Notes under the pieces: model-generated
Seen by the model: the letters and a program-made list of their open reading frames with translations, nothing else
What the model was told of the DNA's origin: nothing
Database searches by the model: none
Part shown: piece after piece, positions 1-64,000 of the stretch
How positions within the stretch are numbered: the first letter of the stretch is position 1
How the letters are laid out: every line of letters begins with the position of its first letter
Position numbers and translations under genes: made by a program
NCBI GenBank assembly: GCA_017617525.1
Contig: JAFZWA010000060.1
Span: 62,001 to 126,000 of the forward strand
DNA: 64,000 nt
Source of the DNA: Clostridiales bacterium
Lineage (GTDB): Bacteria; Bacillota; Clostridia; Saccharofermentanales; Saccharofermentanaceae
Direction: 5' to 3'

Positions 1-302
1 ATTCGACGGTATTGACGGATCTTGCCGTAAAAGGTCAGTTCGTCAACAGCGTGAGCATCATGGAAAAGTGCGCGGCCGATCCGAACTTTACAAGCGATTT
101 CCTTCACGGCCAGAATCCTTACGCGGTCCTGGTTCCGGAGGCAAAGAAGATCTCTGCTCCGAAGGACATCACCATTCAGAAATACGCTGTCGCGGAGATC
201 GACAAGCTTCTTCCTTCTTACTATGACGGTGAGATCGAGACTTTAGATGAGCTGAAGGAACTGTTCACGGTCGGCTTGTCCGAACTGCTCGGTCTGTCTT
301 AA
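1..302 (+). CDS. 3' end of a probable sugar ABC transporter substrate-binding protein (partial)
   Basis: Only the last 100 or so codons are present; the reading frame enters from the left edge and stops at 300-302. The segment is hydrophilic, mixed alpha-helical and ends in a helix rich in Glu and Leu, and reads like the C-terminal lobe of a family 1 extracellular sugar-binding protein. Its position just upstream of two beta-glucan phosphorylase genes fits a cellobiose or cellodextrin importer whose other parts lie outside the window. The TTG at position 12 is probably internal rather than a real start. Family assignment is an inference from the C-terminus alone. Confidence 0.55.
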   Translation, partial: STVLTDLAVKGQFVNSVSIMEKCAADPNFTSDFLHGQNPYAVLVPEAKKISAPKDITIQKYAVAEIDKLLPSYYDGEIETLDELKELFTVGLSELLGLS

Positions 303-407
303 AGAATTTGATTTTTCTCCGAAAATCCGAAACCGTTTTCGAGTGCCTTGCTAATTGCCTTTTGCCGAATTTGCCCGAAAAACAGGCGTTTTTTACCGTT
401 TTTTAAC

Positions 408-432
408 AGCGCGAATCGTTCCGATTTGCGCT
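408..432 (+). promoter_or_regulatory. 25-bp near-perfect palindrome: operator or terminator
   Basis: Arms agcgcgaatcg and cgatttgcgct around a TTC centre, 11 bp per arm with one G:U-type mismatch. It overlaps the likely -35 of the cellobiose phosphorylase promoter, which suits a repressor operator. The right arm is also followed by TTTCTATT, so it could instead terminate the upstream transcript. The sequence does not separate the two. Confidence 0.5.
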
Positions 433-447
433 TTTCTATTGTATGAT
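419..447 (+). promoter_or_regulatory. Candidate promoter of cellobiose phosphorylase
   Basis: A weak -35 (TTCCGA, 419-424) lies 17 bp from a good -10 (TATGAT, 442-447). The transcript would start about 33 bases before the start codon. The weak -35 and the overlapping palindrome suggest a regulated promoter. Confidence 0.4.
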
Positions 448-487
448 ATATGTACTTGAAATCTTGTCTTAAGGAGGCACATGGCAA

Positions 488-2968
488 ATGCAATTCGGAC
501 ATTTTGACGATAAGACGCGTGAGTATGTAATCGAAACCCCTAAAACACCATATCCGTGGATCAACTACCTTGGCTCGGAGGCTTTCTTCGGTCTGATCTC
601 CAATACGGCAGGCGGATACAACTTCTATAAGGACGCACGTCTCCGCAGAATCACAAGATATCGCTACAACAACGTACCGATCGATATGGGCGGACGTTAT
701 TTCTACATCAATGACAACGGAACAGTCTGGAATCCGGGCTGGTCTCCGGTAAAGACAGAACTCGACTCTTACGAGTGCCGTCATGGTATGGGCTATACCA
801 TCATCACAGGTAAGAAGAACGATCTTAAGGCTGAGGTCACATTCTTCGTACCGAACGGATACGACGGAGAAGTTCAGCAGGTAGTTCTCACAAACGAAGG
901 ATCTTCTGCTAAGACATTCAAGCTTTTCTCTTTTGCCGAGTGGTGCCTTTGGGACGCGCAGGATGACTGCACCAACTTCCAGAGAAACTTCTCCACAGGT
1001 CGTGTAGAAGTAGACGGTTCCGTTATCTACCACAAGACAGAGTACAGAGACAGACGTAATCACTACGCTTTCTATTCCGTAAACGATGCGATCGACGGTT
1101 ACGACACAGATCGTGATTCCTTCATCGGCATCTACAACGGCTTCAATAATCCGGAAGCAGTACTGGCCGGCAAGGCAACAGATTCCTTCGCAGACGGCTG
1201 GTCTCCGATCGCTTCCCACTACAAAGAGATCACACTCGCAGCAGGCGAGAGCAAGACACTCATCTTCATCCTCGGTTATGTTGAGATGCCTGTTGACCAG
1301 AAGTTCGAAGCTGACGGCAAGACAATCAACAAGGTAAAAGCCAAGGCTATGATCGAGAAGTTCGATACACCGGAAAAGGTTGCCGCAGGTCTTGCTGATC
1401 TGAAGGCTTCCTGGGACAAGCTCCTCGGTATCCTCAACGTCACAACACCGGATGACAAGGTCGACCGTATGGTCAACATCTGGAACCAGTACCAGTGCAT
1501 GGTTACATTTAACCTTTCCCGTTCCGCTTCTTACTTCGAATCCGGAATCGGCCGTGGCATGGGCTTCCGTGATTCCAACCAGGATATCCTCGGTTTCGTT
1601 CACCAGATCCCGGATCGTGCGAAAGAGCGTATCATCGATATTGCTTCCACACAGTTCCCGGACGGCGGATGCTATCACCAGTATCAGCCGCTCACTAAGA
1701 AGGGTAACGCCGACATCGGCGGTGACTTCTCTGATGACCCGCTCTGGCTGATCCTTTCCGTTTCCGCTTACATCAAGGAGACAGGCGACTGGTCCATCCT
1801 TGACGAGATGGTTCCTTACGACAACGACATGAGCGTTGCACAGACCATGCTCGAGCACCTGAAGGTTTCCTTCTATCACATCGTAAACAACCTCGGTCCT
1901 CACGGTCTGCCGCTCGCAATGCGTGCTGACTGGAACGACTGCATCAACCTGTCCTGCTACTCCGACACACCGGGTGAGTCCTTCCAGACATACACCAACC
2001 CGAAGTTCGCTGCTGAGGGCGGTTACTCCAAGGTAGCTGAGTCCGTAATGGTTGCTACACTGTTCACCTACACAGGCCCGAACTATGTCGCTATCCTCAA
2101 GCACCTCGGTAAGGACGATGAGGCTGCAGCTGCTCAGGCTGAGATCGACAAGATGAAGAAGAACATCATGGAGTCCGCTTGGGACGGTGACTGGTTCCTC
2201 AGAGCTTATGACGCGAACGGCGAGAAGATGGGTTCTAAGGAATGCGAAGAAGGTCAGATCTTCATCGAGCCGCAGGGCTTCGCTATCATGTCTGATGTAG
2301 GTAAGGAGCAGGGCGCTGACAAGAAGACTCTTGCGGCGATCGACGAAAGACTCAACACCAAGTTCGGTCTCGTTCTCAACAATCCTGCATTCACCAAGTA
2401 CTACATCCAGTACGGTGAGATCTCCACATATCCGGGCGGATACAAGGAGAACGCCGGTATCTTTACACACAACAACGCTTGGATCATCTGCGCGGCTGCT
2501 TACGCAGGTGAAGGTGATCAGGCATTCAAGTACTATTCCGAGATCGCTCCTGCATTCACGGAAGAAACATCCGACATCCACAAGACTGAGCCGTACGTAT
2601 ATGGCCAGATGATCGGTGGTAAGGACGCAGGTTCCGACATCGGAAGAACCGGAAAGAACTTCGGTCAGGGCAAGAACTCCTGGCTCACAGGTACAGCCGC
2701 TTGGAACATGGTTGCAATCTCCCAGTACATCCTGGGTGTACAGCCTGACTTCGACGGTCTGAAGATCGATCCTTCTATCCCGTCCGCATGGGATGGATTC
2801 ACGATCAACAGAAAGTATCGTGGCGCGGAGTACAAGGTAACGATCAAGAACCCGGATCACGTATGCAAGGGTATCAAGAGCGTAACCGTTGACGGAAACG
2901 CGATCGAAGGAAACATCCTGCCTGTATTCGACGGCGGCGTTCATAACGTTGAAGTCGTAATGGGCTGA
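488..2968 (+). CDS. cbpA: Cellobiose phosphorylase (GH94)
   Basis: 826 residues, close to the 810-820 usual for clostridial cellobiose phosphorylases. It would split cellobiose with phosphate into glucose-1-phosphate and glucose in the cytoplasm (EC 2.4.1.20). The N-terminus ([10 protein letters not shown], then PWINYLG) and the stretch [14 protein letters not shown] are characteristic of the family; the (alpha/alpha)6 catalytic part carries RADWNDCIN near residues 479-487, whose last Asp (about 484) is the expected general acid. No signal peptide. The start at 488 has AGGAGG at 472-477; an ATG at 481 is out of frame and stops after eight codons. It follows a probable sugar-binding protein and precedes cellodextrin phosphorylase. 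Confidence 0.95.
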
Positions 2969-2991
2969 GGAAACTCATTTTATTGATTGGT

Positions 2992-3433
2992 TAAACGTAG
3001 TACGGTCCGTTAAGGCGGATGGGGAAACTCCGCCGGGCCGGAAACGTAAGCCATAGCCGTAACGATCGGCGTCCCTCATCGTACTTTGAGGCAATAGCGT
3101 CAGGTGCGGTGGCTCCGTTGGTCAGCTATATATGTACGGCACCGTGTTATTTCCGTGGTTGCACGGAAGAATAAATCAGACCTTCTGTTTGAGGAGACAG
3201 AAACGGGAATGATTTATTTATGGGGAAAGCGGTTCTGGGAATATATGGCTGCGATCGGAAAGGTCGTTTGCCCCGATTGTGGATAAGTTCGCGAAAGCCC
3301 TTAGGGGATGGGAAATTTCGTGAATCCTGGTGGGGAGGTGCAAGGCTTGTGCCGCAGAACCATCTGTAACACAATCGGGCAACGAAAAGGGATCGGACGA
3401 ATCTGATATAGATCATCCGGTCTTATTTTTTTC
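2992..3433 (+). ncRNA. Candidate large structured RNA between the two phosphorylase genes
   Basis: This 480-base gap has no convincing gene but many helices found by eye. P1: cggtcc 3003-3008 with gggccg 3035-3040, stacked on ggcgga 3014-3019 with tccgcc 3029-3034. A 7-bp hairpin at 3151-3168. aataaatca 3170-3178 with tgatttatt 3210-3218, enclosing ttctgt 3183-3188 with acagaa 3197-3202. A long-range helix of about 16 bp joins 3264-3281 to 3370-3385 and encloses a 9-bp stem, 3288-3296 with 3316-3324. A terminator hairpin and U-tract close it at 3391-3433. It does not show the landmarks of RNase P, tmRNA, SRP, 6S, T-box or cobalamin RNAs that I know. It could be a free ncRNA or a leader controlling the next gene. 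Confidence 0.6.
3391..3433 (+). terminator. Intrinsic terminator immediately before the cdpA ribosome binding site
   Basis: gatcggacga (3391-3400) pairs with tcatccggtc (3413-3422) with one mismatch, followed by TTATTTTTTTC at 3423-3433. The cdpA Shine-Dalgarno AGGAGG starts two bases later, at 3434. A terminator in this place either ends a separate RNA or attenuates cdpA transcription. Confidence 0.65.
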
Positions 3434-3448
3434 AGGAGGACAAATACG

Positions 3449-6424
3449 ATGAAAAGTGAAAGAGCAAGATCAGTCATTGCACCGGCGGATCAGGTGCTTG
3501 CGAAGAAGTTCGGAAATGTCGCAGGCAATGGTCCCGTAAGTGCACAGTACATTTCTACTTTAAATGGCGGCGTGGTATTCGGCGTTGCCGGACTCCCGTT
3601 CCCGGCTCCTGTCTGTGCCGCACTTCTTACTTCAGATGACATCAACGCATATATCGGCGCGGCTGCGCAGAAAAAGGAATCTGTCCTGATCGCGAAGAAC
3701 GACGGAGCACTTCGTCTCTTCGTAGAAGAAAACGGTCAGGTATCCGATAAGACGGAAGACAGTGAAGGAAAGAAACTCCTTTCCGATGCTTCCCCGATCA
3801 TTGAGTACGCTTCCGAGTGGGGCGGTAAACTCGACGAGGGCGGTGAGCTGATCTGCGATCTCAGTTCTCCGGCTCCGGGCCCACACTATTACACCAACCT
3901 TCTCATCGGTAACCGCATCGGATTCGATCATCCGCTGCAGAGTACACCGAAGAGCGCGATCGACCGTGTCGGCGGCGGATGCTTCCGTTCCCACGCGGAT
4001 ACACAGGTTCTCGCTACACGCTGGGACTACCTGCCGGAGCAGAACGGCTTCCCGGCAAACCGTCAGTTCTACCTCGTTGAAAACGGCAAGGTGATCTTCT
4101 ATTCCGGTTCCGCGAAGCAGGATTCCGTAGAGAAGGCAGTCTGCCGTCACGCACAGAACAGAACGGTCATCGAGTACACACTTAAGAACGGTCTTAAGGT
4201 ACGTCGTTCGATCTTTATCCTGCCGCAGGAAGACAAGCTCCCGGTAGCGACGGAAGCACAGCTCATCGAGATCGAGAACAACGGTTCTGAAGGAAAAGAT
4301 CTGCGTATCGTTTACACGGGTATGTTCGGTACTCAGGAAGTTCACGCGCTCCGTGAAGACGTTATCTTCAGCACAGTCGTTGCTCAGTCCGAAGTATTCT
4401 ACGGCGACAACGATGAGATCCGCGCGATCTCCTTCAACCCGAATCCGAAGTGGACGAAGGGCAACATCCGTTACAACACATTAATGGTTCACGAGAACGG
4501 CAAGGTCGTTTTCCCGGATCAGTTCTGCGCCAGATATGCTGATTTCGTCGGCGCCGGCACACTTGAGAATCCGCAGTTCGCGGCAGTTCTCAGTAACGCG
4601 CACTCCAGAAAAGGCCCGGGCTTCTTCGCTCTGTCCGCTCCGTTCACGGTAGCAGCAGGTGCTAAGGTCCAGATCGATAACTTCACATGCCTTTCTTCTG
4701 ACTGCGTTAACGAAAACTACAAAGAAGACATCACCATGCAGGAAGAGCTCGAAGCACTCATTGCTCGTTTTACCGATGCAAAAGCACTTCCGGAGTGCCT
4801 CGATAAGGTGATCTCTTTCACAAAGAAGTATTCTTCTTACATGCAGATCAAGCATGAGGATAAGGACTTCGAAGCTTACGTAAACAACAACCTTCCGTTC
4901 CAGGTATTCTACCAGACGTTCGTATCCCGTTCTCTGGACTGGACACAGAAGGGCTACCGTGAGATCGGTTTCCGTGAGATCCAGGACATCTTCGCATCCA
5001 TGTATTACTTCGCAGGCATGGGCGAGATCGAGTTCGTTAAGAAGCTCCTCCGTGAGTGGATCTCCAACATCTACAAAGACGGTTATGCTAACCACAACTT
5101 CTACTGGAAGGGTAAGGAGCCGGGCTGGTGGTCTGATGACGCACTCTGGCTTCTGCAGGCACTCGACCGTTACATCAGCCTGACCGCTGACTATGACTTC
5201 CTCAAGGAAGAACTCCCGATCGCCGGTGAAGACGGTGAGAAGAGATCCATCCTCGACACGATCAAGGCAGTATTCACATACTCCTACAAGATCTCCGTCG
5301 GCGCTCACGGCATCCCGCTCATCGACAGAGCCGACTGGAACGACTGTCTGCGTGTCGATCCTGACTGCGTAAACGGTCCGACAAAGATCGAGAACTACAA
5401 CGAGCAGCTCAAGGCAAGCGGTAAGAAGTACGGTGAAGTCGCTTACGAGTCTGAGTATTCCGAGTCCGTCATGAACGGATGCCTCCTTAAGGTAGCCGTA
5501 GATGCCGCTATCGGCATGTTTAAGACATGCGGCGACGCTGAATATGGTGCTTACCTCGAGAGCGTTTCCGCGGACCTCAAGAGCCGCATTAATGAGTACG
5601 CTTGGAAGGGCGATTACTTCGCACGAGTTCTTTTCAACAGGAAAGACAAGCCGGAACTTTCTTACCTCGGTGCTCAGGGCGACGGTCTCGTCATCGAGGA
5701 CGGCAAGGTCGGCACATACTTCCTGAACTCCTTCAGTTGGGCGGTCCTTGCTGACTGTGCATCGGAAGAGCAGATCTCCACAATGCTCGACAGCCTCGAC
5801 AAGAATCTCAAGACACCGTTCGGTTTCCGTCTCTGTACAGGCGTTGATTACCCGAAGATCGCTCCGAAGATCGACGTTGCTCTCTACTATCAGGGCGACC
5901 GTGAGAACGGTGCTGTCTTTAAGCACGCCAACATGATGGCTGCCGCCGCGATGCTCAAGGCTGCCAAGGCCGTTAACGACAAGGCTCTGGCTGAACGTCT
6001 CACAAATACTGCATTCTGGGTCATCGACTGCATCCTGCCGTATCGCACAATGAAGTCTCCGTTCACCGTCTGCGGTAACCCGAGACTGTGTACACAGTAC
6101 AACAACTCCGAGACAGGCGAGAACATCGGACCGACGCTTTCCGGTACATCCACATGGCTCCTGCTCTGCCTCTTCACAAGCTTCGGCGTAGACTTCACAA
6201 GTGATGCCCTGATCGTTGAACCGATCCTGCGTCCGGGCGATACTTCCGAGGATATTATGGTTTCTTCGGGTAAAGCACTGTACCACATCACAGTCGATAA
6301 GCCGCAGGGCTTCAGAAGAACCAAGGACGGCGTCTCCATCAGCGTAGACGGATCTCCGATCGAAGGCGTAAGAGTTCCGATCTTCAGCGACGGCGCAGTC
6401 CACGAGGTCAAGGTCAAGTTCTGA
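3449..6424 (+). CDS. cdpA: Cellodextrin phosphorylase (GH94)
   Basis: 991 residues, matching the 980-1010 of known cellodextrin phosphorylases and about 165 longer than cellobiose phosphorylase. It would release glucose-1-phosphate from cellotriose and longer cellodextrins (EC 2.4.1.49). Family features include PAPGPHYYTNLLIGNR, FRSHADTQVLATRWDY and ENGFPANRQFYL in the N-terminal domain and RADWNDCL near residues 627-634, whose last Asp is the expected general acid. Cytoplasmic, with no signal peptide. AGGAGG lies nine bases before the ATG. With cbpA it covers short and long cellodextrins; the pair is split by a structured RNA region ending in a terminator, so it need not be transcribed in fixed ratio with cbpA. 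Confidence 0.93.
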   Translation: MKSERARSVIAPADQVLAKKFGNVAGNGPVSAQYISTLNGGVVFGVAGLPFPAPVCAALLTSDDINAYIGAAAQKKESVLIAKNDGALRLFVEENGQVSDKTEDSEGKKLLSDASPIIEYASEWGGKLDEGGELICDLSSPAPGPHYYTNLLIGNRIGFDHPLQSTPKSAIDRVGGGCFRSHADTQVLATRWDYLPEQNGFPANRQFYLVENGKVIFYSGSAKQDSVEKAVCRHAQNRTVIEYTLKNGLKVRRSIFILPQEDKLPVATEAQLIEIENNGSEGKDLRIVYTGMFGTQEVHALREDVIFSTVVAQSEVFYGDNDEIRAISFNPNPKWTKGNIRYNTLMVHENGKVVFPDQFCARYADFVGAGTLENPQFAAVLSNAHSRKGPGFFALSAPFTVAAGAKVQIDNFTCLSSDCVNENYKEDITMQEELEALIARFTDAKALPECLDKVISFTKKYSSYMQIKHEDKDFEAYVNNNLPFQVFYQTFVSRSLDWTQKGYREIGFREIQDIFASMYYFAGMGEIEFVKKLLREWISNIYKDGYANHNFYWKGKEPGWWSDDALWLLQALDRYISLTADYDFLKEELPIAGEDGEKRSILDTIKAVFTYSYKISVGAHGIPLIDRADWNDCLRVDPDCVNGPTKIENYNEQLKASGKKYGEVAYESEYSESVMNGCLLKVAVDAAIGMFKTCGDAEYGAYLESVSADLKSRINEYAWKGDYFARVLFNRKDKPELSYLGAQGDGLVIEDGKVGTYFLNSFSWAVLADCASEEQISTMLDSLDKNLKTPFGFRLCTGVDYPKIAPKIDVALYYQGDRENGAVFKHANMMAAAAMLKAAKAVNDKALAERLTNTAFWVIDCILPYRTMKSPFTVCGNPRLCTQYNNSETGENIGPTLSGTSTWLLLCLFTSFGVDFTSDALIVEPILRPGDTSEDIMVSSGKALYHITVDKPQGFRRTKDGVSISVDGSPIEGVRVPIFSDGAVHEVKVKF

Positions 6425-6437
6425 TAATCAAAATAAT

Positions 6438-6517
6438 ACAGTAAAAAGTAATACCCCCGCCGCTGGTCCTCGGGCTTCGCCCTGCGGAATCGCGATGGGG
6501 GTAATCTTTTTACTGTA
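6438..6517. terminator. Long bidirectional terminator with a GC-rich cap
   Basis: The arms at 6438-6460 and 6494-6517 share tacagtaaaaag and taccccc blocks, and each end has a run of A or T, so it serves the convergent cdpA and PBP genes. The loop holds gctggtcctcg ... gcttcgc ... ctgcgga, nearly the same as the cap of the 43245-43380 hairpin. Confidence 0.75.
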
Positions 6518-6546
6518 TGAATTCGATACGGGAATATCTCCTGATG

Positions 6547-9030
6547 TCAGCCTCCCGGCGGCGGTGGCGGGAGATTCGGATCCGGTGTAGGTGTCGGCGT
6601 CGGTGTCGGGGAGACGTGGACGTTACAATCTCTATCCGGGTTCAGGTAACTATCTTCGATGAAGTAGTCGGTGATCGCCGCGTCTGCCTGTTTACACCAG
6701 TCAGTGGCTTTCAGACCGGAATCGGTACACACGGTCGCGCGGACGATGTTCTCCGGTACCTCAAATTCGGCTCCCGGAAGATCCTTATGGATCTCCTGCA
6801 TGACAGCATTCCAGATCAACATGGCATTGTTTCTGTCGCCCTTCGGGATCTCTGTCGTACGAAGTCGGTTATCGTAACCATACCAGACGGCGGCCGCGTA
6901 GTACGGAGTATATCCGCAGAACCACTTATCGACGTTATCGTCCGTGGTACCGGTCTTACCCGCGACGGAGATCTTCTCGCCGTTAGCGTTTTCGATCGGC
7001 ATGACCTTATTCTTCGCAGTACCGGAAGTGATAACATCCTGAAGCATGCTGGTCATCAGGAAGGAAGTATCTTCACGGTAAACGCGGTGCTGATTCGCCT
7101 GATGCTCTAAAACGACGTTACCGTTACTGTCGAGTACTTTTGTATAGGCATATGGCTTGGTGTAAACACCACCGGTCGCGAATGTCGTATATGCGGCAGC
7201 CATCTCCAGAGGCGACATACCTACGTTAAAACCACCGATCGCGGTAGAAGGGTACTGTTCCTTCAGTCGGTCGATACCGACCTCATTTAAGAACCACAGC
7301 GCCATGTCGGGGCCGACATCGTTCCATACCATGACGGCGATCGTATTTCTTGAGGAAGATACTGCTCTTCGGATCGTCATTCTTCCGTTGAACTTACCGT
7401 CAGAGTTTTTCGGCCATACGGCATCCGGATTGGACGGGTCGAGGTGTGATTCCTTATCGTCGTAAGTCATCGAAGGCGTGATCAGACGAAGCTCGAGAGC
7501 AGGTCCGTAGTCGATCAGCGGCTTGATGGAAGAACCAGGCTGACGTTTCGCGTCCACGGCACGGTTCGTACCGAGGTTAACAGTCTTTTCTCCGTATCCG
7601 CCCTGCATGCCGGCGATCGCGCCGGTCTTTACGTTGACGACGACCATACCGCCCTGCGGCTTTTCCGGATAGTCTTCCAGTGCTTCAGGATCGGACTGGA
7701 ACAGCGACTGGTTCATGAACGTTTCATCCATAACGGACTGAACATTCGGCTCCATCGTGGTGTAGATGTGGTAGCCGCGGTTATAAACGGTCGTCGCCGC
7801 GAGAGAACGGCTGATATTTCTTTCTTTCTGGATATCGGAGATGACTTCGGAAACGGCATACTCAACGAAATACGAGTTGATCGATGTCGCGGAAGACGTG
7901 TTCTTCGACTTAAAGACGAGTTCGGTATTCAGCGCGTTCTCGTATTCTTCCTGAGTGATGTCGCCCAGTTCGTACATCTTCGTCAGAACGATACGCATGC
8001 GGCGCATCGCGTTTCTTCTTCCGGATTCGCGGAGTGGGTTATAGTACGAGGGGCTCTTCGGAAGTCCCGCGAGGAAGGCGCATTCCGCGAGGGAAAGCTC
8101 TTTCGCGTTCTTGCCGAAATAGTTCTGCGCACCGGCCTCGATACCGACGTAGTTGTTGCCCATCGGCGCGAGGTTGATGTAAAGCTGCATGATCTCGTCT
8201 TTACTGAGCTGCTGCTCGAGCGTCATGGCGGAGAACCACTCCTGGACCTTACGCTGAGTGGATCTCTGGTCCTGACCCGTAATGAGCTTTACGGTCTGCT
8301 GGGTGATCGTGGAACCACCGTGAGAAGCCGTACCGCCGTTAAACAGCGCGGAAAGCACCGCCGAACCGATACGTTTTACGTCGATACCGGAGTGCTCGAG
8401 GAAACGCTCATCCTCGATCGCCATGATGGCCTCATCGATGTAGGTGTTCTTGACCTCGGTGTACGGAACGTAGATACGGTCGACGTTTTCACTACCTGTC
8501 AGCTTTGCGATGACGGTTCCGTTGCTGTCGTAAACGAACGAAGTCTCTACGGAATCGGTCATGGAAATATCCGAGATGGAAAGCGGTGTGGTCGTTGAGA
8601 TATAGCCGATGAGCATACCTGCGCCGAAACCGCCGATCAGGAAACCGACGCACAGAAGCAAAATGACCGCGGTCTTCAGGATATCCAGCGCGGCATGCAG
8701 TATTTCGACATACCAGTGTCTGTTATGTGCGGCGCGCGTAGGCTTACCGCGGAGACGGGAACGCAGTTCATCCGCGAGGGCGGAGTTTTCCGGAGCGCAG
8801 GGGACCGTCGAACGCTTCTGTCCCGTAGGATCCTTCGGGCGCTGACGCTCATATGCCTGCTGGCGGGAATAGCCCGTACCGGACTGCTGGCTCGGAGCCG
8901 GATTTCTCGGCATCGTGGCATCTGATGATACCGGACGCTTGGAAGATCCGGAGCGCTGTGGCTGTTTATTGTTGTTATTTGTGCCGGACGGCTTCTTGGA
9001 AGATTTGCCGTTCGGATGCTGTTCTGACAT
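6547..9030 (-). CDS. Class A penicillin-binding protein (transglycosylase/transpeptidase)
   Basis: 827 residues, bifunctional peptidoglycan synthase. A basic, Ser/Asn/Gln-rich cytoplasmic tail of about 110 residues is followed by one membrane segment (about 112-142). The GT51 domain shows EDERFLEHSG near residue 205. The transpeptidase domain shows the SSIK active-site motif near 500, SRN, and KTGTT near 692. The C-terminus has a Thr-Pro repeat and polyproline/glycine end, typical of surface-exposed tails in this genome. It stands alone and is convergent with cdpA. The start has a purine-rich AGAAGG upstream on the minus strand. Confidence 0.92.
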   Translation of the reverse strand: MSEQHPNGKSSKKPSGTNNNNKQPQRSGSSKRPVSSDATMPRNPAPSQQSGTGYSRQQAYERQRPKDPTGQKRSTVPCAPENSALADELRSRLRGKPTRAAHNRHWYVEILHAALDILKTAVILLLCVGFLIGGFGAGMLIGYISTTTPLSISDISMTDSVETSFVYDSNGTVIAKLTGSENVDRIYVPYTEVKNTYIDEAIMAIEDERFLEHSGIDVKRIGSAVLSALFNGGTASHGGSTITQQTVKLITGQDQRSTQRKVQEWFSAMTLEQQLSKDEIMQLYINLAPMGNNYVGIEAGAQNYFGKNAKELSLAECAFLAGLPKSPSYYNPLRESGRRNAMRRMRIVLTKMYELGDITQEEYENALNTELVFKSKNTSSATSINSYFVEYAVSEVISDIQKERNISRSLAATTVYNRGYHIYTTMEPNVQSVMDETFMNQSLFQSDPEALEDYPEKPQGGMVVVNVKTGAIAGMQGGYGEKTVNLGTNRAVDAKRQPGSSIKPLIDYGPALELRLITPSMTYDDKESHLDPSNPDAVWPKNSDGKFNGRMTIRRAVSSSRNTIAVMVWNDVGPDMALWFLNEVGIDRLKEQYPSTAIGGFNVGMSPLEMAAAYTTFATGGVYTKPYAYTKVLDSNGNVVLEHQANQHRVYREDTSFLMTSMLQDVITSGTAKNKVMPIENANGEKISVAGKTGTTDDNVDKWFCGYTPYYAAAVWYGYDNRLRTTEIPKGDRNNAMLIWNAVMQEIHKDLPGAEFEVPENIVRATVCTDSGLKATDWCKQADAAITDYFIEDSYLNPDRDCNVHVSPTPTPTPTPDPNLPPPPPGG

Positions 9031-9103
9031 AATGTACCTTCTTACAGACCCTTTGTAGGGGATCGATAAAAATCCACAATAATAATACCAGTAATCGGAA
9101 TAA

Positions 9104-9133
9104 TTGGAAAGAGAAGGGGTTTTACGCTATAAT
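9104..9133 (+). promoter_or_regulatory. Probable promoter of rlmD
   Basis: TTGGAA (9104-9109), an 18-bp spacer, then a consensus TATAAT (9128-9133), 29 bases before the rlmD start. The 130-bp gap also has to hold the divergent PBP promoter, for which no clear boxes were found. Confidence 0.6.
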
Positions 9134-9162
9134 GAGACCATAAAGTAAAGAGGATTTTAGAA

Positions 9163-10860
9163 ATGGGGATTTTCGACAGCAGTAGATCACTATCCGGCCG
9201 TTGCGTGGGCATTTCCAATGAGGGATGCGGTGTCGTACGCATTGATGAGCCCGGTGCCAAAGAAGAAGGCATGAAGGTCTTCGTTCAGGACATGCTCCCC
9301 GGCGAAAAAGGCAAGATCAAGATCACCGATAAGAAAAACAACATGACCTACGGCGTAAAGGTGGGCCAGATCGCTCCGTCGAAAAACCGCTGTGAGCCGA
9401 TGTGCCCGGAATTCCCCGTATGCGGCGGCTGCCAGATCCAGCACGCTTCCTACGAATGCCAGCTCCAGATGAAGGAGAGCATGGTCAAGAACTGCCTCGT
9501 CAGAATGGGCCATTTCCCCGAAAACGAGATCATTTCCTGCATGGAACATATCCTTCCTTGTAAAGAGCAGTACTACTACAGAAACCAGATGCAGTATCCC
9601 GTCGAGTACAGTCGTGAAAAGCGCTGTGTGAATATCGGACTTTATAAACGCTCCAGCCACATGATCATCGAGCATAAGACGTGCTATCTGGCACATCCGG
9701 CAGCGGAGATCGTAAGAAACGTTGCTCAGATCTTCTTCTCCGAGCTCTCTCGTATCGACTCGGCAAAAGCACTGCGCCAGGTCGTCGTCAGAACGGGTTT
9801 CATGTCCAAGGAGATGATGGTCATCTTCGTAATCTCTAAGCCCGTAAAGATCGATGCGGAAGCTTTTGCAGAAGTATGCGGCGAGGCCCTGAAAAAAGAC
9901 GGCAAGGGCATGAGACTGATCAGTATGTGGACGGAAGAACGTCCGAGTTCCACGAAATGGAAGAACCCCAAGGGTACATGGACGAATATCTGGGGTGAGA
10001 CCACGATCCGAGAGTTCCTGGATAACCGCGTTTTCCGCATCTCGCCGGATTCTTTCTTCCAGGTCAACACCAAGCAGACTGTAACTCTTTACAACAAGAT
10101 CAAGGAATACCTGCGCTATGACGGCGCCCTTCCGAGAATGCTCCTGGACCTTTACTGCGGAACCGGAAGCATCGGAATCTTCTGCTCGGATGCGTGCCAC
10201 CATATGTACGGAATCGAGTCGGTGGAGTCCGCTGTTATCGATGCCAGAAACAACGCCAGAATGAATTTTATCGAAGATACCGAGTTCTTCTGCAGCCGTG
10301 CCGAAGACTTCGATTTCGGTGCCATGATGCCGGATACGGTAGTTATCGACCCGCCGAGAAAAGGCTGCGACGAGGCGCTCCTCAATAAGCTTCTCCAGCT
10401 CGCTCCGACGAGGATCGTCTACGTTTCCTGTAATCCCGCGACACTCGCCAGAGACCTCGAGCGATTCTTCCATATGCAGAGCGAAGGATCCGTAAAATAC
10501 GGCATCAAGAAGATCTGCCCGGTCGACATGTTCCCGCAGACAACACATGTCGAGACGTGCGTACTTTTATCCAAACTTTCTCGTGCGCCAAAACTTGAAG
10601 TAACCGTAAAAATGTCTGAACTGGATATCACGGAAGCAGAGGCAAAAGCTTCCTATCAGGAAATCCAGGATTATGTTATGGAGAACACGGGGCTTCATGT
10701 CTCCAACCTTAATATTGCGCAGGTTAAGCGAAAGTACGGAATACTCGAGCGGCAGAACTATAATCTCCCGAAAACCGATGGAGCAAGACAACCTCAATGT
10801 ACTCCGGAGAAGGAACGGGCTATAGTTGATGCATTTCGGCATTATAAAATGATCGATTAG
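9163..10860 (+). CDS. rlmD: 23S rRNA (uracil-C5)-methyltransferase, RlmD/RumA type, with C-terminal extension
   Basis: 565 residues. A TRAM-like beta domain comes first, then four Cys of an Fe-S site (CEPMCPEFPVCGGC, residues about 85-98), the SAM site DLYCGTGSIGIF near residue 330, and the active site with DPPRKGCDEA and SCNPATLARDL. It would make m5U in 23S rRNA. After the methyltransferase core there is an extra domain of about 90 residues beginning KMSELDITEAEAK and containing QVKRKYGI; similar tails occur in clostridial RlmD-like proteins. The ATG at 9163 follows AGAGGA. Its stop marks the left edge of the accessory island. Confidence 0.88.
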   Translation: MGIFDSSRSLSGRCVGISNEGCGVVRIDEPGAKEEGMKVFVQDMLPGEKGKIKITDKKNNMTYGVKVGQIAPSKNRCEPMCPEFPVCGGCQIQHASYECQLQMKESMVKNCLVRMGHFPENEIISCMEHILPCKEQYYYRNQMQYPVEYSREKRCVNIGLYKRSSHMIIEHKTCYLAHPAAEIVRNVAQIFFSELSRIDSAKALRQVVVRTGFMSKEMMVIFVISKPVKIDAEAFAEVCGEALKKDGKGMRLISMWTEERPSSTKWKNPKGTWTNIWGETTIREFLDNRVFRISPDSFFQVNTKQTVTLYNKIKEYLRYDGALPRMLLDLYCGTGSIGIFCSDACHHMYGIESVESAVIDARNNARMNFIEDTEFFCSRAEDFDFGAMMPDTVVIDPPRKGCDEALLNKLLQLAPTRIVYVSCNPATLARDLERFFHMQSEGSVKYGIKKICPVDMFPQTTHVETCVLLSKLSRAPKLEVTVKMSELDITEAEAKASYQEIQDYVMENTGLHVSNLNIAQVKRKYGILERQNYNLPKTDGARQPQCTPEKERAIVDAFRHYKMID

Positions 10861-10932
10861 GTGTTTGATTTAAGTGGATAATGCTCAATGTGCGCAAGCG
10901 AACTTTTGCGGTTGCTATGTATATTATGGTGT

Positions 10933-10973
10933 AAACTTGCAAATTTCAACATAAAACTTGCAAATTTCAACAT
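10933..10973 (+). promoter_or_regulatory. Direct repeat pair, likely LytTR (AgrA-type) binding site, upstream of agrB
   Basis: aaacttgcaaatttcaacat occurs at 10933-10952 and again at 10954-10973, identical, with a 21-bp period. Two same-face repeats at two helical turns are how LytTR regulators bind. A close variant pair lies before agrD (13602-13642), and a LytTR regulator is encoded between them. Confidence 0.7.
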
Positions 10974-10974
10974 G

Positions 10975-10998
10975 ATCCGGGAGCCCGGATTTTTTTTG
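10975..10998 (+). terminator. Intrinsic terminator in the agrB upstream region
   Basis: ATCCGG (10975-10980), loop GAGC, CCGGAT (10985-10990), then eight T (10990-10997). It would stop read-through from rlmD, or a short RNA starting near the repeats. Confidence 0.7.
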
Positions 10999-11023
10999 TG
11001 CAATAATCTCTCCGAATTATAAT
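10996..11023 (+). promoter_or_regulatory. Candidate agrB promoter
   Basis: TTGTGC (10996-11001), a 16-bp spacer and TATAAT (11018-11023), 15 bases before the ATG with a GGGGGG Shine-Dalgarno in between. The direct repeats end 22 bp upstream of the -35. Confidence 0.5.
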
Positions 11024-11038
11024 AAGGGGGGATTTAAT

Positions 11039-11614
11039 ATGAAGAATAAAGCCTCGGTGTTGATTGAAGAAGAAAAAGAAGTAGAGAAAGAGCAACTGGA
11101 TTATGGAATAGCTTGCATCGTTGCTCTTGCAATTCCACTAGTGATTGCAGCTATTTTCGCTGTTATCCTTGAAAGAGCGATTGAAATGGTGTTGCTGATG
11201 GCATGTCTCTTCCCACTTCGAGAACATGCAGGTGGTTTCCATTTTAGTAATCGACGAATGTGCTCAGTAGTTTCAACGCTTATATTCATTCTGCAGATTC
11301 TTGCAATAAAATACTGGGAGGTTCACAGATATATTGCTATAGCAGCATTTATAGTCGCCTCAATTCCGATAGCGTTTTTTGCACCAGTAGGAAATAAGAA
11401 TAGGAATCTGGATTTATACGAAAAGGAAAAGTATGGAGATCGAGCTAAAACAATTTGGCTTGTGCAAACATTTGCGTTCTTCGTGCTATGGATTCTTAAT
11501 CTCTCGAGATGGTATATAATCATATTAGTTGCAGTAATGACTGTCGGTATGTTGGTTTCAATCGGGTACATTCAGGAAAAGATTGGTTACAGGAATAGGG
11601 AAGAGAATGTATAA
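11039..11614 (+). CDS. agrB: AgrB-like peptide-processing membrane protease
   Basis: 191 residues, the usual AgrB size, with about five or six hydrophobic segments. It would cut the AgrD precursor behind the future peptide's C-terminus and form the thiolactone ring at the membrane. The diagnostic REHAGGFH at residues 61-68 is followed by Cys75; H68 and C75 are seven residues apart, as are the catalytic His and Cys of staphylococcal AgrB. It starts the agrB-regulator-kinase operon, overlapping the next gene by eight bases. A matching AgrD-type precursor is found 2 kb downstream. Codon use is AT-richer than the flanking chromosome. Confidence 0.88.
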   Translation: MKNKASVLIEEEKEVEKEQLDYGIACIVALAIPLVIAAIFAVILERAIEMVLLMACLFPLREHAGGFHFSNRRMCSVVSTLIFILQILAIKYWEVHRYIAIAAFIVASIPIAFFAPVGNKNRNLDLYEKEKYGDRAKTIWLVQTFAFFVLWILNLSRWYIIILVAVMTVGMLVSIGYIQEKIGYRNREENV

Positions 11615-12323
11615 GATCGGTATATGTGATGACGAAAAGAGTACTTGTGCGGAATTAGAGGATATTATTGATGACTTCTTTCGCGTACGAGGAGAGAAAT
11701 GCGAAATTCAAGTGTGGTATACTGCAGAGTCATTGCGTAATGATATGATAAAATTTCGTCCGGATGTTCTTTTCCTTGATATCGAGTTTCCAACTGAAAA
11801 TGGAGTCTCGGTCGGAAAATTTATTCGCGATGATCTAAATGATCAGATTATGAACATCGTTTATATCTCTCACAAAACGAATTATGCGATGGAACTGTTT
11901 CAAGTTCATCCATATGATTTCTTAGTAAAACCGATTGAGAAGAAGCAGATCATAGCAACTATTTCAAAGATTCTTGAACTGGAAGAGATTGAAAACAAGG
12001 AATTTAAATACGTATATAACAGGGAGGAACACAGAATTCCATATGGCGAAATTCTGTATTTTTCTAGTGAGAATAGGCGTGTTGTCATTCATATGCGGGA
12101 CGGGTCAGAAGAAGCGTATTATGGTAAACTCAATGATATCGCAAACAAAATGCCGTTTAACTTCTTTGTTGCATCGAAATCGTGTGTGATAAATATGAAA
12201 TATGTCATAATGTGGAAGCGGGATTATGCAAAAATGGCGGATGGAACAGGAATACAGATTTCTCGCCCACACAGAGAATTGTTTGAAAGCGCAATACATA
12301 AGTATACCATAAGGGGGGGGTGA
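11607..12323 (+). CDS. agrA: LytTR-family response regulator (AgrA-like)
   Basis: 238 residues from the ATG at 11607, chosen over an upstream TTG because it follows AGGGAAGAGA and overlaps the agrB stop. The receiver domain has CDDE near residues 8-11, the phosphoacceptor Asp in FLDIEF near 54, and LVKP near 105. The C-terminal LytTR DNA-binding domain includes FFVASKSCVINMKYV and SRPHRE. LytTR regulators bind paired direct repeats, and such pairs lie before agrB and before agrD, so positive feedback is likely. It would be phosphorylated by the kinase encoded next. Confidence 0.9.
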   Translation: MYKIGICDDEKSTCAELEDIIDDFFRVRGEKCEIQVWYTAESLRNDMIKFRPDVLFLDIEFPTENGVSVGKFIRDDLNDQIMNIVYISHKTNYAMELFQVHPYDFLVKPIEKKQIIATISKILELEEIENKEFKYVYNREEHRIPYGEILYFSSENRRVVIHMRDGSEEAYYGKLNDIANKMPFNFFVASKSCVINMKYVIMWKRDYAKMADGTGIQISRPHRELFESAIHKYTIRGG

Positions 12324-12329
12324 ATTAAT

Positions 12330-13589
12330 ATGAGAGAAATATATAAATTTATATTCATCCTGGCTACAGAAATTGTGCGTATTGTTATAACAAGCAAGTT
12401 TGCTGTTTCATTTATGGATAAATCAGAAGAATACATAAAGCGAATTCTTGCGTATTCGACTTCGGTAGTATTAACAACTACGGAATACTACTTTTTTAAC
12501 ATTTCCTGGTTGAATCTGCTTAGTACTTTGGTGGGCTTGATTATTATAACGATTCCTTACTATGGAAAACTAAAGAAGAAAATCCAATTTGTTCTCTATG
12601 TCCTATCCATAAGTTGTATCCTGGATTTATGTGTATATGCGTTGTTATCTTCAACTTTTGATTATGAGAATTATTCCACTCCGGCAAGCATTCTTTCATT
12701 GTTCTTCTTATTGATAGTACAACTCATTACGAAGAGAGTTCTGGCTAAGAACAAAAGCGAAGAGTTAAGTTCTCCGCATTGGTGGAGATATATTGTTTCG
12801 CTTGTGACATGTATTGCAGCGTCGCTCGTCGTTATTATGGATAAATCGATCTCTCCGTGGAGCCTTTCTGCAGTATGTGGGGCATTCCTTTTCATTAATC
12901 TTATCGTTGTATATTTGTTTGAGGATCTTATAAAGACAAAGCAGAATGAATATGAGAATCTTATTCTCAGTGATCAGGCTAGGGCTTACGAAAAAGAATT
13001 GTCAATGCAACAGGAAAATGTTGATGCTATCCGCGCGTACCGACACGATATGAAACATCATTTATTGGCTATGAGAGTTATGAATAAAGAGGGCAAGGTT
13101 GACGAACTTGATCGGTATATAGTACAAGTGTCGGAGGATCTTAGTGAAATAGAACCAATTGCCTATACGGGGAATGTCGGAGTTGATGGTGTTCTGAATT
13201 ATATGCTTCAAAAGGCGAAGTATAATGGAATCGATGTTCAATTGCATGTTGTTATACCGGAGGATTTAGATATTCCAGTATTTGACATGAATATTATCCT
13301 TGGAAACTTGATTGAGAATGCTATTGAGGCCAATGAGTGTGTTGATAAACCGAGAATAGATATTCTTATGAAGTATGTTAAAAACGCATTACTCATAGAA
13401 ATATCAAACACCCACGTAAACACTATAGACCTGATAAACAATGAGATGGTTTCAACCAAACAAGATAAAACTACCCACGGATATGGGATAAGAAATGTAA
13501 GAAAAGTACTCTCTAAGTATGAACACTCGCTCGTATTCGAAGAAAACGAGGACATCTTTGTAGTAAGAGTCATGTTGAGAAAAAAGTAA
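12330..13589 (+). CDS. agrC: AgrC-like peptide-sensing histidine kinase
   Basis: 419 residues. About six membrane segments in residues 1-200 form the peptide-sensing part, followed by a coiled coil with the phosphorylation box RAYRHDMKHHL near residues 231-241, and an ATPase domain with N-box NLIENAIEAN and G-box HGYGIRN, all typical of the GHKL/AgrC family. The gene starts six bases after the regulator's stop with a strong GGGGGGG Shine-Dalgarno. It is expected to bind the cyclic peptide made from AgrD outside the cell and pass phosphate to the LytTR regulator. Confidence 0.9.
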   Translation: MREIYKFIFILATEIVRIVITSKFAVSFMDKSEEYIKRILAYSTSVVLTTTEYYFFNISWLNLLSTLVGLIIITIPYYGKLKKKIQFVLYVLSISCILDLCVYALLSSTFDYENYSTPASILSLFFLLIVQLITKRVLAKNKSEELSSPHWWRYIVSLVTCIAASLVVIMDKSISPWSLSAVCGAFLFINLIVVYLFEDLIKTKQNEYENLILSDQARAYEKELSMQQENVDAIRAYRHDMKHHLLAMRVMNKEGKVDELDRYIVQVSEDLSEIEPIAYTGNVGVDGVLNYMLQKAKYNGIDVQLHVVIPEDLDIPVFDMNIILGNLIENAIEANECVDKPRIDILMKYVKNALLIEISNTHVNTIDLINNEMVSTKQDKTTHGYGIRNVRKVLSKYEHSLVFEENEDIFVVRVMLRKK

Positions 13590-13601
13590 AATTATATTGA
13601 T

Positions 13602-13670
13602 ATTTGCGCAAATTTCAACATAAAACCTGCAAAATTCAACATGAACATATTTTCCACCTTCTCACATAAT
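13602..13670 (+). promoter_or_regulatory. LytTR direct repeats and activated promoter of the agrD operon
   Basis: Two copies of the agrB-type repeat, atttgcgcaaatttcaacat (13602-13621) and aaacctgcaaaattcaacat (13623-13642), again with a 21-bp period. A CATAAT -10 at 13665-13670 follows, with no good -35 in between, which is usual for promoters that need an activator bound just upstream. Transcription would begin shortly before agrD. Confidence 0.7.
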
Positions 13671-13708
13671 ATGATGAAATCATCATAAATGTTAGGAGGG
13701 ATGCGGGT

Positions 13709-13858
13709 ATGAAATCTGAAAAATCGAAGAATTCGATGAAGAAGGTCGGTAAGGCTGTGGTGCTTCGCGTGGCTGAACACTATGCTAATGTGACGTGCCC
13801 ATTAGTCGTTTACCAACCCAAGATGCCAGAGTCTGTGAAAAGACTCAGAAAGTTTTAA
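13709..13858 (+). CDS. agrD: AgrD-like autoinducing peptide precursor (49 aa)
   Basis: A short gene starting at ATG 13709, nine bases after AGGAGG. It has the three AgrD parts: a basic amphipathic N-terminal helix (KKVGKAVVLRVAEHYA), a Cys-containing core at residues 30-34 (CPLVV), and a charged tail with the conserved pattern QPKMPE (residues 36-41). By analogy with clostridial AgrD the product would be a thiolactone closing on Cys30, most likely a five-residue ring; the exact ends cannot be read from sequence. agrB, regulator and kinase genes lie just upstream on a separate transcript. It heads an operon of five further genes. The call rests on architecture and context. Confidence 0.82.
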   Translation: MKSEKSKNSMKKVGKAVVLRVAEHYANVTCPLVVYQPKMPESVKRLRKF

Positions 13859-13871
13859 GGAGGATGAAAGT

Positions 13872-14351
13872 ATGCGTAGAAGATTATTAAGTTTGTTTTG
13901 CACGGCGGCAGTTCTGTTTACAATGTCTCTTCAGGTTTTTGCAGCTACAAGCACTGTAACGAGTGCTATTAATATCTCTGCCGGAGGCACTGGATATTCG
14001 GACACAATGGGGGTTCTTTCCACATCACTTGCTGTGCCTTATGGATCTAATGGTGGAACGCTTCAGTATGATAAGTATAATGTCAAACTAGTAGCATTTC
14101 AGTTTAATTCGTTTTCTCCAAATGAAAAGCCGGTGAACAACGTTCGCTTTAATTTCCGCTTGGTTACTAAAACATCACACACAAATGCTGGAACAGTAGT
14201 TTACTTATACTCACATAATACATCCGCATCCAACTGGATTTGGTCAGGTTATGGAGTTAGTGGACAGGAGATGGCAATGAAATCGAATATTACAAACTAT
14301 TCTTCTAAAGCATGTACGCTTGCGTGTCAGTGGTATCTTTTCATGACATAA
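13872..14351 (+). CDS. Secreted protein of unknown function in the agrD operon
   Basis: 159 residues with a clear signal peptide (RRR, hydrophobic core, cut near VFA-A, residue 25). The mature part is about 135 residues, rich in Ser, Thr, Asn and aromatic residues, predicted beta-rich, with two Cys only near its end (KACTLACQW). Thirteen bases separate it from agrD, with AAGGAGG overlapping the agrD stop, so it should be co-expressed with the signal peptide. I do not recognise a family. Position suggests a quorum-controlled exported product, possibly a bacteriocin-like or surface protein, but the sequence does not show which. Confidence 0.8.
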   Translation: MRRRLLSLFCTAAVLFTMSLQVFAATSTVTSAINISAGGTGYSDTMGVLSTSLAVPYGSNGGTLQYDKYNVKLVAFQFNSFSPNEKPVNNVRFNFRLVTKTSHTNAGTVVYLYSHNTSASNWIWSGYGVSGQEMAMKSNITNYSSKACTLACQWYLFMT

Positions 14352-14369
14352 TCATTTGGGGTGATAGTT

Positions 14370-15596
14370 ATGAGAAGGATGAAACAACTGACAATAACGA
14401 TTCTACTTCTTTCGTTATCTGTATCGGCTTGCCAGCATAATTCGGATAATAGAGAGGCGGGTAAATCCCCGTCTCTCTATGTCACGCCAATTGAATCTTC
14501 ACGAAAAAGTGGCGAGCATAATGGAAGTATTCAATCAGATATATCATCAAAAGAACAAATAACGTTGCCTGATGATCTATTTGATGAGGCATTTGTAGTA
14601 GTAGATAATAGCGGAGGATATGCAAATATATATGAAATAAACGTTGACCTTCCATATAGTTTTTCAAGAGAATGGGCAGCTAATCATCCGACTGTTCAAG
14701 CTGATATAGGCATAATCAATACTGATAATTGGAAGTATGAGTACAATTTGATTTGGACTGTTAATTGGTTTATGGGAAAAAGCTTTAATTATAGTATTGA
14801 ACCAGCGCCAGAGCATGGGGAGTTGCCTGAGGATTATCATGAGGAGACATATTCTCCTCCGAAAGGAATCCTGGAAGAAACAATAGGAAGCATCCATGTC
14901 ATTTCTATTGGTAGCTTGCCGAATTATCAGGAGTTAATCAATTATTCAGGAACGCAACCTATAGATTCAAAATGGGAAATAGCATGTTTTGATATCGCCA
15001 ATGATGAGTTTCCAATAGAGACTGGGTATTTTCCCAATGATTATCAAGCACTGCATTTGGTGGGTTTATCAGAATGCTATTTAGACGGAATTCCTCTGGT
15101 AGGAACAATGGGTTATTTGGCTCAACCATACGGAGTTTTCGATTATGATCCATTAGTCAGATCTACAATTGGCGGATCATTAATCACAAATCATACCCAG
15201 TTTTCAAGAAATAAGAATTACATTGCTAGCGTATTGAGGACTAAGGATTTTGAAGTGAAAAATGTAGTGGAAAAGAACATCCCAATTAAACCGCTAACAG
15301 AATGTACTGAAGGTATACGCGACGCATTTGCCTATTACGAAGATAGTCTCAATGTAAGACATGTTCAGATTTTTGCTGCCGAGTTAGTATACATGCCTCT
15401 AAGTGAATACGACACTTCAAATGGAGATTACCTAAACCAAGGAAAGACATATTTGGTTCCAGTCTGGAATCTTTATTTTAGAAATGGTTCACACCTAGGC
15501 TTTTGTTGCCTTTCTATAGATGCAGTAACCGGTAATGCCATATATTCAAAAGAGTATTCGCCAGAAGATCCTAGAATATATGGTAATGAGATTTAG
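14370..15596 (+). CDS. Lipoprotein of unknown function
   Basis: 408 residues from ATG 14370, preferred over a GTG nine bases upstream because GGGGTGA sits at the right distance. Signal peptide with lipobox LSVSAC (Cys at residue 21), so it should be anchored outside the membrane. The mature part is acidic and aromatic-rich. No catalytic motif recognised. It lies 18 bases after the secreted protein gene and 12 before the next, inside the agrD-led operon. A mix of beta-strand-like segments resembles proteins that help two-component or secretion systems, but this is only an impression. Confidence 0.75.
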   Translation: MRRMKQLTITILLLSLSVSACQHNSDNREAGKSPSLYVTPIESSRKSGEHNGSIQSDISSKEQITLPDDLFDEAFVVVDNSGGYANIYEINVDLPYSFSREWAANHPTVQADIGIINTDNWKYEYNLIWTVNWFMGKSFNYSIEPAPEHGELPEDYHEETYSPPKGILEETIGSIHVISIGSLPNYQELINYSGTQPIDSKWEIACFDIANDEFPIETGYFPNDYQALHLVGLSECYLDGIPLVGTMGYLAQPYGVFDYDPLVRSTIGGSLITNHTQFSRNKNYIASVLRTKDFEVKNVVEKNIPIKPLTECTEGIRDAFAYYEDSLNVRHVQIFAAELVYMPLSEYDTSNGDYLNQGKTYLVPVWNLYFRNGSHLGFCCLSIDAVTGNAIYSKEYSPEDPRIYGNEI

Positions 15597-15608
15597 GGTG
15601 TCGGTGTT

Positions 15609-17837
15609 ATGCGAAATAATAAAATAGTGAAGAAAATAGCAGGTCTGGTTTCTGCTTGTTTGCTTGTTTTCTCAATTCCTTCATGTAAAAGAACTCAGCC
15701 AAAGGATTCCCATAATCGGGTTGCTGGGCAGTTCGGGTATAAAGGGTTTTATATGGATATTCCTTTGAAGGAAGGTTACACATTATATGATATTGGCGAA
15801 ATCTTTCTGGATAAAGACAATTATTGTTTGTCGGCAATCTATAGTCACTATGACGAAGAACAGAACACTCGAGATTTCCTTACAGATATACTTACTATCG
15901 ACATGAAAGGATCGATACAACATACACTGGAAATTACAAAACATCAGGCTGTCAGGGCAGTATTTGAGCATGAATATGCTTTCTTTGCGTACTCTGATAA
16001 GGACCTTCTCAAAGTGAAAAATGGGGAAATGCAACAATCAGAACTTACAGCTGATCTGGTTTTTTTTGATAAGACTAGTGGAGATACCACACGTGTAATC
16101 CATCCGGATAAAAAAGCAGATACGGTATTTACTATATCCGATGGTTTTGTATTGACAGGAGAACATTCTATTATGAAGTACTCCTTTGATGGAGTTTTAC
16201 TGTCAAGTATACTGACCGATTTTACAATATATCCAAATGGAACAACGGTTTTTGAATCTGATGGGAATACTTATCTTTTGACGGATAGTGGGGAGTGGAC
16301 ATCAAATTATTACAAACTGGATTTCATCAAGAATAAAGCAGAATATATTACTGATACAGATCACCTAGGTGATGATGTATTATCTTGTTCTGGAAGGTAT
16401 TTGTTTGGGGTCAAAGGTGAATATAAAGTTGATTTTGCTAATATGCAGATTCAACCGATGGCAATGTGGAACGATATTGATATTCGTCCGCTTAAGATGG
16501 CAGATGCAAATCAAGTCTTTGTTGCAATTGACGATACGCACTTTGTCCAAAAGACTGTATATAGAGATGGAACAGGTGATGTTGGTTTTTTCTCGTACGA
16601 CAGCTCAATCAATCAAAATCGGACCCCAATAGTGATTGGGGGATATGATATATACTCTGATGATATTTTGAAATGGGCTGTCTACAATTTCAATACTAAA
16701 AACGAAGAGTATAGGGTTGTATTAGATGATTATGCAGACAAATTTTCATACTCAACACCGCAAGAAGCACAATCAGCAAGGTTGCGGTTGATGAAGTATT
16801 TTAACGAGGGTAACGTTCCGGATGTATTCTATGGAGATCATTTCGATTATGATTATTTCGGTCATGCTGGAATGGTTTTGGATTTAGTTCCTTTTTTTGA
16901 AACAGATCAGTCACTTAAGTATTCTGATCTTATTCCAAGTATACAAGATAATCTCAAGACTGATGGAGAGCACTGCTATTCAGTATTCTCTGCATTCTCA
17001 TTGGAAGGCTACTATGGATTAAAAAGCGATTTTCAGACTAACCAGATTAGTCTCTCCAACGTTAAAAGCATGTGTCAAGGAACAGATAAAGGCTTTACTT
17101 GTGAACTGTCCTCTCCCTGCATAGCTGTCGAAGCGATAATGTACAACTATAGAGAGTATTGGGGCGAGTATGGAAAAGAAAAAACAATTACTCGACAAGA
17201 AATAGAGGAATTTGTTTCTAATACAATTGATATGGGGGTAGATCCATCTATTACTTGGGGAGGGATTGGCTCTCTTCAGAATGTTTATGACGGACTGTAT
17301 TATCTTGCAAATGCAGGTCCGACAGATCTTTTTTCCTTGGCGACGGAAGAACGTGCGGCAAAAGATGGATTGGTATTTGTGGGGTACCCATCAATTAACG
17401 GCTCGGTTCATCTTATTACGACATCAGGAAGAGTCGGAATTTCTTCATCAACGACGCATCGAGATCAGTGTTGGGATTTTGTACGGGAACTCCTTTTGCC
17501 TGACACTCAGAAAAAAGTTGTACTGAGTGGTAGAAACCCTGTAAACAACGAAGTGTTTGAATTAATGTGTAATAGTGCGCTCGATCCAGAAGCGGTTTCA
17601 GATCAAGATATGAAGAGATTTGTTCTGGGGCATGGCGCTGTTAGTAAAGATGTTATTGATGATTATCGAACATTTATTGACTCAATTGACACCATCAAAT
17701 CCCTTGACTGGGGTTCATATAACATAATTAGTGAAGAGATCGCATCTTATTACACCCAGAATCGTTCCATCGAACAGATCGCTGAAACGCTTGACAAGCG
17801 GCTTAGTCTATATGTTCAAGAAAATTACCCATGTTGA
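15609..17837 (+). CDS. Large lipoprotein with a solute-binding-protein-like C-terminal half
   Basis: 742 residues. Signal peptide with lipobox SIPSC (Cys about residue 26). Residues about 40-345 look like a repetitive beta-structure (propeller-like, with FDKTSGDT and YSFDGVLLSS turns). Residues about 350-742 resemble family 1 sugar-binding proteins: NTKNEEYRVVLDDYADK, then NEGNVPDVFYGDHFD and late helical segments. No permease or ATPase gene is nearby, so it is more likely a surface receptor or binding protein than a transport subunit. It is fourth in the agrD-led operon. Confidence 0.75.
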   Translation: MRNNKIVKKIAGLVSACLLVFSIPSCKRTQPKDSHNRVAGQFGYKGFYMDIPLKEGYTLYDIGEIFLDKDNYCLSAIYSHYDEEQNTRDFLTDILTIDMKGSIQHTLEITKHQAVRAVFEHEYAFFAYSDKDLLKVKNGEMQQSELTADLVFFDKTSGDTTRVIHPDKKADTVFTISDGFVLTGEHSIMKYSFDGVLLSSILTDFTIYPNGTTVFESDGNTYLLTDSGEWTSNYYKLDFIKNKAEYITDTDHLGDDVLSCSGRYLFGVKGEYKVDFANMQIQPMAMWNDIDIRPLKMADANQVFVAIDDTHFVQKTVYRDGTGDVGFFSYDSSINQNRTPIVIGGYDIYSDDILKWAVYNFNTKNEEYRVVLDDYADKFSYSTPQEAQSARLRLMKYFNEGNVPDVFYGDHFDYDYFGHAGMVLDLVPFFETDQSLKYSDLIPSIQDNLKTDGEHCYSVFSAFSLEGYYGLKSDFQTNQISLSNVKSMCQGTDKGFTCELSSPCIAVEAIMYNYREYWGEYGKEKTITRQEIEEFVSNTIDMGVDPSITWGGIGSLQNVYDGLYYLANAGPTDLFSLATEERAAKDGLVFVGYPSINGSVHLITTSGRVGISSSTTHRDQCWDFVRELLLPDTQKKVVLSGRNPVNNEVFELMCNSALDPEAVSDQDMKRFVLGHGAVSKDVIDDYRTFIDSIDTIKSLDWGSYNIISEEIASYYTQNRSIEQIAETLDKRLSLYVQENYPC

Positions 17838-17874
17838 AAAATATCTTGGTCTGCATTTTGAAGGGAGAATGATT

Positions 17875-18816
17875 ATGCCTAATTGGGGAGAAGTGTTGAA
17901 AGAAATACAAGGAATGCGAATAGATAATCCCCTTGACACTATTCGAAGAAAGTATTTGGCAACTATGCACAAGTATACCGAACGTAATATAATAGCGTAC
18001 TATTCCGGCTTCTTACAAAAACCCCAAGGCGATGTTGCGATTAATGATAGCGACAAAAATGCTTTGATGCAGGCGGTTTGCGGGCTAGATAAGACTAAGG
18101 GACTTGATATCATACTTCATACGCCAGGTGGAAATACTGCGGCAACAGAATCAATTGTAAACTACCTCAGATCCTTGTTTGGGAATGATATTCGTGCGTT
18201 TATTCCTCAAATAGCTATGTCTGCAGGTACAATGATAGCACTGTCTTGCAAAGAAATTGTTATGGGTAAACAATCAAATATTGGACCCATTGATCCTCAG
18301 TTTGGTGGGATGTCTTGCGCCGCAATTATTGAAGAATTCCAAAATGCAGTAAGCGGAATAAAAGCAGATCCGGCTTCAGCTCCGCTTTGGCAAGTTATCA
18401 TTTCGAAATACCATCCTACATTTTTGGGGGACTGCCAAAAGGCTATAGATTGGTCTGAAAAGATTGTTACAGATTGGTTATGTACGAATATGTTGGCAGA
18501 TAGCGAAAATCCAAGTGAGGATGCAAAGCGAATAATTGACAAATTAGGTAGTCATAAAGAAACATATACCCATGCAAAGCATATTCATATTGATGAATGC
18601 CGCGGACTCGGAATAAGCGCTGTTCCACTTGAGACGCTTGATAATAGATCGATTGACGAGTGTAAGGATTTGCAAGATTGTGTCCTGACAATACATCATA
18701 CGTACATGCATACTTTTTCTAATTCTAACGCTGTCAAAATTGTTGAAAATCATCTGGGGAGTGCTATGATAATGAATATCCCGGTAAATGTATCGGCTGT
18801 GCCGGTAAAGGTTTGA
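17875..18816 (+). CDS. ClpP/crotonase-fold serine protease, SDH/SppA-like
   Basis: 313 residues from ATG 17875, which has GGGAGA six bases upstream; the frame is open further upstream, and an ATG at 17869 abuts that site. HTPGGNTAATES (oxyanion region) and AMSAGTMIA, whose Ser is the probable nucleophile, match the serine-dehydrogenase-proteinase/SppA group, as does GKQSNIGPIDPQ. The Asn-Ile-Gly-Pro stretch is typical of this family. No signal peptide, so cytoplasmic. It lies 37 bases after the big lipoprotein gene, in the agrD-led operon, where a protease could mature, degrade or limit operon products; that role is inference. Confidence 0.82.
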   Translation: MPNWGEVLKEIQGMRIDNPLDTIRRKYLATMHKYTERNIIAYYSGFLQKPQGDVAINDSDKNALMQAVCGLDKTKGLDIILHTPGGNTAATESIVNYLRSLFGNDIRAFIPQIAMSAGTMIALSCKEIVMGKQSNIGPIDPQFGGMSCAAIIEEFQNAVSGIKADPASAPLWQVIISKYHPTFLGDCQKAIDWSEKIVTDWLCTNMLADSENPSEDAKRIIDKLGSHKETYTHAKHIHIDECRGLGISAVPLETLDNRSIDECKDLQDCVLTIHHTYMHTFSNSNAVKIVENHLGSAMIMNIPVNVSAVPVKV

Positions 18817-18829
18817 ATGGAGGACATCA

Positions 18830-19003
18830 ATGAGCGCTGAAGATTTCTATTATGTCTATCAATCATTGAAAATTGATGTAGAACCTCTTTCTCCTCAATA
18901 TACTCCAGAGGAGTATGGGCGGAATTTGTTATCTATGGCTAAGTCAGAGTGTGGTGTTTCATACGCAGCGTCAACAGATTACAAGGAACCCGGACAAAAG
19001 TGA
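18830..19003 (+). CDS. Small protein of unknown function (57 aa)
   Basis: Begins 13 bases after the protease gene with TGGAGG correctly spaced before the ATG. Acidic, with Tyr-rich N-terminal part (DFYYVYQ) and PEEYG. No family recognised. Its stop is 11 bases from the end of the convergent AlbA_2 gene. It looks like the last gene of the agrD operon. Confidence 0.55.
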   Translation: MSAEDFYYVYQSLKIDVEPLSPQYTPEEYGRNLLSMAKSECGVSYAASTDYKEPGQK

Positions 19004-19014
19004 CCTATTGCGGA

Positions 19015-20478
19015 CTAAAAACCTATAGAGATTTTTACGCGAACATACTTCTGAGAATGACTTCTTGGGTTATCTGGATCAGTCATGCGTACGATACCTC
19101 TAGACAATAAGGGTTGGATATATGTTTGCATAGCATATGCTGTTGTGGATAGTCCAAGAAATGTAGCTATTTCTTTCCGACTTCTCGGCTTGTTTAGAAA
19201 TTCCAGAAGTCGGTCTTCGTTCGAAATTAAGTGCTTGTCATCGACCGTTGACGAACTGGAGCTATTATAGAGAGTTACATTAAACGAACCTCTTTCATCA
19301 GAAAAGATGGGGGGCTTAAGTCCATATGATTCCATTGCTCGTCTGATAGCAGGGATTCCGGAATAACGGTTTTCAGTAATATGCATCGTTTCTAATGCTG
19401 TGGCCAAAACGGGATTTCTTGTATCTGGTTGTATTTTGCCGAGTTGATCCACACGTATTCTTCCATATATTCCGCCTGGATTCTGAATCTCAATTCTATC
19501 ATTATACATAGTTATCTGTATCGGTTTGCTCTCAGTATGTATGCTGTAATCTCGATGAACGAGAGTGTTCAGAATAGCTTCTCTGATTGCGGTTATAGGA
19601 TACTCTGAATGATCCTCTCGTTTCCCAGTTTCAGGATTAATGATTGTTCTCATGCTCATGTTTTTTTGTATAAATGCAATTGCTTTTTCCAACATCTCAG
19701 GAATGCTTCCCTCGATTCGTTTGTTATCCAGAAACCTTTCTCCAGATTCACTAAACTCAGTTTTTGTTACTCCGGCAACCTGTACGGCAATTATGCTTAG
19801 TTGAGGGAAAAATGCCTGTGGGTACCTGCAAAACAATAATACAGAGCACAGAGTGATTTGGCCTTCTCTAGTAATACTCATTAATTCATATATTGTTCTG
19901 TCATCTAAATCACTGAGATTTGGTTTTTGAAGTTTGAGTTGTTGAATATATTCTTCAAGCAATGAGGGGTCAAGAACCGAGAAAGACGCTCTTGGAACAG
20001 GTCTTACATCATCTTGATATTTTTTCCTGAATGCTTCGTAACTGTATATTTCATATTCAGTCATTGGCTCATCGCTATCCCCTACACGTATGTACGATCC
20101 TTTTATCCGCCCCTTACCACTGTAGAAACATGGCCTTTCAGCAACATCTAAACCGGGAATCTCCGCTGCAACAAAATATAAACCATTTTTTTCAGCTATA
20201 GTAATAAGCGGCCGAACTATCGGTTCCATCTGTAAGCATTGTTCGTTTATCTTTTTCTGGAGATCCTGAGGATTATAAACACCACATTCTGTAAAACTTT
20301 CGCCTTCGTCAACACCAAATATAATCGTGCCACCATCATCTTGATTAGAGAAAGCAGATAACGTATCGTACAGATGCTTGGGGCAGCCATGTTGAGCAGC
20401 TTTTATTTCCAATACTTTTGATTCGCATCTGGTGTTTTGTATTTCAACTAATTTATCAAGCAGTTCTTCTGGTGTCAT
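19015..20478 (-). CDS. AlbA_2 (Schlafen-type) and ATPase-domain transcriptional regulator-like protein
   Basis: 487 residues. An N-terminal AlbA_2 domain (ESKVLEIKAAQHG ... DTLSAFSNQDDGGTIIFGVDEG) is followed by a GHKL-type ATP-binding region (YPITAIREAILNTLVHRDYSIH, then IEIQNPGG) and a C-terminal winged-helix-like end. This is the architecture of COG2865 predicted regulators, often found near mobile elements and in defence or stress islands. It runs towards the agrD operon and its upstream side faces the mobile element. The start follows a usable purine-rich site. Function in this genome unknown. Confidence 0.85.
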   Translation of the reverse strand: MTPEELLDKLVEIQNTRCESKVLEIKAAQHGCPKHLYDTLSAFSNQDDGGTIIFGVDEGESFTECGVYNPQDLQKKINEQCLQMEPIVRPLITIAEKNGLYFVAAEIPGLDVAERPCFYSGKGRIKGSYIRVGDSDEPMTEYEIYSYEAFRKKYQDDVRPVPRASFSVLDPSLLEEYIQQLKLQKPNLSDLDDRTIYELMSITREGQITLCSVLLFCRYPQAFFPQLSIIAVQVAGVTKTEFSESGERFLDNKRIEGSIPEMLEKAIAFIQKNMSMRTIINPETGKREDHSEYPITAIREAILNTLVHRDYSIHTESKPIQITMYNDRIEIQNPGGIYGRIRVDQLGKIQPDTRNPVLATALETMHITENRYSGIPAIRRAMESYGLKPPIFSDERGSFNVTLYNSSSSSTVDDKHLISNEDRLLEFLNKPRSRKEIATFLGLSTTAYAMQTYIQPLLSRGIVRMTDPDNPRSHSQKYVRVKISIGF

Positions 20479-20643
20479 AGTTAACTCTACTTTCTATTAT
20501 TTATTGAAATTTTAACATGTTGTTTTTTGCTTTTCAAGTTATGAAACATAAAATTTGTGTTTTTGACGCGGTTAATTTAACATTTCAAGAATGTATTTAA
20601 TTATTTCGCGTTTCAATTTGATTTTTTCTGTTTCTAAATAAGG

Positions 20644-20705
20644 GAACGAATGTTCTTGACAGTGGGTGCGTAAGATGATATAACGAACAATAAGAACAAA
20701 TGTTC
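20644..20705 (+). promoter_or_regulatory. Strong promoter flanked by two LexA (SOS) boxes
   Basis: TTGACA (20656-20661), a 17-bp spacer and TATAAC (20679-20684) form a near-consensus promoter. GAAC-gaat-GTTC (20644-20655) abuts the -35 and GAAC-aaat-GTTC (20694-20705) lies over the early transcribed region. Both match the Gram-positive LexA pattern GAAC-N4-GTTC. The sequence 20479-20643 between here and the AlbA_2 gene is AT-rich with no gene or other site recognised. Confidence 0.7.
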
Positions 20706-20832
20706 TCGCTCGTTGCACCTTGAAAACTCAAACCACCAAACAAAGGAGGCCGTCTGCTTGACGATACGAAATCATGTTTAGCGTGTGTATTAGCGATATG
20801 GAAAAACAAGGCACGTACATCGGTACAGCAAG

Positions 20833-20964
20833 AGGCACCAGCAAATTGGACCAGAAGAACATCGGATCCCGATGGGTAAGGGCAAGTTGTGTCCTGACGA
20901 TCGGAGCCCGGTTGGTAAAGGCGATCTATGCCCGATCTACTGTCTGTTTTGTTGGTGCCTTTTT
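20833..20964 (+). ncRNA. Structured leader with two 39-nt repeats
   Basis: aggcaccagcaaa (20833-20845) can pair over 13 bp with tttgttggtgcct (20948-20960), followed by five T. Between them two 39-nt units lie end to end (20861-20899 and 20900-20938), matching at 20 of the first 25 positions (atcgga.cccg.t.ggtaa.ggc). Unit 1 has the hairpin catcgg/ccgatg (20860-20874); unit 2 closes as gatcgg/ccgatc (20899-20904 with 20932-20937). An open frame (ATG 20774 to 21007) crosses it but does not look like a protein. Attenuator or riboswitch-like leader are both possible. Confidence 0.45.
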
Positions 20965-21079
20965 GTATCTCCGAAAAGGATACACGACTATCTTTCTGGT
21001 GATTTGAAACCCATAGGAGGATCCTCGCCCTCCGTGAACCTTGACAACTGAATAGCAGATCCAACTCCTACAAAGACAC

Positions 21080-21245
21080 TTGCCCGTAGTCACAGGCCGA
21101 GCGTTGAAGCGATGAGCGAGCATCGTGATCCGTCACACCCAATGAGCGTTGAAGCAAGAAGGGATAGCTTCCCTGGGAGCTGGAGATCCGAAGACCCCCA
21201 TCTGGGGAGACTTCATGCCCGGGAGTGGACGATAAATACGGGCAA
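21080..21245 (+). other. Second structured segment before the ATPase gene
   Basis: ttgcccgta (21080-21088) is complementary to tacgggcaa (21237-21245). Inside are gatg/catc, aggga/tccct and cccc/gggg hairpins and a 12-nt direct repeat gagcgttgaagc at 21099-21110 and 21144-21155. It could be part of the mRNA leader, a replication origin or binding site for the ATPase encoded next, or a regulatory RNA. Confidence 0.35.
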
Positions 21246-21332
21246 AGAAAAGCGAGCAGTAAAGCTCTTAAAACAATCACAGCAAAGAAGATGCTCTGAG
21301 AAGGCATTAATATACACGAAAGGAAATTTATT

Positions 21333-22499
21333 ATGAACGAAGAAAACTATAAGCCGCTGGAAGAGCATTCGTTGCAGGAACTGGCGGAAAAAGAATTTGT
21401 GCAGCGCGATCCGCTGATCGAGCATATGCTGCCGCCTGAAGGAACACTCTTGTTCTGCGGTAGCTCCAAGATCGGAAAATCCTGGCTCGCGCTTGATATG
21501 GGATTGCATATCTGCAAGGGCGAGAAGTTTTGGGGCTACGATGTGAGAAAAGCAGCCGTCCTTTATATCTGTCTCGAAGATGGAGAGCTCCGTCTTCAGA
21601 ACAGGATGTTTAAGATCGGCGAAGAAGGTCAGAAGGATTTCTATTACGCTACTGACATTGCTTCGACAGAAGAAGACATCATAAAGCAGCTTGATGAACA
21701 AATGGAAAAGCATCCGGAGATCGGTCTAATCATCATCGATTCTTTGACAGCGCTAAGAGCCAAACTAGCCGTTGTCAACAACAATGCATTTATAGATGAC
21801 TATAGGATCCTGAATGCTTTTCACCACTTTACTGATAACCATCATATCACACTTCTCATCGTACATCACGTAAGAAAGATGAGATCCGAGGATCCGTTTG
21901 ATGACATTGCCGGAACGAACGGGTTGTCTGCCGCGGCAGATGGATCGTTCGTTTTCCGGAAGGAGAAGTTTACTGATGATGAAGTGAAGCTCTATGCCAA
22001 ATGCCGGGACGCAGGACAACATATGTGGACGATTCGATTGGATGAGGAAACCTGCATCTGGAAGATGATCCATGAGAGCACTCCGATGGAGGATGTGATT
22101 AATAGTGATCCGGATCTGAAGAAGACAGTCGAGTTCATCCGAAAGGAAAGATCCTTCTTTGGATCGGCTACGGAATTCTGCGAACGGATCGGAGTTGAGA
22201 AAAAACCTCAATCGCTCAGTGGGAAACTTTTCAATCACAGAAGAGAACTGGCGAAGCAGGGTATCGATTTCGAACGGACAAGAGGAAACAAGGGATCGAT
22301 TTTCTGTTTCTCGCTGATTAGTGATGAAGTGACGAACATGTCCCCACCACCCCTGATCGAAGACATCCTACAGCCACAGGAGTTTGTGACGAACAGTGAC
22401 GATGTGACGACTTTTTCTCCTACGGAGGGAACAGCAGAAGAATCGTCACTCGCCTATGAGGAAGATAATATCGTCACTTCGTCACAAGAACCACCGTAG
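21333..22499 (+). CDS. AAA ATPase (RepA/AAA_25-like) of the mobile element
   Basis: 388 residues. Walker A GSSKIGKSWLAL near residues 36-47 and Walker B LIIIDSLTAL near residue 135, followed by LLIVHHVRK, as in RepA-like hexameric helicases and DnaB-type AAA_25 proteins. The C-terminal 50 residues are Pro/Ser/Thr-rich and acidic, probably disordered. It is the first gene behind the SOS promoter and long leader. In mobilizable elements such ATPases often support replication of the excised form; this role is inferred. Start: ATG preceded by AAAGGAAA. Confidence 0.8.
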   Translation: MNEENYKPLEEHSLQELAEKEFVQRDPLIEHMLPPEGTLLFCGSSKIGKSWLALDMGLHICKGEKFWGYDVRKAAVLYICLEDGELRLQNRMFKIGEEGQKDFYYATDIASTEEDIIKQLDEQMEKHPEIGLIIIDSLTALRAKLAVVNNNAFIDDYRILNAFHHFTDNHHITLLIVHHVRKMRSEDPFDDIAGTNGLSAAADGSFVFRKEKFTDDEVKLYAKCRDAGQHMWTIRLDEETCIWKMIHESTPMEDVINSDPDLKKTVEFIRKERSFFGSATEFCERIGVEKKPQSLSGKLFNHRRELAKQGIDFERTRGNKGSIFCFSLISDEVTNMSPPPLIEDILQPQEFVTNSDDVTTFSPTEGTAEESSLAYEEDNIVTSSQEPP

Positions 22500-22680
22500 C
22501 AGTCGTTTTCAGATTTTTCCATATCGTCACTTTGTAGATGAACATCATCACTATCTGAAGAACAACTACACGGCGAATGAAATTTTCTTTTTCAGCTGCT
22601 GAAACGGCGGAGCCGTTTTCTAAAAGAAACGGAAAGAACAAATGGAAACCGCGCTGGGGCGCGGCGGAAGAAGAGGAAAG

Positions 22681-22790
22681 TGCATTACATAAAAGGCAAG
22701 CATCGCGGTTGTGTCCACAACCACCGCTTGTCGGGCGGCAGCCCGAACCCACTTCCCTACATTTCCAACCGCGCGGGAGCGCATTTTAAC
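22681..22790 (+). other. Candidate origin of transfer (oriT)
   Basis: The 307-base gap before mobC holds two inverted repeats, ggttgtg/cacaacc (22707-22722) and tcgggc/gcccga (22731-22746), followed by a GC-rich tract and then the mobC Shine-Dalgarno. Inverted repeats directly upstream of mobC and relaxase genes are the usual oriT layout. The nick site cannot be told by eye. The earlier part of the gap (22500-22680) shows no gene I would support. Confidence 0.5.
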
Positions 22791-22806
22791 ATAGGAGGAA
22801 CACCAA

Positions 22807-23118
22807 ATGAAAGACAAAAGTATACATATCCGTGTCGATGAAGAGACACATGAGACCATAAAACGGAAGGCGCTGGAATCGTATCTGACCATCTCAGAGT
22901 ATGTTGTCCAATGCAGTTTGGACAAGCAGATCTTTGTCATCCCAGGTCTGGATGAGATGGTTTTGGAGCAAAAACGCATCGGAAATAATCTCAACCAGCT
23001 GGCTCATCTGGCCAACGCAGACAAGATTTCTGTTGCCGGATTGGACGAAATGATCGCTGAACATCACAAACTCACCCAGACTCTGAATGATCTTTTGGAG
23101 CGGAGGAGGTGGCGCTGA
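22807..23118 (+). CDS. mobC: MobC-like relaxosome accessory protein
   Basis: 103 residues. The N-terminal ribbon-helix-helix-like part (SIHIRVDEETHETIKRKA) and the IGNNLNQLAHLAN stretch near residues 58-70 are hallmarks of the MobC family. It would bind oriT and help the relaxase melt and nick DNA. AGGAGG precedes the ATG, and its stop overlaps the relaxase start by one base, so the two are translationally coupled. It lies immediately downstream of the candidate oriT. Confidence 0.87.
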   Translation: MKDKSIHIRVDEETHETIKRKALESYLTISEYVVQCSLDKQIFVIPGLDEMVLEQKRIGNNLNQLAHLANADKISVAGLDEMIAEHHKLTQTLNDLLERRRWR

Positions 23119-24449
23119 TGGCAACCGTAAACATACTTTCCAACGGAAGTCATCCGGGTGGAGGCGGACTGCAAGCGACACTCGACTATTGCATGCAGGA
23201 TGAAAAGACAATGTACGAAGGACAGAAGCTTGTGTACGGCATGAACTGCTCGGAGCAGGATCCGTATCTGGACATGATGACCACGAAGAAACTGTATGGG
23301 AAGACCGGTGGAAGGATGTACTATCACCTGGATCAATCCTTCTCCCCGGATGAAAAGATTACTCCGGAACAGGCTCACAAGATTGCGATTGAGTTTGCTG
23401 AAGAACAGTTCAAAGGCTATGAAGTTCTCATAGCAACCCATGTGGATGCCCACCACATCCACTCCCATTTTGTGGTGAACAGTGTCAGTTTTGAGAACGG
23501 ATTGAAGTACCATTCGTCAAAAGACAACATCCGGCAGCTACGAGAAGCATCCGATACGATCTGCTTAAAGCACGGGTTCTCTGTCGTGAAACCGAAAGAA
23601 CAGAAGAAAACAACGGGCATTGGAACGAGAGAATACCGTGTAGCGTGTAAGTCTTCAAGCTGGAAGATGAATCTTATCGTTGCGATCGAAGCCGGAATGC
23701 GTAGGGCAAAAACAAAAGATGAGTTTCTGGACTTTATGAAGAAGCGCGGATATGAAGTGAACTGGACAGACACAAGAAAATATATCACCTACACCACTCC
23801 GAATGGATACCGGTGCAGGGACATAAGACTACATGAAGACAAATTTCTGAAGGAGGCAATGGAAAATGAATTCAGAATCAGACAAGAGATTGCAAGAAGT
23901 GAAACGTATTGCGGCTCAGAATTTGGCCGAGGCGCAGAAGCCGACACCATGCTTTATGATCACACAGGAAAACTGGAAGGCACTCCTAACGGGGTTCTAC
24001 TCTCAACTGGCGCTGATGGAGAAGATGGTTACTCGCGAGCAGATGGCAGCATTCTACGAGGAACTGAGGGAGTACTACGAGAGAAAGTCGGACTGGTTGG
24101 ATCAGAAAACGGTGGAGATAAAGCGGGAAATGCAGGCTCAGGAGAAGAGTTGGAAGGAAGAGATGGATCGACAGGCTGGGAATCTGAACGAGCAATATGC
24201 TTCAGCTTTGGAGAAAACGCAGGAGAAAATGGAGAAAAAGATGCAGGAGAATACGGAGAAACTGTATCACCGGATACTGACGCCTTCTCTGCTTACGACA
24301 TTGCTTGCAGCAGTGCTTACCTTGCTGCGGATATTATGAGCATCTTCGATTCGCAGCCGAAGGAAGATGAGACGCCTCATCCTCACCCCGTAAGAGAACG
24401 GAAGAACAGACAAAAAGACGATCGGGATGGTCCGGTCATGAGTATGTAA
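23118..24449 (+). CDS. mobA: Relaxase / mobilization nuclease
   Basis: 443 residues from ATG 23118, after GGAGGAGG; a GTG nine bases earlier is less likely. The probable catalytic Tyr is near residue 24 (TLDYCMQD), and the metal site HVDAHHIHSHF is at about 108-118, the three-His motif of MOBP/VirD2-type relaxases. It would nick oriT and stay bound to the DNA 5' end. After residue about 250 the frame becomes Gly/Glu-rich and low in complexity, exactly where another gene is read in a second frame (23866-24339). That tail has no family character and may simply accommodate the nested gene. Confidence 0.88.
   Translation: MATVNILSNGSHPGGGGLQATLDYCMQDEKTMYEGQKLVYGMNCSEQDPYLDMMTTKKLYGKTGGRMYYHLDQSFSPDEKITPEQAHKIAIEFAEEQFKGYEVLIATHVDAHHIHSHFVVNSVSFENGLKYHSSKDNIRQLREASDTICLKHGFSVVKPKEQKKTTGIGTREYRVACKSSSWKMNLIVAIEAGMRRAKTKDEFLDFMKKRGYEVNWTDTRKYITYTTPNGYRCRDIRLHEDKFLKEAMENEFRIRQEIARSETYCGSEFGRGAEADTMLYDHTGKLEGTPNGVLLSTGADGEDGYSRADGSILRGTEGVLREKVGLVGSENGGDKAGNAGSGEELEGRDGSTGWESERAICFSFGENAGENGEKDAGEYGETVSPDTDAFSAYDIACSSAYLAADIMSIFDSQPKEDETPHPHPVRERKNRQKDDRDGPVMSM
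23866..24339 (+). CDS. Nested coiled-coil protein with C-terminal membrane segment
   Basis: 157 residues read in a different frame wholly inside the relaxase gene. AGGAGG at 23851-23856 is nine bases before the ATG. The product is charged and helical, with a long coiled coil (about 75-135, Glu/Lys/Gln-rich) and a hydrophobic end (LLTTLLAAVLTLLRIL) that looks like a tail anchor. This frame looks more protein-like than the relaxase frame it overlaps. Small genes nested in relaxase genes are known in ColE1-type plasmids (mbeB/mbeD in mbeA); similarity to those is in layout only. Confidence 0.7.
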   Translation: MNSESDKRLQEVKRIAAQNLAEAQKPTPCFMITQENWKALLTGFYSQLALMEKMVTREQMAAFYEELREYYERKSDWLDQKTVEIKREMQAQEKSWKEEMDRQAGNLNEQYASALEKTQEKMEKKMQENTEKLYHRILTPSLLTTLLAAVLTLLRIL

Positions 24450-24460
24450 GGAGGAACGAA

Positions 24461-24634
24461 ATGTTTGATGTATGGAGTGGACTTGCAAACTTCCTTGCTG
24501 AAATCATTGAGAAGTATGGTGGAGAACTGAACCTGGATCGCATCCCTAACTTTACTGTACACAAACAGTCCGGGAAGAAAAGATCTATGCTGAAGGAATA
24601 TAGAGACAGGTTTATAAAAGCAAGACGAAAGTGA
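24461..24634 (+). CDS. Small basic protein of the mobile element (57 aa)
   Basis: Starts at ATG 24461 behind AAGGAGG that overlaps the relaxase stop region. The N-terminal half is amphipathic and acidic, the C-terminal half strongly basic (GKKRSMLKEYRDRF ... KARRK), suggesting nucleic-acid or relaxosome contact. No family recognised. It ends 73 bases before the XRE regulator gene. Confidence 0.55.
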   Translation: MFDVWSGLANFLAEIIEKYGGELNLDRIPNFTVHKQSGKKRSMLKEYRDRFIKARRK

Positions 24635-24645
24635 ACTGTTCCGAA

Positions 24646-24697
24646 TTGACAACGAAAATTGACTCTGCTAATCTGTACGTAAAGACGTACAGATTAG
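24646..24697 (+). promoter_or_regulatory. Promoter with overlapping 13-bp perfect inverted repeat before the XRE gene
   Basis: TTGACA (24646-24651), a 17-bp spacer and TAATCT (24669-24674). The inverted repeat ctaatctgtacgt / acgtacagattag (24668-24680 and 24685-24697) covers the -10 and transcription start, and its right arm runs into the GGAG of the Shine-Dalgarno. This is the expected layout for autorepression by the XRE protein. Confidence 0.7.
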
Positions 24698-24706
24698 GAG
24701 TTCACT

Positions 24707-25036
24707 ATGACTATAAACGAGAGATTGTTTTCAACTATGAAGGATCAGGGGATAAGCATTCGCGAACTATCTCGTAGAACAGGGATCACGGCAAGTACCA
24801 TTAGCGATTGGAATACGAAGCATACTAATCCATCGGCGGATAAGATAATGATTCTTTGTGCCGTTCTGAATATATCTCCCTCGTATCTTCTGACAGGAGA
24901 GGAAGAACAGTCAACAGATATGGTTTTATCCCAGGATGAAAAGGTGCTGATTGAAACTTACAGAAGCTTTGATTCACGTGCACAAAAACGATTTGCAAAC
25001 TATATGCATCGCATTAAGACGACGAAGGAAGAATAA
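24707..25036 (+). CDS. XRE-family helix-turn-helix regulator
   Basis: 109 residues. The N-terminal Cro/CI-type HTH (SIRELSRRTGITASTISDWN, residues about 17-36) is followed by the usual fourth and fifth helices (PSADKIMILCAVLNISPSYLL) and a short C-terminal helix. It is expected to repress its own promoter through the inverted repeat just upstream and so control the recombinase, whose ATG overlaps its stop by one base. Confidence 0.88.
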   Translation: MTINERLFSTMKDQGISIRELSRRTGITASTISDWNTKHTNPSADKIMILCAVLNISPSYLLTGEEEQSTDMVLSQDEKVLIETYRSFDSRAQKRFANYMHRIKTTKEE

Positions 25037-26718
25037 TGATGGAAGGAAAGAAAAAAGTATATATGTATACGCGAGTATCCACAGCTATGCAGGTTGACGG
25101 GTATTCTCTTGAAGCGCAGAAGACCAGAATGAAGATGTATGCTGAGTTCAATGACTTTGAGATTGTTGGTGAGTATGAAGATGCCGGGAAATCAGGGAAA
25201 TCCATTGAAGGAAGGCCGGCTTTTAATCAAATGATGGAAGATATAAAGCAGGGAAAAGACAATGTATCCTACGTTTTAGTGTTTAAGTTGTCACGGTTTG
25301 GACGACATGCTGCGGATGTTCTGTCATCGCTTCAGATCATGCAGGATTTCAATGTGAATCTTATTTGCGTGGAGGATGGAATCGACTCCTCCAAAGATGC
25401 TGGGAAACTTATGATATCCGTGTTGTCGGCGGTGGCTGAAATAGAGCGTGAAAACATAAGAGTACAGACGATGGAAGGTCGCATTCAGAAGGCGCGCGAA
25501 GGAAAATGGAATGGTGGATTTGCACCGTATGGATATAAGTTGGTAGATGGAAACCTTATTATTGAGGAAGATGAGGCTGAAGCAATTCGTCTTATATTTG
25601 ATAAGTATGTAAATACGGAACTCGGAATTACAGGAATTGCCAGATATCTGCAGTCGCATGGATACAAGAAGAAAGTACGGCAGAACGGAAAACACGAGTA
25701 TTTTTCCACGTATTTCATAAAAGCGATACTTCATAACCCGGTCTATAGTGGGAAGATTGCATTTGGCCGGCGGAAGACTGAAAAGGTACATGGTACTCGA
25801 AATGAGTATAGACAGGTCGTTCAGAAGGACTATCTGACAGCTGAAGGTTCACATGAAGCTATTATTTCTGATGAAATATGGAGCATGACATTGCTGAAAC
25901 TGGAGGGAAATGCTAGAAAATATACAAGGAACAAAGACGGAAAGAATGGTAGAAGTCATCTGCTCTCCGGGTTGTTGAAATGTCCTGTATGCGGAGCACC
26001 ACTTTATCATAGTGTAACTAGAAAACGCAAGAAGAATGGTGAGCAGTATAAAGAATATGGGTATTATGCATGCAAACATCGTTTAGGAACGGAGGGGGAC
26101 AAGTGTTCCTTCAAGAAGCAGATAAAAGATGATTTGATAGAGAGTGCCGTGATCGAAATTGTTGTTAATCTCGTCAAGAAACCGCAGTTTGTCGAGATAA
26201 TGAAGGAGAAAATCGAATCCAAGGTAGATACGTCTGTAATCGAGAAGGAAATCTCTACGCTGGAAACCGAATTGCGACGGCAACTATCCGTCCATGGAAG
26301 ACTAACAAAAGAGGTCGATGGGTTAGATCCAGATGATAAGCATTACGAAAGAATGAAGGCTGATCTGGATAATCGTATATACAATATGTATGATAGCATA
26401 GACGAGCTCGAAGAACAGTTGGCTATAGCACGAAACAAGAAAATGATGGCTGTTTCTGATAAAATGAAAGCAGACAATGTTTATAAAATTCTGCTGTTCT
26501 TTGATGAACTGTATCACAAGATGAATGAGGAAGAACAACGTACTCTTATGTCCCTGCTCATAAGCGAAATACATGTGTTTGAGGAACGAACCGAAAATGG
26601 ACAGTGGCTTAAAGAGGTTGTGTTTAATCTTCCGATTATTGATGGTGAGAGGGTGAATATGAGTTTGGACAAAGAAAATACGGTTGAGACGGTCGTCCTG
26701 CTTTCCAAAGTGAAATAA
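25036..26718 (+). CDS. Large serine recombinase (element integrase)
   Basis: 560 residues. The resolvase domain begins YTRVST with the catalytic Ser near residue 15, and contains FKLSRFGRHAADVL and SVLSAVAEIERENI. A recombinase domain (APYGYKLVDG ... GITGIARYLQ), a zinc ribbon (CPVCGAPLYH ... YYACKHR ... DKCSFKK, about 315-360) and a coiled coil (about 395-480) follow. This is the TnpX/phage-integrase class that integrates and excises circular intermediates without a tyrosine recombinase. Coupled to the XRE gene by a one-base overlap. The short spacing to the end of the element is typical. Confidence 0.92.
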   Translation: MMEGKKKVYMYTRVSTAMQVDGYSLEAQKTRMKMYAEFNDFEIVGEYEDAGKSGKSIEGRPAFNQMMEDIKQGKDNVSYVLVFKLSRFGRHAADVLSSLQIMQDFNVNLICVEDGIDSSKDAGKLMISVLSAVAEIERENIRVQTMEGRIQKAREGKWNGGFAPYGYKLVDGNLIIEEDEAEAIRLIFDKYVNTELGITGIARYLQSHGYKKKVRQNGKHEYFSTYFIKAILHNPVYSGKIAFGRRKTEKVHGTRNEYRQVVQKDYLTAEGSHEAIISDEIWSMTLLKLEGNARKYTRNKDGKNGRSHLLSGLLKCPVCGAPLYHSVTRKRKKNGEQYKEYGYYACKHRLGTEGDKCSFKKQIKDDLIESAVIEIVVNLVKKPQFVEIMKEKIESKVDTSVIEKEISTLETELRRQLSVHGRLTKEVDGLDPDDKHYERMKADLDNRIYNMYDSIDELEEQLAIARNKKMMAVSDKMKADNVYKILLFFDELYHKMNEEEQRTLMSLLISEIHVFEERTENGQWLKEVVFNLPIIDGERVNMSLDKENTVETVVLLSKVK

Positions 26719-26740
26719 ATGAGGCTTCTTTAAGTAAAGA

Positions 26741-26770
26741 AAAACCCATCGGATTCGATGGGTTTTATTT
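26741..26770. terminator. Bidirectional terminator between recombinase and CAP gene
   Basis: aaaacccatcg / cgatgggtttt with a GATT loop, followed by TATTT on the plus strand and preceded by A-rich sequence that serves the minus-strand CAP gene. Confidence 0.75.
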
Positions 26771-26795
26771 AGCGAAAATGTTTGTCTGTGAATGA

Positions 26796-27623
26796 TCAGC
26801 CTACGAACATCTGTGCCCAGTACATGCCGTAGCCATTGGGATCGTTATCGACTTTGACACTGCCCAAGCCCATCTTGGTGTAGGCAGGGTTCATAATGTT
26901 CTTTCTGTGTCCGTCAGAAGACATCCAGCCGTTAACGACATCCTGAGCGGACCAGCGGCCTGCGGAAATGTTTTCTGATGCCGCGCTGAAGGAAAGCCCC
27001 TGATCGGTAATCGCGGTTGTGCATTTATTTCCGTTCGGACGTGTATGTCCCCAAGTTGTAGTAATTTCCTTTGCGCGGACTCTTGCGGCGGCATTAAGCG
27101 AGCTGTCAAGCGTAAGAGGCGCGATACCTTCTTTTGCGCGCTCAGCATTTACCAGATCCAGGACTTCCTGGGCATAAGCACTTGTGGGATCTGCTGTCGG
27201 AACCGGAGTAGGAGTTGCAGGAACCGGAGTCGGGGTTGCCGGTACCGGTGTAGGTGTTGCAGGAACAGGGGTAGCTGTCGGCTTCGGAGCTTTAGTCGGC
27301 TTCGGCTTAGGTGTCGGTGTCGAAGTAGCTTCCGTTACTTCCGGAGTGGTCTCGGTCGTTTCCTCAGGAGTTGTCTCTGTTTCCGAGGGTTCGGTCGCCG
27401 ATGTTTCGGACGAGGTAACAGGTGCTTCAGTTGTTTCCGATTCGGTTGTTTCAGTAGTTTCGGTCTCTGTGATCTCCGAGGCGGAGTCAGAAGCCTTTGT
27501 GTCTTTATCTGAATCTCTTTCCTTCGTGGAACATGCCGAAAGAACATATACTAAGGCGACAAGTAAAACTGCGACGGTGAACCGGGAAGAGGTTCTTCTT
27601 GGTTTATGGTTATTGTTTTTCAT
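26796..27623 (-). CDS. CAP-domain (SCP/PR1-like) lipoprotein
   Basis: 275 residues. Signal peptide with lipobox VLSAC (Cys about residue 31). Then a Thr/Glu/Ser-rich spacer (about 35-100) and a Thr-Pro linker with four PVPATPTP-like repeats (about 110-143). The CAP domain fills the rest: VLDLVNAERAKEGIAPL, TTTWGHTRPNG, ENISAG, WMSSDGHRKNIMNPAYTKMGLG. Bacterial CAP proteins are cell-surface proteins of mostly unknown function. A second one with a different linker lies at 58743-59711. GC and codon use match the chromosome, so it marks the right flank of the island. Confidence 0.88.
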   Translation of the reverse strand: MKNNNHKPRRTSSRFTVAVLLVALVYVLSACSTKERDSDKDTKASDSASEITETETTETTESETTEAPVTSSETSATEPSETETTPEETTETTPEVTEATSTPTPKPKPTKAPKPTATPVPATPTPVPATPTPVPATPTPVPTADPTSAYAQEVLDLVNAERAKEGIAPLTLDSSLNAAARVRAKEITTTWGHTRPNGNKCTTAITDQGLSFSAASENISAGRWSAQDVVNGWMSSDGHRKNIMNPAYTKMGLGSVKVDNDPNGYGMYWAQMFVG

Positions 27624-27805
27624 TTGGATCCATCCCCGATTAAATGTGTTTCCCGTTTATTATATTAGGGAAGGTATCGCTTGTAAACGATAAATGCGTT
27701 TTCGGCAAGAAAACACGGTGCTTTTCGCATGGGAGGATCTCGGGGCATATGGTAGAATGAAAAAAACAGGAAGCCATTCGGCCTTTAAGACATGGGGGTA
27801 AAGGT

Positions 27806-29014
27806 ATGGAACTGTCATCAACACCGCGCGGAGAGCGCATTTATATCGGTTTCTTCGGCATGAGAAATGCCGGTAAATCCAGTGTCGTAAATGCATTTAC
27901 CAATCAGGAGATCGCCATCGTTTCGGATGTGAAAGGAACGACGACCGACCCGGTCTATAAGGCGATGGAACTTCTGCCGCTGGGCCCTGTCATGATCGTT
28001 GACACGCCCGGCATGGATGACGAAGGCGAGCTCGGCATGCTTCGTATCGAGAAGTGCAAAGAGGTCATGGCGAAGGTCGATATCGCGATCCTGGTCGTTG
28101 ACGGAACGCTTGGCATGACCGATGGTGACCGCGTCCTTCAGAAGATGTTCGAAGAGAGAAATCTCCCCTACATAACGGTTTATAACAAGCTCGATCTGGT
28201 GCCGCAGCGCATCGGCAAGGGCAGAACGAAAGAAGTGGCCCAGGACAGCATCTGGGTGTCCGCTTCCGATAAGATCAATATCACTGACTTAAAAGAAATG
28301 GTGGCACATCTGGTCGTCGATCCGAATAACGGAAGAAGGATCATTTCCGATCTGATCGAAAAGGGCGATATTGTCGTTTTAGTTACGCCGATCGATGAGG
28401 CCGCGCCGAAGGGGCGCTTGATCCTTCCGCAGCAGCAGACGCTCCGTGATATTCTGGATACGGACGCGATCGGTATCGTTACCCAGGTCCCGCAGATCCC
28501 GGATGTGCTCGCATCCTTAAGCAAGCCGCCAAAGCTCGTCGTCACGGACAGCCAGGCGTTTAAAGAAGTCAATGAACTCGTTCCGGAGGAGATCCCGCTG
28601 ACATCGTTCTCGATGCTTTTCGCGCGGTATAAGGGCGATCTCGGAGAGGCGATCCTGTCCGCGAAGTTCCTGGACACGCTTGAAAATAACGCAAGGATCC
28701 TGATCTCCGAAGGCTGCACGCATCATCGTCAGTGCAACGATATCGGTACCGTGAAGCTTCCGAAGATGATCGAAAAGACGACGGGAAAGAAATTCCGTTT
28801 CGAGTGGAGTTCCGGCGATTCCTTCCCGGATGACTTAAAGGATTTCGACCTTGTGATCCACTGCGGCGGCTGCATGCTCAATCCGAGAGAAATGCTGCAC
28901 CGCATCCGCGTCTGCCAGAACGCGGGCGTGCCGATCACAAATTACGGCGTGATCCTGGCGCACATGCAGGGGATCCTGCCGCGCGTTTCCGCACCGCTTC
29001 TCGGAAAGAACTGA
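27806..29014 (+). CDS. hydF: [FeFe]-hydrogenase H-cluster maturation GTPase HydF
   Basis: 402 residues. G domain with GMRNAGKSSVVNAF (P-loop, residues about 14-27), GTTTD, DTPGMDD and NKLD. The C-terminal cluster domain has CTHH near residue 304 and HCGGC about 50 residues later, the Fe-S ligands expected of HydF. It acts as scaffold for the 2Fe subcluster delivered to hydrogenase. hydE, hydG and a hydrogenase gene are not in the window. The ATG follows GGGGGTAAAGG. Implies hydrogen-producing fermentation. Confidence 0.94.
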   Translation: MELSSTPRGERIYIGFFGMRNAGKSSVVNAFTNQEIAIVSDVKGTTTDPVYKAMELLPLGPVMIVDTPGMDDEGELGMLRIEKCKEVMAKVDIAILVVDGTLGMTDGDRVLQKMFEERNLPYITVYNKLDLVPQRIGKGRTKEVAQDSIWVSASDKINITDLKEMVAHLVVDPNNGRRIISDLIEKGDIVVLVTPIDEAAPKGRLILPQQQTLRDILDTDAIGIVTQVPQIPDVLASLSKPPKLVVTDSQAFKEVNELVPEEIPLTSFSMLFARYKGDLGEAILSAKFLDTLENNARILISEGCTHHRQCNDIGTVKLPKMIEKTTGKKFRFEWSSGDSFPDDLKDFDLVIHCGGCMLNPREMLHRIRVCQNAGVPITNYGVILAHMQGILPRVSAPLLGKN

Positions 29015-29039
29015 TCGGGAGAAAAAAGAACATCCCGGC

Positions 29040-29768
29040 TTATTTGTGCCAGGATGTGTTGCTCGTATCGATACTGTCAAGAAGAGCTTGATCCTCGAGC
29101 TCTTCTTTTTCTTTAAGTTCAGTTTCATCCGGCGTCGCCGCGGCTTTCGCTCTGTTGAGGTTGGAACTGAGGGCTGCTTCGGTCTTATCATCTCTGATCG
29201 ACTTTTTAAGGACGTAGGAGAAGATGATGAGCATGATCAGCATCATCACGCCGCAGACGGATGCCGCTGCGAGGAGGTCTGCGTCTTTACTGATCGAGTT
29301 GTCGAAAAGGGCGGCTTTATAGTCCTTCCAGGCTTCTTTTCGATCCATGTCCGGATAGGTGCAGACAAAATAATCCGAAAATCCCGTGGAGTAGACATCC
29401 ATCTGATATAGCTCGGTTCCCAAGGGATCCATCTTGCTGATCTCGTCGAGTTCCTCTGCGCGCTTTTTGGTGATGATCGATGAGTAGACCTGCGGAGAAT
29501 CCGGCGTGTAATAACGGAATATGCAGCCTTTATCGGTACTTGTTCCGTTGAGATAGCAGTCGACCGTGCCGACTTTTTCAAACTTCTTATATCCGCCGGT
29601 CGCGGGCGTTAAGACATAAAGGATACAGCCGAGACAAAGAAGCAGCAGGAATGCCCAAACGACAATGATCCAGGCGAGCTTTCTGCGCTCGTCTTTTTTA
29701 CGCTCTTCGCGGTCTTCTTTTTTCGGCGTGATAAGCGGTATCGGAATGAAAAAGAAGAAGTTCGTCAT
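29040..29768 (-). CDS. Two-TM membrane protein of unknown function
   Basis: 242 residues: a short basic N-terminus, membrane segment about 29-51, an extracytoplasmic domain of about 110 residues, a second membrane segment about 165-188, then an acidic, Glu-rich tail. No family recognised. It starts 26 bases after the end of ntpD, so it may be the last gene of the V-ATPase operon. Convergent with hydF. Confidence 0.7.
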   Translation of the reverse strand: MTNFFFFIPIPLITPKKEDREERKKDERRKLAWIIVVWAFLLLLCLGCILYVLTPATGGYKKFEKVGTVDCYLNGTSTDKGCIFRYYTPDSPQVYSSIITKKRAEELDEISKMDPLGTELYQMDVYSTGFSDYFVCTYPDMDRKEAWKDYKAALFDNSISKDADLLAAASVCGVMMLIMLIIFSYVLKKSIRDDKTEAALSSNLNRAKAAATPDETELKEKEELEDQALLDSIDTSNTSWHK

Positions 29769-29794
29769 GGATCAATTCCCCCCAAGGACGAAGA

Positions 29795-30475
29795 TCAGGC
29801 CTGTTCGTACTCTGCCTCTCTGGCCTGTCTTTCGCGGATGGTCTTTTCGATCATCATGTCCTTGACCTTCATAAGACGCGTGGTCGCGGAACGCTCGCTT
29901 TCGTCGAGTTTCATGGTGATGTAACGGATCTTCTCTTCGTAGTCCGGGATCATGACGTGCTCGAGAGCGTTAACACGACGGCGTGTCTTCTCGATCTCGG
30001 AAGCCATGAGCTGACACTTCTTTTCGATCTCCGCGAGGGCGATCAGATCCGGCATGATGTCGGAAAGCGCGAGGATCGCGTCATCGAGGTCGATCGGAGT
30101 AAAGGAGTAACCGTAAGAGTAGATATCGCCTTCATCGGCGGTCTTGTACTGAGCCTTGAAGATCGGGACCTTAACGCTCATGACGTTCTTTTCGGATACT
30201 TCCAGAGACATGCTCTGCTTGTGGTACATCATGGCGACGGCGATCGCCTGATTAGACATCAGGGATCTGGCAACGGACATGTGCTGATTGGCAACTTCGA
30301 GTTTTGCTTCCACTTCGCGGCGGATACGCTTGTTTTCACGTACGGCTTCGAGGAACTGGCGCATGAGTTCGTCACGCTTGTCCTTGAGAAGCTTGTGTCC
30401 GCGGCGCGCGGTAACCAAACGCTTCTTCAAGCGTGTCAGTTCCATTCTTGTCGGATTTACATTCGCGGTTGCCAT
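29795..30475 (-). CDS. ntpD: V/A-type ATPase subunit D
   Basis: 226 residues. Central rotor stalk: NPTRMELTRLKKRLVTARRGHKLLKDKRDELMR-type N-terminus (first 20 residues of that run are diagnostic) and a C-terminal helix with the RRRVNALEHV motif, forming the long antiparallel coiled coil that turns inside A3B3. Eighteen bases after ntpB. The gene order ntpFIKECGABD is the same as in the Enterococcus hirae Na+-ATPase operon. Confidence 0.94.
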   Translation of the reverse strand: MATANVNPTRMELTRLKKRLVTARRGHKLLKDKRDELMRQFLEAVRENKRIRREVEAKLEVANQHMSVARSLMSNQAIAVAMMYHKQSMSLEVSEKNVMSVKVPIFKAQYKTADEGDIYSYGYSFTPIDLDDAILALSDIMPDLIALAEIEKKCQLMASEIEKTRRRVNALEHVMIPDYEEKIRYITMKLDESERSATTRLMKVKDMMIEKTIRERQAREAEYEQA

Positions 30476-30493
30476 GTTCAGTCAGTCTCTTTC

Positions 30494-31870
30494 TTACTTT
30501 TTCTCGTCGTAATACTTGTCGAGGAGCTTATCGCTGATACGCTTGTGCTCAGATCTCGGGAGGATCCTCAGGAGCTTCCAGCCGAGGTCTAATGTTTCTT
30601 CGATATCTCTGTCCTGATTGAAGCCCTGGGATACGTATTCTTTTTCGAACGCGTCGGAGAACTTCGCGTAGAGCTTGTCCATGTCGGTAAGAGCAGCTTC
30701 ACCCAAGATGACCATGAGTTCTTTTGCCTCTTTACCACGAGCGTAAGCAGAGAAGAGCTGGTTCATGGTGTTAGAGTGGTCCTCACGGGTCTTGCCTTCG
30801 CCGATACCCTTATCCTTAAGACGGGAAAGTGACGGCAGAACGTCGATCGGCGGCATGATGCCCTTTCTGTAAAGGTCACGGGAGAGGATGACCTGTCCCT
30901 CAGTGATGTAACCGGTAAGGTCAGGGATCGGGTGAGTCTTATCGTCCTCAGGCATGGTCAGGATCGGGATCATGGTGATGGATCCGTTCTTGCCCTTCTG
31001 ACGGCCGGCTCTTTCGTACAGGGACGCAAGGTCGGTGTACATGTAACCCGGATAACCACGACGGCCCGGAACCTCTTTACGAGCGGCGGAAACCTCACGG
31101 AGAGCATCGGCGTAGTTCGTGATATCGGTGAGGATAACAAGAACGTGCATGTCGAGGTCAAAAGCGAGATACTCGGCAGCGGTCAGCGCCATACGCGGTG
31201 TAGCGATACGCTCAACGGCCGGGTCGTTAGCAAGGTTAATGAAAAGAACTGTTCGATCGATAGCTCCTGTCTCACGGAAACTGTCCATGAAGAAGTTCGC
31301 TTCCTCGAACGTGATACCGATAGCTGCGAATACAACGGCGAACTTCTCGTCGGTGCCTCTTACCTTCGCCTGACGAGCGATCTGTGCGGCGAGGTTTGCG
31401 TGCGGAAGACCGGAAGCGGAGAATATCGGGAGTTTCTGACCACGTACGAGAGTGTTCAGACCATCGATGGCGGAAACGCCTGTCTGAATAAACTCGTTCG
31501 GGAAGTTTCTGGCAGCCGGGTTCATCGGGAGACCGTTAACGTCGAGACGCTTGTCCGGGATGATCTCCGGGCCGTCGTCGATCGGACGTCCGAGTCCGTC
31601 GAATACACGACCGAGCATGTCCTTAGAAACCGGAAGCTCCATCTGCTTTCCGGAGAATCTTACTTTACTGTCGGCCAGGTTAATACCGGCGCCGCTTTCG
31701 AAGAGCTGTACGAGAGCATTTGTGCCGTCGATCTCAAGAACACGGCAACGGCGCTTTTCGCCATTTGCGAGCTCGATCTCACCGAGCTCATTGTAACTTA
31801 CATCCGTAACGCCACGGACCAGCATCAGCGGTCCTGCAACTTCTGATATGGTACGGTACTCTTTTGCCAT
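30494..31870 (-). CDS. ntpB: V/A-type ATPase subunit B
   Basis: 458 residues. Non-catalytic nucleotide-binding subunit of the A3B3 head. It shows [19 protein letters not shown] in place of a full P-loop, as is normal for subunit B, and [20 protein letters not shown]. It lies three bases after ntpA. RBS on the minus strand is AGGAGGATTAAG before the ATG. Confidence 0.95.
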
Positions 31871-31873
31871 GTC

Positions 31874-33640
31874 TTAATCCTCCTTATTCAGCAGTTCGGA
31901 GAGTTCGAACGCCAGCTGTGCACCGATGGAGACAAATTCATTCTCCGCGTCATCTTCGGTAACGTACTTGAAACGACCGATCTTCTCACGAACCGGGAGA
32001 GCGACCAGCGCTTCGATGTCGGCGCCCATTTCCAGAGCACCGGTTGCCTTGTCGTAGTAATCCAGGATGAGCTTCATCATGAAGTCCTGTTTCTTCAGGG
32101 AAGTATGCGTATCGACTTCGTGGAACGCCAGCTGATGCAGGAAGTCCTCACGAATGGATCTTGCGACTTCCATCTTCAAACGGTCGGAAGAAGAAAGAGC
32201 ATCCATACCTACGAGTTTTACGATTTCTTCGAGTTCCGCTTCTTCCTGCAGGATGAGCATCATGCGGGCGCGGTTGCCGTTCCACTCAGGAGATACGTTC
32301 TCTTCGAACCATCCTGCGAGCGAATCGGTATAGAGGGAGTAACTGGTCAGCCAGTTGATGGCCGGGAAGTGACGCTTGTAAGCAAGTCCGGCATCAAGAC
32401 CCCAGAATACTTTTACGATACGAAGTGTCGCCTGGGATACAGGCTCGGAAATATCACCACCCGGAGGAGATACGGCGCCGATCGCGGAGAGGGAACCCTC
32501 AAGTCCTTCGGATCCGAGTGTCGTAACACGGCCGGCACGCTCATAGAACTGAGCCAGACGGGAACCGAGGTAAGCCGGGTAACCTTCCTCACCGGGCATC
32601 TCTTCGAGACGACCGGACATCTCACGGAGAGCCTCTGCCCAACGGGATGTGGAGTCAGCCATGAGAGCTACGGAGTAGCCCATGTCACGGAAGTATTCGG
32701 CAATGGTGATACCTGTATAAATGGAAGCCTCACGAGCGGCAACAGGCATATCCGAGGTGTTCGCGATGAGAACGGTACGTTTCATCAAGCTCTCGCCTGT
32801 GTACGGGTCGATGAGTTCCGGGAATTCGTTAAGTACGTCGGTCATCTCGTTACCACGCTCACCGCAGCCGATATAAACGACGATGTCTGCCTGTGCCCAT
32901 TTTGCGAGCTGGTGCTGGGTAACTGTCTTACCGGAACCGAACGGACCCGGGATAGCTGCTACACCGCCCTTAGCGATCGGGAACATGCAGTCGATAACAC
33001 GCTGACCTGTAACGAGCGGCATCGTCGGCGCATGCTTTTTGACATACGGACGGCCTCTTCTTACCGGCCAACGCTGGTAGAGCATCAGGTTGATCTCTTC
33101 ACCCTTTTCGGTAGTAAGCTTACCGACCGGATCTTCGAGCTTATATTCACCGCTACTGATAGAAGCGATCGTGCCGCTGACTCCCGGCGGAACCAGGATC
33201 TTATGCTTAACGGTCTCGGTCTCCTGAACGATACCGATCGTGTCGCCGCCGACAACCTTATCGCCCGCGCTCTTGGTCGCTTCGAACTTCCAGACGCTTT
33301 CTCTGGAAAGGGAAGGAACTTCGATACCACGGGAAAGGTTGTTTCCGATCTTTTCCATGATGGATTCCAGAGGTCTCTGGATACCGTCGAAGATACCACC
33401 GATCAGTCCGGGTCCGAGTTCTACGGAAAGCGGAACTCCTGTGGATTCTACCGGCTCGCCTGCGCGAAGACCTGCAGTCTCTTCATAAACCTGGATGGAA
33501 GCACGGTCGCCATGCATTTCGATGATCTCGCCGATCAGACGCTCGTTACTTACACGTACAACGTCGAAAAGGTTCGCATCACGCATTCCTTCTGCAATTA
33601 CCAGTGGTCCGGAGACCTTCACGATGGATCCATTGCTCAT
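31874..33640 (-). CDS. ntpA: V/A-type ATPase catalytic subunit A
   Basis: 588 residues. Complete Walker [10 protein letters not shown] near residues 233-241, GERGNEM, and the non-homologous bulge region typical of subunit A ([16 protein letters not shown] and before). ATP hydrolysis here drives ion pumping, or ion flow makes ATP. It lies 23 bases after ntpG. Confidence 0.96.
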
Positions 33641-33663
33641 TTTGCTTACTCCTTTTTACCTTC

Positions 33664-33981
33664 TTACTGTTCTTTCAAAATGTCGCTGCCGACTGCCTTC
33701 TCCACTGACTTGGAGATGGCCTTCATGCCCATGCCTTCGTTCCCTGTAACCCCCGGGATCGGAAGGATGACCGGAAGAGGCCGGTCGCTGTATTTATCGA
33801 TTTCTGTTTCCAGCTTCTTGGCAAGCGATTCCGTGATCAGGATCACCGCGTAATCGCCTTCGGCCAGATTGTGAAGCGTGGTGGCCGGGTTGTCCATGCG
33901 GTCGAGAGGAAAGATATCCAGACCGATGGAAGCGAAGCCGTATATACTGTCTCGATCGCCCATGGCGGCAATTTTATTCAT
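33664..33981 (-). CDS. ntpG: V/A-type ATPase subunit F (NtpG)
   Basis: 105 residues. Small rotor-stalk subunit with the usual N-terminus (IAAMGDRDSIYGFASIG) and a Rossmann-like half followed by a C-terminal helix. Starts eight bases inside the end of ntpC, so translation is coupled. Confidence 0.9.
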   Translation of the reverse strand: MNKIAAMGDRDSIYGFASIGLDIFPLDRMDNPATTLHNLAEGDYAVILITESLAKKLETEIDKYSDRPLPVILPIPGVTGNEGMGMKAISKSVEKAVGSDILKEQ

Positions 33982-34960
33982 ACAGCCTCCTTAATCTCTT
34001 AGCTACGACATCCAGCGGCAGGTTGTTCTGCTTTGCCGCGAGGATGATACGTACGTTTCTGATCTCCGCCTCTTTGCCCAGATAGAAACCGATCATCGGT
34101 TCCGGACCGAGAGGAGAGTGTTTCGTAGGAGTCAAAAGAGAGATCATCTCATCGTCTACCCATTTCTCGTATTCCGCCGGGGAGGAGGACAAATATTTCG
34201 TCCCCGAACTGTAAGGTGTAGTAGAAAGGTAGGAGAGAAGATCCTCCATTTTCTTCTCCGAATCGGCGCAGGCGACAAGTTTCTCTTTCGAGATCGTCTT
34301 ATTGCCGGAGGAAAGTGCTTTTTCCAGGAAAGCGGAATCCTTACCGGTCTTGATCGCGCGGAACGCCGTCTTGATATTGCATGTTGCCGTATAGATCTCC
34401 ATTTCTTTTTCAAGAAGCTCCACGCCCGAAGCAGCTGCTTCCTTAGTGATCTCATCGAGGCACTTTCTGTCGATCAGAACGTCTGCCATCTGGCCGTCGC
34501 CCGTACGGACGAGAAGATCGTAGACTTCCTGTCCGAGCTTAGCGAACGGCTCAGGGAGCTTTTCGAAAGAGTGTGTCTCGATCGCTTCTTTCATAAGAGA
34601 AGGATCTATATAAGATGGTTTGCAGAATTGCTGGTCCACATCGAAATCCGAAAGCAGGCACTTAATGCCGGCCTTGAGGTTGTGGAAGTCGTTACGAAGG
34701 ATCAATACCTTGAAGATGGACGGGTCCGGAGCGGACTTAAGAACCCAGTTCCATGCGCGAGAAAGCTCAAGGTCCAGGATCTTTCCGCTGTCCCTTGTGT
34801 CGTCGGGCATAGTCCAGCCGCGTTCCTGAAGGATCGCGACTACCGCCTCGTAAGAAGGCGCTGCCAGAAGCTTATCCATGTCGCCCTTACGGAAGAAGCT
34901 CTTCTCGTAAACGTGAGCGCCGGAAACGGCGTAGGCATATTTTGAAATACTAGGTCCCAT
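33974..34960 (-). CDS. ntpC: V/A-type ATPase subunit C (d)
   Basis: 328 residues. Almost all-helical protein that links the rotor stalk to the membrane ring. It has YAYAVSGAHVYE near the N-terminus and the end EAEIRNVRIILAAKQN, typical of subunit C. Between ntpE and ntpG in the operon. Confidence 0.9.
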   Translation of the reverse strand: MGPSISKYAYAVSGAHVYEKSFFRKGDMDKLLAAPSYEAVVAILQERGWTMPDDTRDSGKILDLELSRAWNWVLKSAPDPSIFKVLILRNDFHNLKAGIKCLLSDFDVDQQFCKPSYIDPSLMKEAIETHSFEKLPEPFAKLGQEVYDLLVRTGDGQMADVLIDRKCLDEITKEAAASGVELLEKEMEIYTATCNIKTAFRAIKTGKDSAFLEKALSSGNKTISKEKLVACADSEKKMEDLLSYLSTTPYSSGTKYLSSSPAEYEKWVDDEMISLLTPTKHSPLGPEPMIGFYLGKEAEIRNVRIILAAKQNNLPLDVVAKRLRRLYE

Positions 34961-34986
34961 TACTTAAGGCTGTCCTTTCGTAATAC

Positions 34987-35577
34987 TTATTTCTTCGCGA
35001 AAAGCACCTGGTTGACTGCGTCTCTGACATCGCTCTCGAGGTCGCTGACGCGTGCTTCCAATGTGCCGTTATATTCGCATTCTCCACAGATCAGGATGCA
35101 TCCTGTGTCGAAATCGCCTGTCTTATCGGAAAGCGTGATCTTTGAATTCGTCTTTTCGGAAAGCTCCGAAAGGAAAGAATCGGTGATGTCCGCTTTGTCC
35201 TGCGCGCTAACGATCAGGCTTCCGTCATCGCCCTCACTGCTGGCAACGACGAAGTCACGGATCATCGCGAGACGCTCCTCCTTCGGAAGAGCACGGATAC
35301 GCTTTTTGGCTTCTTCGACGATCTCATCGATCAGAGCCACACGCTCGGAAAGAAGGCGACGCTGAGATTTGGTGTTCTGCGTCGCGCGGTTCTGCTTTGC
35401 CTGCGCGTCGATCACAGCCTGGGCGTCAGAAAGCATTTTCGCTTCTTCTTCCTTGGCCTGATCTTTTTTCTTGGCGATGAGTTTTTCGGCATCCTGCTCG
35501 GCCCTGGCCACACGTGCGTCAGCCGCGTCACGTGCGTCTTTCAGGATCCGGTCAATGATGGAATCTATTCCGGCCAT
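34987..35577 (-). CDS. ntpE: V/A-type ATPase subunit E
   Basis: 196 residues. Peripheral stalk: long charged helix in the first 110 residues (Ala, Lys, Glu, Gln-rich) and a globular C-terminal domain. Forms the stator with NtpF. Forty bases after ntpK and 26 before ntpC. Confidence 0.88.
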   Translation of the reverse strand: MAGIDSIIDRILKDARDAADARVARAEQDAEKLIAKKKDQAKEEEAKMLSDAQAVIDAQAKQNRATQNTKSQRRLLSERVALIDEIVEEAKKRIRALPKEERLAMIRDFVVASSEGDDGSLIVSAQDKADITDSFLSELSEKTNSKITLSDKTGDFDTGCILICGECEYNGTLEARVSDLESDVRDAVNQVLFAKK

Positions 35578-35617
35578 ATCTGCTCCTTATTCAATCACAA
35601 CGAGATGTTGTGTTTTC

Positions 35618-36109
35618 TTACCACTTAATACCGTTGATGCTCATTACCATGAGAAGTGAGCTAACGAAGGAAAGAAGTGCGTACAGCTCTACAAGAGAAG
35701 CGGATGTAACGGCTTTACCGGAATCCTGCGGACGCTTGGAGATGAGTTGTACACCTGTGAGAGCTACTCGAGCCTGAAGAAGCGCAGAAGCCAATCCGCC
35801 GAGAGCCATCGGGAGACAAGCGACGAGGAAGAGACCGCCACGAGCAACGCCTGCTGCTGTGTTCGGGATAACTTCTCCACCGAGAACGCCGATCTGTGTA
35901 AGGGAAAGGATGGTGATAACCAGACCGTAAAGACCCTGAGAACCCGGAAGAAGCATCAATACGAGAAGCTTACCGAATTTACTGGAATCCTCGGCGATTA
36001 CCGGAGACGCTGCCTCCGCAACCATACCTACGCCTTTGGACGAACCGAAACAGTTAGTTGTAACGGCAAGTCCTGCTCCAAATAATGCAAGTAACATACC
36101 CCAATTCAT
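35618..36109 (-). CDS. ntpK: V/A-type ATPase proteolipid subunit K (four-helix ring subunit)
   Basis: 163 residues, the double-hairpin form with four membrane helices. The ion site can be read against E. hirae NtpK: LLPGSQGLYG (Ser57, Gln58), Gln112 in ALLQARV and Glu141 in SLVELYAL. In E. hirae the corresponding Thr64, Gln65, Gln110 and Glu139 hold Na+; here Thr is Ser, which keeps the hydroxyl. Only the second hairpin carries the carboxylate. Na+ coupling is therefore a reasonable inference. It is adjacent to ntpI with no gap. Confidence 0.95.
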   Translation of the reverse strand: MNWGMLLALFGAGLAVTTNCFGSSKGVGMVAEAASPVIAEDSSKFGKLLVLMLLPGSQGLYGLVITILSLTQIGVLGGEVIPNTAAGVARGGLFLVACLPMALGGLASALLQARVALTGVQLISKRPQDSGKAVTSASLVELYALLSFVSSLLMVMSINGIKW

Positions 36110-38182
36110 TTAATTGTCCTCCTTAATTTTGAAGTGTTTGGTGTTACCAGTGAACGGCGTAAACATTGTTCCGCCGCCGTCGTAGAATTTCGAGAGGAAC
36201 TCTACGTACTGTAATCTATTAACATGAACATAAGCGCCGAGAGCACTGATGCCCAGATTAATCGCATGGAAGAACAGGAAAACAGGGATGAAGATCAGGA
36301 GTTTTCCGATTCCCGAGAAGAAGAGGGTTCCGATGGAGTTTGCGACCGATCCTACGATACCCGTTACGAGACCCAAAGCCATGAGACGGGAGTAAGAAAG
36401 AAGGTCACTGAAGTATCCGGTAACTCCGTATACGGCACCGAAACCTCCGATGAATTTTCCGATGATGCCTTTCTTGCCGTAACCGCCGCCGAGGAAGATG
36501 CCTACGCCACCGGCAATTGCGACCCACTTACCGATCTCCGCGATCGGAACGCTGTCAGAGATCGTCCAAGGAGTGAACTCTCCGAGGATCATCGGGAGAA
36601 TGATCATAACTACTCCGGCAAAAGCAACGAACCAGAAGAAGATCTCACAGAAGGCCGCCGCGACTTCGCCGTTCTTGCAATATCTGTAGAACTTGGCGCC
36701 AAGACCGAGAAGGATGTGGATAAAGCCGAGGCAGAAACTCAGGATAAGGAGTTTCATCGGATCCTTACTCGGGTCGAACCAGATCGGATCCAGAGAGACT
36801 TTTCCGGAGAAGAAGCCTTTGGAGACCGCTCCGACGACATCGCCGAAGAAACTGCCGTACATGAAGCCCCAGAAAGTGGTGGCCATGCCGCAGTAGAAGA
36901 ATTTCATCATGTTCTTTTTGTTATTGCCCTCCGGCTTTCTCTTCTTTAATACAAAGAGAGTACCAAGCATCAGAAGGATGCCGTAGCCTGCGTCGGAAAG
37001 CATCATGCCGAAGAAGAAATAGTAGAAGAACGCCATGACCGGGTTCGGGTCGATATCGCCACGGGTCGGTGCGCTATAGGATTCTACGACATCCTCAACA
37101 GGAGCAACGAACGCGCCGTTTTTAAACTTCGCCGGAACTTCTTCGTCCGGGAGCGGATCACGGCTTTCGAATACCAGTTCGAACTTGGAGGTGAGGACCT
37201 CCTCAACATGCGCGCAGTCTTCTTCCGCGACGAAACCGTCAAGGATGAAGGTCTTGCCCGAGAAGAGAAGTCTTCCGAGCATATCGTACTTATCCTCGCG
37301 CATGATCATATAATCAGAAAGGAAATAGAGATCGTCGAGCTTGGTCGTGTATTCCTTCAGCTTATCTCTTGCTTCTTCGATATTCTTGGAAGCTTCCTTG
37401 ATCCTATTCTTTAATCTTCCGATACGGACCTCCGGCGGATGCTTGGTCGGATCCGAAGGCGCGGTGAAGGACATACGGCGAAGTGTCGCCATGACGTCCT
37501 CGTAATCTTTCTTATGAACAATAAAGGTGGCACAGGTCTGATCGCCTGCGGTATAAACGATCTCGGTATAGATATCCGGGATCTTCAGTTCTTCGTCATC
37601 TGCGGAGATGCCCTTAAGGACAGCCTCGGATTCTTTCATCGCGCGATACTGGTTGCAGAATTCCTCGTAGAAGGACTTCTCGTCATAAGCCTCAGAGAAC
37701 TGACCTGTGATGCAGGAAGTCTTCTGGGATCCCGTGTACTGCATCGGGATGTCGAGCTTCTCCCAGGGGAGGATCGCGTCAAGCTGGTGACGTGTATGTG
37801 TGCGGACCGTTGTCTCCGAAGCGATCTTTCGATCGAGCGCCTCGATGTCGTAAACGATCTTCATGGTCTCATCATTTCGGGAAGCGCGCTTGTTGAACTC
37901 TTCTTCTGTGAGTTCTTCACGACCGGCAAAGCCGGAAAGGAACGGTTTCTTTTCCTGAGAATATTCTTCTACAAGTGAAATTGCGTGGCGGATAGACGCG
38001 GACGTCTTTTCGAGCTGGGTAAGACTTGTTCTGGTAGGGAAGAGGTTGAGTTCCTCTGTCTCATCAGAAGCATCGCGCTCTGTAACGTCTACGGTTCCGA
38101 GACGCTGCAGCAGATCGACGATCTTCTTTGCGTCTTTCTGCATCGCGATGATCTCTATATGCTTCATGGGAAGTATAGCCAT
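36110..38182 (-). CDS. ntpI: V/A-type ATPase subunit I (a)
   Basis: 690 residues. The N-terminal half (about 1-360) is a soluble, coiled-coil-rich arm; the C-terminal half has seven or eight membrane helices with MMLSDAGYG and SRLMALGLVTG, the latter holding the essential Arg that faces the ring. It forms the ion half-channels. Six bases after ntpF. Confidence 0.93.
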   Translation of the reverse strand: MAILPMKHIEIIAMQKDAKKIVDLLQRLGTVDVTERDASDETEELNLFPTRTSLTQLEKTSASIRHAISLVEEYSQEKKPFLSGFAGREELTEEEFNKRASRNDETMKIVYDIEALDRKIASETTVRTHTRHQLDAILPWEKLDIPMQYTGSQKTSCITGQFSEAYDEKSFYEEFCNQYRAMKESEAVLKGISADDEELKIPDIYTEIVYTAGDQTCATFIVHKKDYEDVMATLRRMSFTAPSDPTKHPPEVRIGRLKNRIKEASKNIEEARDKLKEYTTKLDDLYFLSDYMIMREDKYDMLGRLLFSGKTFILDGFVAEEDCAHVEEVLTSKFELVFESRDPLPDEEVPAKFKNGAFVAPVEDVVESYSAPTRGDIDPNPVMAFFYYFFFGMMLSDAGYGILLMLGTLFVLKKRKPEGNNKKNMMKFFYCGMATTFWGFMYGSFFGDVVGAVSKGFFSGKVSLDPIWFDPSKDPMKLLILSFCLGFIHILLGLGAKFYRYCKNGEVAAAFCEIFFWFVAFAGVVMIILPMILGEFTPWTISDSVPIAEIGKWVAIAGGVGIFLGGGYGKKGIIGKFIGGFGAVYGVTGYFSDLLSYSRLMALGLVTGIVGSVANSIGTLFFSGIGKLLIFIPVFLFFHAINLGISALGAYVHVNRLQYVEFLSKFYDGGGTMFTPFTGNTKHFKIKEDN

Positions 38183-38188
38183 AAGTCT

Positions 38189-38506
38189 TTATTTCCTTCC
38201 CATCAAAATATCCATTGCTGCGGAGATGGCAGCTTCGCGGTTCGGCTCGGCATCATCTCTTAACTTTTCGGCTGCTTTTTCAGAAGCGGCATCGCTTGCC
38301 GTGTTCTCGGAAGAACCGGAAGTCTTATGCTTTTCATAGAGGTCGGAAACTTTCTTTCTGGCATTCGAAAGGGCTTCCTGATAATCTTTCTGCGCTTGTT
38401 TCTGTGCGTTCGCCAGGATCTCATCCGCCTTTATTCTTGCGTCCTGTTCGATCCCGGAGGCCTTCTTTTCAGCCTCGAGAATTCGGTTCACCTGTTCTGA
38501 TGCCAT
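38189..38506 (-). CDS. ntpF: V/A-type ATPase peripheral stalk subunit G/H (NtpF)
   Basis: 105 residues from the ATG at 38506 (minus), chosen because GGAAAGGA precedes it; an ATG 11 codons upstream lacks a site. Ala/Lys/Glu/Gln-rich continuous helix, as expected for the G/H stalk partner of subunit E. First gene of the operon. Its promoter must lie in 38507-38763, shared with the divergent ABC exporter; no convincing boxes were assigned. Confidence 0.85.
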   Translation of the reverse strand: MASEQVNRILEAEKKASGIEQDARIKADEILANAQKQAQKDYQEALSNARKKVSDLYEKHKTSGSSENTASDAASEKAAEKLRDDAEPNREAAISAAMDILMGRK

Positions 38507-38763
38507 AGATGCTTCCTTTCCGAAAACCCAAATTTCCACATATAAATCATTGTTCCTATTTTCACATAAGAACTAGTAGAAATCAATAGCGAATTTGTGC
38601 AAAGTGTTCAAAAGTTTTTGCGCTATGAAAATCAGGTGAAAAGCGTGAAACTTAATGCTTTCTTTATAATTGCTTTGCTATTGTTTTGGGTTTTCTGCAT
38701 AGAATGATATTGTAAAATGGGCGGCCGAAAGAAAAGGGCACGCGAAGGATGGAGGGTAATACC

Positions 38764-39480
38764 ATGTTGAAAATCGAACATCTTACGAAAACATACCCGG
38801 GCGGAAAAGTCGGCGTATCCGACCTTTCTCTTGAAGTGAAACCCGGAGAGATCTACGGCTTCATCGGCCACAACGGTGCCGGTAAGACAACGACCATCAA
38901 GGCGATCGTCGGCCTTCATAAATTCGAAGCAGGTAAGATCACGATCGACGGTATCTCCATCAGCGACGAGCCGGTCAAGGCCAAGAGCATCCTCGCGTAT
39001 ATCCCGGACAACCCGGAGCTTTACGATAATCTTTCCGGCATGCAGTATCTGAACTTCGTCGCGGATATTTTCAATGTTCCGAAGCACGATCGAAAAGCAC
39101 GCATCGAGAGCTACGCGGAATCTCTTGAGATCTTAAGTGCTCTCAATAACCAGATCGCTTCTTATTCCCACGGCATGAAGCAGAAACTCGCGATCATCGC
39201 GGCGTTCCTGCATCACCCGAAACTCCTCGTCATGGACGAACCGTTCGTAGGACTCGATCCGAAGGCGGCATTCACGGTAAAGAAGATCATGCGCGAGTCC
39301 TGCGATCATGGCAACGCGATCTTCTTCTCGACGCACGTTCTCGAAGTTGCCGAAAAGCTCTGCGACAAGATCGCTATCATCAAAGACGGCAAACTGGTCG
39401 CTTCCGGCACGATGGAGGAAGTCAAGGGCAATGCTTCTCTCGAAGAAGTCTTCCTGGGAATCACTGAGGAGGCCAAGTAA
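38764..39480 (+). CDS. ABC transporter ATP-binding protein (ABC-2 type exporter)
   Basis: 238 residues from ATG 38764, seven bases after GGAGGG; an ATG five codons upstream precedes that site and is less likely. Walker A GHNGAGKTTTIK (about 36-47), signature YSHGMKQKLAI, Walker B LLVMDEPFVGLDP, and an H-loop FFSTHVLEVAE. The order and spacing match exporters of the CcmA/YbhF group. The permease gene follows after one base. Confidence 0.93.
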   Translation: MLKIEHLTKTYPGGKVGVSDLSLEVKPGEIYGFIGHNGAGKTTTIKAIVGLHKFEAGKITIDGISISDEPVKAKSILAYIPDNPELYDNLSGMQYLNFVADIFNVPKHDRKARIESYAESLEILSALNNQIASYSHGMKQKLAIIAAFLHHPKLLVMDEPFVGLDPKAAFTVKKIMRESCDHGNAIFFSTHVLEVAEKLCDKIAIIKDGKLVASGTMEEVKGNASLEEVFLGITEEAK

Positions 39481-39481
39481 G

Positions 39482-41092
39482 ATGCGTTCACTATATCTGC
39501 TGCTCCGAACAGAGTTCCTTTCTCTCGTCGGCAGCTTTAACAGAAAAGGAAAGACCCCGGTCGTAGTCGCCGCGATACTCCTGATCATCTTTGGCCTTTT
39601 TATGATCGGCACGATGGCGCTTACAGGCGCTGTCACCGCTCATGAACTGGTCGAAAAGGACTTGACGGAGTTTTCGATCTTCGTTTCCATCACACTCTCC
39701 ATGATCATCGCGTTGATGTTCGGCGTGGTCAACTCCACAAGAGACGCTAAGAGCAATGATACGGGAATGCTTCTGGCTATGCCGATCCCGAAGGCTTCGA
39801 TCGTTATCGCGAAACTCCTCGGCATGTATCTTCTTGATGTCCTCTGCACGATGGTCATGCTGGTCCCGACGCTTTGGATCGTATGCGAACAGGGAAAGCA
39901 GTCGTACGATGTTTTCGCACGCGGCCTTCTCATCGGTTTCCTGATCCCGGCACTGCCGCTTTTCATCTCGCTTCTGATCAGCGGACTGATGTCATACCTT
40001 CGCAAGGCGACAAAGTTCGGTCAGATGGCCTCGTCATCCCTGTCCATCGCCGCGGTACTTCTTTATATGTTTGTCGTCCCGCGTATGTCCAACCTTGCAA
40101 ATGAACTTGACCTCACGCCTGCCGAATCGATCTCGAAGATGAAGCTGATCCCGCCTTTTTACTGGATCACCGAAGCGATCTATAACGCAGATCCGCTCTG
40201 CATCCTCCTGACGCTCCTGATCACATTGATCCCGCTGGTACTTGCGGTCTATATCCATACCAGAGGACTTACCGGTGTGGAATTCCACGTGGACAATTCG
40301 AAGAAGGCGAGATCCTTTAAGACGAATTCTTCCCGCATGGCCGTTCTTAAAATGGAGTTCAAAAGATACTTTTCTTCCACGAACTACGTCATGAATACGC
40401 TTTTCGGAACGCTGGCGATGCTCGCGATCACGATCATGATCGCCGTACAGGGTCTGGGCTCACTTGCCGAGTTCGGAACCGTCGAGTTCAACGGTAAGTC
40501 CGTCGCGCTTCTAGATTACCTGACCGGTCCTTTGTGGACATGTATCTGGATGATCTTCATCAATTTCTTCGGCTCCGTGACCTTTACGACACCGTCGTCC
40601 GTCTCGATCGAAGGAAAGAGGATCTGGCTCAGCAAGTCGCTTCCGATCGAGACCAAGGATATCCTTAACTCGAAGATCCTTGTGAGCCTTCTGATCTACC
40701 AGCCGCTGTCGTTCGTATGCTGCGTGATCCTGGCAATCGTAAGCAAATGCGGCATCCTGCCGTTCCTCCTTCTGGTCCTTTCCACCAGCCTCTTCCAGCT
40801 CCTGACGACACTGGTCGGATTGATCTTCGGCCTGATCTACGCCCGCCTCGACTGGACGAATGAGGCACAGGTCATAAAGAACGGACTCGCCGTGATCCTC
40901 AGCATGGTCGTTAACATGCTTCTTGCTTTCCTCATGTGCATCGCGCCGTTTATTGCCGTGATCATCGGAAAGACAGTCGTGACCTACTCGATCCTCGGCA
41001 TCGAGATCGCGGTTATGGCAGGACTTTGTGCCGGCGCTTATGCTATAATTACTCACTACGGGGTAAGAAAGTATGAATCGCTGAACGGCTGA
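39482..41092 (+). CDS. ABC-2 type transporter permease
   Basis: 536 residues from ATG 39482, immediately after the ATPase stop; open frame extends upstream inside the ATPase gene but that is not coding. About twelve hydrophobic segments in two groups, about 28-260 and 345-530, with a hydrophilic centre. Large ABC-2 permeases of this kind often export lipids, peptides or drugs; the substrate is not evident. Confidence 0.85.
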   Translation: MRSLYLLLRTEFLSLVGSFNRKGKTPVVVAAILLIIFGLFMIGTMALTGAVTAHELVEKDLTEFSIFVSITLSMIIALMFGVVNSTRDAKSNDTGMLLAMPIPKASIVIAKLLGMYLLDVLCTMVMLVPTLWIVCEQGKQSYDVFARGLLIGFLIPALPLFISLLISGLMSYLRKATKFGQMASSSLSIAAVLLYMFVVPRMSNLANELDLTPAESISKMKLIPPFYWITEAIYNADPLCILLTLLITLIPLVLAVYIHTRGLTGVEFHVDNSKKARSFKTNSSRMAVLKMEFKRYFSSTNYVMNTLFGTLAMLAITIMIAVQGLGSLAEFGTVEFNGKSVALLDYLTGPLWTCIWMIFINFFGSVTFTTPSSVSIEGKRIWLSKSLPIETKDILNSKILVSLLIYQPLSFVCCVILAIVSKCGILPFLLLVLSTSLFQLLTTLVGLIFGLIYARLDWTNEAQVIKNGLAVILSMVVNMLLAFLMCIAPFIAVIIGKTVVTYSILGIEIAVMAGLCAGAYAIITHYGVRKYESLNG

Positions 41093-41167
41093 TTCCGCGG
41101 CAAAAGCACCTGGGCACGATCCTTTGTGCGTCATATAGTTCACCTTCCCCCGATCTAGGAGAACAAG

Positions 41168-41860
41168 ATGGACCTTTTTCATCGGGCACAGGAACCGGAA
41201 AATCGTGAGCTTATCTGGGTCAAACCATTCGATAACCGAATGGATGAGATCCTGCGGCTCAAAGAGAAATCCGAGACCTGTCCCAAAGAGATGAAGAAGG
41301 TCTTTTTGTCTGCGTGGGGAGAGCTCGCGTCCCACGTTAAATCGCACCAGAAGGTCGCTTCCCAGATCGTAAAGAGCGGGCTTCCTTTGCATGTCTACTA
41401 CAACCTGACCATTAAAACGGATATGGCTTCGACGACGATCGATTTCCTGATCATCTCCGACGAGCTGATCGTAGTAGTGCTTTTCAAGACGAAAGAGCAT
41501 ATCGAGTGGGACCGTTACGACACGAGATTTGCCAAGCTACCGGAGGCGGTGGAAACGCGCGCGGCGGAAGAAAAGGCATGCATCCTCGCCGATTGGCTCC
41601 AGCTCAGCCGCGTTCTTTCGACGAAAGATATGGCCAGAGTCGTTCCCGTTCTGATCGACGAAGATGAAGACGAAGCAAGTGCCGCTTCGCATCCGATCGA
41701 GAGAAGCGAGATCTATGAAGGCATCAGCAAAGCCCTCCGCGTCAACCCGGATGTCTTTGAAAAATGGCTTCTCGAGAACTGCGAAGAATCCGAGTTCCCG
41801 GTGTTCGTTGGTACGCGTCTCAACAAGGCGATCGCGGCGATCGATCAGGCTGTCATCTGA
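41168..41860 (+). CDS. NERD-like protein of unknown function
   Basis: 230 residues, soluble. The middle region TTIDFLIISDELIVVVLFKT (about 88-107) resembles the D...hydrophobic...K core of NERD and other restriction-endonuclease-like folds, where a later E-x-K would hold metal; here the last part reads LFKT, so catalysis is doubtful. Single gene after the ABC exporter. RBS AGGAG at 41157-41161. Family call is tentative. Confidence 0.6.
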   Translation: MDLFHRAQEPENRELIWVKPFDNRMDEILRLKEKSETCPKEMKKVFLSAWGELASHVKSHQKVASQIVKSGLPLHVYYNLTIKTDMASTTIDFLIISDELIVVVLFKTKEHIEWDRYDTRFAKLPEAVETRAAEEKACILADWLQLSRVLSTKDMARVVPVLIDEDEDEASAASHPIERSEIYEGISKALRVNPDVFEKWLLENCEESEFPVFVGTRLNKAIAAIDQAVI

Positions 41861-41964
41861 CATTTTCACAATCCCAAAATCTAAAGAAATGCTGAATACC
41901 AGTGCTTTTCGGGCAGACGTTTACAAAACTGTCATAGAAAAGACGTAAAGATGCGCGTTTGTTA

Positions 41965-41991
41965 TTTGAATAGGCATAGATTATTCAAATG
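41965..41991. promoter_or_regulatory. 9-bp perfect inverted repeat upstream of the epimerase gene
   Basis: atttgaata (41965-41973) and tattcaaat (41983-41991) with a 9-bp centre, 91 bases before the start codon. Likely operator or regulator site; no U-tract, so not a terminator. Confidence 0.45.
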
Positions 41992-42081
41992 TTCCCGACA
42001 TAATGAAATTGTAGAGGTTCACATGTTTTGACATACGTTTCGACAAAAGACCCTAAATCCCGAGAAAGGGAGGACAGAAGA

Positions 42082-43155
42082 ATGACACAGTATTTGGTAA
42101 CAGGTGCAACCGGTCAGATCGGTAATACCATCGTGCGAATGCTTCTGGATAACGGAAAGAAGGTTCGTGTACTTGTCCATCCGGAAGAAGATACGACTCC
42201 TCTCGCGGGACTTCCGGTAAAGGTGAAATACGGCGACCTCCTCGTGAAGGATTCCATGAAAGATTTCTTCGATCTCGAGGATCCCCGAGACGCGATCCTG
42301 ATCCACGCGCAGGAGAGAAACGTCATCTCCGAGAAAACGGATCTGATGGTCAGAAGAGTAAACGTACACGGCACGATGAACATCACGGATATATGCGTGA
42401 AGAAAAAGATAGGCAAGTTGATCTACATCGGCTCAGCAAGGGCGATCCCGTTCGAAGAGAAAGGGGAGCCCGTAAAAGACGTACAGTACTTTGACAGAAA
42501 CAAAGTTGTGGGCGATTACGCCAAGTCCAAGGCAGAAGCCACACAGTACATCCTGGATAAGGTCACGCTCAACGGATTGAACGCGGTGATCCTCCTGCCC
42601 TCACTGGTCCTCGGACCTTATGAATACGGCAATTCGGACATCATCAGTCTGATCAGGGATTACCTCTCCGGAGACCTTAAGGTCAGTATCCCGGGCGGCG
42701 TGGATTTCACGGACGTTCGAGATGTCGCGGCAGGTGTTCTGGAAGCGGCCGAGCGAAAAGGACAGAAAGGCACATGCTACATCCTTTCCAATACGTACAT
42801 GAGTACACAGGATTTCCTGCATCACCTGCATGAGATCACGGGAAGAGATGAAGTCACGAAGAAAGTGCCGAACTGGCTCCTCAGCGGCAAGGGTATCGCG
42901 CAGCTTTACTACAAGATAACGAAAAAGACCAACCCGAAAGAGAAGTACGGACCGTTCCTTTCGCCGGAACCGCTCTATGAGAGTGAACGCGCAAGCGCTG
43001 AACTGAACTACTCCAAGCGCGACATGAGATCTTCCCTGGAAGATACCGTCGAGTGGGTTGAGACCAAAGATAAAGAGGACGCTCTCTCCTCAAGAGGATT
43101 TACCGGATATGAGAGATCGAAATATGATTCGGTAAGAAAGGCCGGCAACGGCTGA
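42082..43155 (+). CDS. NAD(P)-dependent epimerase/dehydratase family protein
   Basis: 357 residues. Extended short-chain dehydrogenase: VTGATGQIGNTIV (GxxGxxG, residues about 6-18) binds the nucleotide; the catalytic region reads YIGSARAIP then YAKSKAEAT (YxxxK). The C-terminal part has a Lys/Glu-rich, possibly flexible end. The substrate could be a nucleotide sugar or another small ketone/aldehyde. Start at ATG 42082 after GGGAGGA. Confidence 0.85.
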   Translation: MTQYLVTGATGQIGNTIVRMLLDNGKKVRVLVHPEEDTTPLAGLPVKVKYGDLLVKDSMKDFFDLEDPRDAILIHAQERNVISEKTDLMVRRVNVHGTMNITDICVKKKIGKLIYIGSARAIPFEEKGEPVKDVQYFDRNKVVGDYAKSKAEATQYILDKVTLNGLNAVILLPSLVLGPYEYGNSDIISLIRDYLSGDLKVSIPGGVDFTDVRDVAAGVLEAAERKGQKGTCYILSNTYMSTQDFLHHLHEITGRDEVTKKVPNWLLSGKGIAQLYYKITKKTNPKEKYGPFLSPEPLYESERASAELNYSKRDMRSSLEDTVEWVETKDKEDALSSRGFTGYERSKYDSVRKAGNG

Positions 43156-43205
43156 TAAAACAGAAGGACCTTTCCTAATATATACCTCTACTTCCTTGTT
43201 TCCTG

Positions 43206-43380
43206 AGGCTGTTCGGAGAATTCCGGGCAGCCTCACCCTTTGCCCGAAAAGAAATATCTTTTTGCTATTGAGGAAAAGAAATAATCTTTCTTGTGCTGGT
43301 CCTCGACGCTTCGCGCCTGCGGAGGCACTGCGAAAGATTTTTCTTTTCCGTCAAACAAGGGGTGAAGATATTTCTTTTCG
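43206..43380. repeat. Nested long inverted repeats with GC-rich cap (terminator-like)
   Basis: A terminator-like hairpin gaggctg/cagcctc (43206-43236 region) is followed by a perfect 16-bp inverted repeat, 43245-43260 with 43365-43380 (cgaaaagaaatatctt and its complement). Inside it a second stem joins 43272-43290 to 43332-43349, and the loop 43291-43330 holds gctggtcctcg ... gcttcgc ... ctgcgga. caccctt (43234-43240) could also pair with aaggggtg (43357-43364), crossing the outer stem. This fills most of the 300-base gap; no gene is seen in it. Confidence 0.7.
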
Positions 43381-43456
43381 TCGAGTAGCGTGATTCTGTG
43401 ATATAGTATATAAGTACAGTTCTGTGCGACTTTAACAGCGAAGGAAGTGTTGTCCC

Positions 43457-43975
43457 ATGCCGAAGACGGCTATGCTTGTGATCGATATGCAGAATGCTCT
43501 TATCCTGGAGCATCCGTACGATGAAAAACGTCTGATCAAAACGGTTTCCCAGATGGAGAAGATCTGCAGGGACAAAGGGATCGAAGTGATCTTTGTCCGT
43601 CACGAAGATAATACACTCGTCAAGGGTGAGAACGGATTCGAGATCTATTCGCAGGTCGCGCCGAGAAAAGAAGAGAAGATCTTCGACAAGAAATATAACA
43701 GTGCTTTTCGCGGAACAGGATTAAACGAATATCTTCAGGAAAGAGAGATCAAGAACCTGATCATCACGGGTATGCAGACGGACTTCTGCGTAGACGCGAC
43801 GGTCAAGGTGGCTTTCGAGCTCGGATATAACGTCATCATTCCGCGTGGCGGACATACGACTTTCGATAACAGATACCTCTCCGGAGAGGAACTCTATCAC
43901 TACTACAGCTACGAGATCTGGAATCACCGCTATGCGCAGGTGATGTCTATCGACCATATTGAGGAGTGCTTATGA
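43457..43975 (+). CDS. Isochorismatase-family cysteine hydrolase
   Basis: 172 residues. Catalytic triad positions: Asp10 in LVIDMQN, Lys near residue 78 (DKKYNSAF), Cys near 111 in MQTDFCVDATV, all three present. Family members hydrolyse amides or ethers such as nicotinamide, N-carbamoylsarcosine or isochorismate. Four genes follow without a terminator, including nadA, so nicotinamidase-like activity is worth considering, but the metal-binding residues of known nicotinamidases are not obvious. Starts 13 bases after AAGGAAG. Confidence 0.88.
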   Translation: MPKTAMLVIDMQNALILEHPYDEKRLIKTVSQMEKICRDKGIEVIFVRHEDNTLVKGENGFEIYSQVAPRKEEKIFDKKYNSAFRGTGLNEYLQEREIKNLIITGMQTDFCVDATVKVAFELGYNVIIPRGGHTTFDNRYLSGEELYHYYSYEIWNHRYAQVMSIDHIEECL

Positions 43976-44625
43976 AATCACAGTTTTTCACCTATGACCA
44001 GACAACATGGCCGCGCGCCCAGCATTTTCACTACTACGCGAAAATGTTCCCGATGAACATCTCCCTGAACAGAAAGATCGACGTCACGGAGCTCCTTCCG
44101 GCGATCGAGAAAAAGGGATTCCGTCCGGATTGTGTGTTCTATTACATGGTTACCCGCGCGATCAACAATCAGGGCGAGCTTTCCGTTGCGTACAAGGACG
44201 GACAGATCGGCTGGTGGAATTACTTAAACCCGGCATATCCGGTCTATCACGAGGATGACGAGACGAGCACGATCCTTTGGACAGAGTACGACGAGGACTT
44301 CGCTGTTTTTAACGAAAAGTTCCTGACAGATCTGGAAAAGTACGGCAACAGCAAGGGCGTTTTCGCCATGAAGGGCATGCCGCCGACGAACAGCTATAAT
44401 GTCTGCTTCAATCCGTGGTTCTCTTTTGACGGATACTCCGTAGATCTTCACGAGATGAAGGATTATTTCTTCCCGACCGTCGACATGTGCAAGATCGTTG
44501 AGGAGAACGGCAGAAAGTATCTGCCGATCTCGATCACCGTGCATAAAGCGGCGACGGATCTGATCCACTTAAAGAAATTCTTCGACGACATCGAGAGCTA
44601 TTTCCCGATGTTCATCAACGATTAA
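43972..44625 (+). CDS. CatA-like (chloramphenicol acetyltransferase fold) protein lacking the catalytic His
   Basis: 217 residues, the CAT size and fold: YYAKMFPMNISLNRKIDVT, YNVCFNPWFSFDGYS (CAT: S-x-x-PW) and a C-terminal segment ITVHKAATDLIH. In classical CATs this last region is HHAVCDG with the second His as general base; here Lys replaces that His, although the Asp four residues on is kept. Resistance is therefore unlikely and another role, such as binding, seems more probable. The start overlaps the hydrolase stop; GAGGAG lies five bases upstream. Confidence 0.8.
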   Translation: MKSQFFTYDQTTWPRAQHFHYYAKMFPMNISLNRKIDVTELLPAIEKKGFRPDCVFYYMVTRAINNQGELSVAYKDGQIGWWNYLNPAYPVYHEDDETSTILWTEYDEDFAVFNEKFLTDLEKYGNSKGVFAMKGMPPTNSYNVCFNPWFSFDGYSVDLHEMKDYFFPTVDMCKIVEENGRKYLPISITVHKAATDLIHLKKFFDDIESYFPMFIND

Positions 44626-44639
44626 TGTGAGGTAGTTTT

Positions 44640-45557
44640 ATGACCGTTCGCGAATTGCAGGATGCGATCAACAAGGAAAAGAAGGAGCGCGATATCTGTA
44701 TCTTGGTACACGCATATCAGCGTCACGATATCTGGGAAGTAGCCGACTATATCGGTGACTCCTTCGGACTTGCCCAGGAAGCGGCAAAAGTATCTGCCAA
44801 GAAAGTCATCATGTGCGGTGTTCGCTTTATGGCCGAGACCGTAAAGATGCTTTCCCCGGAGAAACAGGTATATCTCGCGAACCCGACAGCGGGCTGCCCG
44901 ATGGCCGAGCAGATCGAGCCGGAAATGCTCGCCGCTTTAAAGGCCGAGAATCCGGACCACACGGTCGTTGCGTACATCAACACGACAGCTGAGCTGAAGA
45001 CACTCTGCGATGTCGCGGTCACATCTTCTTCCGCGGTAAAGATCATCAAGAACATCGATAACGATAAGATCCTTTTCGTACCGGACTGTAACCTCGGCGA
45101 CTGGATCGGCAAGAAGCTTCCGGAAAAGGAAATGAAGCTCGTCCACGGCGGATGTCCGACACACCTTCGTTTCACACAGAGAGATTTCGACAGAGCCCGC
45201 GAGGAACATCCGGGCGCGAAGATCCTGATCCATCCGGAGAGCCGTCCGGAATTCGTCGCTCAGGCGGATTTCGTCGGATCCACAACGGAGATCATGGCAT
45301 ATGCGAAGAAGAGCGATGAGAAGGAATTCATCATCGCGACGGAAAACAGTATCGTCGAGCATCTGCAGTTCGACTGCCCGGACAAGAGCTTTTTCGCACT
45401 TTCCAAAGACTGCGTCTGCCACAACATGCAGGCCACGACACTGGTCGATGTATACCGCACCGTTCTCGGTATCGGCGGCGAAGAGATCATCATGAGCGAT
45501 GAGCTGATCCGCGATTCCAGAAAGTGCATCGACGCGATGCTGGAACTCGGAAAATGA
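44640..45557 (+). CDS. nadA: Quinolinate synthase NadA
   Basis: 305 residues, typical of the short NadA form. Makes quinolinate from iminoaspartate and dihydroxyacetone phosphate with a [4Fe-4S] cluster. Expected cluster Cys are visible: MCGVRFMAE (about residue 60), GGCPTH (about 172) and KDCVCHNMQ (about 260). nadB and nadC are not in the window. RBS GTGAGGT, 14 bases after the CAT-like gene; overlaps mnmA by four bases (ATGA). Confidence 0.95.
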   Translation: MTVRELQDAINKEKKERDICILVHAYQRHDIWEVADYIGDSFGLAQEAAKVSAKKVIMCGVRFMAETVKMLSPEKQVYLANPTAGCPMAEQIEPEMLAALKAENPDHTVVAYINTTAELKTLCDVAVTSSSAVKIIKNIDNDKILFVPDCNLGDWIGKKLPEKEMKLVHGGCPTHLRFTQRDFDRAREEHPGAKILIHPESRPEFVAQADFVGSTTEIMAYAKKSDEKEFIIATENSIVEHLQFDCPDKSFFALSKDCVCHNMQATTLVDVYRTVLGIGGEEIIMSDELIRDSRKCIDAMLELGK

Positions 45558-46624
45558 GCAGCGCTTTGATCGCCATGAGCGGCGGCGTGGATTCTTCACT
45601 GGCCGCCAAGATCATGATGGACAGAGGATACGACTGTATCGGCTGCACCATGAAGCTATACAGCAACGAGGATATCGTTGTTGCCAATCCCAAGACATGC
45701 TGTTCTTTAGATGACGTGGAAGACGCGCGTTCTGTCTGCATGCACCTCGGCATCCCGTATTACGTTTTCAACTTCAAGGAAGAATTCAAGGAAAAGGTCA
45801 TCGGCAAGTTCGTTGATTCCTACGAACACGGAAGGACCCCGAATCCCTGTATCGACTGTAACCGCTATCTCAAATTCGGAAAGCTCTATGAGCGCGCGCA
45901 GGTCCTTAAGTGCGATGTGATCGTCACGGGCCACTATGCGCGTATCGAAAAAAGAGACGACGGTCGCTATCATCTTCTAAAAGCACTGGACGAGACCAAG
46001 GATCAGAGCTATGTGCTTTACAACCTGACGCAGGAACAGCTGGCGCATACGGTATTCCCGCTCGGCGATCTTCAGAAGAGCGAGGTTCGTGAGGCGGCGA
46101 AAGACGCGGGCATGATCAATGCCGAAAAAAGAGAAAGCCAGGACATTTGCTTCGTTCCCGACGGAGACTATGTTTCCTTCTTAAAGAAGACTACGGGAAA
46201 AGAATACCCGGCAGGCGATTTTGTCGATAAAGACGGAAAAGTACTCGGCACCCACAAAGGTATCGTCTGTTACACCCCGGGGCAGAGAAGAGGCCTGGGT
46301 CTTGCGCTTCCGGCGCCGATGTATGTCTCCCGCCTCGATGTGGAAAATAACCGAGTCATCCTCGTATACGATGAAGATCTTAGAAATACCGAAGCCCTGA
46401 TCGACGATGTCAACTGGATCAGTGGCGAAGTTCCTGAAGGTGAGATCCGCGTTACGGCAAAGCTCCGCTACCACCAAAAAGAACAGTGGGCGACTGCCAT
46501 TCCTCTGGAAGACGGAAAAGTCCGCCTTGTGTTCGACGAACCGATCCGTGCGATCACACCGGGACAAGCCGCGGTTTTCTATAACGGCGACGAAGTGATC
46601 GGTGGCGGAACCATTATCGGATAA
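45554..46624 (+). CDS. mnmA: tRNA-specific 2-thiouridylase MnmA
   Basis: 356 residues from ATG 45554, inside the nadA stop. PP-loop SGGVDSS at residues 9-15, catalytic Cys in NPCIDCNRYLKFG (about 100), second Cys in SQDICFVPDG (about 200). It puts sulfur on U34 of Lys, Glu and Gln tRNAs. Last gene of the hydrolase-CAT-nadA-mnmA operon; the long terminator hairpin begins five bases after its stop. Confidence 0.95.
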   Translation: MSSALIAMSGGVDSSLAAKIMMDRGYDCIGCTMKLYSNEDIVVANPKTCCSLDDVEDARSVCMHLGIPYYVFNFKEEFKEKVIGKFVDSYEHGRTPNPCIDCNRYLKFGKLYERAQVLKCDVIVTGHYARIEKRDDGRYHLLKALDETKDQSYVLYNLTQEQLAHTVFPLGDLQKSEVREAAKDAGMINAEKRESQDICFVPDGDYVSFLKKTTGKEYPAGDFVDKDGKVLGTHKGIVCYTPGQRRGLGLALPAPMYVSRLDVENNRVILVYDEDLRNTEALIDDVNWISGEVPEGEIRVTAKLRYHQKEQWATAIPLEDGKVRLVFDEPIRAITPGQAAVFYNGDEVIGGGTIIG

Positions 46625-46628
46625 TCTC

Positions 46629-46706
46629 GGCTTTCTTTGAAATAAACCTTACGGCCCTTCACCTCACTTTGTTCGGAGGTGCCTTCAGGTTATTTCGAAG
46701 AAAGCC
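46629..46706. terminator. Long terminator hairpin after mnmA
   Basis: ggctttcttt-gaaataaacct (46629-46649) pairs with aggttatttc-gaagaaagcc (46687-46706), one bulge. The loop holds a second GC-rich hairpin (acctc ... gaggt). Same design as the terminators at 6438 and 43245 but the cap sequence is different. Confidence 0.65.
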
Positions 46707-46861
46707 ATTATTCCGAAGGATATATTTTGAAAGAATAATAATTTATCGTTTATCGATAAAAAATACTTGCAATTCAATATGCGCCATGATAATATCCAAT
46801 CAGATGAAGCTAATCTGAAAAGACGGGAAATCGTGAAGAATATGAAAGAGGAGCGTGTATC

Positions 46862-47473
46862 ATGGTTTTTATTGGTTGTATTGTAGCCGCATGTATTATC
46901 GTCCTGGGATTGATCTGTAAAGGCTGGAAAAAAGACGACGAAGTTGCATCAGGATGTCTCACATGGCTGGTGACTATCGGCGCGACTATCGGCGTCATTG
47001 TCTTAATACTCGTTGGCTATGCGTTCTACAGCGTGTCCAGATTCATTGAAGCGGACACAAAATGGTATGAACAAACGGAGCTGACCGCCGAAGATAAAGA
47101 ACGTTGGAGCTATTATGTGGCTCTTCCGGAGGCGCAGCACTGTTTTGAGTACTATTCTTATCGTGGATATCGCGACAGAAAGTACATGATCGAGACGCGT
47201 GCATATACCAGTATCGAGAAAATGTGCGAGGACCTGCCGGAAGGCTGTGAAGATGCTATCTCAAAAGCCATTCTTTCCGAGCCGAAAGAGGAGGAAGATA
47301 TTCGCGGGGTAGATGTAAAACAATATAAAGTAGAAAACGACCTGCTTCCTTTGACCGACAACGAAGAAATCAGAAGTAAGTACGATGCTTATGCGACGGC
47401 AGGGTCGCGACAATACTACGTCAACGAATACGAAGTCGGGATGTATAGATTCATCCTATGCTTCCAGACGTAA
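46862..47473 (+). CDS. Small membrane protein of unknown function
   Basis: 203 residues. Two N-terminal membrane segments (about 2-20 and 38-60) and a C-terminal extracytoplasmic domain of about 135 residues with two Cys near its start and Tyr-rich stretches. No family recognised. Single gene; AGAGGAG is eight bases before the ATG. The 237-base upstream gap holds the mnmA terminator and a tttatcgataaa palindrome (46752-46763). Confidence 0.7.
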   Translation: MVFIGCIVAACIIVLGLICKGWKKDDEVASGCLTWLVTIGATIGVIVLILVGYAFYSVSRFIEADTKWYEQTELTAEDKERWSYYVALPEAQHCFEYYSYRGYRDRKYMIETRAYTSIEKMCEDLPEGCEDAISKAILSEPKEEEDIRGVDVKQYKVENDLLPLTDNEEIRSKYDAYATAGSRQYYVNEYEVGMYRFILCFQT

Positions 47474-47622
47474 CAGTTATTCGACTCCGAGGAATTACCT
47501 ATTCGATTTCAGGGTAAAACGTGGTACAATACGCGTGGTTGAATTGAATCAGTTCCGGTGGCGAGTGCTTTTGCCGCGGAAAAAGAACTGAAAATATATA
47601 ATTCCCTAGAAAAGGAGACACC

Positions 47623-48372
47623 ATGCTCGAATTACAGCATGTCTCATTCGAAGTGAATGAGGACGGGCAGGAGAAAGGAATCCTGCATGATATTAACCTC
47701 GTGATCCCGGACGGAAATCTGACCGTTATCACAGGACCGAACGGTGGCGGTAAATCCACTCTGGCGAAGATCATTGCCGGTATTCTTACGCCGACGGAGG
47801 GCAAGATCCTCTTTAACGGCGAGGATATCACGGAGATGTCCATTACCGACCGCGCGAAGAAGGGTATCGGATTCGCGTTCCAGCAGCCGGTGCGTTTTAA
47901 GGGACTTCAGGTATTTGACCTGATCCGCCTGGCGACAGGTTCGAAGCTTTCTTCGGTAGATGCTTGCAAGTATCTTTCCGAAGTCGGTCTTTGCGCGCGA
48001 GAGTATATCAATCGTGAAGTGAACGCCAGCCTTTCCGGAGGTGAGCTGAAGCGTATCGAGATCGCGACAGTTCTCGCGAAGGGCTCGCAGCTCTCCGTGT
48101 TCGATGAGCCGGAAGCCGGTATCGACCTTTGGAGCTTCCAGAACCTCATCAAGGTTTTCGAAAGCATGAGAAAGAAGATCAAGGACAGCTCGATCCTGAT
48201 TATTTCCCACCAGGAGAGGATCCTGAATATTGCCGATGAGGTCGTTGTCATCAGCGACGGAAACCTCGTCGCACATGGTCCGAAGGACGAGATCCTGCCG
48301 TCGCTCGAGGGCACTATGTCCGCCGTGAAACGCTGCGGCAAGGGGCTGACTGAGGAAGGAGGCGAGGAGTAA
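47623..48372 (+). CDS. sufC: SufC-type ABC ATPase of a minimal SUF system
   Basis: 249 residues. Walker A GPNGGGKST (about 38-46), signature LSGGELKRIEIA, Walker B SVFDEPEAGID, H-loop IISHQ. The LSGGELKR form is typical of SufC. It overlaps the next gene by one base. Upstream TACAAT at 47524-47529 may be the -10. Confidence 0.9.
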   Translation: MLELQHVSFEVNEDGQEKGILHDINLVIPDGNLTVITGPNGGGKSTLAKIIAGILTPTEGKILFNGEDITEMSITDRAKKGIGFAFQQPVRFKGLQVFDLIRLATGSKLSSVDACKYLSEVGLCAREYINREVNASLSGGELKRIEIATVLAKGSQLSVFDEPEAGIDLWSFQNLIKVFESMRKKIKDSSILIISHQERILNIADEVVVISDGNLVAHGPKDEILPSLEGTMSAVKRCGKGLTEEGGEE

Positions 48373-49298
48373 TGCTGAATCTGGATGCTACATCAGATCG
48401 CCTTTTGGCGGAAGTTGCTGACCTTCATAAGGTCCCGGTCGGAGCGTTTAACATCCGCGCCAACGGTAAGGCAGTCGCGAGAAATTCCTCTGCGAACATC
48501 GACATTATCCCGAAGGAAAACGGCTCGGGCATCGATATCAAGATCAAGCCCGGAACGAAGAACGAGAGCGTTCACATTCCGGTCGTCATGACCGCCAGCG
48601 GCATCAAGGAGATCGTCTATAACGATTTCTATATCGGCGAAGACTGTGATGTCGTCATCGTTGCCGGCTGCGGTATCGACAACTGCGGTCCGAAGGACAG
48701 CGAGCACGACGGTATCCACCGCTTCTTCGTAGGTAAGGGCTCGAAGGTCAAATATGTCGAGAAGCACTATGGTTCCGGTGAGGGCACCGGTAAGCGTATC
48801 CTCAATCCGGGCACCGAAGTCTACATGGAAGAAGACAGCTACATGGAGATGGAAATGACGCAGATCAAGGGCGTTGATGACACTGTCCGTGACACGAAGG
48901 CGGAGCTCGGCAAGGGCGCAAGACTGGTCGTTCATGAGCGTCTCATGACCCATGGGGATCAGAAGGCCGTAAGTAATTACCGTGTTGATCTTAACGGTGA
49001 AGGCTGCTCGGCTGACGTCGTTTCCCGTTCGGTTGCCAAGGATGATTCTTATCAGAAGTTCGACGCGGTCCTGAACGGCAACACCGCCTGCTCCGGACAC
49101 ACCGAGTGCGACGCGATCATCATGGATAACGGCAGGATCCTGGCAGTTCCGGGACTCGAAGCGAATAACGTCGACGCGGCGCTCGTGCATGAGGCGGCCA
49201 TCGGTAAGATCGCGGGTGAGCAGCTGATCAAGCTGATGACGCTGGGTCTTACGGAGGCGGAAGCTGAGGAGCAGATCATCAACGGCTTCCTGAAGTGA
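48372..49298 (+). CDS. sufB: SufB/SufD-family Fe-S scaffold protein (short form)
   Basis: 308 residues, much shorter than SufB (about 470). The beta-helix core GSKVKYVEKHYGSGEGTGK and the C-terminal part with HTECDAI, HEAAIGKIAGEQLIKLMTLGL and the NGF end are SufB/D hallmarks. With SufC it matches the two-gene SUF-like minimal system described in anaerobes, which lacks SufD, SufS and SufU. None of those genes is in the window. Confidence 0.88.
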   Translation: MLNLDATSDRLLAEVADLHKVPVGAFNIRANGKAVARNSSANIDIIPKENGSGIDIKIKPGTKNESVHIPVVMTASGIKEIVYNDFYIGEDCDVVIVAGCGIDNCGPKDSEHDGIHRFFVGKGSKVKYVEKHYGSGEGTGKRILNPGTEVYMEEDSYMEMEMTQIKGVDDTVRDTKAELGKGARLVVHERLMTHGDQKAVSNYRVDLNGEGCSADVVSRSVAKDDSYQKFDAVLNGNTACSGHTECDAIIMDNGRILAVPGLEANNVDAALVHEAAIGKIAGEQLIKLMTLGLTEAEAEEQIINGFLK

Positions 49299-49331
49299 TC
49301 TGATCTAATCTAAAATGAATACGCAATCAGC

Positions 49332-49377
49332 AAGGCTGTGTGTTTACCGGGAGATTCCGAAAACACACAGCCTTTTT
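49332..49377 (+). terminator. Intrinsic terminator after sufB
   Basis: aaggctgtgtgttt / aaacacacagcctt with a 15-base loop and TTTTTC. Ends the sufCB transcript. Confidence 0.85.
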
Positions 49378-49499
49378 CATGCAAGAAAGACGGCGGAAAA
49401 AATTTCCCCCGGATGTGTGACCAAACACGTTTATAATTTATCTAATGGGTATATCGAAAAAAGCGCTTATTTCATTAAGTTGAGAAAAAGGAGGCATCG

Positions 49500-50045
49500 A
49501 TGACCAACGCTGAAGAACAGCGACTGGTGTTAGCTTCAAAGAAAAACGATAAAGAAGCTTTCGCGAGTCTGATTCAGTTGAATAAACAGTATATGTATAA
49601 AGTCGCACTGGCCATTCTTATGAATGACGAGGATGTTGCCGACGCGATGCAGGATACCATTCTTACCTGCTGGGAGAAGATCACAGGCCTTCGGGAAGAA
49701 CGGTATTTCAAAACATGGATGACAAAGATACTGATCAATCACTGCTATGCAATGATAAATGAAAGGAAACGTTTTACGGACCTTTCCGAATGGAAGGAGC
49801 CCACTGTCACAGATGAGTACAATCTCGAACTCAAAGAGGCGCTGAGCCTTCTCGATGAGAAATACCGTCCGGTGGTGATCCTCTATTATGTGCACGAGTT
49901 CGAAACGAAAGAAATCGCGCAGATCCTGAATATCAGTAAGAGTGCAGTCACGACACGGTTGCAGCGGGCAAGAAAGAAACTTGCCGGATACTACAACAGT
50001 GATTTTCGAGGAGAAATGAGAAATGAACGAAAAGAATATATTTGA
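49500..50045 (+). CDS. ECF-family RNA polymerase sigma factor
   Basis: 181 residues. Region 2 (about 15-85: DKEAFASLIQLNKQYMYKVA ... DAMQDTILTCWEKI) and region 4 (about 115-170: ALSLLDEKYRPVVILYYVHE ... NISKSAVTTRLQRARKKL). AAAAGGAGG precedes the start. It overlaps the next gene, its probable anti-sigma factor, by 23 bases. Targets unknown; one is likely its own promoter. Confidence 0.93.
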   Translation: MTNAEEQRLVLASKKNDKEAFASLIQLNKQYMYKVALAILMNDEDVADAMQDTILTCWEKITGLREERYFKTWMTKILINHCYAMINERKRFTDLSEWKEPTVTDEYNLELKEALSLLDEKYRPVVILYYVHEFETKEIAQILNISKSAVTTRLQRARKKLAGYYNSDFRGEMRNERKEYI

Positions 50046-51744
50046 AGAGAATGTAATGATTCCGGATATTGTTGATGCCAAAGTGGATCAGGCACTTTCA
50101 GATCTGCCGGATCATGGGGCGATCCGGGAAGTGAGCCCGAAGAAGAAAAAGAACAACGGAAAGACCGTTACCCGCGTGATGGCTTTTGTCGCTGCTGTAG
50201 CCGTCCTTCTTGGGTCTTATGGCGTGTATCGCGCGGTAAGATCCGGAAAGGAGAAAGCAGATGCGGAATCCCTGATTTCGGAAGGCACTGATCGCCAGAA
50301 TGGAACGATCAGTCAAAGATTTACCATTATGGTCGCCGGACAGGGACTGAGAGAAGATAATTCGATCCCTTTTGAGAATTTGACTTCGCAATTCACGGGC
50401 ATGTCAATGTCCTACTCTAATTACAAATTTGAGTGCGAGTTTCCTCTTTCTGTTGTCGGTGACAATGTGGAGAGCGTGGAGTATTCGTTCAAAAATGCAG
50501 ATGTGGCGATCATCCATAACGGAACTTCACCGGACAATATCACGGGAGAAAAGATCGATCTGGATGAATGGTATCTTTCCGAGTGGACGGATGAACCAAA
50601 CAGGTATTATATAGGGAATGGGGAATTTGACATAGGTACGGTCGATTTTTATCATGCGTACAAAGAGACGGCTCCTTTCGGATCCGGAGAAAACAATAAA
50701 AAGTATCTCTGCGTACTGACCGTGGGCCGTAGTGATCTTTATGAACATCAAGTTCTCCAGGAAAAAGACAATTACAATGCTTTTACCTGCGATTTTCTTA
50801 CCGCCATGTGTAAGGATATCGTGGTCACGATCAAAGTCAATTTCGAAGATGGTTCGAGTGAAGTCACCGATATCGGTATCAAGGGTGCAGAAGTCCCCTA
50901 TTCCTATCAGGATGAGGATGGAACTGTATATAACGAAATGGGGACAGGTTTTGCATGCTATATCAAAGGATCATCGGAGGAGCCGGGTGAGGTCCACCTG
51001 AGATCTTTTGAGGAAGAAGGAATTGATAAGGAAGCATTTTGGGAGGAAGAAAAGGGCTTGAACTATGAGCCGGATGAGGAAGTGGTTCAGGAACAGGAAA
51101 GACTGAGAGATCTTGTTGAAGAAAAGAACATCCTGAATGCTCCGGATCTGCCGGTCATTCCGTATACGTTCGAAAACGGAAATGGTGGACTTGGCAGATA
51201 TTTCGAGTCGGGATCTGTCTGGATCGATTTCGGGTTCCCCTTCATAGTAAGCGGGGAGGATGTCGACCATGTGGAATACAGGTCCGCATGCGAGAATCTG
51301 TGTTTTTATGTTTACCATAGAGCAGGAGATGAAGAATACAGGATCGAAGGAACGGAAAGCAGTATCGGTTCCGGCAGAAACGATGCGGCGTTTGCGGAGG
51401 ATCCCGAACATCCGAAAAAAGGAGAACAGGTATATTATTGCTACTCATCCTTCTCCATGAAGTATCCGGTAGAGGAAATGCAGAATTATGAACTGTACGT
51501 GGAATATGATGCGAGCGACATTGAGGAATTGAAGTCCAAGGATACGGATCTGTATACGATGAAGGGATACGAGGATTCCGACTATTATAATACTGCCTTG
51601 AAAGACGCAGCTATGGAGATGACGGTATATTTCCGGGATGGGACGAGTGTGACAAAGAAGATCGGATTCGCACTTATTCTGGAGCCATCTGAGGAAGTGT
51701 CCAGTTACAATGATCGAAACCTCTATGCCTATATCATCGAATGA
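50023..51744 (+). CDS. Probable membrane anti-sigma factor with a large outer domain
   Basis: 573 residues. A 48-residue cytoplasmic segment (charged, KKKKNNGK before the membrane), one membrane segment about 50-68, then about 500 residues outside that appear to be two related beta-rich domains: FTIMVAG...YKFECEFPLSVVGDNVESVEYSFKN and VSGEDVDHVEYRSACENLCF-type stretches correspond (roughly 85-330 and 370-573). Position after an ECF gene and topology suit an anti-sigma factor whose outer part senses a signal. The duplicated outer domain is unrecognised. Confidence 0.75.
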   Translation: MNEKNIFEENVMIPDIVDAKVDQALSDLPDHGAIREVSPKKKKNNGKTVTRVMAFVAAVAVLLGSYGVYRAVRSGKEKADAESLISEGTDRQNGTISQRFTIMVAGQGLREDNSIPFENLTSQFTGMSMSYSNYKFECEFPLSVVGDNVESVEYSFKNADVAIIHNGTSPDNITGEKIDLDEWYLSEWTDEPNRYYIGNGEFDIGTVDFYHAYKETAPFGSGENNKKYLCVLTVGRSDLYEHQVLQEKDNYNAFTCDFLTAMCKDIVVTIKVNFEDGSSEVTDIGIKGAEVPYSYQDEDGTVYNEMGTGFACYIKGSSEEPGEVHLRSFEEEGIDKEAFWEEEKGLNYEPDEEVVQEQERLRDLVEEKNILNAPDLPVIPYTFENGNGGLGRYFESGSVWIDFGFPFIVSGEDVDHVEYRSACENLCFYVYHRAGDEEYRIEGTESSIGSGRNDAAFAEDPEHPKKGEQVYYCYSSFSMKYPVEEMQNYELYVEYDASDIEELKSKDTDLYTMKGYEDSDYYNTALKDAAMEMTVYFRDGTSVTKKIGFALILEPSEEVSSYNDRNLYAYIIE

Positions 51745-51792
51745 GCGCGGGAAGATCTTACGTGACGGAGCAGAAAAGTCTCGGATGAAAAG

Positions 51793-51820
51793 AAAAAGGA
51801 CGGTGGATGCCGTCCTTTTT
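51793..51820. terminator. Bidirectional terminator next to tRNA-Ala
   Basis: aaaaaggacgg / ccgtccttttt with a TGGATG loop. Runs of A and T on both sides serve the anti-sigma gene and the minus-strand tRNA. Confidence 0.85.
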
Positions 51821-51825
51821 CTTTA

Positions 51826-51901
51826 TGGTGGAGCATATGAGGATCGAACTCACGACCTCCAGATTGCGAACCTGGCGCTCTCCCAGCTGAGCTAATGCCC
51901 C
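51826..51901 (-). tRNA. tRNA-Ala (anticodon CGC)
   Basis: 76 bases including an encoded CCA. The acceptor stem GGGGCAT/ATGCTCC contains the G3:U70 pair that identifies alanine tRNA. The anticodon stem CCAGG/TCTGG carries loop TTCGCAA, anticodon CGC, reading GCG. T loop sequence GTTCGATCC is normal. Several serine and tyrosine integrases use tRNA genes as targets, but nothing here suggests an insertion. Confidence 0.95.
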
Positions 51902-52004
51902 GAATTACTTCACTATTATCGTGGTTGACTCATTAAATGTCAAGGCGAATTTTCCCATCTTCTGTGGTATAGTAGGTGGAAGAAAAAGGGAAAGGGAGTA
52001 TCCG

Positions 52005-53168
52005 ATGAAAGCCTTGAAAAGAATCATCAGTATCGCCTGCGCGGCGGCAGTTATCATGGGGATCTCCGCGGCGTCGACAGTTGCTTTTACTAAGGAAGCC
52101 GACACACTTGTTGTGGACGGCAAGACTTTTTCTTCGACCAGAAACTGCAAGGGTGACAACTGGAAGTACAACGCGGAATCGCACACTCTTTCTCTGAACG
52201 GATATGACGGCATGTACATCGATCTGGGTACGCAGGAAGGTGCGGTGATCGAGCTTTCCGGCGAAAACAAAGTCGTATCTCACGTCGCGTCCCCGGCGAT
52301 CCTTGTGGAAGGTGATCTGACGATCACGGGCGAGGGAACGCTTTCTTTAGAAGTGGATGCATGTCACAGCGCGGTATGCGCGCAGGGCGGATCTCTTACG
52401 ATCGAAAACACGAAGATATCCGTTTCCGGAAGCGGCGAAGTTCCTGATTCCGCGTATCTTCTTTCGGCGGATAACACGATTTCGATGACGGGATCTGAGA
52501 TCTCGATCTCGGATTCGATCTCCGGCTCCGGCGGAGCGATCGGCTCGATGAACGGGGACATCCTGGTGAACGAAGGCTGTAAGGTCTCCGTTTCTACCGC
52601 GACAAAAGGACTCGCTGCGTTAAGTGGAAGAGTGTCGATTCAAGGTGAAAACACGACGGTGGATATCACGGCTTCGGAAAACACGCTCTACGCGAGATCC
52701 GGGATCACGGTGGAAAAGCCGGCGAAGCTTCGCACGGAGAGTAAAAACGCGGTCACATCCGTTTACTGCCCGGAGGGAAACATCGTATTTAATTCGGTCG
52801 CGGTGGATATAAAATCGGCAAGTGCAGCGATGGCGGCAAAGTCCATCCAGCTGAACGGCTGCTATATCAATGATCCTTTTGACTGCCTGATCTCAGAAGT
52901 ATCGGAGCTTCAGACGGTGACTCTTTATGACGAGGTATGGGGCGAGGTGCACATTATTTCGGGAATCGCCCCGACTCCGACGCCTACGCCTACTCCCACG
53001 CCGACACCGATCCCGACGCCTACGACGGAACCGGAAGAATTCGGAAATTCGAGCAGAGGGATCACACCTCGCATGATCATCGGAGGTGTGCTGGTCGTAG
53101 CTGCTTTAGCCGTATTTGCGGTGATCCTGATTAAAGAACTCCGATCTCGATCTCATTACCGTCGATAA
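52005..53168 (+). CDS. Cell-surface protein with beta-helix-like repeats and C-terminal anchor
   Basis: 387 residues from ATG 52005 after AAAGGGAG. Signal peptide (to about residue 28). Residues about 60-310 consist of short repeats such as GDLTITGEGTLSLE, GGSLTIENTKISVSG and ISMTGSEISISD, pointing to a right-handed beta-helix, often carbohydrate-binding. A (Pro-Thr) linker (about 325-345), then a C-terminal membrane segment with RSRSHYRR tail. Its last 38 bases overlap the end of the convergent GH31 gene. Confidence 0.8.
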   Translation: MKALKRIISIACAAAVIMGISAASTVAFTKEADTLVVDGKTFSSTRNCKGDNWKYNAESHTLSLNGYDGMYIDLGTQEGAVIELSGENKVVSHVASPAILVEGDLTITGEGTLSLEVDACHSAVCAQGGSLTIENTKISVSGSGEVPDSAYLLSADNTISMTGSEISISDSISGSGGAIGSMNGDILVNEGCKVSVSTATKGLAALSGRVSIQGENTTVDITASENTLYARSGITVEKPAKLRTESKNAVTSVYCPEGNIVFNSVAVDIKSASAAMAAKSIQLNGCYINDPFDCLISEVSELQTVTLYDEVWGEVHIISGIAPTPTPTPTPTPTPIPTPTTEPEEFGNSSRGITPRMIIGGVLVVAALAVFAVILIKELRSRSHYRR

Positions 53169-55509
53169 TGATCATCGTTCCCCATTCATTTAATTCCGGG
53201 ATACCCTCGCTTGTCGAACTGATGCGGAAGATGTTGGCAAGGACAAGTCTCGTCTGACCGTAGATGCCCTGTGTGCGTACGGTGATCTTTCCGTCCTGCC
53301 TCAGTGCTTTTACCGAACCGATCGTCTTAAGATCGGCGGAGTAGATATCCGCGCTGACTTCTTCTCCTTCGGGAAGTTCGAAGAGCGTGATGGTCAGGTT
53401 TTCCATGTAGTTATATACAGGTTTTTCGTCAAAAGCACCGGCGACGATGATCGAGCCCGGACGTACCAGGATCGGCATCGTGTCATAGCCATGCTGCTCG
53501 TTTTTCCAGATCGGACCTTCGATGCGCTCTCTTGTGAGGAGGTTGGTCCACGTGCCGGACGGTACGTAATATCTGACGATTCCGTCTTCGGAAGTGATCG
53601 GCGCGATGAGGAGTGACTGGCCCAGCATGTACTGCTGTTCGAGATTGTATGTGTTCTGGTCTTCCGGGAACTCCAGCATCATCGGGCGGGTCATCGGAAT
53701 ACCGATGGAACTCGACTCAACGGCGCTCGAGAAGATGTAAGGCATAAGTCCGAGTTTGAACTTCGAGAACAGAAGTGTCTCGTTCATCGCTTCAGTACCA
53801 TACTGCCACGGTACGCGGAAAGTTCTGACACCGCCGAATACAGCGTTCGGAAGGAACATGGCGGCCTGATGCCAGCGCATGTAAAGATCCGATGTGCTTT
53901 CATCGGTCAGTCCTCCGATGTTTTCGCTCCAGAACGGGAAGCCGGAAAGAGAAAGGGAAAGACCGGAAGAAAGCGCCGTGCGCATGCCTTCGTAAGAAGG
54001 ATCTTCGTTATCGAGAGCCATGAACGGGAACTGGTGAGAACCGATGAAACCGGAGTGACCGAGGATGCACGCGTTGTTTTCACCGTTTCTTCTTCTCAGA
54101 AGATCGTAAACGGCCTCTTCGTAGAGGTAGGAATACAGATTGTGTAAGCTTTCTGCTTCGAACTCATCCTTGTAAGTGATTCCGAATTCGGCTGCCTTCG
54201 CGCCGTAAGCAGGAGATCTGGAAGGTGCGTCACCGCCGTTGTCGAGACGGAAAGCGTCGACGCCCATCTTGATGAGATCGTCGAGGAATTTCTGGTACCA
54301 GGAACGGGCGACGAGGTTTGTGAAGTCCACAAGGCCTGCTCCCGGCGCGACTGCGTCGGACTGGTACATGTCGCCGTTTCCGTAGTTGATATAGTAGTTG
54401 CCGTCGAAGCCTTCCTGGAACATCGGCGATTTCTGCGAGATATAAGGTGTGATCCAGACGCAGACGCGGATGCCGTTTTCATGCAATGTTTTGATCATCT
54501 GCTGCGGGTTCGGGAATCTCGTCTTGTCCCAAAGAAGAGAGGACCACTCAAAGCCCTTCATCCAGTACGGACCGAAGTGGATGACGGAAAGAGGCATGCC
54601 CATGTTCTCGACCTGCTCGACCAGATCCAGGATGGAATCTTCGTCACAGACTTCGTAGAACGGGGCGGAAAGCCAGGAGCCGAAAGACCAGGCCGGCGGG
54701 ATCGCCGGACGTCCGATCATCTCGGAATATGTGTCAAGGACGTGCTTCATGGAAGCGCCGCCGATGATGATATATTCCATGGACTCACCCTGAAGTGAGA
54801 ACTGTGTTCTGGCAACGGGGCCTTCTGCCGAAATGTCTGTTGTTGCGTCGTTGGCGATCTCGAAGGAAACGCACTCGGTGCTGTTAACGAGTACGCCATA
54901 GCCGCGGGAAGAAATGAAGAACGGAACGCACTTCGCCGAGCGGCCGAACTTCATGCCGGCGTCTTCGTTCCAGATGTCGAAAGAACCGCCGTTTCGGATG
55001 ATGCTTCCGGGAGCTTCGCCGAGACCATAGATATATTCACCTTCGCTCAAGGATAACTGTTCGCGGATATAGGTCTTTCCGTCAGGCGCGGTGACGTGTG
55101 CCATGCCGCCGATCTCGGTGGCGGTCAGATAGCGTCCTGCGTAATAGAAAGAGATGCCCCACTGGCCGTTCTTGCTGATGCGGAGCTCGAGAAGGCTCGC
55201 GGTATAGCTGTAGTAATCTTCAGTTTCACTGCTGACGGGCTGGACGATGGTCTTGTTAAGCTCGAGCGCGGCTTTGACGGCGCGGCTGCCTTTGTGGTTC
55301 GTGATCTTCACGGAAAACATGTTGGCGCCGACGGCGTTGATCTTTACGGAGAGAAGTCCGCAGCCGAATGCCGAGAGGGAGTTTTCCTGTTCGCGGTACG
55401 GCGCGAAAAGCGTGATGCCGGAATCGGAATAGTCGATATCCGCGATCTCTTTCGGGATCTGCAGGGTGTAACCTTCTTTTACCATCCAAAGACCATCTGT
55501 GAATTTCAT
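53131..55509 (-). CDS. GH31 glycosidase (alpha-xylosidase/alpha-glucosidase family)
   Basis: 792 residues from the ATG at 55509 (minus), which has AAGGAGA seven bases upstream; an earlier ATG lacks a site. N-terminal beta-sandwich (about 1-240), catalytic barrel with GVDAFRLDNGGDAP near residue 420 (nucleophile Asp) and SGFPFWSENIGGLTDE near 535, then beta domains. No signal peptide. By family it removes alpha-linked xylose or glucose from oligosaccharides. Against YicI the acid/base region (usually W-x-GD) reads MALDNEDPS, so the substrate or acid residue may differ. Confidence 0.88.
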   Translation of the reverse strand: MKFTDGLWMVKEGYTLQIPKEIADIDYSDSGITLFAPYREQENSLSAFGCGLLSVKINAVGANMFSVKITNHKGSRAVKAALELNKTIVQPVSSETEDYYSYTASLLELRISKNGQWGISFYYAGRYLTATEIGGMAHVTAPDGKTYIREQLSLSEGEYIYGLGEAPGSIIRNGGSFDIWNEDAGMKFGRSAKCVPFFISSRGYGVLVNSTECVSFEIANDATTDISAEGPVARTQFSLQGESMEYIIIGGASMKHVLDTYSEMIGRPAIPPAWSFGSWLSAPFYEVCDEDSILDLVEQVENMGMPLSVIHFGPYWMKGFEWSSLLWDKTRFPNPQQMIKTLHENGIRVCVWITPYISQKSPMFQEGFDGNYYINYGNGDMYQSDAVAPGAGLVDFTNLVARSWYQKFLDDLIKMGVDAFRLDNGGDAPSRSPAYGAKAAEFGITYKDEFEAESLHNLYSYLYEEAVYDLLRRRNGENNACILGHSGFIGSHQFPFMALDNEDPSYEGMRTALSSGLSLSLSGFPFWSENIGGLTDESTSDLYMRWHQAAMFLPNAVFGGVRTFRVPWQYGTEAMNETLLFSKFKLGLMPYIFSSAVESSSIGIPMTRPMMLEFPEDQNTYNLEQQYMLGQSLLIAPITSEDGIVRYYVPSGTWTNLLTRERIEGPIWKNEQHGYDTMPILVRPGSIIVAGAFDEKPVYNYMENLTITLFELPEGEEVSADIYSADLKTIGSVKALRQDGKITVRTQGIYGQTRLVLANIFRISSTSEGIPELNEWGTMIIIDGNEIEIGVL

Positions 55510-55720
55510 GTTCTGCTCTCCTTCTTCCATGCCCCAAAACAGTGCTTTTTGCGGAGAAAACGCTTCTCCGACTAAATTATAGCAGTTCAGTTCTTAAGGA
55601 AAGGGACAGAAATCCTACTACTGTGTTTCATTTATGTGAAAGTTAAAGGTTATGTTATACTGATTTACATAGAAAAGAACTCGTCCCGATACTTTTCGGG
55701 CAGAAGGAGCTTGAGCGTCC

Positions 55721-56920
55721 ATGGCTTCGACAAAAGAACTCGCCCGCTACGCGAAAAAGATGAATGACCGCCGACAGGAACTGATGGCGGATGAGGGTGC
55801 GTTCGCGAAACTTGCCGGACATTTGCTCGAAAGCGGCTACAAGCGAGTTTTCCTGATCTGCGGCAAACAGACGCAGAAGCTGAAATTGTTTGATTCCTTC
55901 GTTGAAGAACTGCAAAGTAACGGCGCTCGCTGCTTTGTCTGGGCGCATTCCGGACAGATGGCGAGCCATGCCGCGATCGAGTCCTGCGCTTACCAGTGCC
56001 AGCAGTATAACTGCGAAGTCATCGTTTCTTTCGGAGGCGGTTCCGTGATCGACCTCGGAAAGATGGTGGCCGCGTGGCTGAAAAATACCGACAAATCCCT
56101 CTATCAGATGCGAGGGATCGGTCGCATCAAGAACCCGGGCCTTCCACACTACGCGGTGTCGACGACCTGCAGCGGCGCGGAAAGCTCCGCATACGCTTTT
56201 GTTCTGGCCGACCACCAGATCTTCATGTACTTCAGTGAACACCTGATCCCGACGGCGGTCGTTCTCGACCCGAATCTCGTCTTGCGTCTCCCGATGGAGA
56301 ATATGGCGTCCGCTTCCGTTCTGGCGCTGACGCACGCGATCGAGGCGTTTATCAATCCGGTCTCCGCTGAGTTTCCGGCCGAAAGGGCAAATCTTCTGAT
56401 CGCGATCCCGATCTTTTTCGCGTATATGGAAAAGTCCTATAAGCACGGCTCTGGAAATGACGCCTATCTTCAGATGATGATGGCGCCCTACTATTCCGGT
56501 GTCGCGTCAAGACGACTGGGATACGGCATGACGCACAGCCTGGCTACCTACATTTCCCATAAGTACAAGGTATCCACAGGAAGGGCGTGCGCGATGCTTC
56601 TGCCGGCGATCCTGGAGTATGAATTTAATGAAGTGAAGGCCGATCTTGCCGTACTGGCCAGAACGGCGCATATCTGTTCCGCGCGAGCGACGGAAGAAGA
56701 AGCGGCCCAGGCTTTTATCAACGGATTCCGAAGTATCTGCCGTCGTGTGGATATGCCCGAGGATCTGTCGTTCCTGAAAAGTGAGGATATGAATGATATC
56801 TCCAGGCTGGCGCTTTTCGACGCGGAGACCTGGGACCTGCCGAAAAGGATGAACCAGAAGACTGCTGTCTCCATCTTGAAGAAAGTAAGATACGGAGAGC
56901 AAAGCACAAATGGAACCTGA
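55721..56920 (+). CDS. Iron-containing alcohol dehydrogenase family protein, metal site altered
   Basis: 399 residues. The nucleotide-binding site is intact (SFGGGSVIDLGKMVA) as are ILDP-like VVLDPNLVLRLP and the helix around THAIEAF. The metal ligands of Fe-ADHs are D, H, H, H: here the Asp before ALTHA is Leu, the first His is kept (LTHAIE), GMTHSLA keeps one His, and the final PHG-type His is Thr (STGRA). Two of four ligands are lost, so normal alcohol dehydrogenase activity is doubtful. The next gene begins 11 bases inside its end. Confidence 0.8.
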   Translation: MASTKELARYAKKMNDRRQELMADEGAFAKLAGHLLESGYKRVFLICGKQTQKLKLFDSFVEELQSNGARCFVWAHSGQMASHAAIESCAYQCQQYNCEVIVSFGGGSVIDLGKMVAAWLKNTDKSLYQMRGIGRIKNPGLPHYAVSTTCSGAESSAYAFVLADHQIFMYFSEHLIPTAVVLDPNLVLRLPMENMASASVLALTHAIEAFINPVSAEFPAERANLLIAIPIFFAYMEKSYKHGSGNDAYLQMMMAPYYSGVASRRLGYGMTHSLATYISHKYKVSTGRACAMLLPAILEYEFNEVKADLAVLARTAHICSARATEEEAAQAFINGFRSICRRVDMPEDLSFLKSEDMNDISRLALFDAETWDLPKRMNQKTAVSILKKVRYGEQSTNGT

Positions 56921-58271
56921 GAAGCGAAAAGTAACGTATACTCTTCCTTTGCCGGTCACCCGGCTTCTTTCGCGGCTTCGCGAGAACGGCTTTGAAGCCT
57001 ATGTGATCGGCGGTGCCGTTCGTGACATCCTTCTCGGAAAAACTCCCGGAGACTACGACGTCGCGACTTCCGCGGAACCTTCTGAAGTGATCTCCGTATT
57101 CGGCGAAAAGTTTAGTCACCCGACAGGAATCTCGCATGGCACCGTGACTGTCGTTTCGGACGGCATGCCCATCGAAGTGACGACTTTCCGCGTGGACGGA
57201 GATTATGTAGATTCCAGGCATCCGGAAGAAGTCCGTTTTACCAGATCTTTGCAGGAAGACGTACGCCGCCGAGACTTTACCGTGAATGCTTTAGCTCTTG
57301 GCGAAGACGGCATGGTCATCGACTATTTCGGAGGAATGAAAGATCTGGAGGCCGGAGTTCTTCGAACCGTCGGCGATCCGAAGGAGCGCTTTGAGGAAGA
57401 CGCGCTTCGCATCCTCAGGGCACTGCGCTTTTCTTCCGAATATGGCTTTTCCATCGAGAAAAGCACTTCCGACGAGATCTTCCGTCAGAAGGATTCCCTT
57501 TTACACCTTTCTGTAGAAAGGATCTGGAAAGAGTTCTCCCGACTGATCTGCGGCTCTTTCTGTGCGCCGATCCTTCGAAAATACTTTGACGTTTTCTCCG
57601 TGATCATCCCGGAGATCGCTCCGATGCAGGGATTTGAACAGAATAATCCGCACCACATCTTTGACGTGTGGGAGCATACTCTCGCGGCGATGATGGTCGT
57701 TCCACCGACGGTGGTCCTTCGTGCCGCGATCCTTTTTCATGATATCGGAAAGCCTTCCTGCTACGAGCTCGGAGAGGACGGCATCGGACATTTCCGCGGA
57801 CATCCGAAGGTCAGCGCGGTGATGACGGAAGAGATCCTACAGCGTTTCAAGGTCGACACGGACACGAAAGAAACCGTCGTCCTTCTTGTTAAGACGCACG
57901 ATGTTCCGCTGGAACCGAATCTGAAGAGCGTCAGAAGAAGACTTGCCCAGTACGGAGAAGAGAAAGTGCGGCTGCTTTTGGAAGTGAAACGCGCTGATAT
58001 CTCCGCCCACTCCATGAAAAGTGCCTACCGCCTTCCGGAACTGGACCGTTTTGAAACGATGCTGGATCAGGCGATCAAGGATCAGCTCTGCTTTTCCTAT
58101 GCCTCGATGGCGATCGACGGAAAAGATCTCATTGAGATGGGGATCCCGGCGGGAACCCGCCTGGGTGCGATCAAAAAACAGCTTTTAAACGAGATCATAG
58201 ACGGAGTGCTTCCAAACGAGAAAACCGCCTTGCTGCAACGTGCACAGGCGATCTGGGAGAGTATCCGATAA
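56910..58271 (+). CDS. cca: CCA tRNA nucleotidyltransferase with HD domain
   Basis: 453 residues. Class II nucleotidyltransferase motif GGAVRDILLGKTPGDYDVAT (residues about 27-46), RRRDFTVNAL, and neck/body regions EDALRILRALRF. An HD domain follows with FDVWEHTLAAM and ILFHDIGKP (about 245-280). It adds or repairs the 3' CCA of tRNAs. The tRNA-Ala here encodes CCA, so at least repair is expected. Overlaps the Fe-ADH gene by 11 bases; likely co-transcribed. Confidence 0.92.
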   Translation: MEPEKRKVTYTLPLPVTRLLSRLRENGFEAYVIGGAVRDILLGKTPGDYDVATSAEPSEVISVFGEKFSHPTGISHGTVTVVSDGMPIEVTTFRVDGDYVDSRHPEEVRFTRSLQEDVRRRDFTVNALALGEDGMVIDYFGGMKDLEAGVLRTVGDPKERFEEDALRILRALRFSSEYGFSIEKSTSDEIFRQKDSLLHLSVERIWKEFSRLICGSFCAPILRKYFDVFSVIIPEIAPMQGFEQNNPHHIFDVWEHTLAAMMVVPPTVVLRAAILFHDIGKPSCYELGEDGIGHFRGHPKVSAVMTEEILQRFKVDTDTKETVVLLVKTHDVPLEPNLKSVRRRLAQYGEEKVRLLLEVKRADISAHSMKSAYRLPELDRFETMLDQAIKDQLCFSYASMAIDGKDLIEMGIPAGTRLGAIKKQLLNEIIDGVLPNEKTALLQRAQAIWESIR

Positions 58272-58742
58272 GTCCTTTCCGGTGATTATGTACGCCATTT
58301 CACATTTTGACACATTCTGATATACAAGTGCACAGACGAGGCGCATGTTTGACTGGCTCTAGACGTACAATATGCACAATTTCTTCCGCTGGTTTAAGAA
58401 TTTGCAATAAAAAGGATACAAAATGTGGCAGAATTGTGACAAAATCTGCTAGAATTTGAACTTCTCTCGTTGATAAAATAGAACCATAAAACACAAGACA
58501 ACTTGGCAAAGTCATTAAGGAATCTGAATTTGAAAGCTAACTTTGACAGATCGTTGACATTCGAGAACTGACATCACGGCGTATCACAAAAACAATACGG
58601 GCCGTTCCTTCGGGAGCGGCCTTTTGCGTGATTTACAATTTTGAAATAATAGCGTGCGTTTTTTGCCATATAGGGCTAATATAATTATTATCGATAGTTG
58701 TTTAGTGTTTGGGGAAGCAACGGATTTTCGGGGGAGAGACGA
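58272..58742 (+). promoter_or_regulatory. 471-base gap with a terminator and a possible small RNA
   Basis: The main element is an intrinsic terminator, ggccgttcc-ttc-gggagcggcc then TTTT (58600-58625). It is 330 bases after cca and ends something shorter, so a small RNA starting near 58460 is possible (TAGAAT at about 58452 could be its -10), as could be a late cca terminator. TATAAT-like sequences at 58677-58690 probably serve the CAP gene. No coding frame recognised. Confidence 0.45.
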
Positions 58743-59711
58743 ATGAAGCTGCAACACTTTGCCAAGGTGATATCGAAAAATATTACTGTCCTTTCGATTG
58801 CGTCAGCGTTTGCGCTGGGCGCTTTTGGCATGTCTGACCTCAGAGAAGAACTCCTCGACACTTCCAAATGGTTCAAGCCCCAGCCGGAAACGGAACAGAC
58901 GAAATTCGAAAACATCGCCGAGAACGCAGATGCCAATCCGTTTGAAAAGGACAGCAGCGGGCTTCCCGTCGACCGTGATGAGAGCGCCAAAGAGAGTTCC
59001 TCGGAATCGACCACTGAACTTACCACAACGACAACAACTGAAGCGACCACGACCGAGACAAGCGATCCTTCTGAGGACAGTTCCCTGACTTCCGACACGG
59101 AAGAACCGGAAGCTACTGCTTCGGCGACCAAAGATCCTTCTGATGTCGATCCTTCCGACGAAACTCCCGAGACGACAAAGAAAAAGAAAGAGACCAAGGA
59201 ATCCAAGAAGGAAACAACTGAGGCTCCGAAAGATACTACGACAAATGCACCGACCGACACAACGGCCGCTCCTACTGAGACAACAGCCGCACCGACTGAA
59301 ACGACAGCTGCTCCGACAAAGCCGGCTGCGATGGGCGACACCAGCGGTTCCTATAACGACGGCATGGCTTCCGAAGTTCTGACGCTTGTAAACAACGAGC
59401 GCGCGGCAAACGGTCTGGCTCCGCTTTCCTGGAGCAATTCCCTGGCGAAGGCTGCAAAGACAAGAGCGACGGAGATCGTAGTGACCTGGTCGCATAGCCG
59501 CCCGGACGGAAGCGAGTGGTACACGGTAAGTGACGTCACCTATGGTGAAAACCTTGCGAAAGGTCAGTCTTCCGCGTCTTCTGCAATGACCGCCTGGATG
59601 AATTCGGCAGATCACAGGAATAACATCTTGATGGCTGACTATAAGACGCTTGGAGTTGCCTGCTACGCTTGCAACGGAAAGTATTACTGGGTGCAGGAGT
59701 TTGGATACTAA
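58743..59711 (+). CDS. Secreted CAP-domain protein with Thr-rich linker
   Basis: 322 residues from ATG 58743, after GGGGGAGA. An N-terminal hydrophobic segment (about 12-30) acts as signal or anchor. Residues about 80-200 are Thr/Glu/Ser/Pro-rich with TTTTTT and APTETTA repeats. The CAP domain (about 205-322) has VLTLVNNERAANGLAPLSW, TWSHSRPDG, GENLAKG, WMNSADHRNNILMADYKTLG. Same domain as 26796-27623 but with a different linker and no lipobox. Confidence 0.88.
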   Translation: MKLQHFAKVISKNITVLSIASAFALGAFGMSDLREELLDTSKWFKPQPETEQTKFENIAENADANPFEKDSSGLPVDRDESAKESSSESTTELTTTTTTEATTTETSDPSEDSSLTSDTEEPEATASATKDPSDVDPSDETPETTKKKKETKESKKETTEAPKDTTTNAPTDTTAAPTETTAAPTETTAAPTKPAAMGDTSGSYNDGMASEVLTLVNNERAANGLAPLSWSNSLAKAAKTRATEIVVTWSHSRPDGSEWYTVSDVTYGENLAKGQSSASSAMTAWMNSADHRNNILMADYKTLGVACYACNGKYYWVQEFGY

Positions 59712-60150
59712 TAAACAGAAGACTCCGCTGATATTTCGAAATTACGTACGGTGGCCACTCATGATCCTCATGGTGGCGACCGTCTTTTTGGGTCTCCTAT
59801 ATATTTACATTATCGATCCTGTTGAGATCTCGGGCGCAACGCCCTCTTGCTTTATCCACTCGCAATTTGGTGTCTATTGTCCGGGATGTGGAAATACCAG
59901 GGCTCTTCACGCGCTTACCCACGGACACATCCTCGATATGTTCAGCTATAATCTTCTGTTTCCGTTTGCGGTCATTATTCTGGCATGGTTTTTTTTCGTC
60001 GGATTCAGTACACTACTATTTAAAAAGAGAGTTATGTGGATCCCGAGCCGGATCCCGACGGCCGGAGTGATCGGCATCGTAGCCGTGGTAGTGCTTTTCA
60101 CGGTGCTTCGAAATATTCCGGCATGGCCATTTACGATCCTGGCCCCTTGA
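59701..60150 (+). CDS. DUF2752 membrane protein
   Basis: About 149 residues if started at the TTG at 59701; an ATG at 59761 (129 residues) and an earlier TTG at 59650 are alternatives, none with a decisive ribosome site. Three membrane segments. Before the second one lies CPGCGNTRALHALTHG, the DUF2752 signature. Function of this family is unknown. Its start overlaps the end of the CAP gene, so translation may be coupled, and it is 16 bases before the first zinc-ribbon gene. Confidence 0.75.
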   Translation: MDTNKQKTPLIFRNYVRWPLMILMVATVFLGLLYIYIIDPVEISGATPSCFIHSQFGVYCPGCGNTRALHALTHGHILDMFSYNLLFPFAVIILAWFFFVGFSTLLFKKRVMWIPSRIPTAGVIGIVAVVVLFTVLRNIPAWPFTILAP

Positions 60151-60166
60151 AAGGAGAAAGAGAAAA

Positions 60167-60649
60167 ATGTCCAAATGCATTTTTTGCGGAAACGAAACAG
60201 GCGGAACCGAGTTCTGCCAGAGCTGTGGCGCGAAAGTCGAAGGCGCGCTGATCGCTCAGGAAGCACCTGTTGAGGAACAGGTGGAGACGCCTGAGGTGAT
60301 CACCCCCGAGCGGATGGACCCGCAGGACACACCCGGGAACTTCTACAAACCTCAGGCGGCGACAGGTATTCTGGCCGCGAACATCGTCGTTCTCGTTCTG
60401 GCAGTCGCTTTGTGTGTGCATACGATCGGTATCACGATCCTTGCCATGATCTTTTCGATCATCGGTATCATAAATGCTTCTAAAGTAAAAAGTGCGCAGA
60501 GCGAATTTGAGGCGCAGCACAGAAAAAGCACCGCGACCGTTATGTTTATTCTGGGACTTGTCGCTCTTTTTATCGGGTTTGCGGTGTATCTGATCCTGAG
60601 TCTGCTTCGTGTCGTCACGAAAAACATTTTCGGCTTCTTCAGCTTTTGA
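60167..60649 (+). CDS. Zinc-ribbon membrane protein, paralogue 1
   Basis: 160 residues. Zinc ribbon CIFCGNETGGTEFCQSCG (residues 4-21), a Pro/Glu-rich linker (about 28-65) and two membrane segments (about 68-100 and 125-150) with a Ser/Lys loop between them, resembling DUF4190-type proteins. First of three related genes in a row. AAGGAGA precedes the ATG. Possible roles in sensing or surface assembly are unproven. Confidence 0.8.
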   Translation: MSKCIFCGNETGGTEFCQSCGAKVEGALIAQEAPVEEQVETPEVITPERMDPQDTPGNFYKPQAATGILAANIVVLVLAVALCVHTIGITILAMIFSIIGIINASKVKSAQSEFEAQHRKSTATVMFILGLVALFIGFAVYLILSLLRVVTKNIFGFFSF

Positions 60650-60675
60650 CCGTGACCTGGCGGTTAGGATATAAT
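60646..60675 (+). promoter_or_regulatory. Promoter of zinc-ribbon paralogue 2
   Basis: TTGACC (60646-60651), an 18-bp spacer, TATAAT (60670-60675); start codon 41 bases on with AGGAGG in between. Confidence 0.6.
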
Positions 60676-60715
60676 ACTATTTTAGATAATGAAAGCAAAC
60701 AGGAGGTAATTTACT

Positions 60716-61282
60716 ATGCCAGCTTGTAGATATTGTGGTCAGGAAACGGGCGGATCCGCTTTCTGCCAGAACTGTGGAGCAAAGGTTGAGGAACAGCAGC
60801 CGATTCCATCTCCGATCCCGCAGATCGGACCGAATACGATTCCTACTGAACCGATCCAGCCTTTCCCGACGCAGGATGCACCTTACACGATCCCGACGAT
60901 GCCGAATTTCTATACACCGGGTGGAGCCGGCGGACTTCTCGCAGGAAACATCATCACACTTATCCTCGGTGTAATTACATGCTGCTTCTTAGCACCGATC
61001 ATCTCGATCATCGTTTCGATCATCGGTATCGTGTTCGCTTCCAGAGTTAAGAACAGCACAAACGCGTCTGAAGAAAGAACAAATCGTACGATCGCTCTTG
61101 TCATGATGCTGATCGCTATCGCGTTTATCATCCTCGGCGGCGTCCTCTTCGTAGCCAGCGTATACTCGCAGTATGGCGGATTCGAAGGATTCTGGGATTA
61201 CGTCAGTGAGAAGGTCGAAGAAGCTGAAGAGTCCAGAAAATCCAAGATCCTTTTCTCTGCTTTGAAGGCAAGATTCTTCTGA
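60716..61282 (+). CDS. Zinc-ribbon membrane protein, paralogue 2
   Basis: 188 residues. CRYCGQETGGSAFCQNCG (residues 4-21) is close to paralogue 1. A Pro/Ile/Gln-rich linker of about 45 residues (IPSPIPQIG) then two membrane segments (about 78-110 and 130-155) and a charged C-terminal helix (KVEEAEESRKSK). Own promoter. Confidence 0.8.
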   Translation: MPACRYCGQETGGSAFCQNCGAKVEEQQPIPSPIPQIGPNTIPTEPIQPFPTQDAPYTIPTMPNFYTPGGAGGLLAGNIITLILGVITCCFLAPIISIIVSIIGIVFASRVKNSTNASEERTNRTIALVMMLIAIAFIILGGVLFVASVYSQYGGFEGFWDYVSEKVEEAEESRKSKILFSALKARFF

Positions 61283-61302
61283 TCTTAAAGTGAGGTCGAC
61301 TG

Positions 61303-61869
61303 ATGCGTTGCAGTAACTGCCAAAAAGAACTTGCGGAGAATGCCTACTTCTGCCCTGACTGCGGAATGAAGGTAGATCGGAATGAATCAGCGGAGCAGAT
61401 GCCGGATCCGACGGTGCCTGTTTCTCCGTCGGTTCCTTCTGAACCCGAGTCTTCGTTTGTTCCTGCGTCTTTTGACGCGGCAAGACCGGATATGGCAACT
61501 ATGTTTGCTCTTCCGACACCGCTGCCGGATCCTTCTTTGTACCCGCCGATCCCGCCGCTTCAGGTCTATGATGAGAGTGATTACTATCACATCGACGCGA
61601 CGGAAAAACCGGACTTCGAAGCGATGCGCGGTATATCCATTGTTTTGATCGTTATGTCGGCGCTTTCTTTCATCGGGATCATTTTCCCGATGCCGCTCGC
61701 GATCATCAGTCTGGTGAAAGCTTGTAATGGTACCGAAGAACGCAATCCGAGGATCGCGAAGCAGAGTCATAATGTCTGCAGGACACTGGTCATCATTTCG
61801 GCCATTGCCGTGACGATCATCTGGATCGCAATATCCGTTTACTTTTCCTTAAGAGAAAAGTCGGCCTGA
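61303..61869 (+). CDS. Zinc-ribbon membrane protein, paralogue 3
   Basis: 188 residues. Zinc ribbon CSNCQKELAENAYFCPDCG, a long Pro/Ser linker (about 28-105) and two membrane segments (about 112-140 and 158-180). More diverged than the first two. It begins 20 bases after paralogue 2, so the two are probably co-transcribed. Confidence 0.78.
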   Translation: MRCSNCQKELAENAYFCPDCGMKVDRNESAEQMPDPTVPVSPSVPSEPESSFVPASFDAARPDMATMFALPTPLPDPSLYPPIPPLQVYDESDYYHIDATEKPDFEAMRGISIVLIVMSALSFIGIIFPMPLAIISLVKACNGTEERNPRIAKQSHNVCRTLVIISAIAVTIIWIAISVYFSLREKSA

Positions 61870-61914
61870 TCTTTGAGTCGTTAAGCACAAGAAAAGAACA
61901 TATTAATCGCACCA

Positions 61915-61952
61915 AAACAACAGGGTCAAAGCGACTCTGTTGTTTGCTTTTT
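61915..61952 (+). terminator. Intrinsic terminator after the zinc-ribbon cluster
   Basis: aaacaacag / ctgttgttt with a 13-base loop and GCTTTTT. Confidence 0.8.
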
Positions 61953-62059
61953 ATGAAAAATCTTTGTCAATTTATTGTGAAATTCGCCAAGAACGAATGA
62001 AAAATCTCTAAAATCGTTGTATAATTGTTTTTACAATTCATGCAATGAGGAGAATAGCG

Positions 62060-64000
62060 ATGAAGAAGTGTCCTGTATGTGGCGTTATGATGGGTGATAA
62101 CGTTGCGCGTTGCTTCATGTGTAAGTACGATTTCCAAAAAGCCGCTCGTGAAGGTGAGGATGCCGCAAGGGAAGAAGCCAGTGCGAACATCAAGCGAAGT
62201 GAGCAGGAAGCGAGTGCGCGTGTAGAGCAAAAACGCTCCGAAGAGGAAAAAATTATCGCGGAAATGAAGAATCGCAATCAGCGCGAGATCGAAACGCTGA
62301 ATCAGCAGCTCGAGTCCGAGAAACTTCGTATCGAGACAGAGTATGTTGAGATCAGAAAGCGTGCCCTGGATGAGCGTAAACAACTCGAGAAGGAACTGGC
62401 TGAGGTCAGAGAACAGGTCGAGATCGAAAAGAAACGTCAGGGAGATCTGCAAGCGGAGAAAACCAGACTTCGTGAGGAAGCGATCAAAGATGCTCAGGCT
62501 GAGCGCGACGCAATGATCGCTCAGGCGAAAAAAGAGCAGGAAGCTATTCTCATGAGCGCACAGAAAGAGACAGAACAGCTCGCTGTGCAGGTTCAGAAAG
62601 AATATAAAGACGCTATGGCCAGAAGACAGCAGCTGCTGGACGAGGCCCAGATCGCCGAAGCAGCCGCCAAGGATGCTATGGCACATCGTGATCAGGCTGA
62701 AAAAGAGTTGAAGGAAATGGAAAAATCCTTGACCGCGATGAAGACCGATTACGATGAAGCCAGAAGAAAGCTCGAGGCAGAAGCGGAAGAAACTACCCGC
62801 CAAAGACTCAAGGAAGGCGAAGAGGCAAAAGCTGCCGCGATCGCCGAAGGTGAACAGGCAAAAGCGGCTGCTCTCGCAGAAGCTCAGCAGGTCCTGGCAG
62901 AAGTAGAAAATACAAAGAAACAGGCCGATTCGGAAATGCAGGCGTATGTAGCGGAAGCACAGCGCATCATGGCCGAGGTCGAGAAGGTTCAGGCACAGAG
63001 ACAGGGACTCGAAGAAGACTGCCAGCGTATGCAGGCGGCTCTTGATGAGACACAGCAGCAGTATGAGACTGTAGCTCAGGAGAAAGAGAACCTGGACGCT
63101 CAGGTCGAAGCTTTGAAGAAGGAAGCGGAGTCAGAGAGTGCCCGGATCATCGGTGAAGCACAGAAAGAGAACGAGAGGATCCTTACTGAGACCGCAGCGG
63201 AAAGAGATCGCATGATCTCCGAGACGCAGGCGCAGATCGAGTCTGCCGCGGCACAGGCAAAGGCCGAACTCGAATCCTCCCAGAAAGAAAAAGAGCGCGT
63301 AGACGCAGAGACGGCACAGCTTCTCGGTTCTGCTCAGCAGGAAAAAGAGAAGATGGAAAAGGAAGCCACCCAGATGATGGAGCAGGCTAAGAAAGCCATC
63401 TCTGATGCCGAGGCGGAAAAGAATAAGCTGACATCTGAGGCCAGAGCTAGCTGCGATGTAATTGCCAAGCAGAAAGCCGCTTTGGAATCCGATATCGCGA
63501 AGATGACCAAAGAGCAGGAGCAGAGCAAGAGCACATTTGAATCTCAGATTGCTGCTCTCCAGACAGATCTTGATAATGCCAAGGCGATCATCGCCGATTC
63601 GAAGATCGCGAAGAAACTGGCAGAAGTCGAAGCGCAGGAGTTGATCTTGAAAGCTGAGAAGAGAGCTGTTGCCTTGAAGGATGCCGCACTTTCCGAAAGT
63701 GAGAAGGGCAAACTTCAGGATGAGTTAAAGAAGAAGGAAAGTGAGCTGGCAGAAATGGCAAAGTCGAAGGAAGAACTTGAGAAGCAGCTGAACGAGATGC
63801 AGAAGACGATCAAGAAAATGCAGGATCGTATCGACAATATGCCGGTTGGCGGTGGCGCTGTCGCGATCGCGGATGGCATGAAGGAATACTCCGTAGTCGT
63901 AGTTCCACATCTTCCGAACGGCGAAGTCAACTCCGAGCGTATCGCTGAGATCCTCGCTACAAAGGCAGCCGCCGGCTGGAGACTCCACAGCATGGTCAAT
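62060..64000 (+). CDS. Long coiled-coil protein with N-terminal zinc ribbon and DUF4177-like domain (partial)
   Basis: Starts at ATG 62060 after GAGGAGA and stays open for 647 codons to the window edge. Zinc ribbon CPVCGVMMGDNVARCFMC (residues 4-21), then an almost unbroken Glu/Lys/Gln/Ala-rich helix (about 30-600) with EEAKAAAIAEGEQAKAAALAE-type near-repeats (shorter than 20 residues each) and many heptads. At about 608-647 comes KEYSVVVVPHLPNGEV then GWRLHSMV, like DUF4177. Soluble: no signal peptide or membrane segment seen. Proteins of this make-up may act as scaffolds; function unknown. Own terminator-separated transcript; TATAAT at about 62021. Confidence 0.82.
   Translation, partial: MKKCPVCGVMMGDNVARCFMCKYDFQKAAREGEDAAREEASANIKRSEQEASARVEQKRSEEEKIIAEMKNRNQREIETLNQQLESEKLRIETEYVEIRKRALDERKQLEKELAEVREQVEIEKKRQGDLQAEKTRLREEAIKDAQAERDAMIAQAKKEQEAILMSAQKETEQLAVQVQKEYKDAMARRQQLLDEAQIAEAAAKDAMAHRDQAEKELKEMEKSLTAMKTDYDEARRKLEAEAEETTRQRLKEGEEAKAAAIAEGEQAKAAALAEAQQVLAEVENTKKQADSEMQAYVAEAQRIMAEVEKVQAQRQGLEEDCQRMQAALDETQQQYETVAQEKENLDAQVEALKKEAESESARIIGEAQKENERILTETAAERDRMISETQAQIESAAAQAKAELESSQKEKERVDAETAQLLGSAQQEKEKMEKEATQMMEQAKKAISDAEAEKNKLTSEARASCDVIAKQKAALESDIAKMTKEQEQSKSTFESQIAALQTDLDNAKAIIADSKIAKKLAEVEAQELILKAEKRAVALKDAALSESEKGKLQDELKKKESELAEMAKSKEELEKQLNEMQKTIKKMQDRIDNMPVGGGAVAIADGMKEYSVVVVPHLPNGEVNSERIAEILATKAAAGWRLHSMVN

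Follow-up and report, generated by a model that had tools for sequence, protein, structure and literature searches.

The 480-base gap between the genes for cellobiose phosphorylase (cbp) and cellodextrin phosphorylase (cdp), in the 64,000-nucleotide stretch of Clostridiales DNA analysed here as a whole (the window), contains a structured RNA under selection, the fold of which is kept by compensatory changes. With high confidence, this selected RNA is regarded as derived from a gene encoding the tRNA-modifying enzyme MnmA (tRNA 2-thiouridine synthase). The explanation which best accounts for the data as a whole, i.e. a mnmA insert turned into a selected RNA acting in cis on the operon, is considered somewhat probable; action in cis, taken separately, is a tentative assignment, falling slightly short of even. 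The features identified are collected in Table 1.

Table 1. Features of the cbp-cdp region and of the native mnmA gene, in window coordinates.
Feature	Position	Strand	Basis and remarks
cellobiose phosphorylase gene (cbp, GH94)	488..2968	+	
mnmA-derived structured RNA, whole intercistronic element	2969..3433	+	putative transcript bounds
GC-rich 5' stem	3004..3039	+	refolding; common to L002-L004
remnant of MnmA codons ~44-64	3026..3088	+	one stop; E 0.05, weak alone; collinear
hairpin H1 (GCCG..CGGC)	3056..3070	+	weakest helix by covariation
helix H2 (3077-3085 with 3103-3111)	3077..3111	+	covariation
long-range helix P3 (3123-3133 with 3241-3251), enclosing H3	3123..3251	+	duplex energies, matched versus swapped arms
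hairpin H3 (3170-3178 with 3210-3218; inner 3183-3188 with 3197-3202)	3170..3218	+	covariation
highly conserved H3 core	3185-3200	+	
remnant of MnmA codons ~183-205	3225..3293	+	another frame; E 0.07, weak alone
3' domain modelled as R1 (P4, P5, P6a, P6b)	3266..3382	+	
helix P4 (3272-3281 with 3370-3379)	3272..3379	+	95.3% of cells paired, mostly invariant
helix P5 (3287-3301 with 3311-3325)	3287..3325	+	covariation
remnant of MnmA codons ~207-240	3296..3397	+	one stop inside; E 2e-8
helix P6b (3327-3333 with 3360-3366) around P6a (3337-3341 with 3349-3353)	3327..3366	+	
terminator-like hairpin and T tract	3390..3432	+	hairpin search; absent from strict scan
cellodextrin phosphorylase gene (cdp, GH94)	3449..6424	+	Shine-Dalgarno 3434-3439
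intact native mnmA	45554..46624	+	44% identical to the G007 gap protein

Folding of positions 2970-3440 gave a minimum free energy of -183.9 kcal/mol, against -145.3 +/- 5.9 kcal/mol for 100 dinucleotide shuffles (z -6.57), none of which was as good, and z scores between -3.1 and -9.4 were obtained for the homologous gaps which were refolded (15 of 22, window included; 40 shuffles each). A preliminary description had held the gap to be far more structured than an ordinary spacer, and these values bear it out. It had also named a match to a known RNA family as an argument against its own proposal of an RNA of unknown class; Rfam was searched and none was found, either in the window gap or in 10 relative loci, at the gathering threshold. 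At a relaxed threshold the sole match in the gap, ylbH, scored 11.6 bits versus a threshold of 50, i.e. at chance level. The suggested kinship with ornate large RNAs is not supported either, as OLE, GOLLD, ROOL, HEARO and raiA are included in Rfam and the gap matches none of them. The RNA lies outside Rfam, but its origin is recognisable, the whole region being, by sequence comparison, a decayed mnmA gene.

Similarity to the gap at the DNA level was detected in 22 of 98 genomes: 20 belong to the same genus, the window's own included, and in all of these the matches lie between cbp and cdp; the other two, outside the genus, have 26-nt chance matches. The latter (L021, L022) were left out of the comparison, together with second matches in gaps already included (L024-L026), gaps identical to those of L010 and L016 (L027, L028) and loci where cbp and cdp are found without an insert (L036, L069, L073, L076, L175). 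The title of the L027 record names sheep omasum. Phage and plasmid collections gave no match to the gap by distant blastn. Outside the window's own clade, full-length identity to the window gap ranges from 0.24 to 0.59, and is often no better than that of fourfold sites; conservation is thus confined to blocks and does not extend over the whole gap.

The origin of the gap is revealed by a single relative, genome G007 (locus L012), where it contains an intact open frame of 352 aa (L127, L012:924-1979). The encoded protein is identified as MnmA by NCBIfam, with 395.9 bits over a cut-off of 284, and holds all three Pfam domains of the MnmA family; by direct reading, it retains the SGGVDS loop and the cysteines of the NPC and DICF motifs, which we take to be the catalytic ones of E. 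coli MnmA. When this protein was compared by tblastn with the 20 other gaps, all of them matched, with a best E-value per gap of at most 7e-4, calculated on a database of 21 gaps only and with composition statistics off. The matches cover up to 208 aligned residues and are interrupted by stops, frame changes or large deletions; by the same tblastn comparison, the full protein is in frame in none of the 20, each holding only part of it. In the window, three short collinear pieces are found, in two frames and two of them with a stop, the first of which contains H1 and the start of H2; no open frame extends over the PP-loop, catalytic and C-terminal domains, and such a frame is present in the gap only in G007. 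MnmA homology, a broken frame and an intact copy elsewhere are the marks of a mnmA pseudogene, and all three are found for the window gap which, as judged from its sequence, is a decayed mnmA remnant, like all other gaps except that of G007 (21 of the 22 RNA copies, none with an intact MnmA frame). The gaps measure between 469 and 1158 bases, that of G007 being the longest, and a long mnmA pseudogene is still visible in the 989-nt gap of G021.

Selection on the fold was evaluated by looking for compensatory changes. For the 3' domain, 22 sequences, 19 of them distinct, were collected in an alignment (A1, window 3266-3382). In this alignment, on which the structure itself was drawn, a circumstance favouring the pairing percentage and, to a lesser extent, the double changes, 88.5% of 696 cells are paired, against 33-48% with slid partners, and 45 cells show a double change, against 17.4 in shuffled controls (none of 500 as many). 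Changes are observed on both sides in 16 of 37 pairs, a number reached by 2 of 500 shuffles; one of the five measures, the count of further pair types, does not exceed the shuffles (43 versus 41.7; 172 of 500). Most of the covariation is held by P5 and P6, P4 being nearly invariant.

For the upstream hairpins, arms were swapped between ten groups, each represented by one sequence and named by us from the alignment and the cdp tree. H2 has 82 of 90 cells paired versus 67.0 with swapped arms (0 of 20000 swaps as good), the outer stem of H3 62 of 70 versus 54.8 (4 of 20000), and H1, for which only seven groups could be used, 37 of 42 versus 34.1 (201 of 20000). The simple patterns used to locate the arms mis-assigned some of them, both for H1 (L012, L011) and for H2 (L005-L007, L020, L174), so that H2 pairing is counted too low in the latter rows; the alignment of H3 (A2), in several rows of which the 3' arm is shifted, did not enter the counts. 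For P3, duplex energies of matched arms, in three draws of one sequence per group, were -141.4, -141.6 and -128.3 kcal/mol, compared to -96.8, -94.9 and -92.9 kcal/mol for swapped arms (0, 0 and 14 of 20000 as good), the helix being rewritten on both sides between clades. G.U pairs exceed A.C combinations on the + strand by 78 to 24, and the constraint is therefore on an RNA read from this strand.

Identity to the window in the 3' domain is higher than that of cdp fourfold sites in 20 of 20 comparisons (84% versus 51% for L008). The 16-nt core of H3 differs by at most one base from the window in the same 20 comparisons, fourfold sites outside the window's clade being 40-60% identical; in G021, not included among the 20, it shows four differences, two of which form a compensating pair.

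The preliminary description had proposed covariation in homologous gaps as a check, and most helices, P3 included, stand above shuffled controls. Two of the helices which it listed are backed by covariation: the one at 3170-3218 corresponds to H3 and the one at 3288-3324 to P5, which is weak at its inner end. The long-range helix placed at 3264-3281 with 3370-3385 exists as P4, in a shorter form, nearly invariant and with only three double-change cells, while the GC-rich stem given as 3003-3040 is predicted by folding at 3004-3039 and is shared with L002-L004; a similar-looking stem occurs at this position in L011.

These results may be set against two explanations which require no selection on RNA. 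The first is that the insert is a plain pseudogene, i.e. that mnmA decays neutrally and that the folding is inherited or accidental. The 21 gaps besides that of G007 are indeed broken mnmA remnants, poorly conserved outside the blocks, and in the 3' domain some 28 of 37 pairs already follow from the amino-acid code of the intact gene, with synonymous codons chosen at random; neutral decay is nevertheless very improbable, given that double compensatory changes far exceed the shuffles, that P3 is rewritten on both sides, that the H3 core is near-invariant and that G.U prevails over A.C. According to the second explanation, the hairpins were produced by template switching at the DNA level (quasipalindrome correction), a mechanism by which short-range hairpins like H1-H3 might take on the appearance of compensatory change. 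This is barely credible, since the arms of P3 covary although they are ~110 nt apart in the window and ~320 nt in G007, and since G.U pairs outnumber A.C on one strand.

An intact native mnmA is located elsewhere in the window (Table 1). MnmA matches over the family cut-off were found in 22 of the 23 genomes of the genus, all but G006, and native mnmA in 21; in G007 the sole match over the cut-off is the gap gene, which may be its working mnmA. A quick tree built from 52 MnmA proteins separates the gap protein (P0001) from the native clade of the genus, itself well supported, and gives it the longest branch of all, 1.45 changes per site, with no firm sister; because of this placement, the gap mnmA is probably foreign. 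A donor search over 398 genomes of the phylum detected, among the matches listed, at most 53% identity to the gap protein. Loss of the frame in the gap copy would be possible because the native gene makes it redundant. When 51 other mnmA loci were scanned with R1, a covariance model of the 3' domain built from the 22 sequences, one match was obtained, at a chance-level E of 2. As side observations, the long branch of the gap protein would fit either a far donor or a protein bent by a second constraint; the G007 genome is about 94% complete, and a native mnmA of the genus type was not found in it; in the window, the native mnmA frame overlaps, at 45524-45557, the last bases of the gene before it (305 aa, 44640-45557), presumably the quinolinate synthase gene nadA.

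Most of the helices are predicted to form already in the intact mnmA of G007, which has more structure than its protein would lead one to expect. Its folding scored z -5.57 against 60 synonymous shuffles and -4.83 against 60 synonymous shuffles also keeping dinucleotides, none being as good in either case; the native mnmA of the window scored -0.42 with synonymous shuffles. Under the combined constraint (16 shuffles each), 14 other mnmA genes ranged from +0.96 to -3.60, so that G007 is the extreme of 15 and not a class of its own; on 699-base stretches, G007 scored -4.46, while 13 further mnmA loci lay between +0.7 and -3.49. The G007 gene forms 33 of the 37 consensus pairs of the 3' domain, a number reached by 44 of 5000 synonymous shuffles, whose mean is 28.3. 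When H1, H2 and H3 are counted together with the 3' domain, 61 of 66 pairs are formed (0 of 5000), a figure biased upwards by the H1-H3 arms having been picked by eye in the G007 sequence; none of the three hairpins reaches significance singly (H1 341, H2 340, H3 1524 and 1830 of 5000). The fold may in part have been inherited by luck from the code, because the amino-acid sequence alone gives most of the pairs.

The above data bear on a reading which concerns the origin of the element and is compatible with the best explanation, namely that selection for the structure began while the gene was still coding, the G007 sequence being bifunctional in that it both encodes MnmA and forms the RNA. We consider this an even call. 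The folding scores, beyond those of other mnmA genes, and the number of pairs formed argue for it; on the other side, control genes reach down to z -3.6 with 16 shuffles, the 3'-domain structure was drawn on an alignment which includes G007, the H1-H3 arms were chosen by eye and singly give no significance, and one intact sequence only is available. Equally balanced, in our judgement, is the wider picture of a foreign gene whose coding sequence would itself be a large RNA fold, put to dual use in one relative, the rest having dropped the protein and kept the RNA.

Searching the 23 genomes of the genus with R1 retrieved the same 22 copies, in 21 genomes and all of them in the cbp-cdp gap, plus three matches at E 0.33-0.93, in G003 and G014, taken as chance; as R1 was built from these 22 sequences, the matches provide no independent support. 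In 115 genomes of the family, one weak match was found beyond the genus, at E 0.054 (G044), and in 188 genomes of the order none at E 0.05, both searches using stricter filters, by which weak matches are lost. Two genomes of the genus lack the RNA: G009, where cdp gave no match at E 1e-100, and G012, which is placed in the same genus and has both cbp and cdp, so that the operon can work without the RNA. Short cbp-cdp gaps with no insert are found in G012 and likewise in four records titled Saccharofermentans or Mageeibacillus (L036, L069, L073 and L076). The cdp of G012 (L172, L175) has a long branch and groups with the cdp of these insert-less records, apart from the other genomes of its genus; its gap is perhaps not the pre-insertion site for this reason.

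Two cdp genes are accompanied by two RNAs in G020, where the data suggest that the cbp-cdp cluster was exchanged laterally. The two clusters of this genome lie on contigs C41 and C54 (L009, L023), and their RNAs come from different clades of the cdp tree. In G003, G014, G019 and G021 the upstream cbp is divergent (55-62% identical) and the RNA still adjoins cdp. In the corresponding loci (L018-L020, L174), cdp is 86-87% identical over its length. As to how often coding was lost, the cdp trees have a star-like base, and a topology uniting all remnants in one clade that excludes G007 withstands the test (p-AU 0.316). One mnmA insertion in the lineage of the genus, of which the window gap would be a remnant, is the simplest reading.

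The 3' end of the element was analysed separately. The preliminary description had placed an intrinsic terminator at 3391-3433, two bases before the Shine-Dalgarno sequence of cdp. Hairpin and T tract are there, offset by one base: a 34-nt hairpin of -13.1 kcal/mol is followed by TATTTTTTTC, and the Shine-Dalgarno sequence starts at 3434, one base past the T tract. When 2900-3500 was scanned with strict consensus patterns, neither a terminator nor a sigma-70-like promoter was listed, the terminator being missed presumably because its stem has a mismatch and a bulge. Within the window's clade, where the terminator abuts the Shine-Dalgarno sequence and no promoter is listed in 2900-3500, cdp would therefore need read-through. 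Of the 22 copies, 13 have, after the 3' domain, a hairpin with a T tract and an energy of at least -7.6 kcal/mol in strength; of the others, three have only very weak hairpins and six none. The terminator-like ends fall into three groups, which differ in sequence and in the distance to cdp (15-18 nt, about 60 nt and about 90 nt), and suggest that such ends were gained repeatedly. The groups are L001-L007 with L010, L016-L017, and L018-L020. In the last one, a strong terminator-like hairpin overlaps apparent former C-terminal mnmA codons (GQA..FY), where a coding stretch seems to have turned into a terminator. A terminator-like hairpin at the end of the region is supported for the window's clade, and lies outside the conserved core; being limited to 13 of 22 copies and unrelated between groups, such ends cannot make attenuation the common function.

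The location before cdp, with a terminator adjoining the Shine-Dalgarno sequence in the window's clade, would also suit a metabolite riboswitch controlling cdp, responding to cellodextrin, phosphate or a sugar phosphate. No evidence for any of these ligands, suggested in the preliminary description, was obtained and, in view of the coding ancestry, of the missing Rfam match and of the 9 copies among 22 in which the terminator-like end is lacking or very weak, a riboswitch is held to be highly unlikely.

The favoured explanation, that of a mnmA insert acting in cis, may be formulated as follows. An ancestor within the genus would have gained a second, foreign mnmA between cbp and cdp, on the assumption of a single insertion and of a foreign donor. 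The mnmA transcript would have carried, or gained, a large fold, made up of H1, H2, P3 around H3 and the P4-P5-P6 domain. Coding would then have been lost, because of the native mnmA, in every sampled insert-holding lineage but one, selection keeping the RNA fold, and the gap, once about 1.1 kb long, would have been trimmed around the latter to some 0.5 kb. The intercistronic RNA might hold the cbp message at its 3' end and limit or tune transcription into cdp, and the terminator right before the cdp Shine-Dalgarno sequence would make it an attenuator in the window's clade. A cis-acting intercistronic element, guarding the 3' end of cbp and lowering or tuning cdp, is the most likely form of action, and its effect would be comparable to that of selective RNA processing in cellulosome operons (PMC4423207).

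The main rival is a trans-acting RNA, either an independent large non-coding RNA or a source of small RNAs, merely carried in the operon. The location of the RNA equally fits such a molecule, simply linked to the operon; the large multi-domain fold, the structure excess over the whole gap and the differing terminator-like ends of the three groups, as if the 3' end mattered, speak in its favour. A role in trans is rated as unlikely, while deserving serious consideration, in that all 22 copies are found in the cbp-cdp gap only and that, in G020 and G009, the RNA varies with the number of cdp copies.

It is unusual for a protein gene to turn into an RNA. The sources of new structured RNAs are largely unknown, because their ancestors are rarely recognisable; here the ancestral enzyme can be identified and the stages coexist in one genus, which makes the order and cause of the change testable. 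If the reading is true, it would document a bacterial conversion of a protein gene into an RNA gene, with a dual-use gene, a long pseudogene and a trimmed RNA all found within one genus. It is also a warning that beneath a strongly folding gap there may be a dead gene, and that a selected RNA may reside in such genes. For the operon, the gap RNA is a candidate for controlling how gut bacteria use the products of cellulose breakdown.

In the portion of the literature which was accessible, including few subscription journals, no description of this RNA was recognised among papers on bacterial RNAs derived from pseudogenes or genes, or on mnmA RNAs. Within the same limits, no report linking cellodextrin phosphorylase to a riboswitch was found, and nothing on this RNA was recognised in papers dealing with Saccharofermentans and cellobiose phosphorylase. 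The MnmA (TrmU) genes are the direct sequence ancestors of the gap RNA, and differ from it by the intact frame, lost in 21 of the 22 copies. As to known systems, selective RNA processing and stabilization operate on the cip-cel operon of Clostridium cellulolyticum (PMC4423207, PMC10311766) where, in a working analogy with the gap RNA, a structured RNA between operon genes would set the product ratio; the cip-cel elements are stem-loops by description, whereas the gap RNA is large, multi-helix and gene-derived. GOLLD, ROOL and OLE are ornate large bacterial RNAs (PMC12286853) and resemble the gap RNA in being large and intricate, but the latter is outside Rfam, has its known copies in one genus and originates from a protein gene. 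Xist and other mammalian lncRNAs derive from protein-coding genes (PMC2430539, PMC5577775): there, as in the gap RNA, a protein gene has lost its frame and part of it persists as an RNA gene. Unlike Xist, the gap RNA is bacterial, a few hundred bases long and endowed with a compact covarying fold, much of which would already be present in the intact gene.
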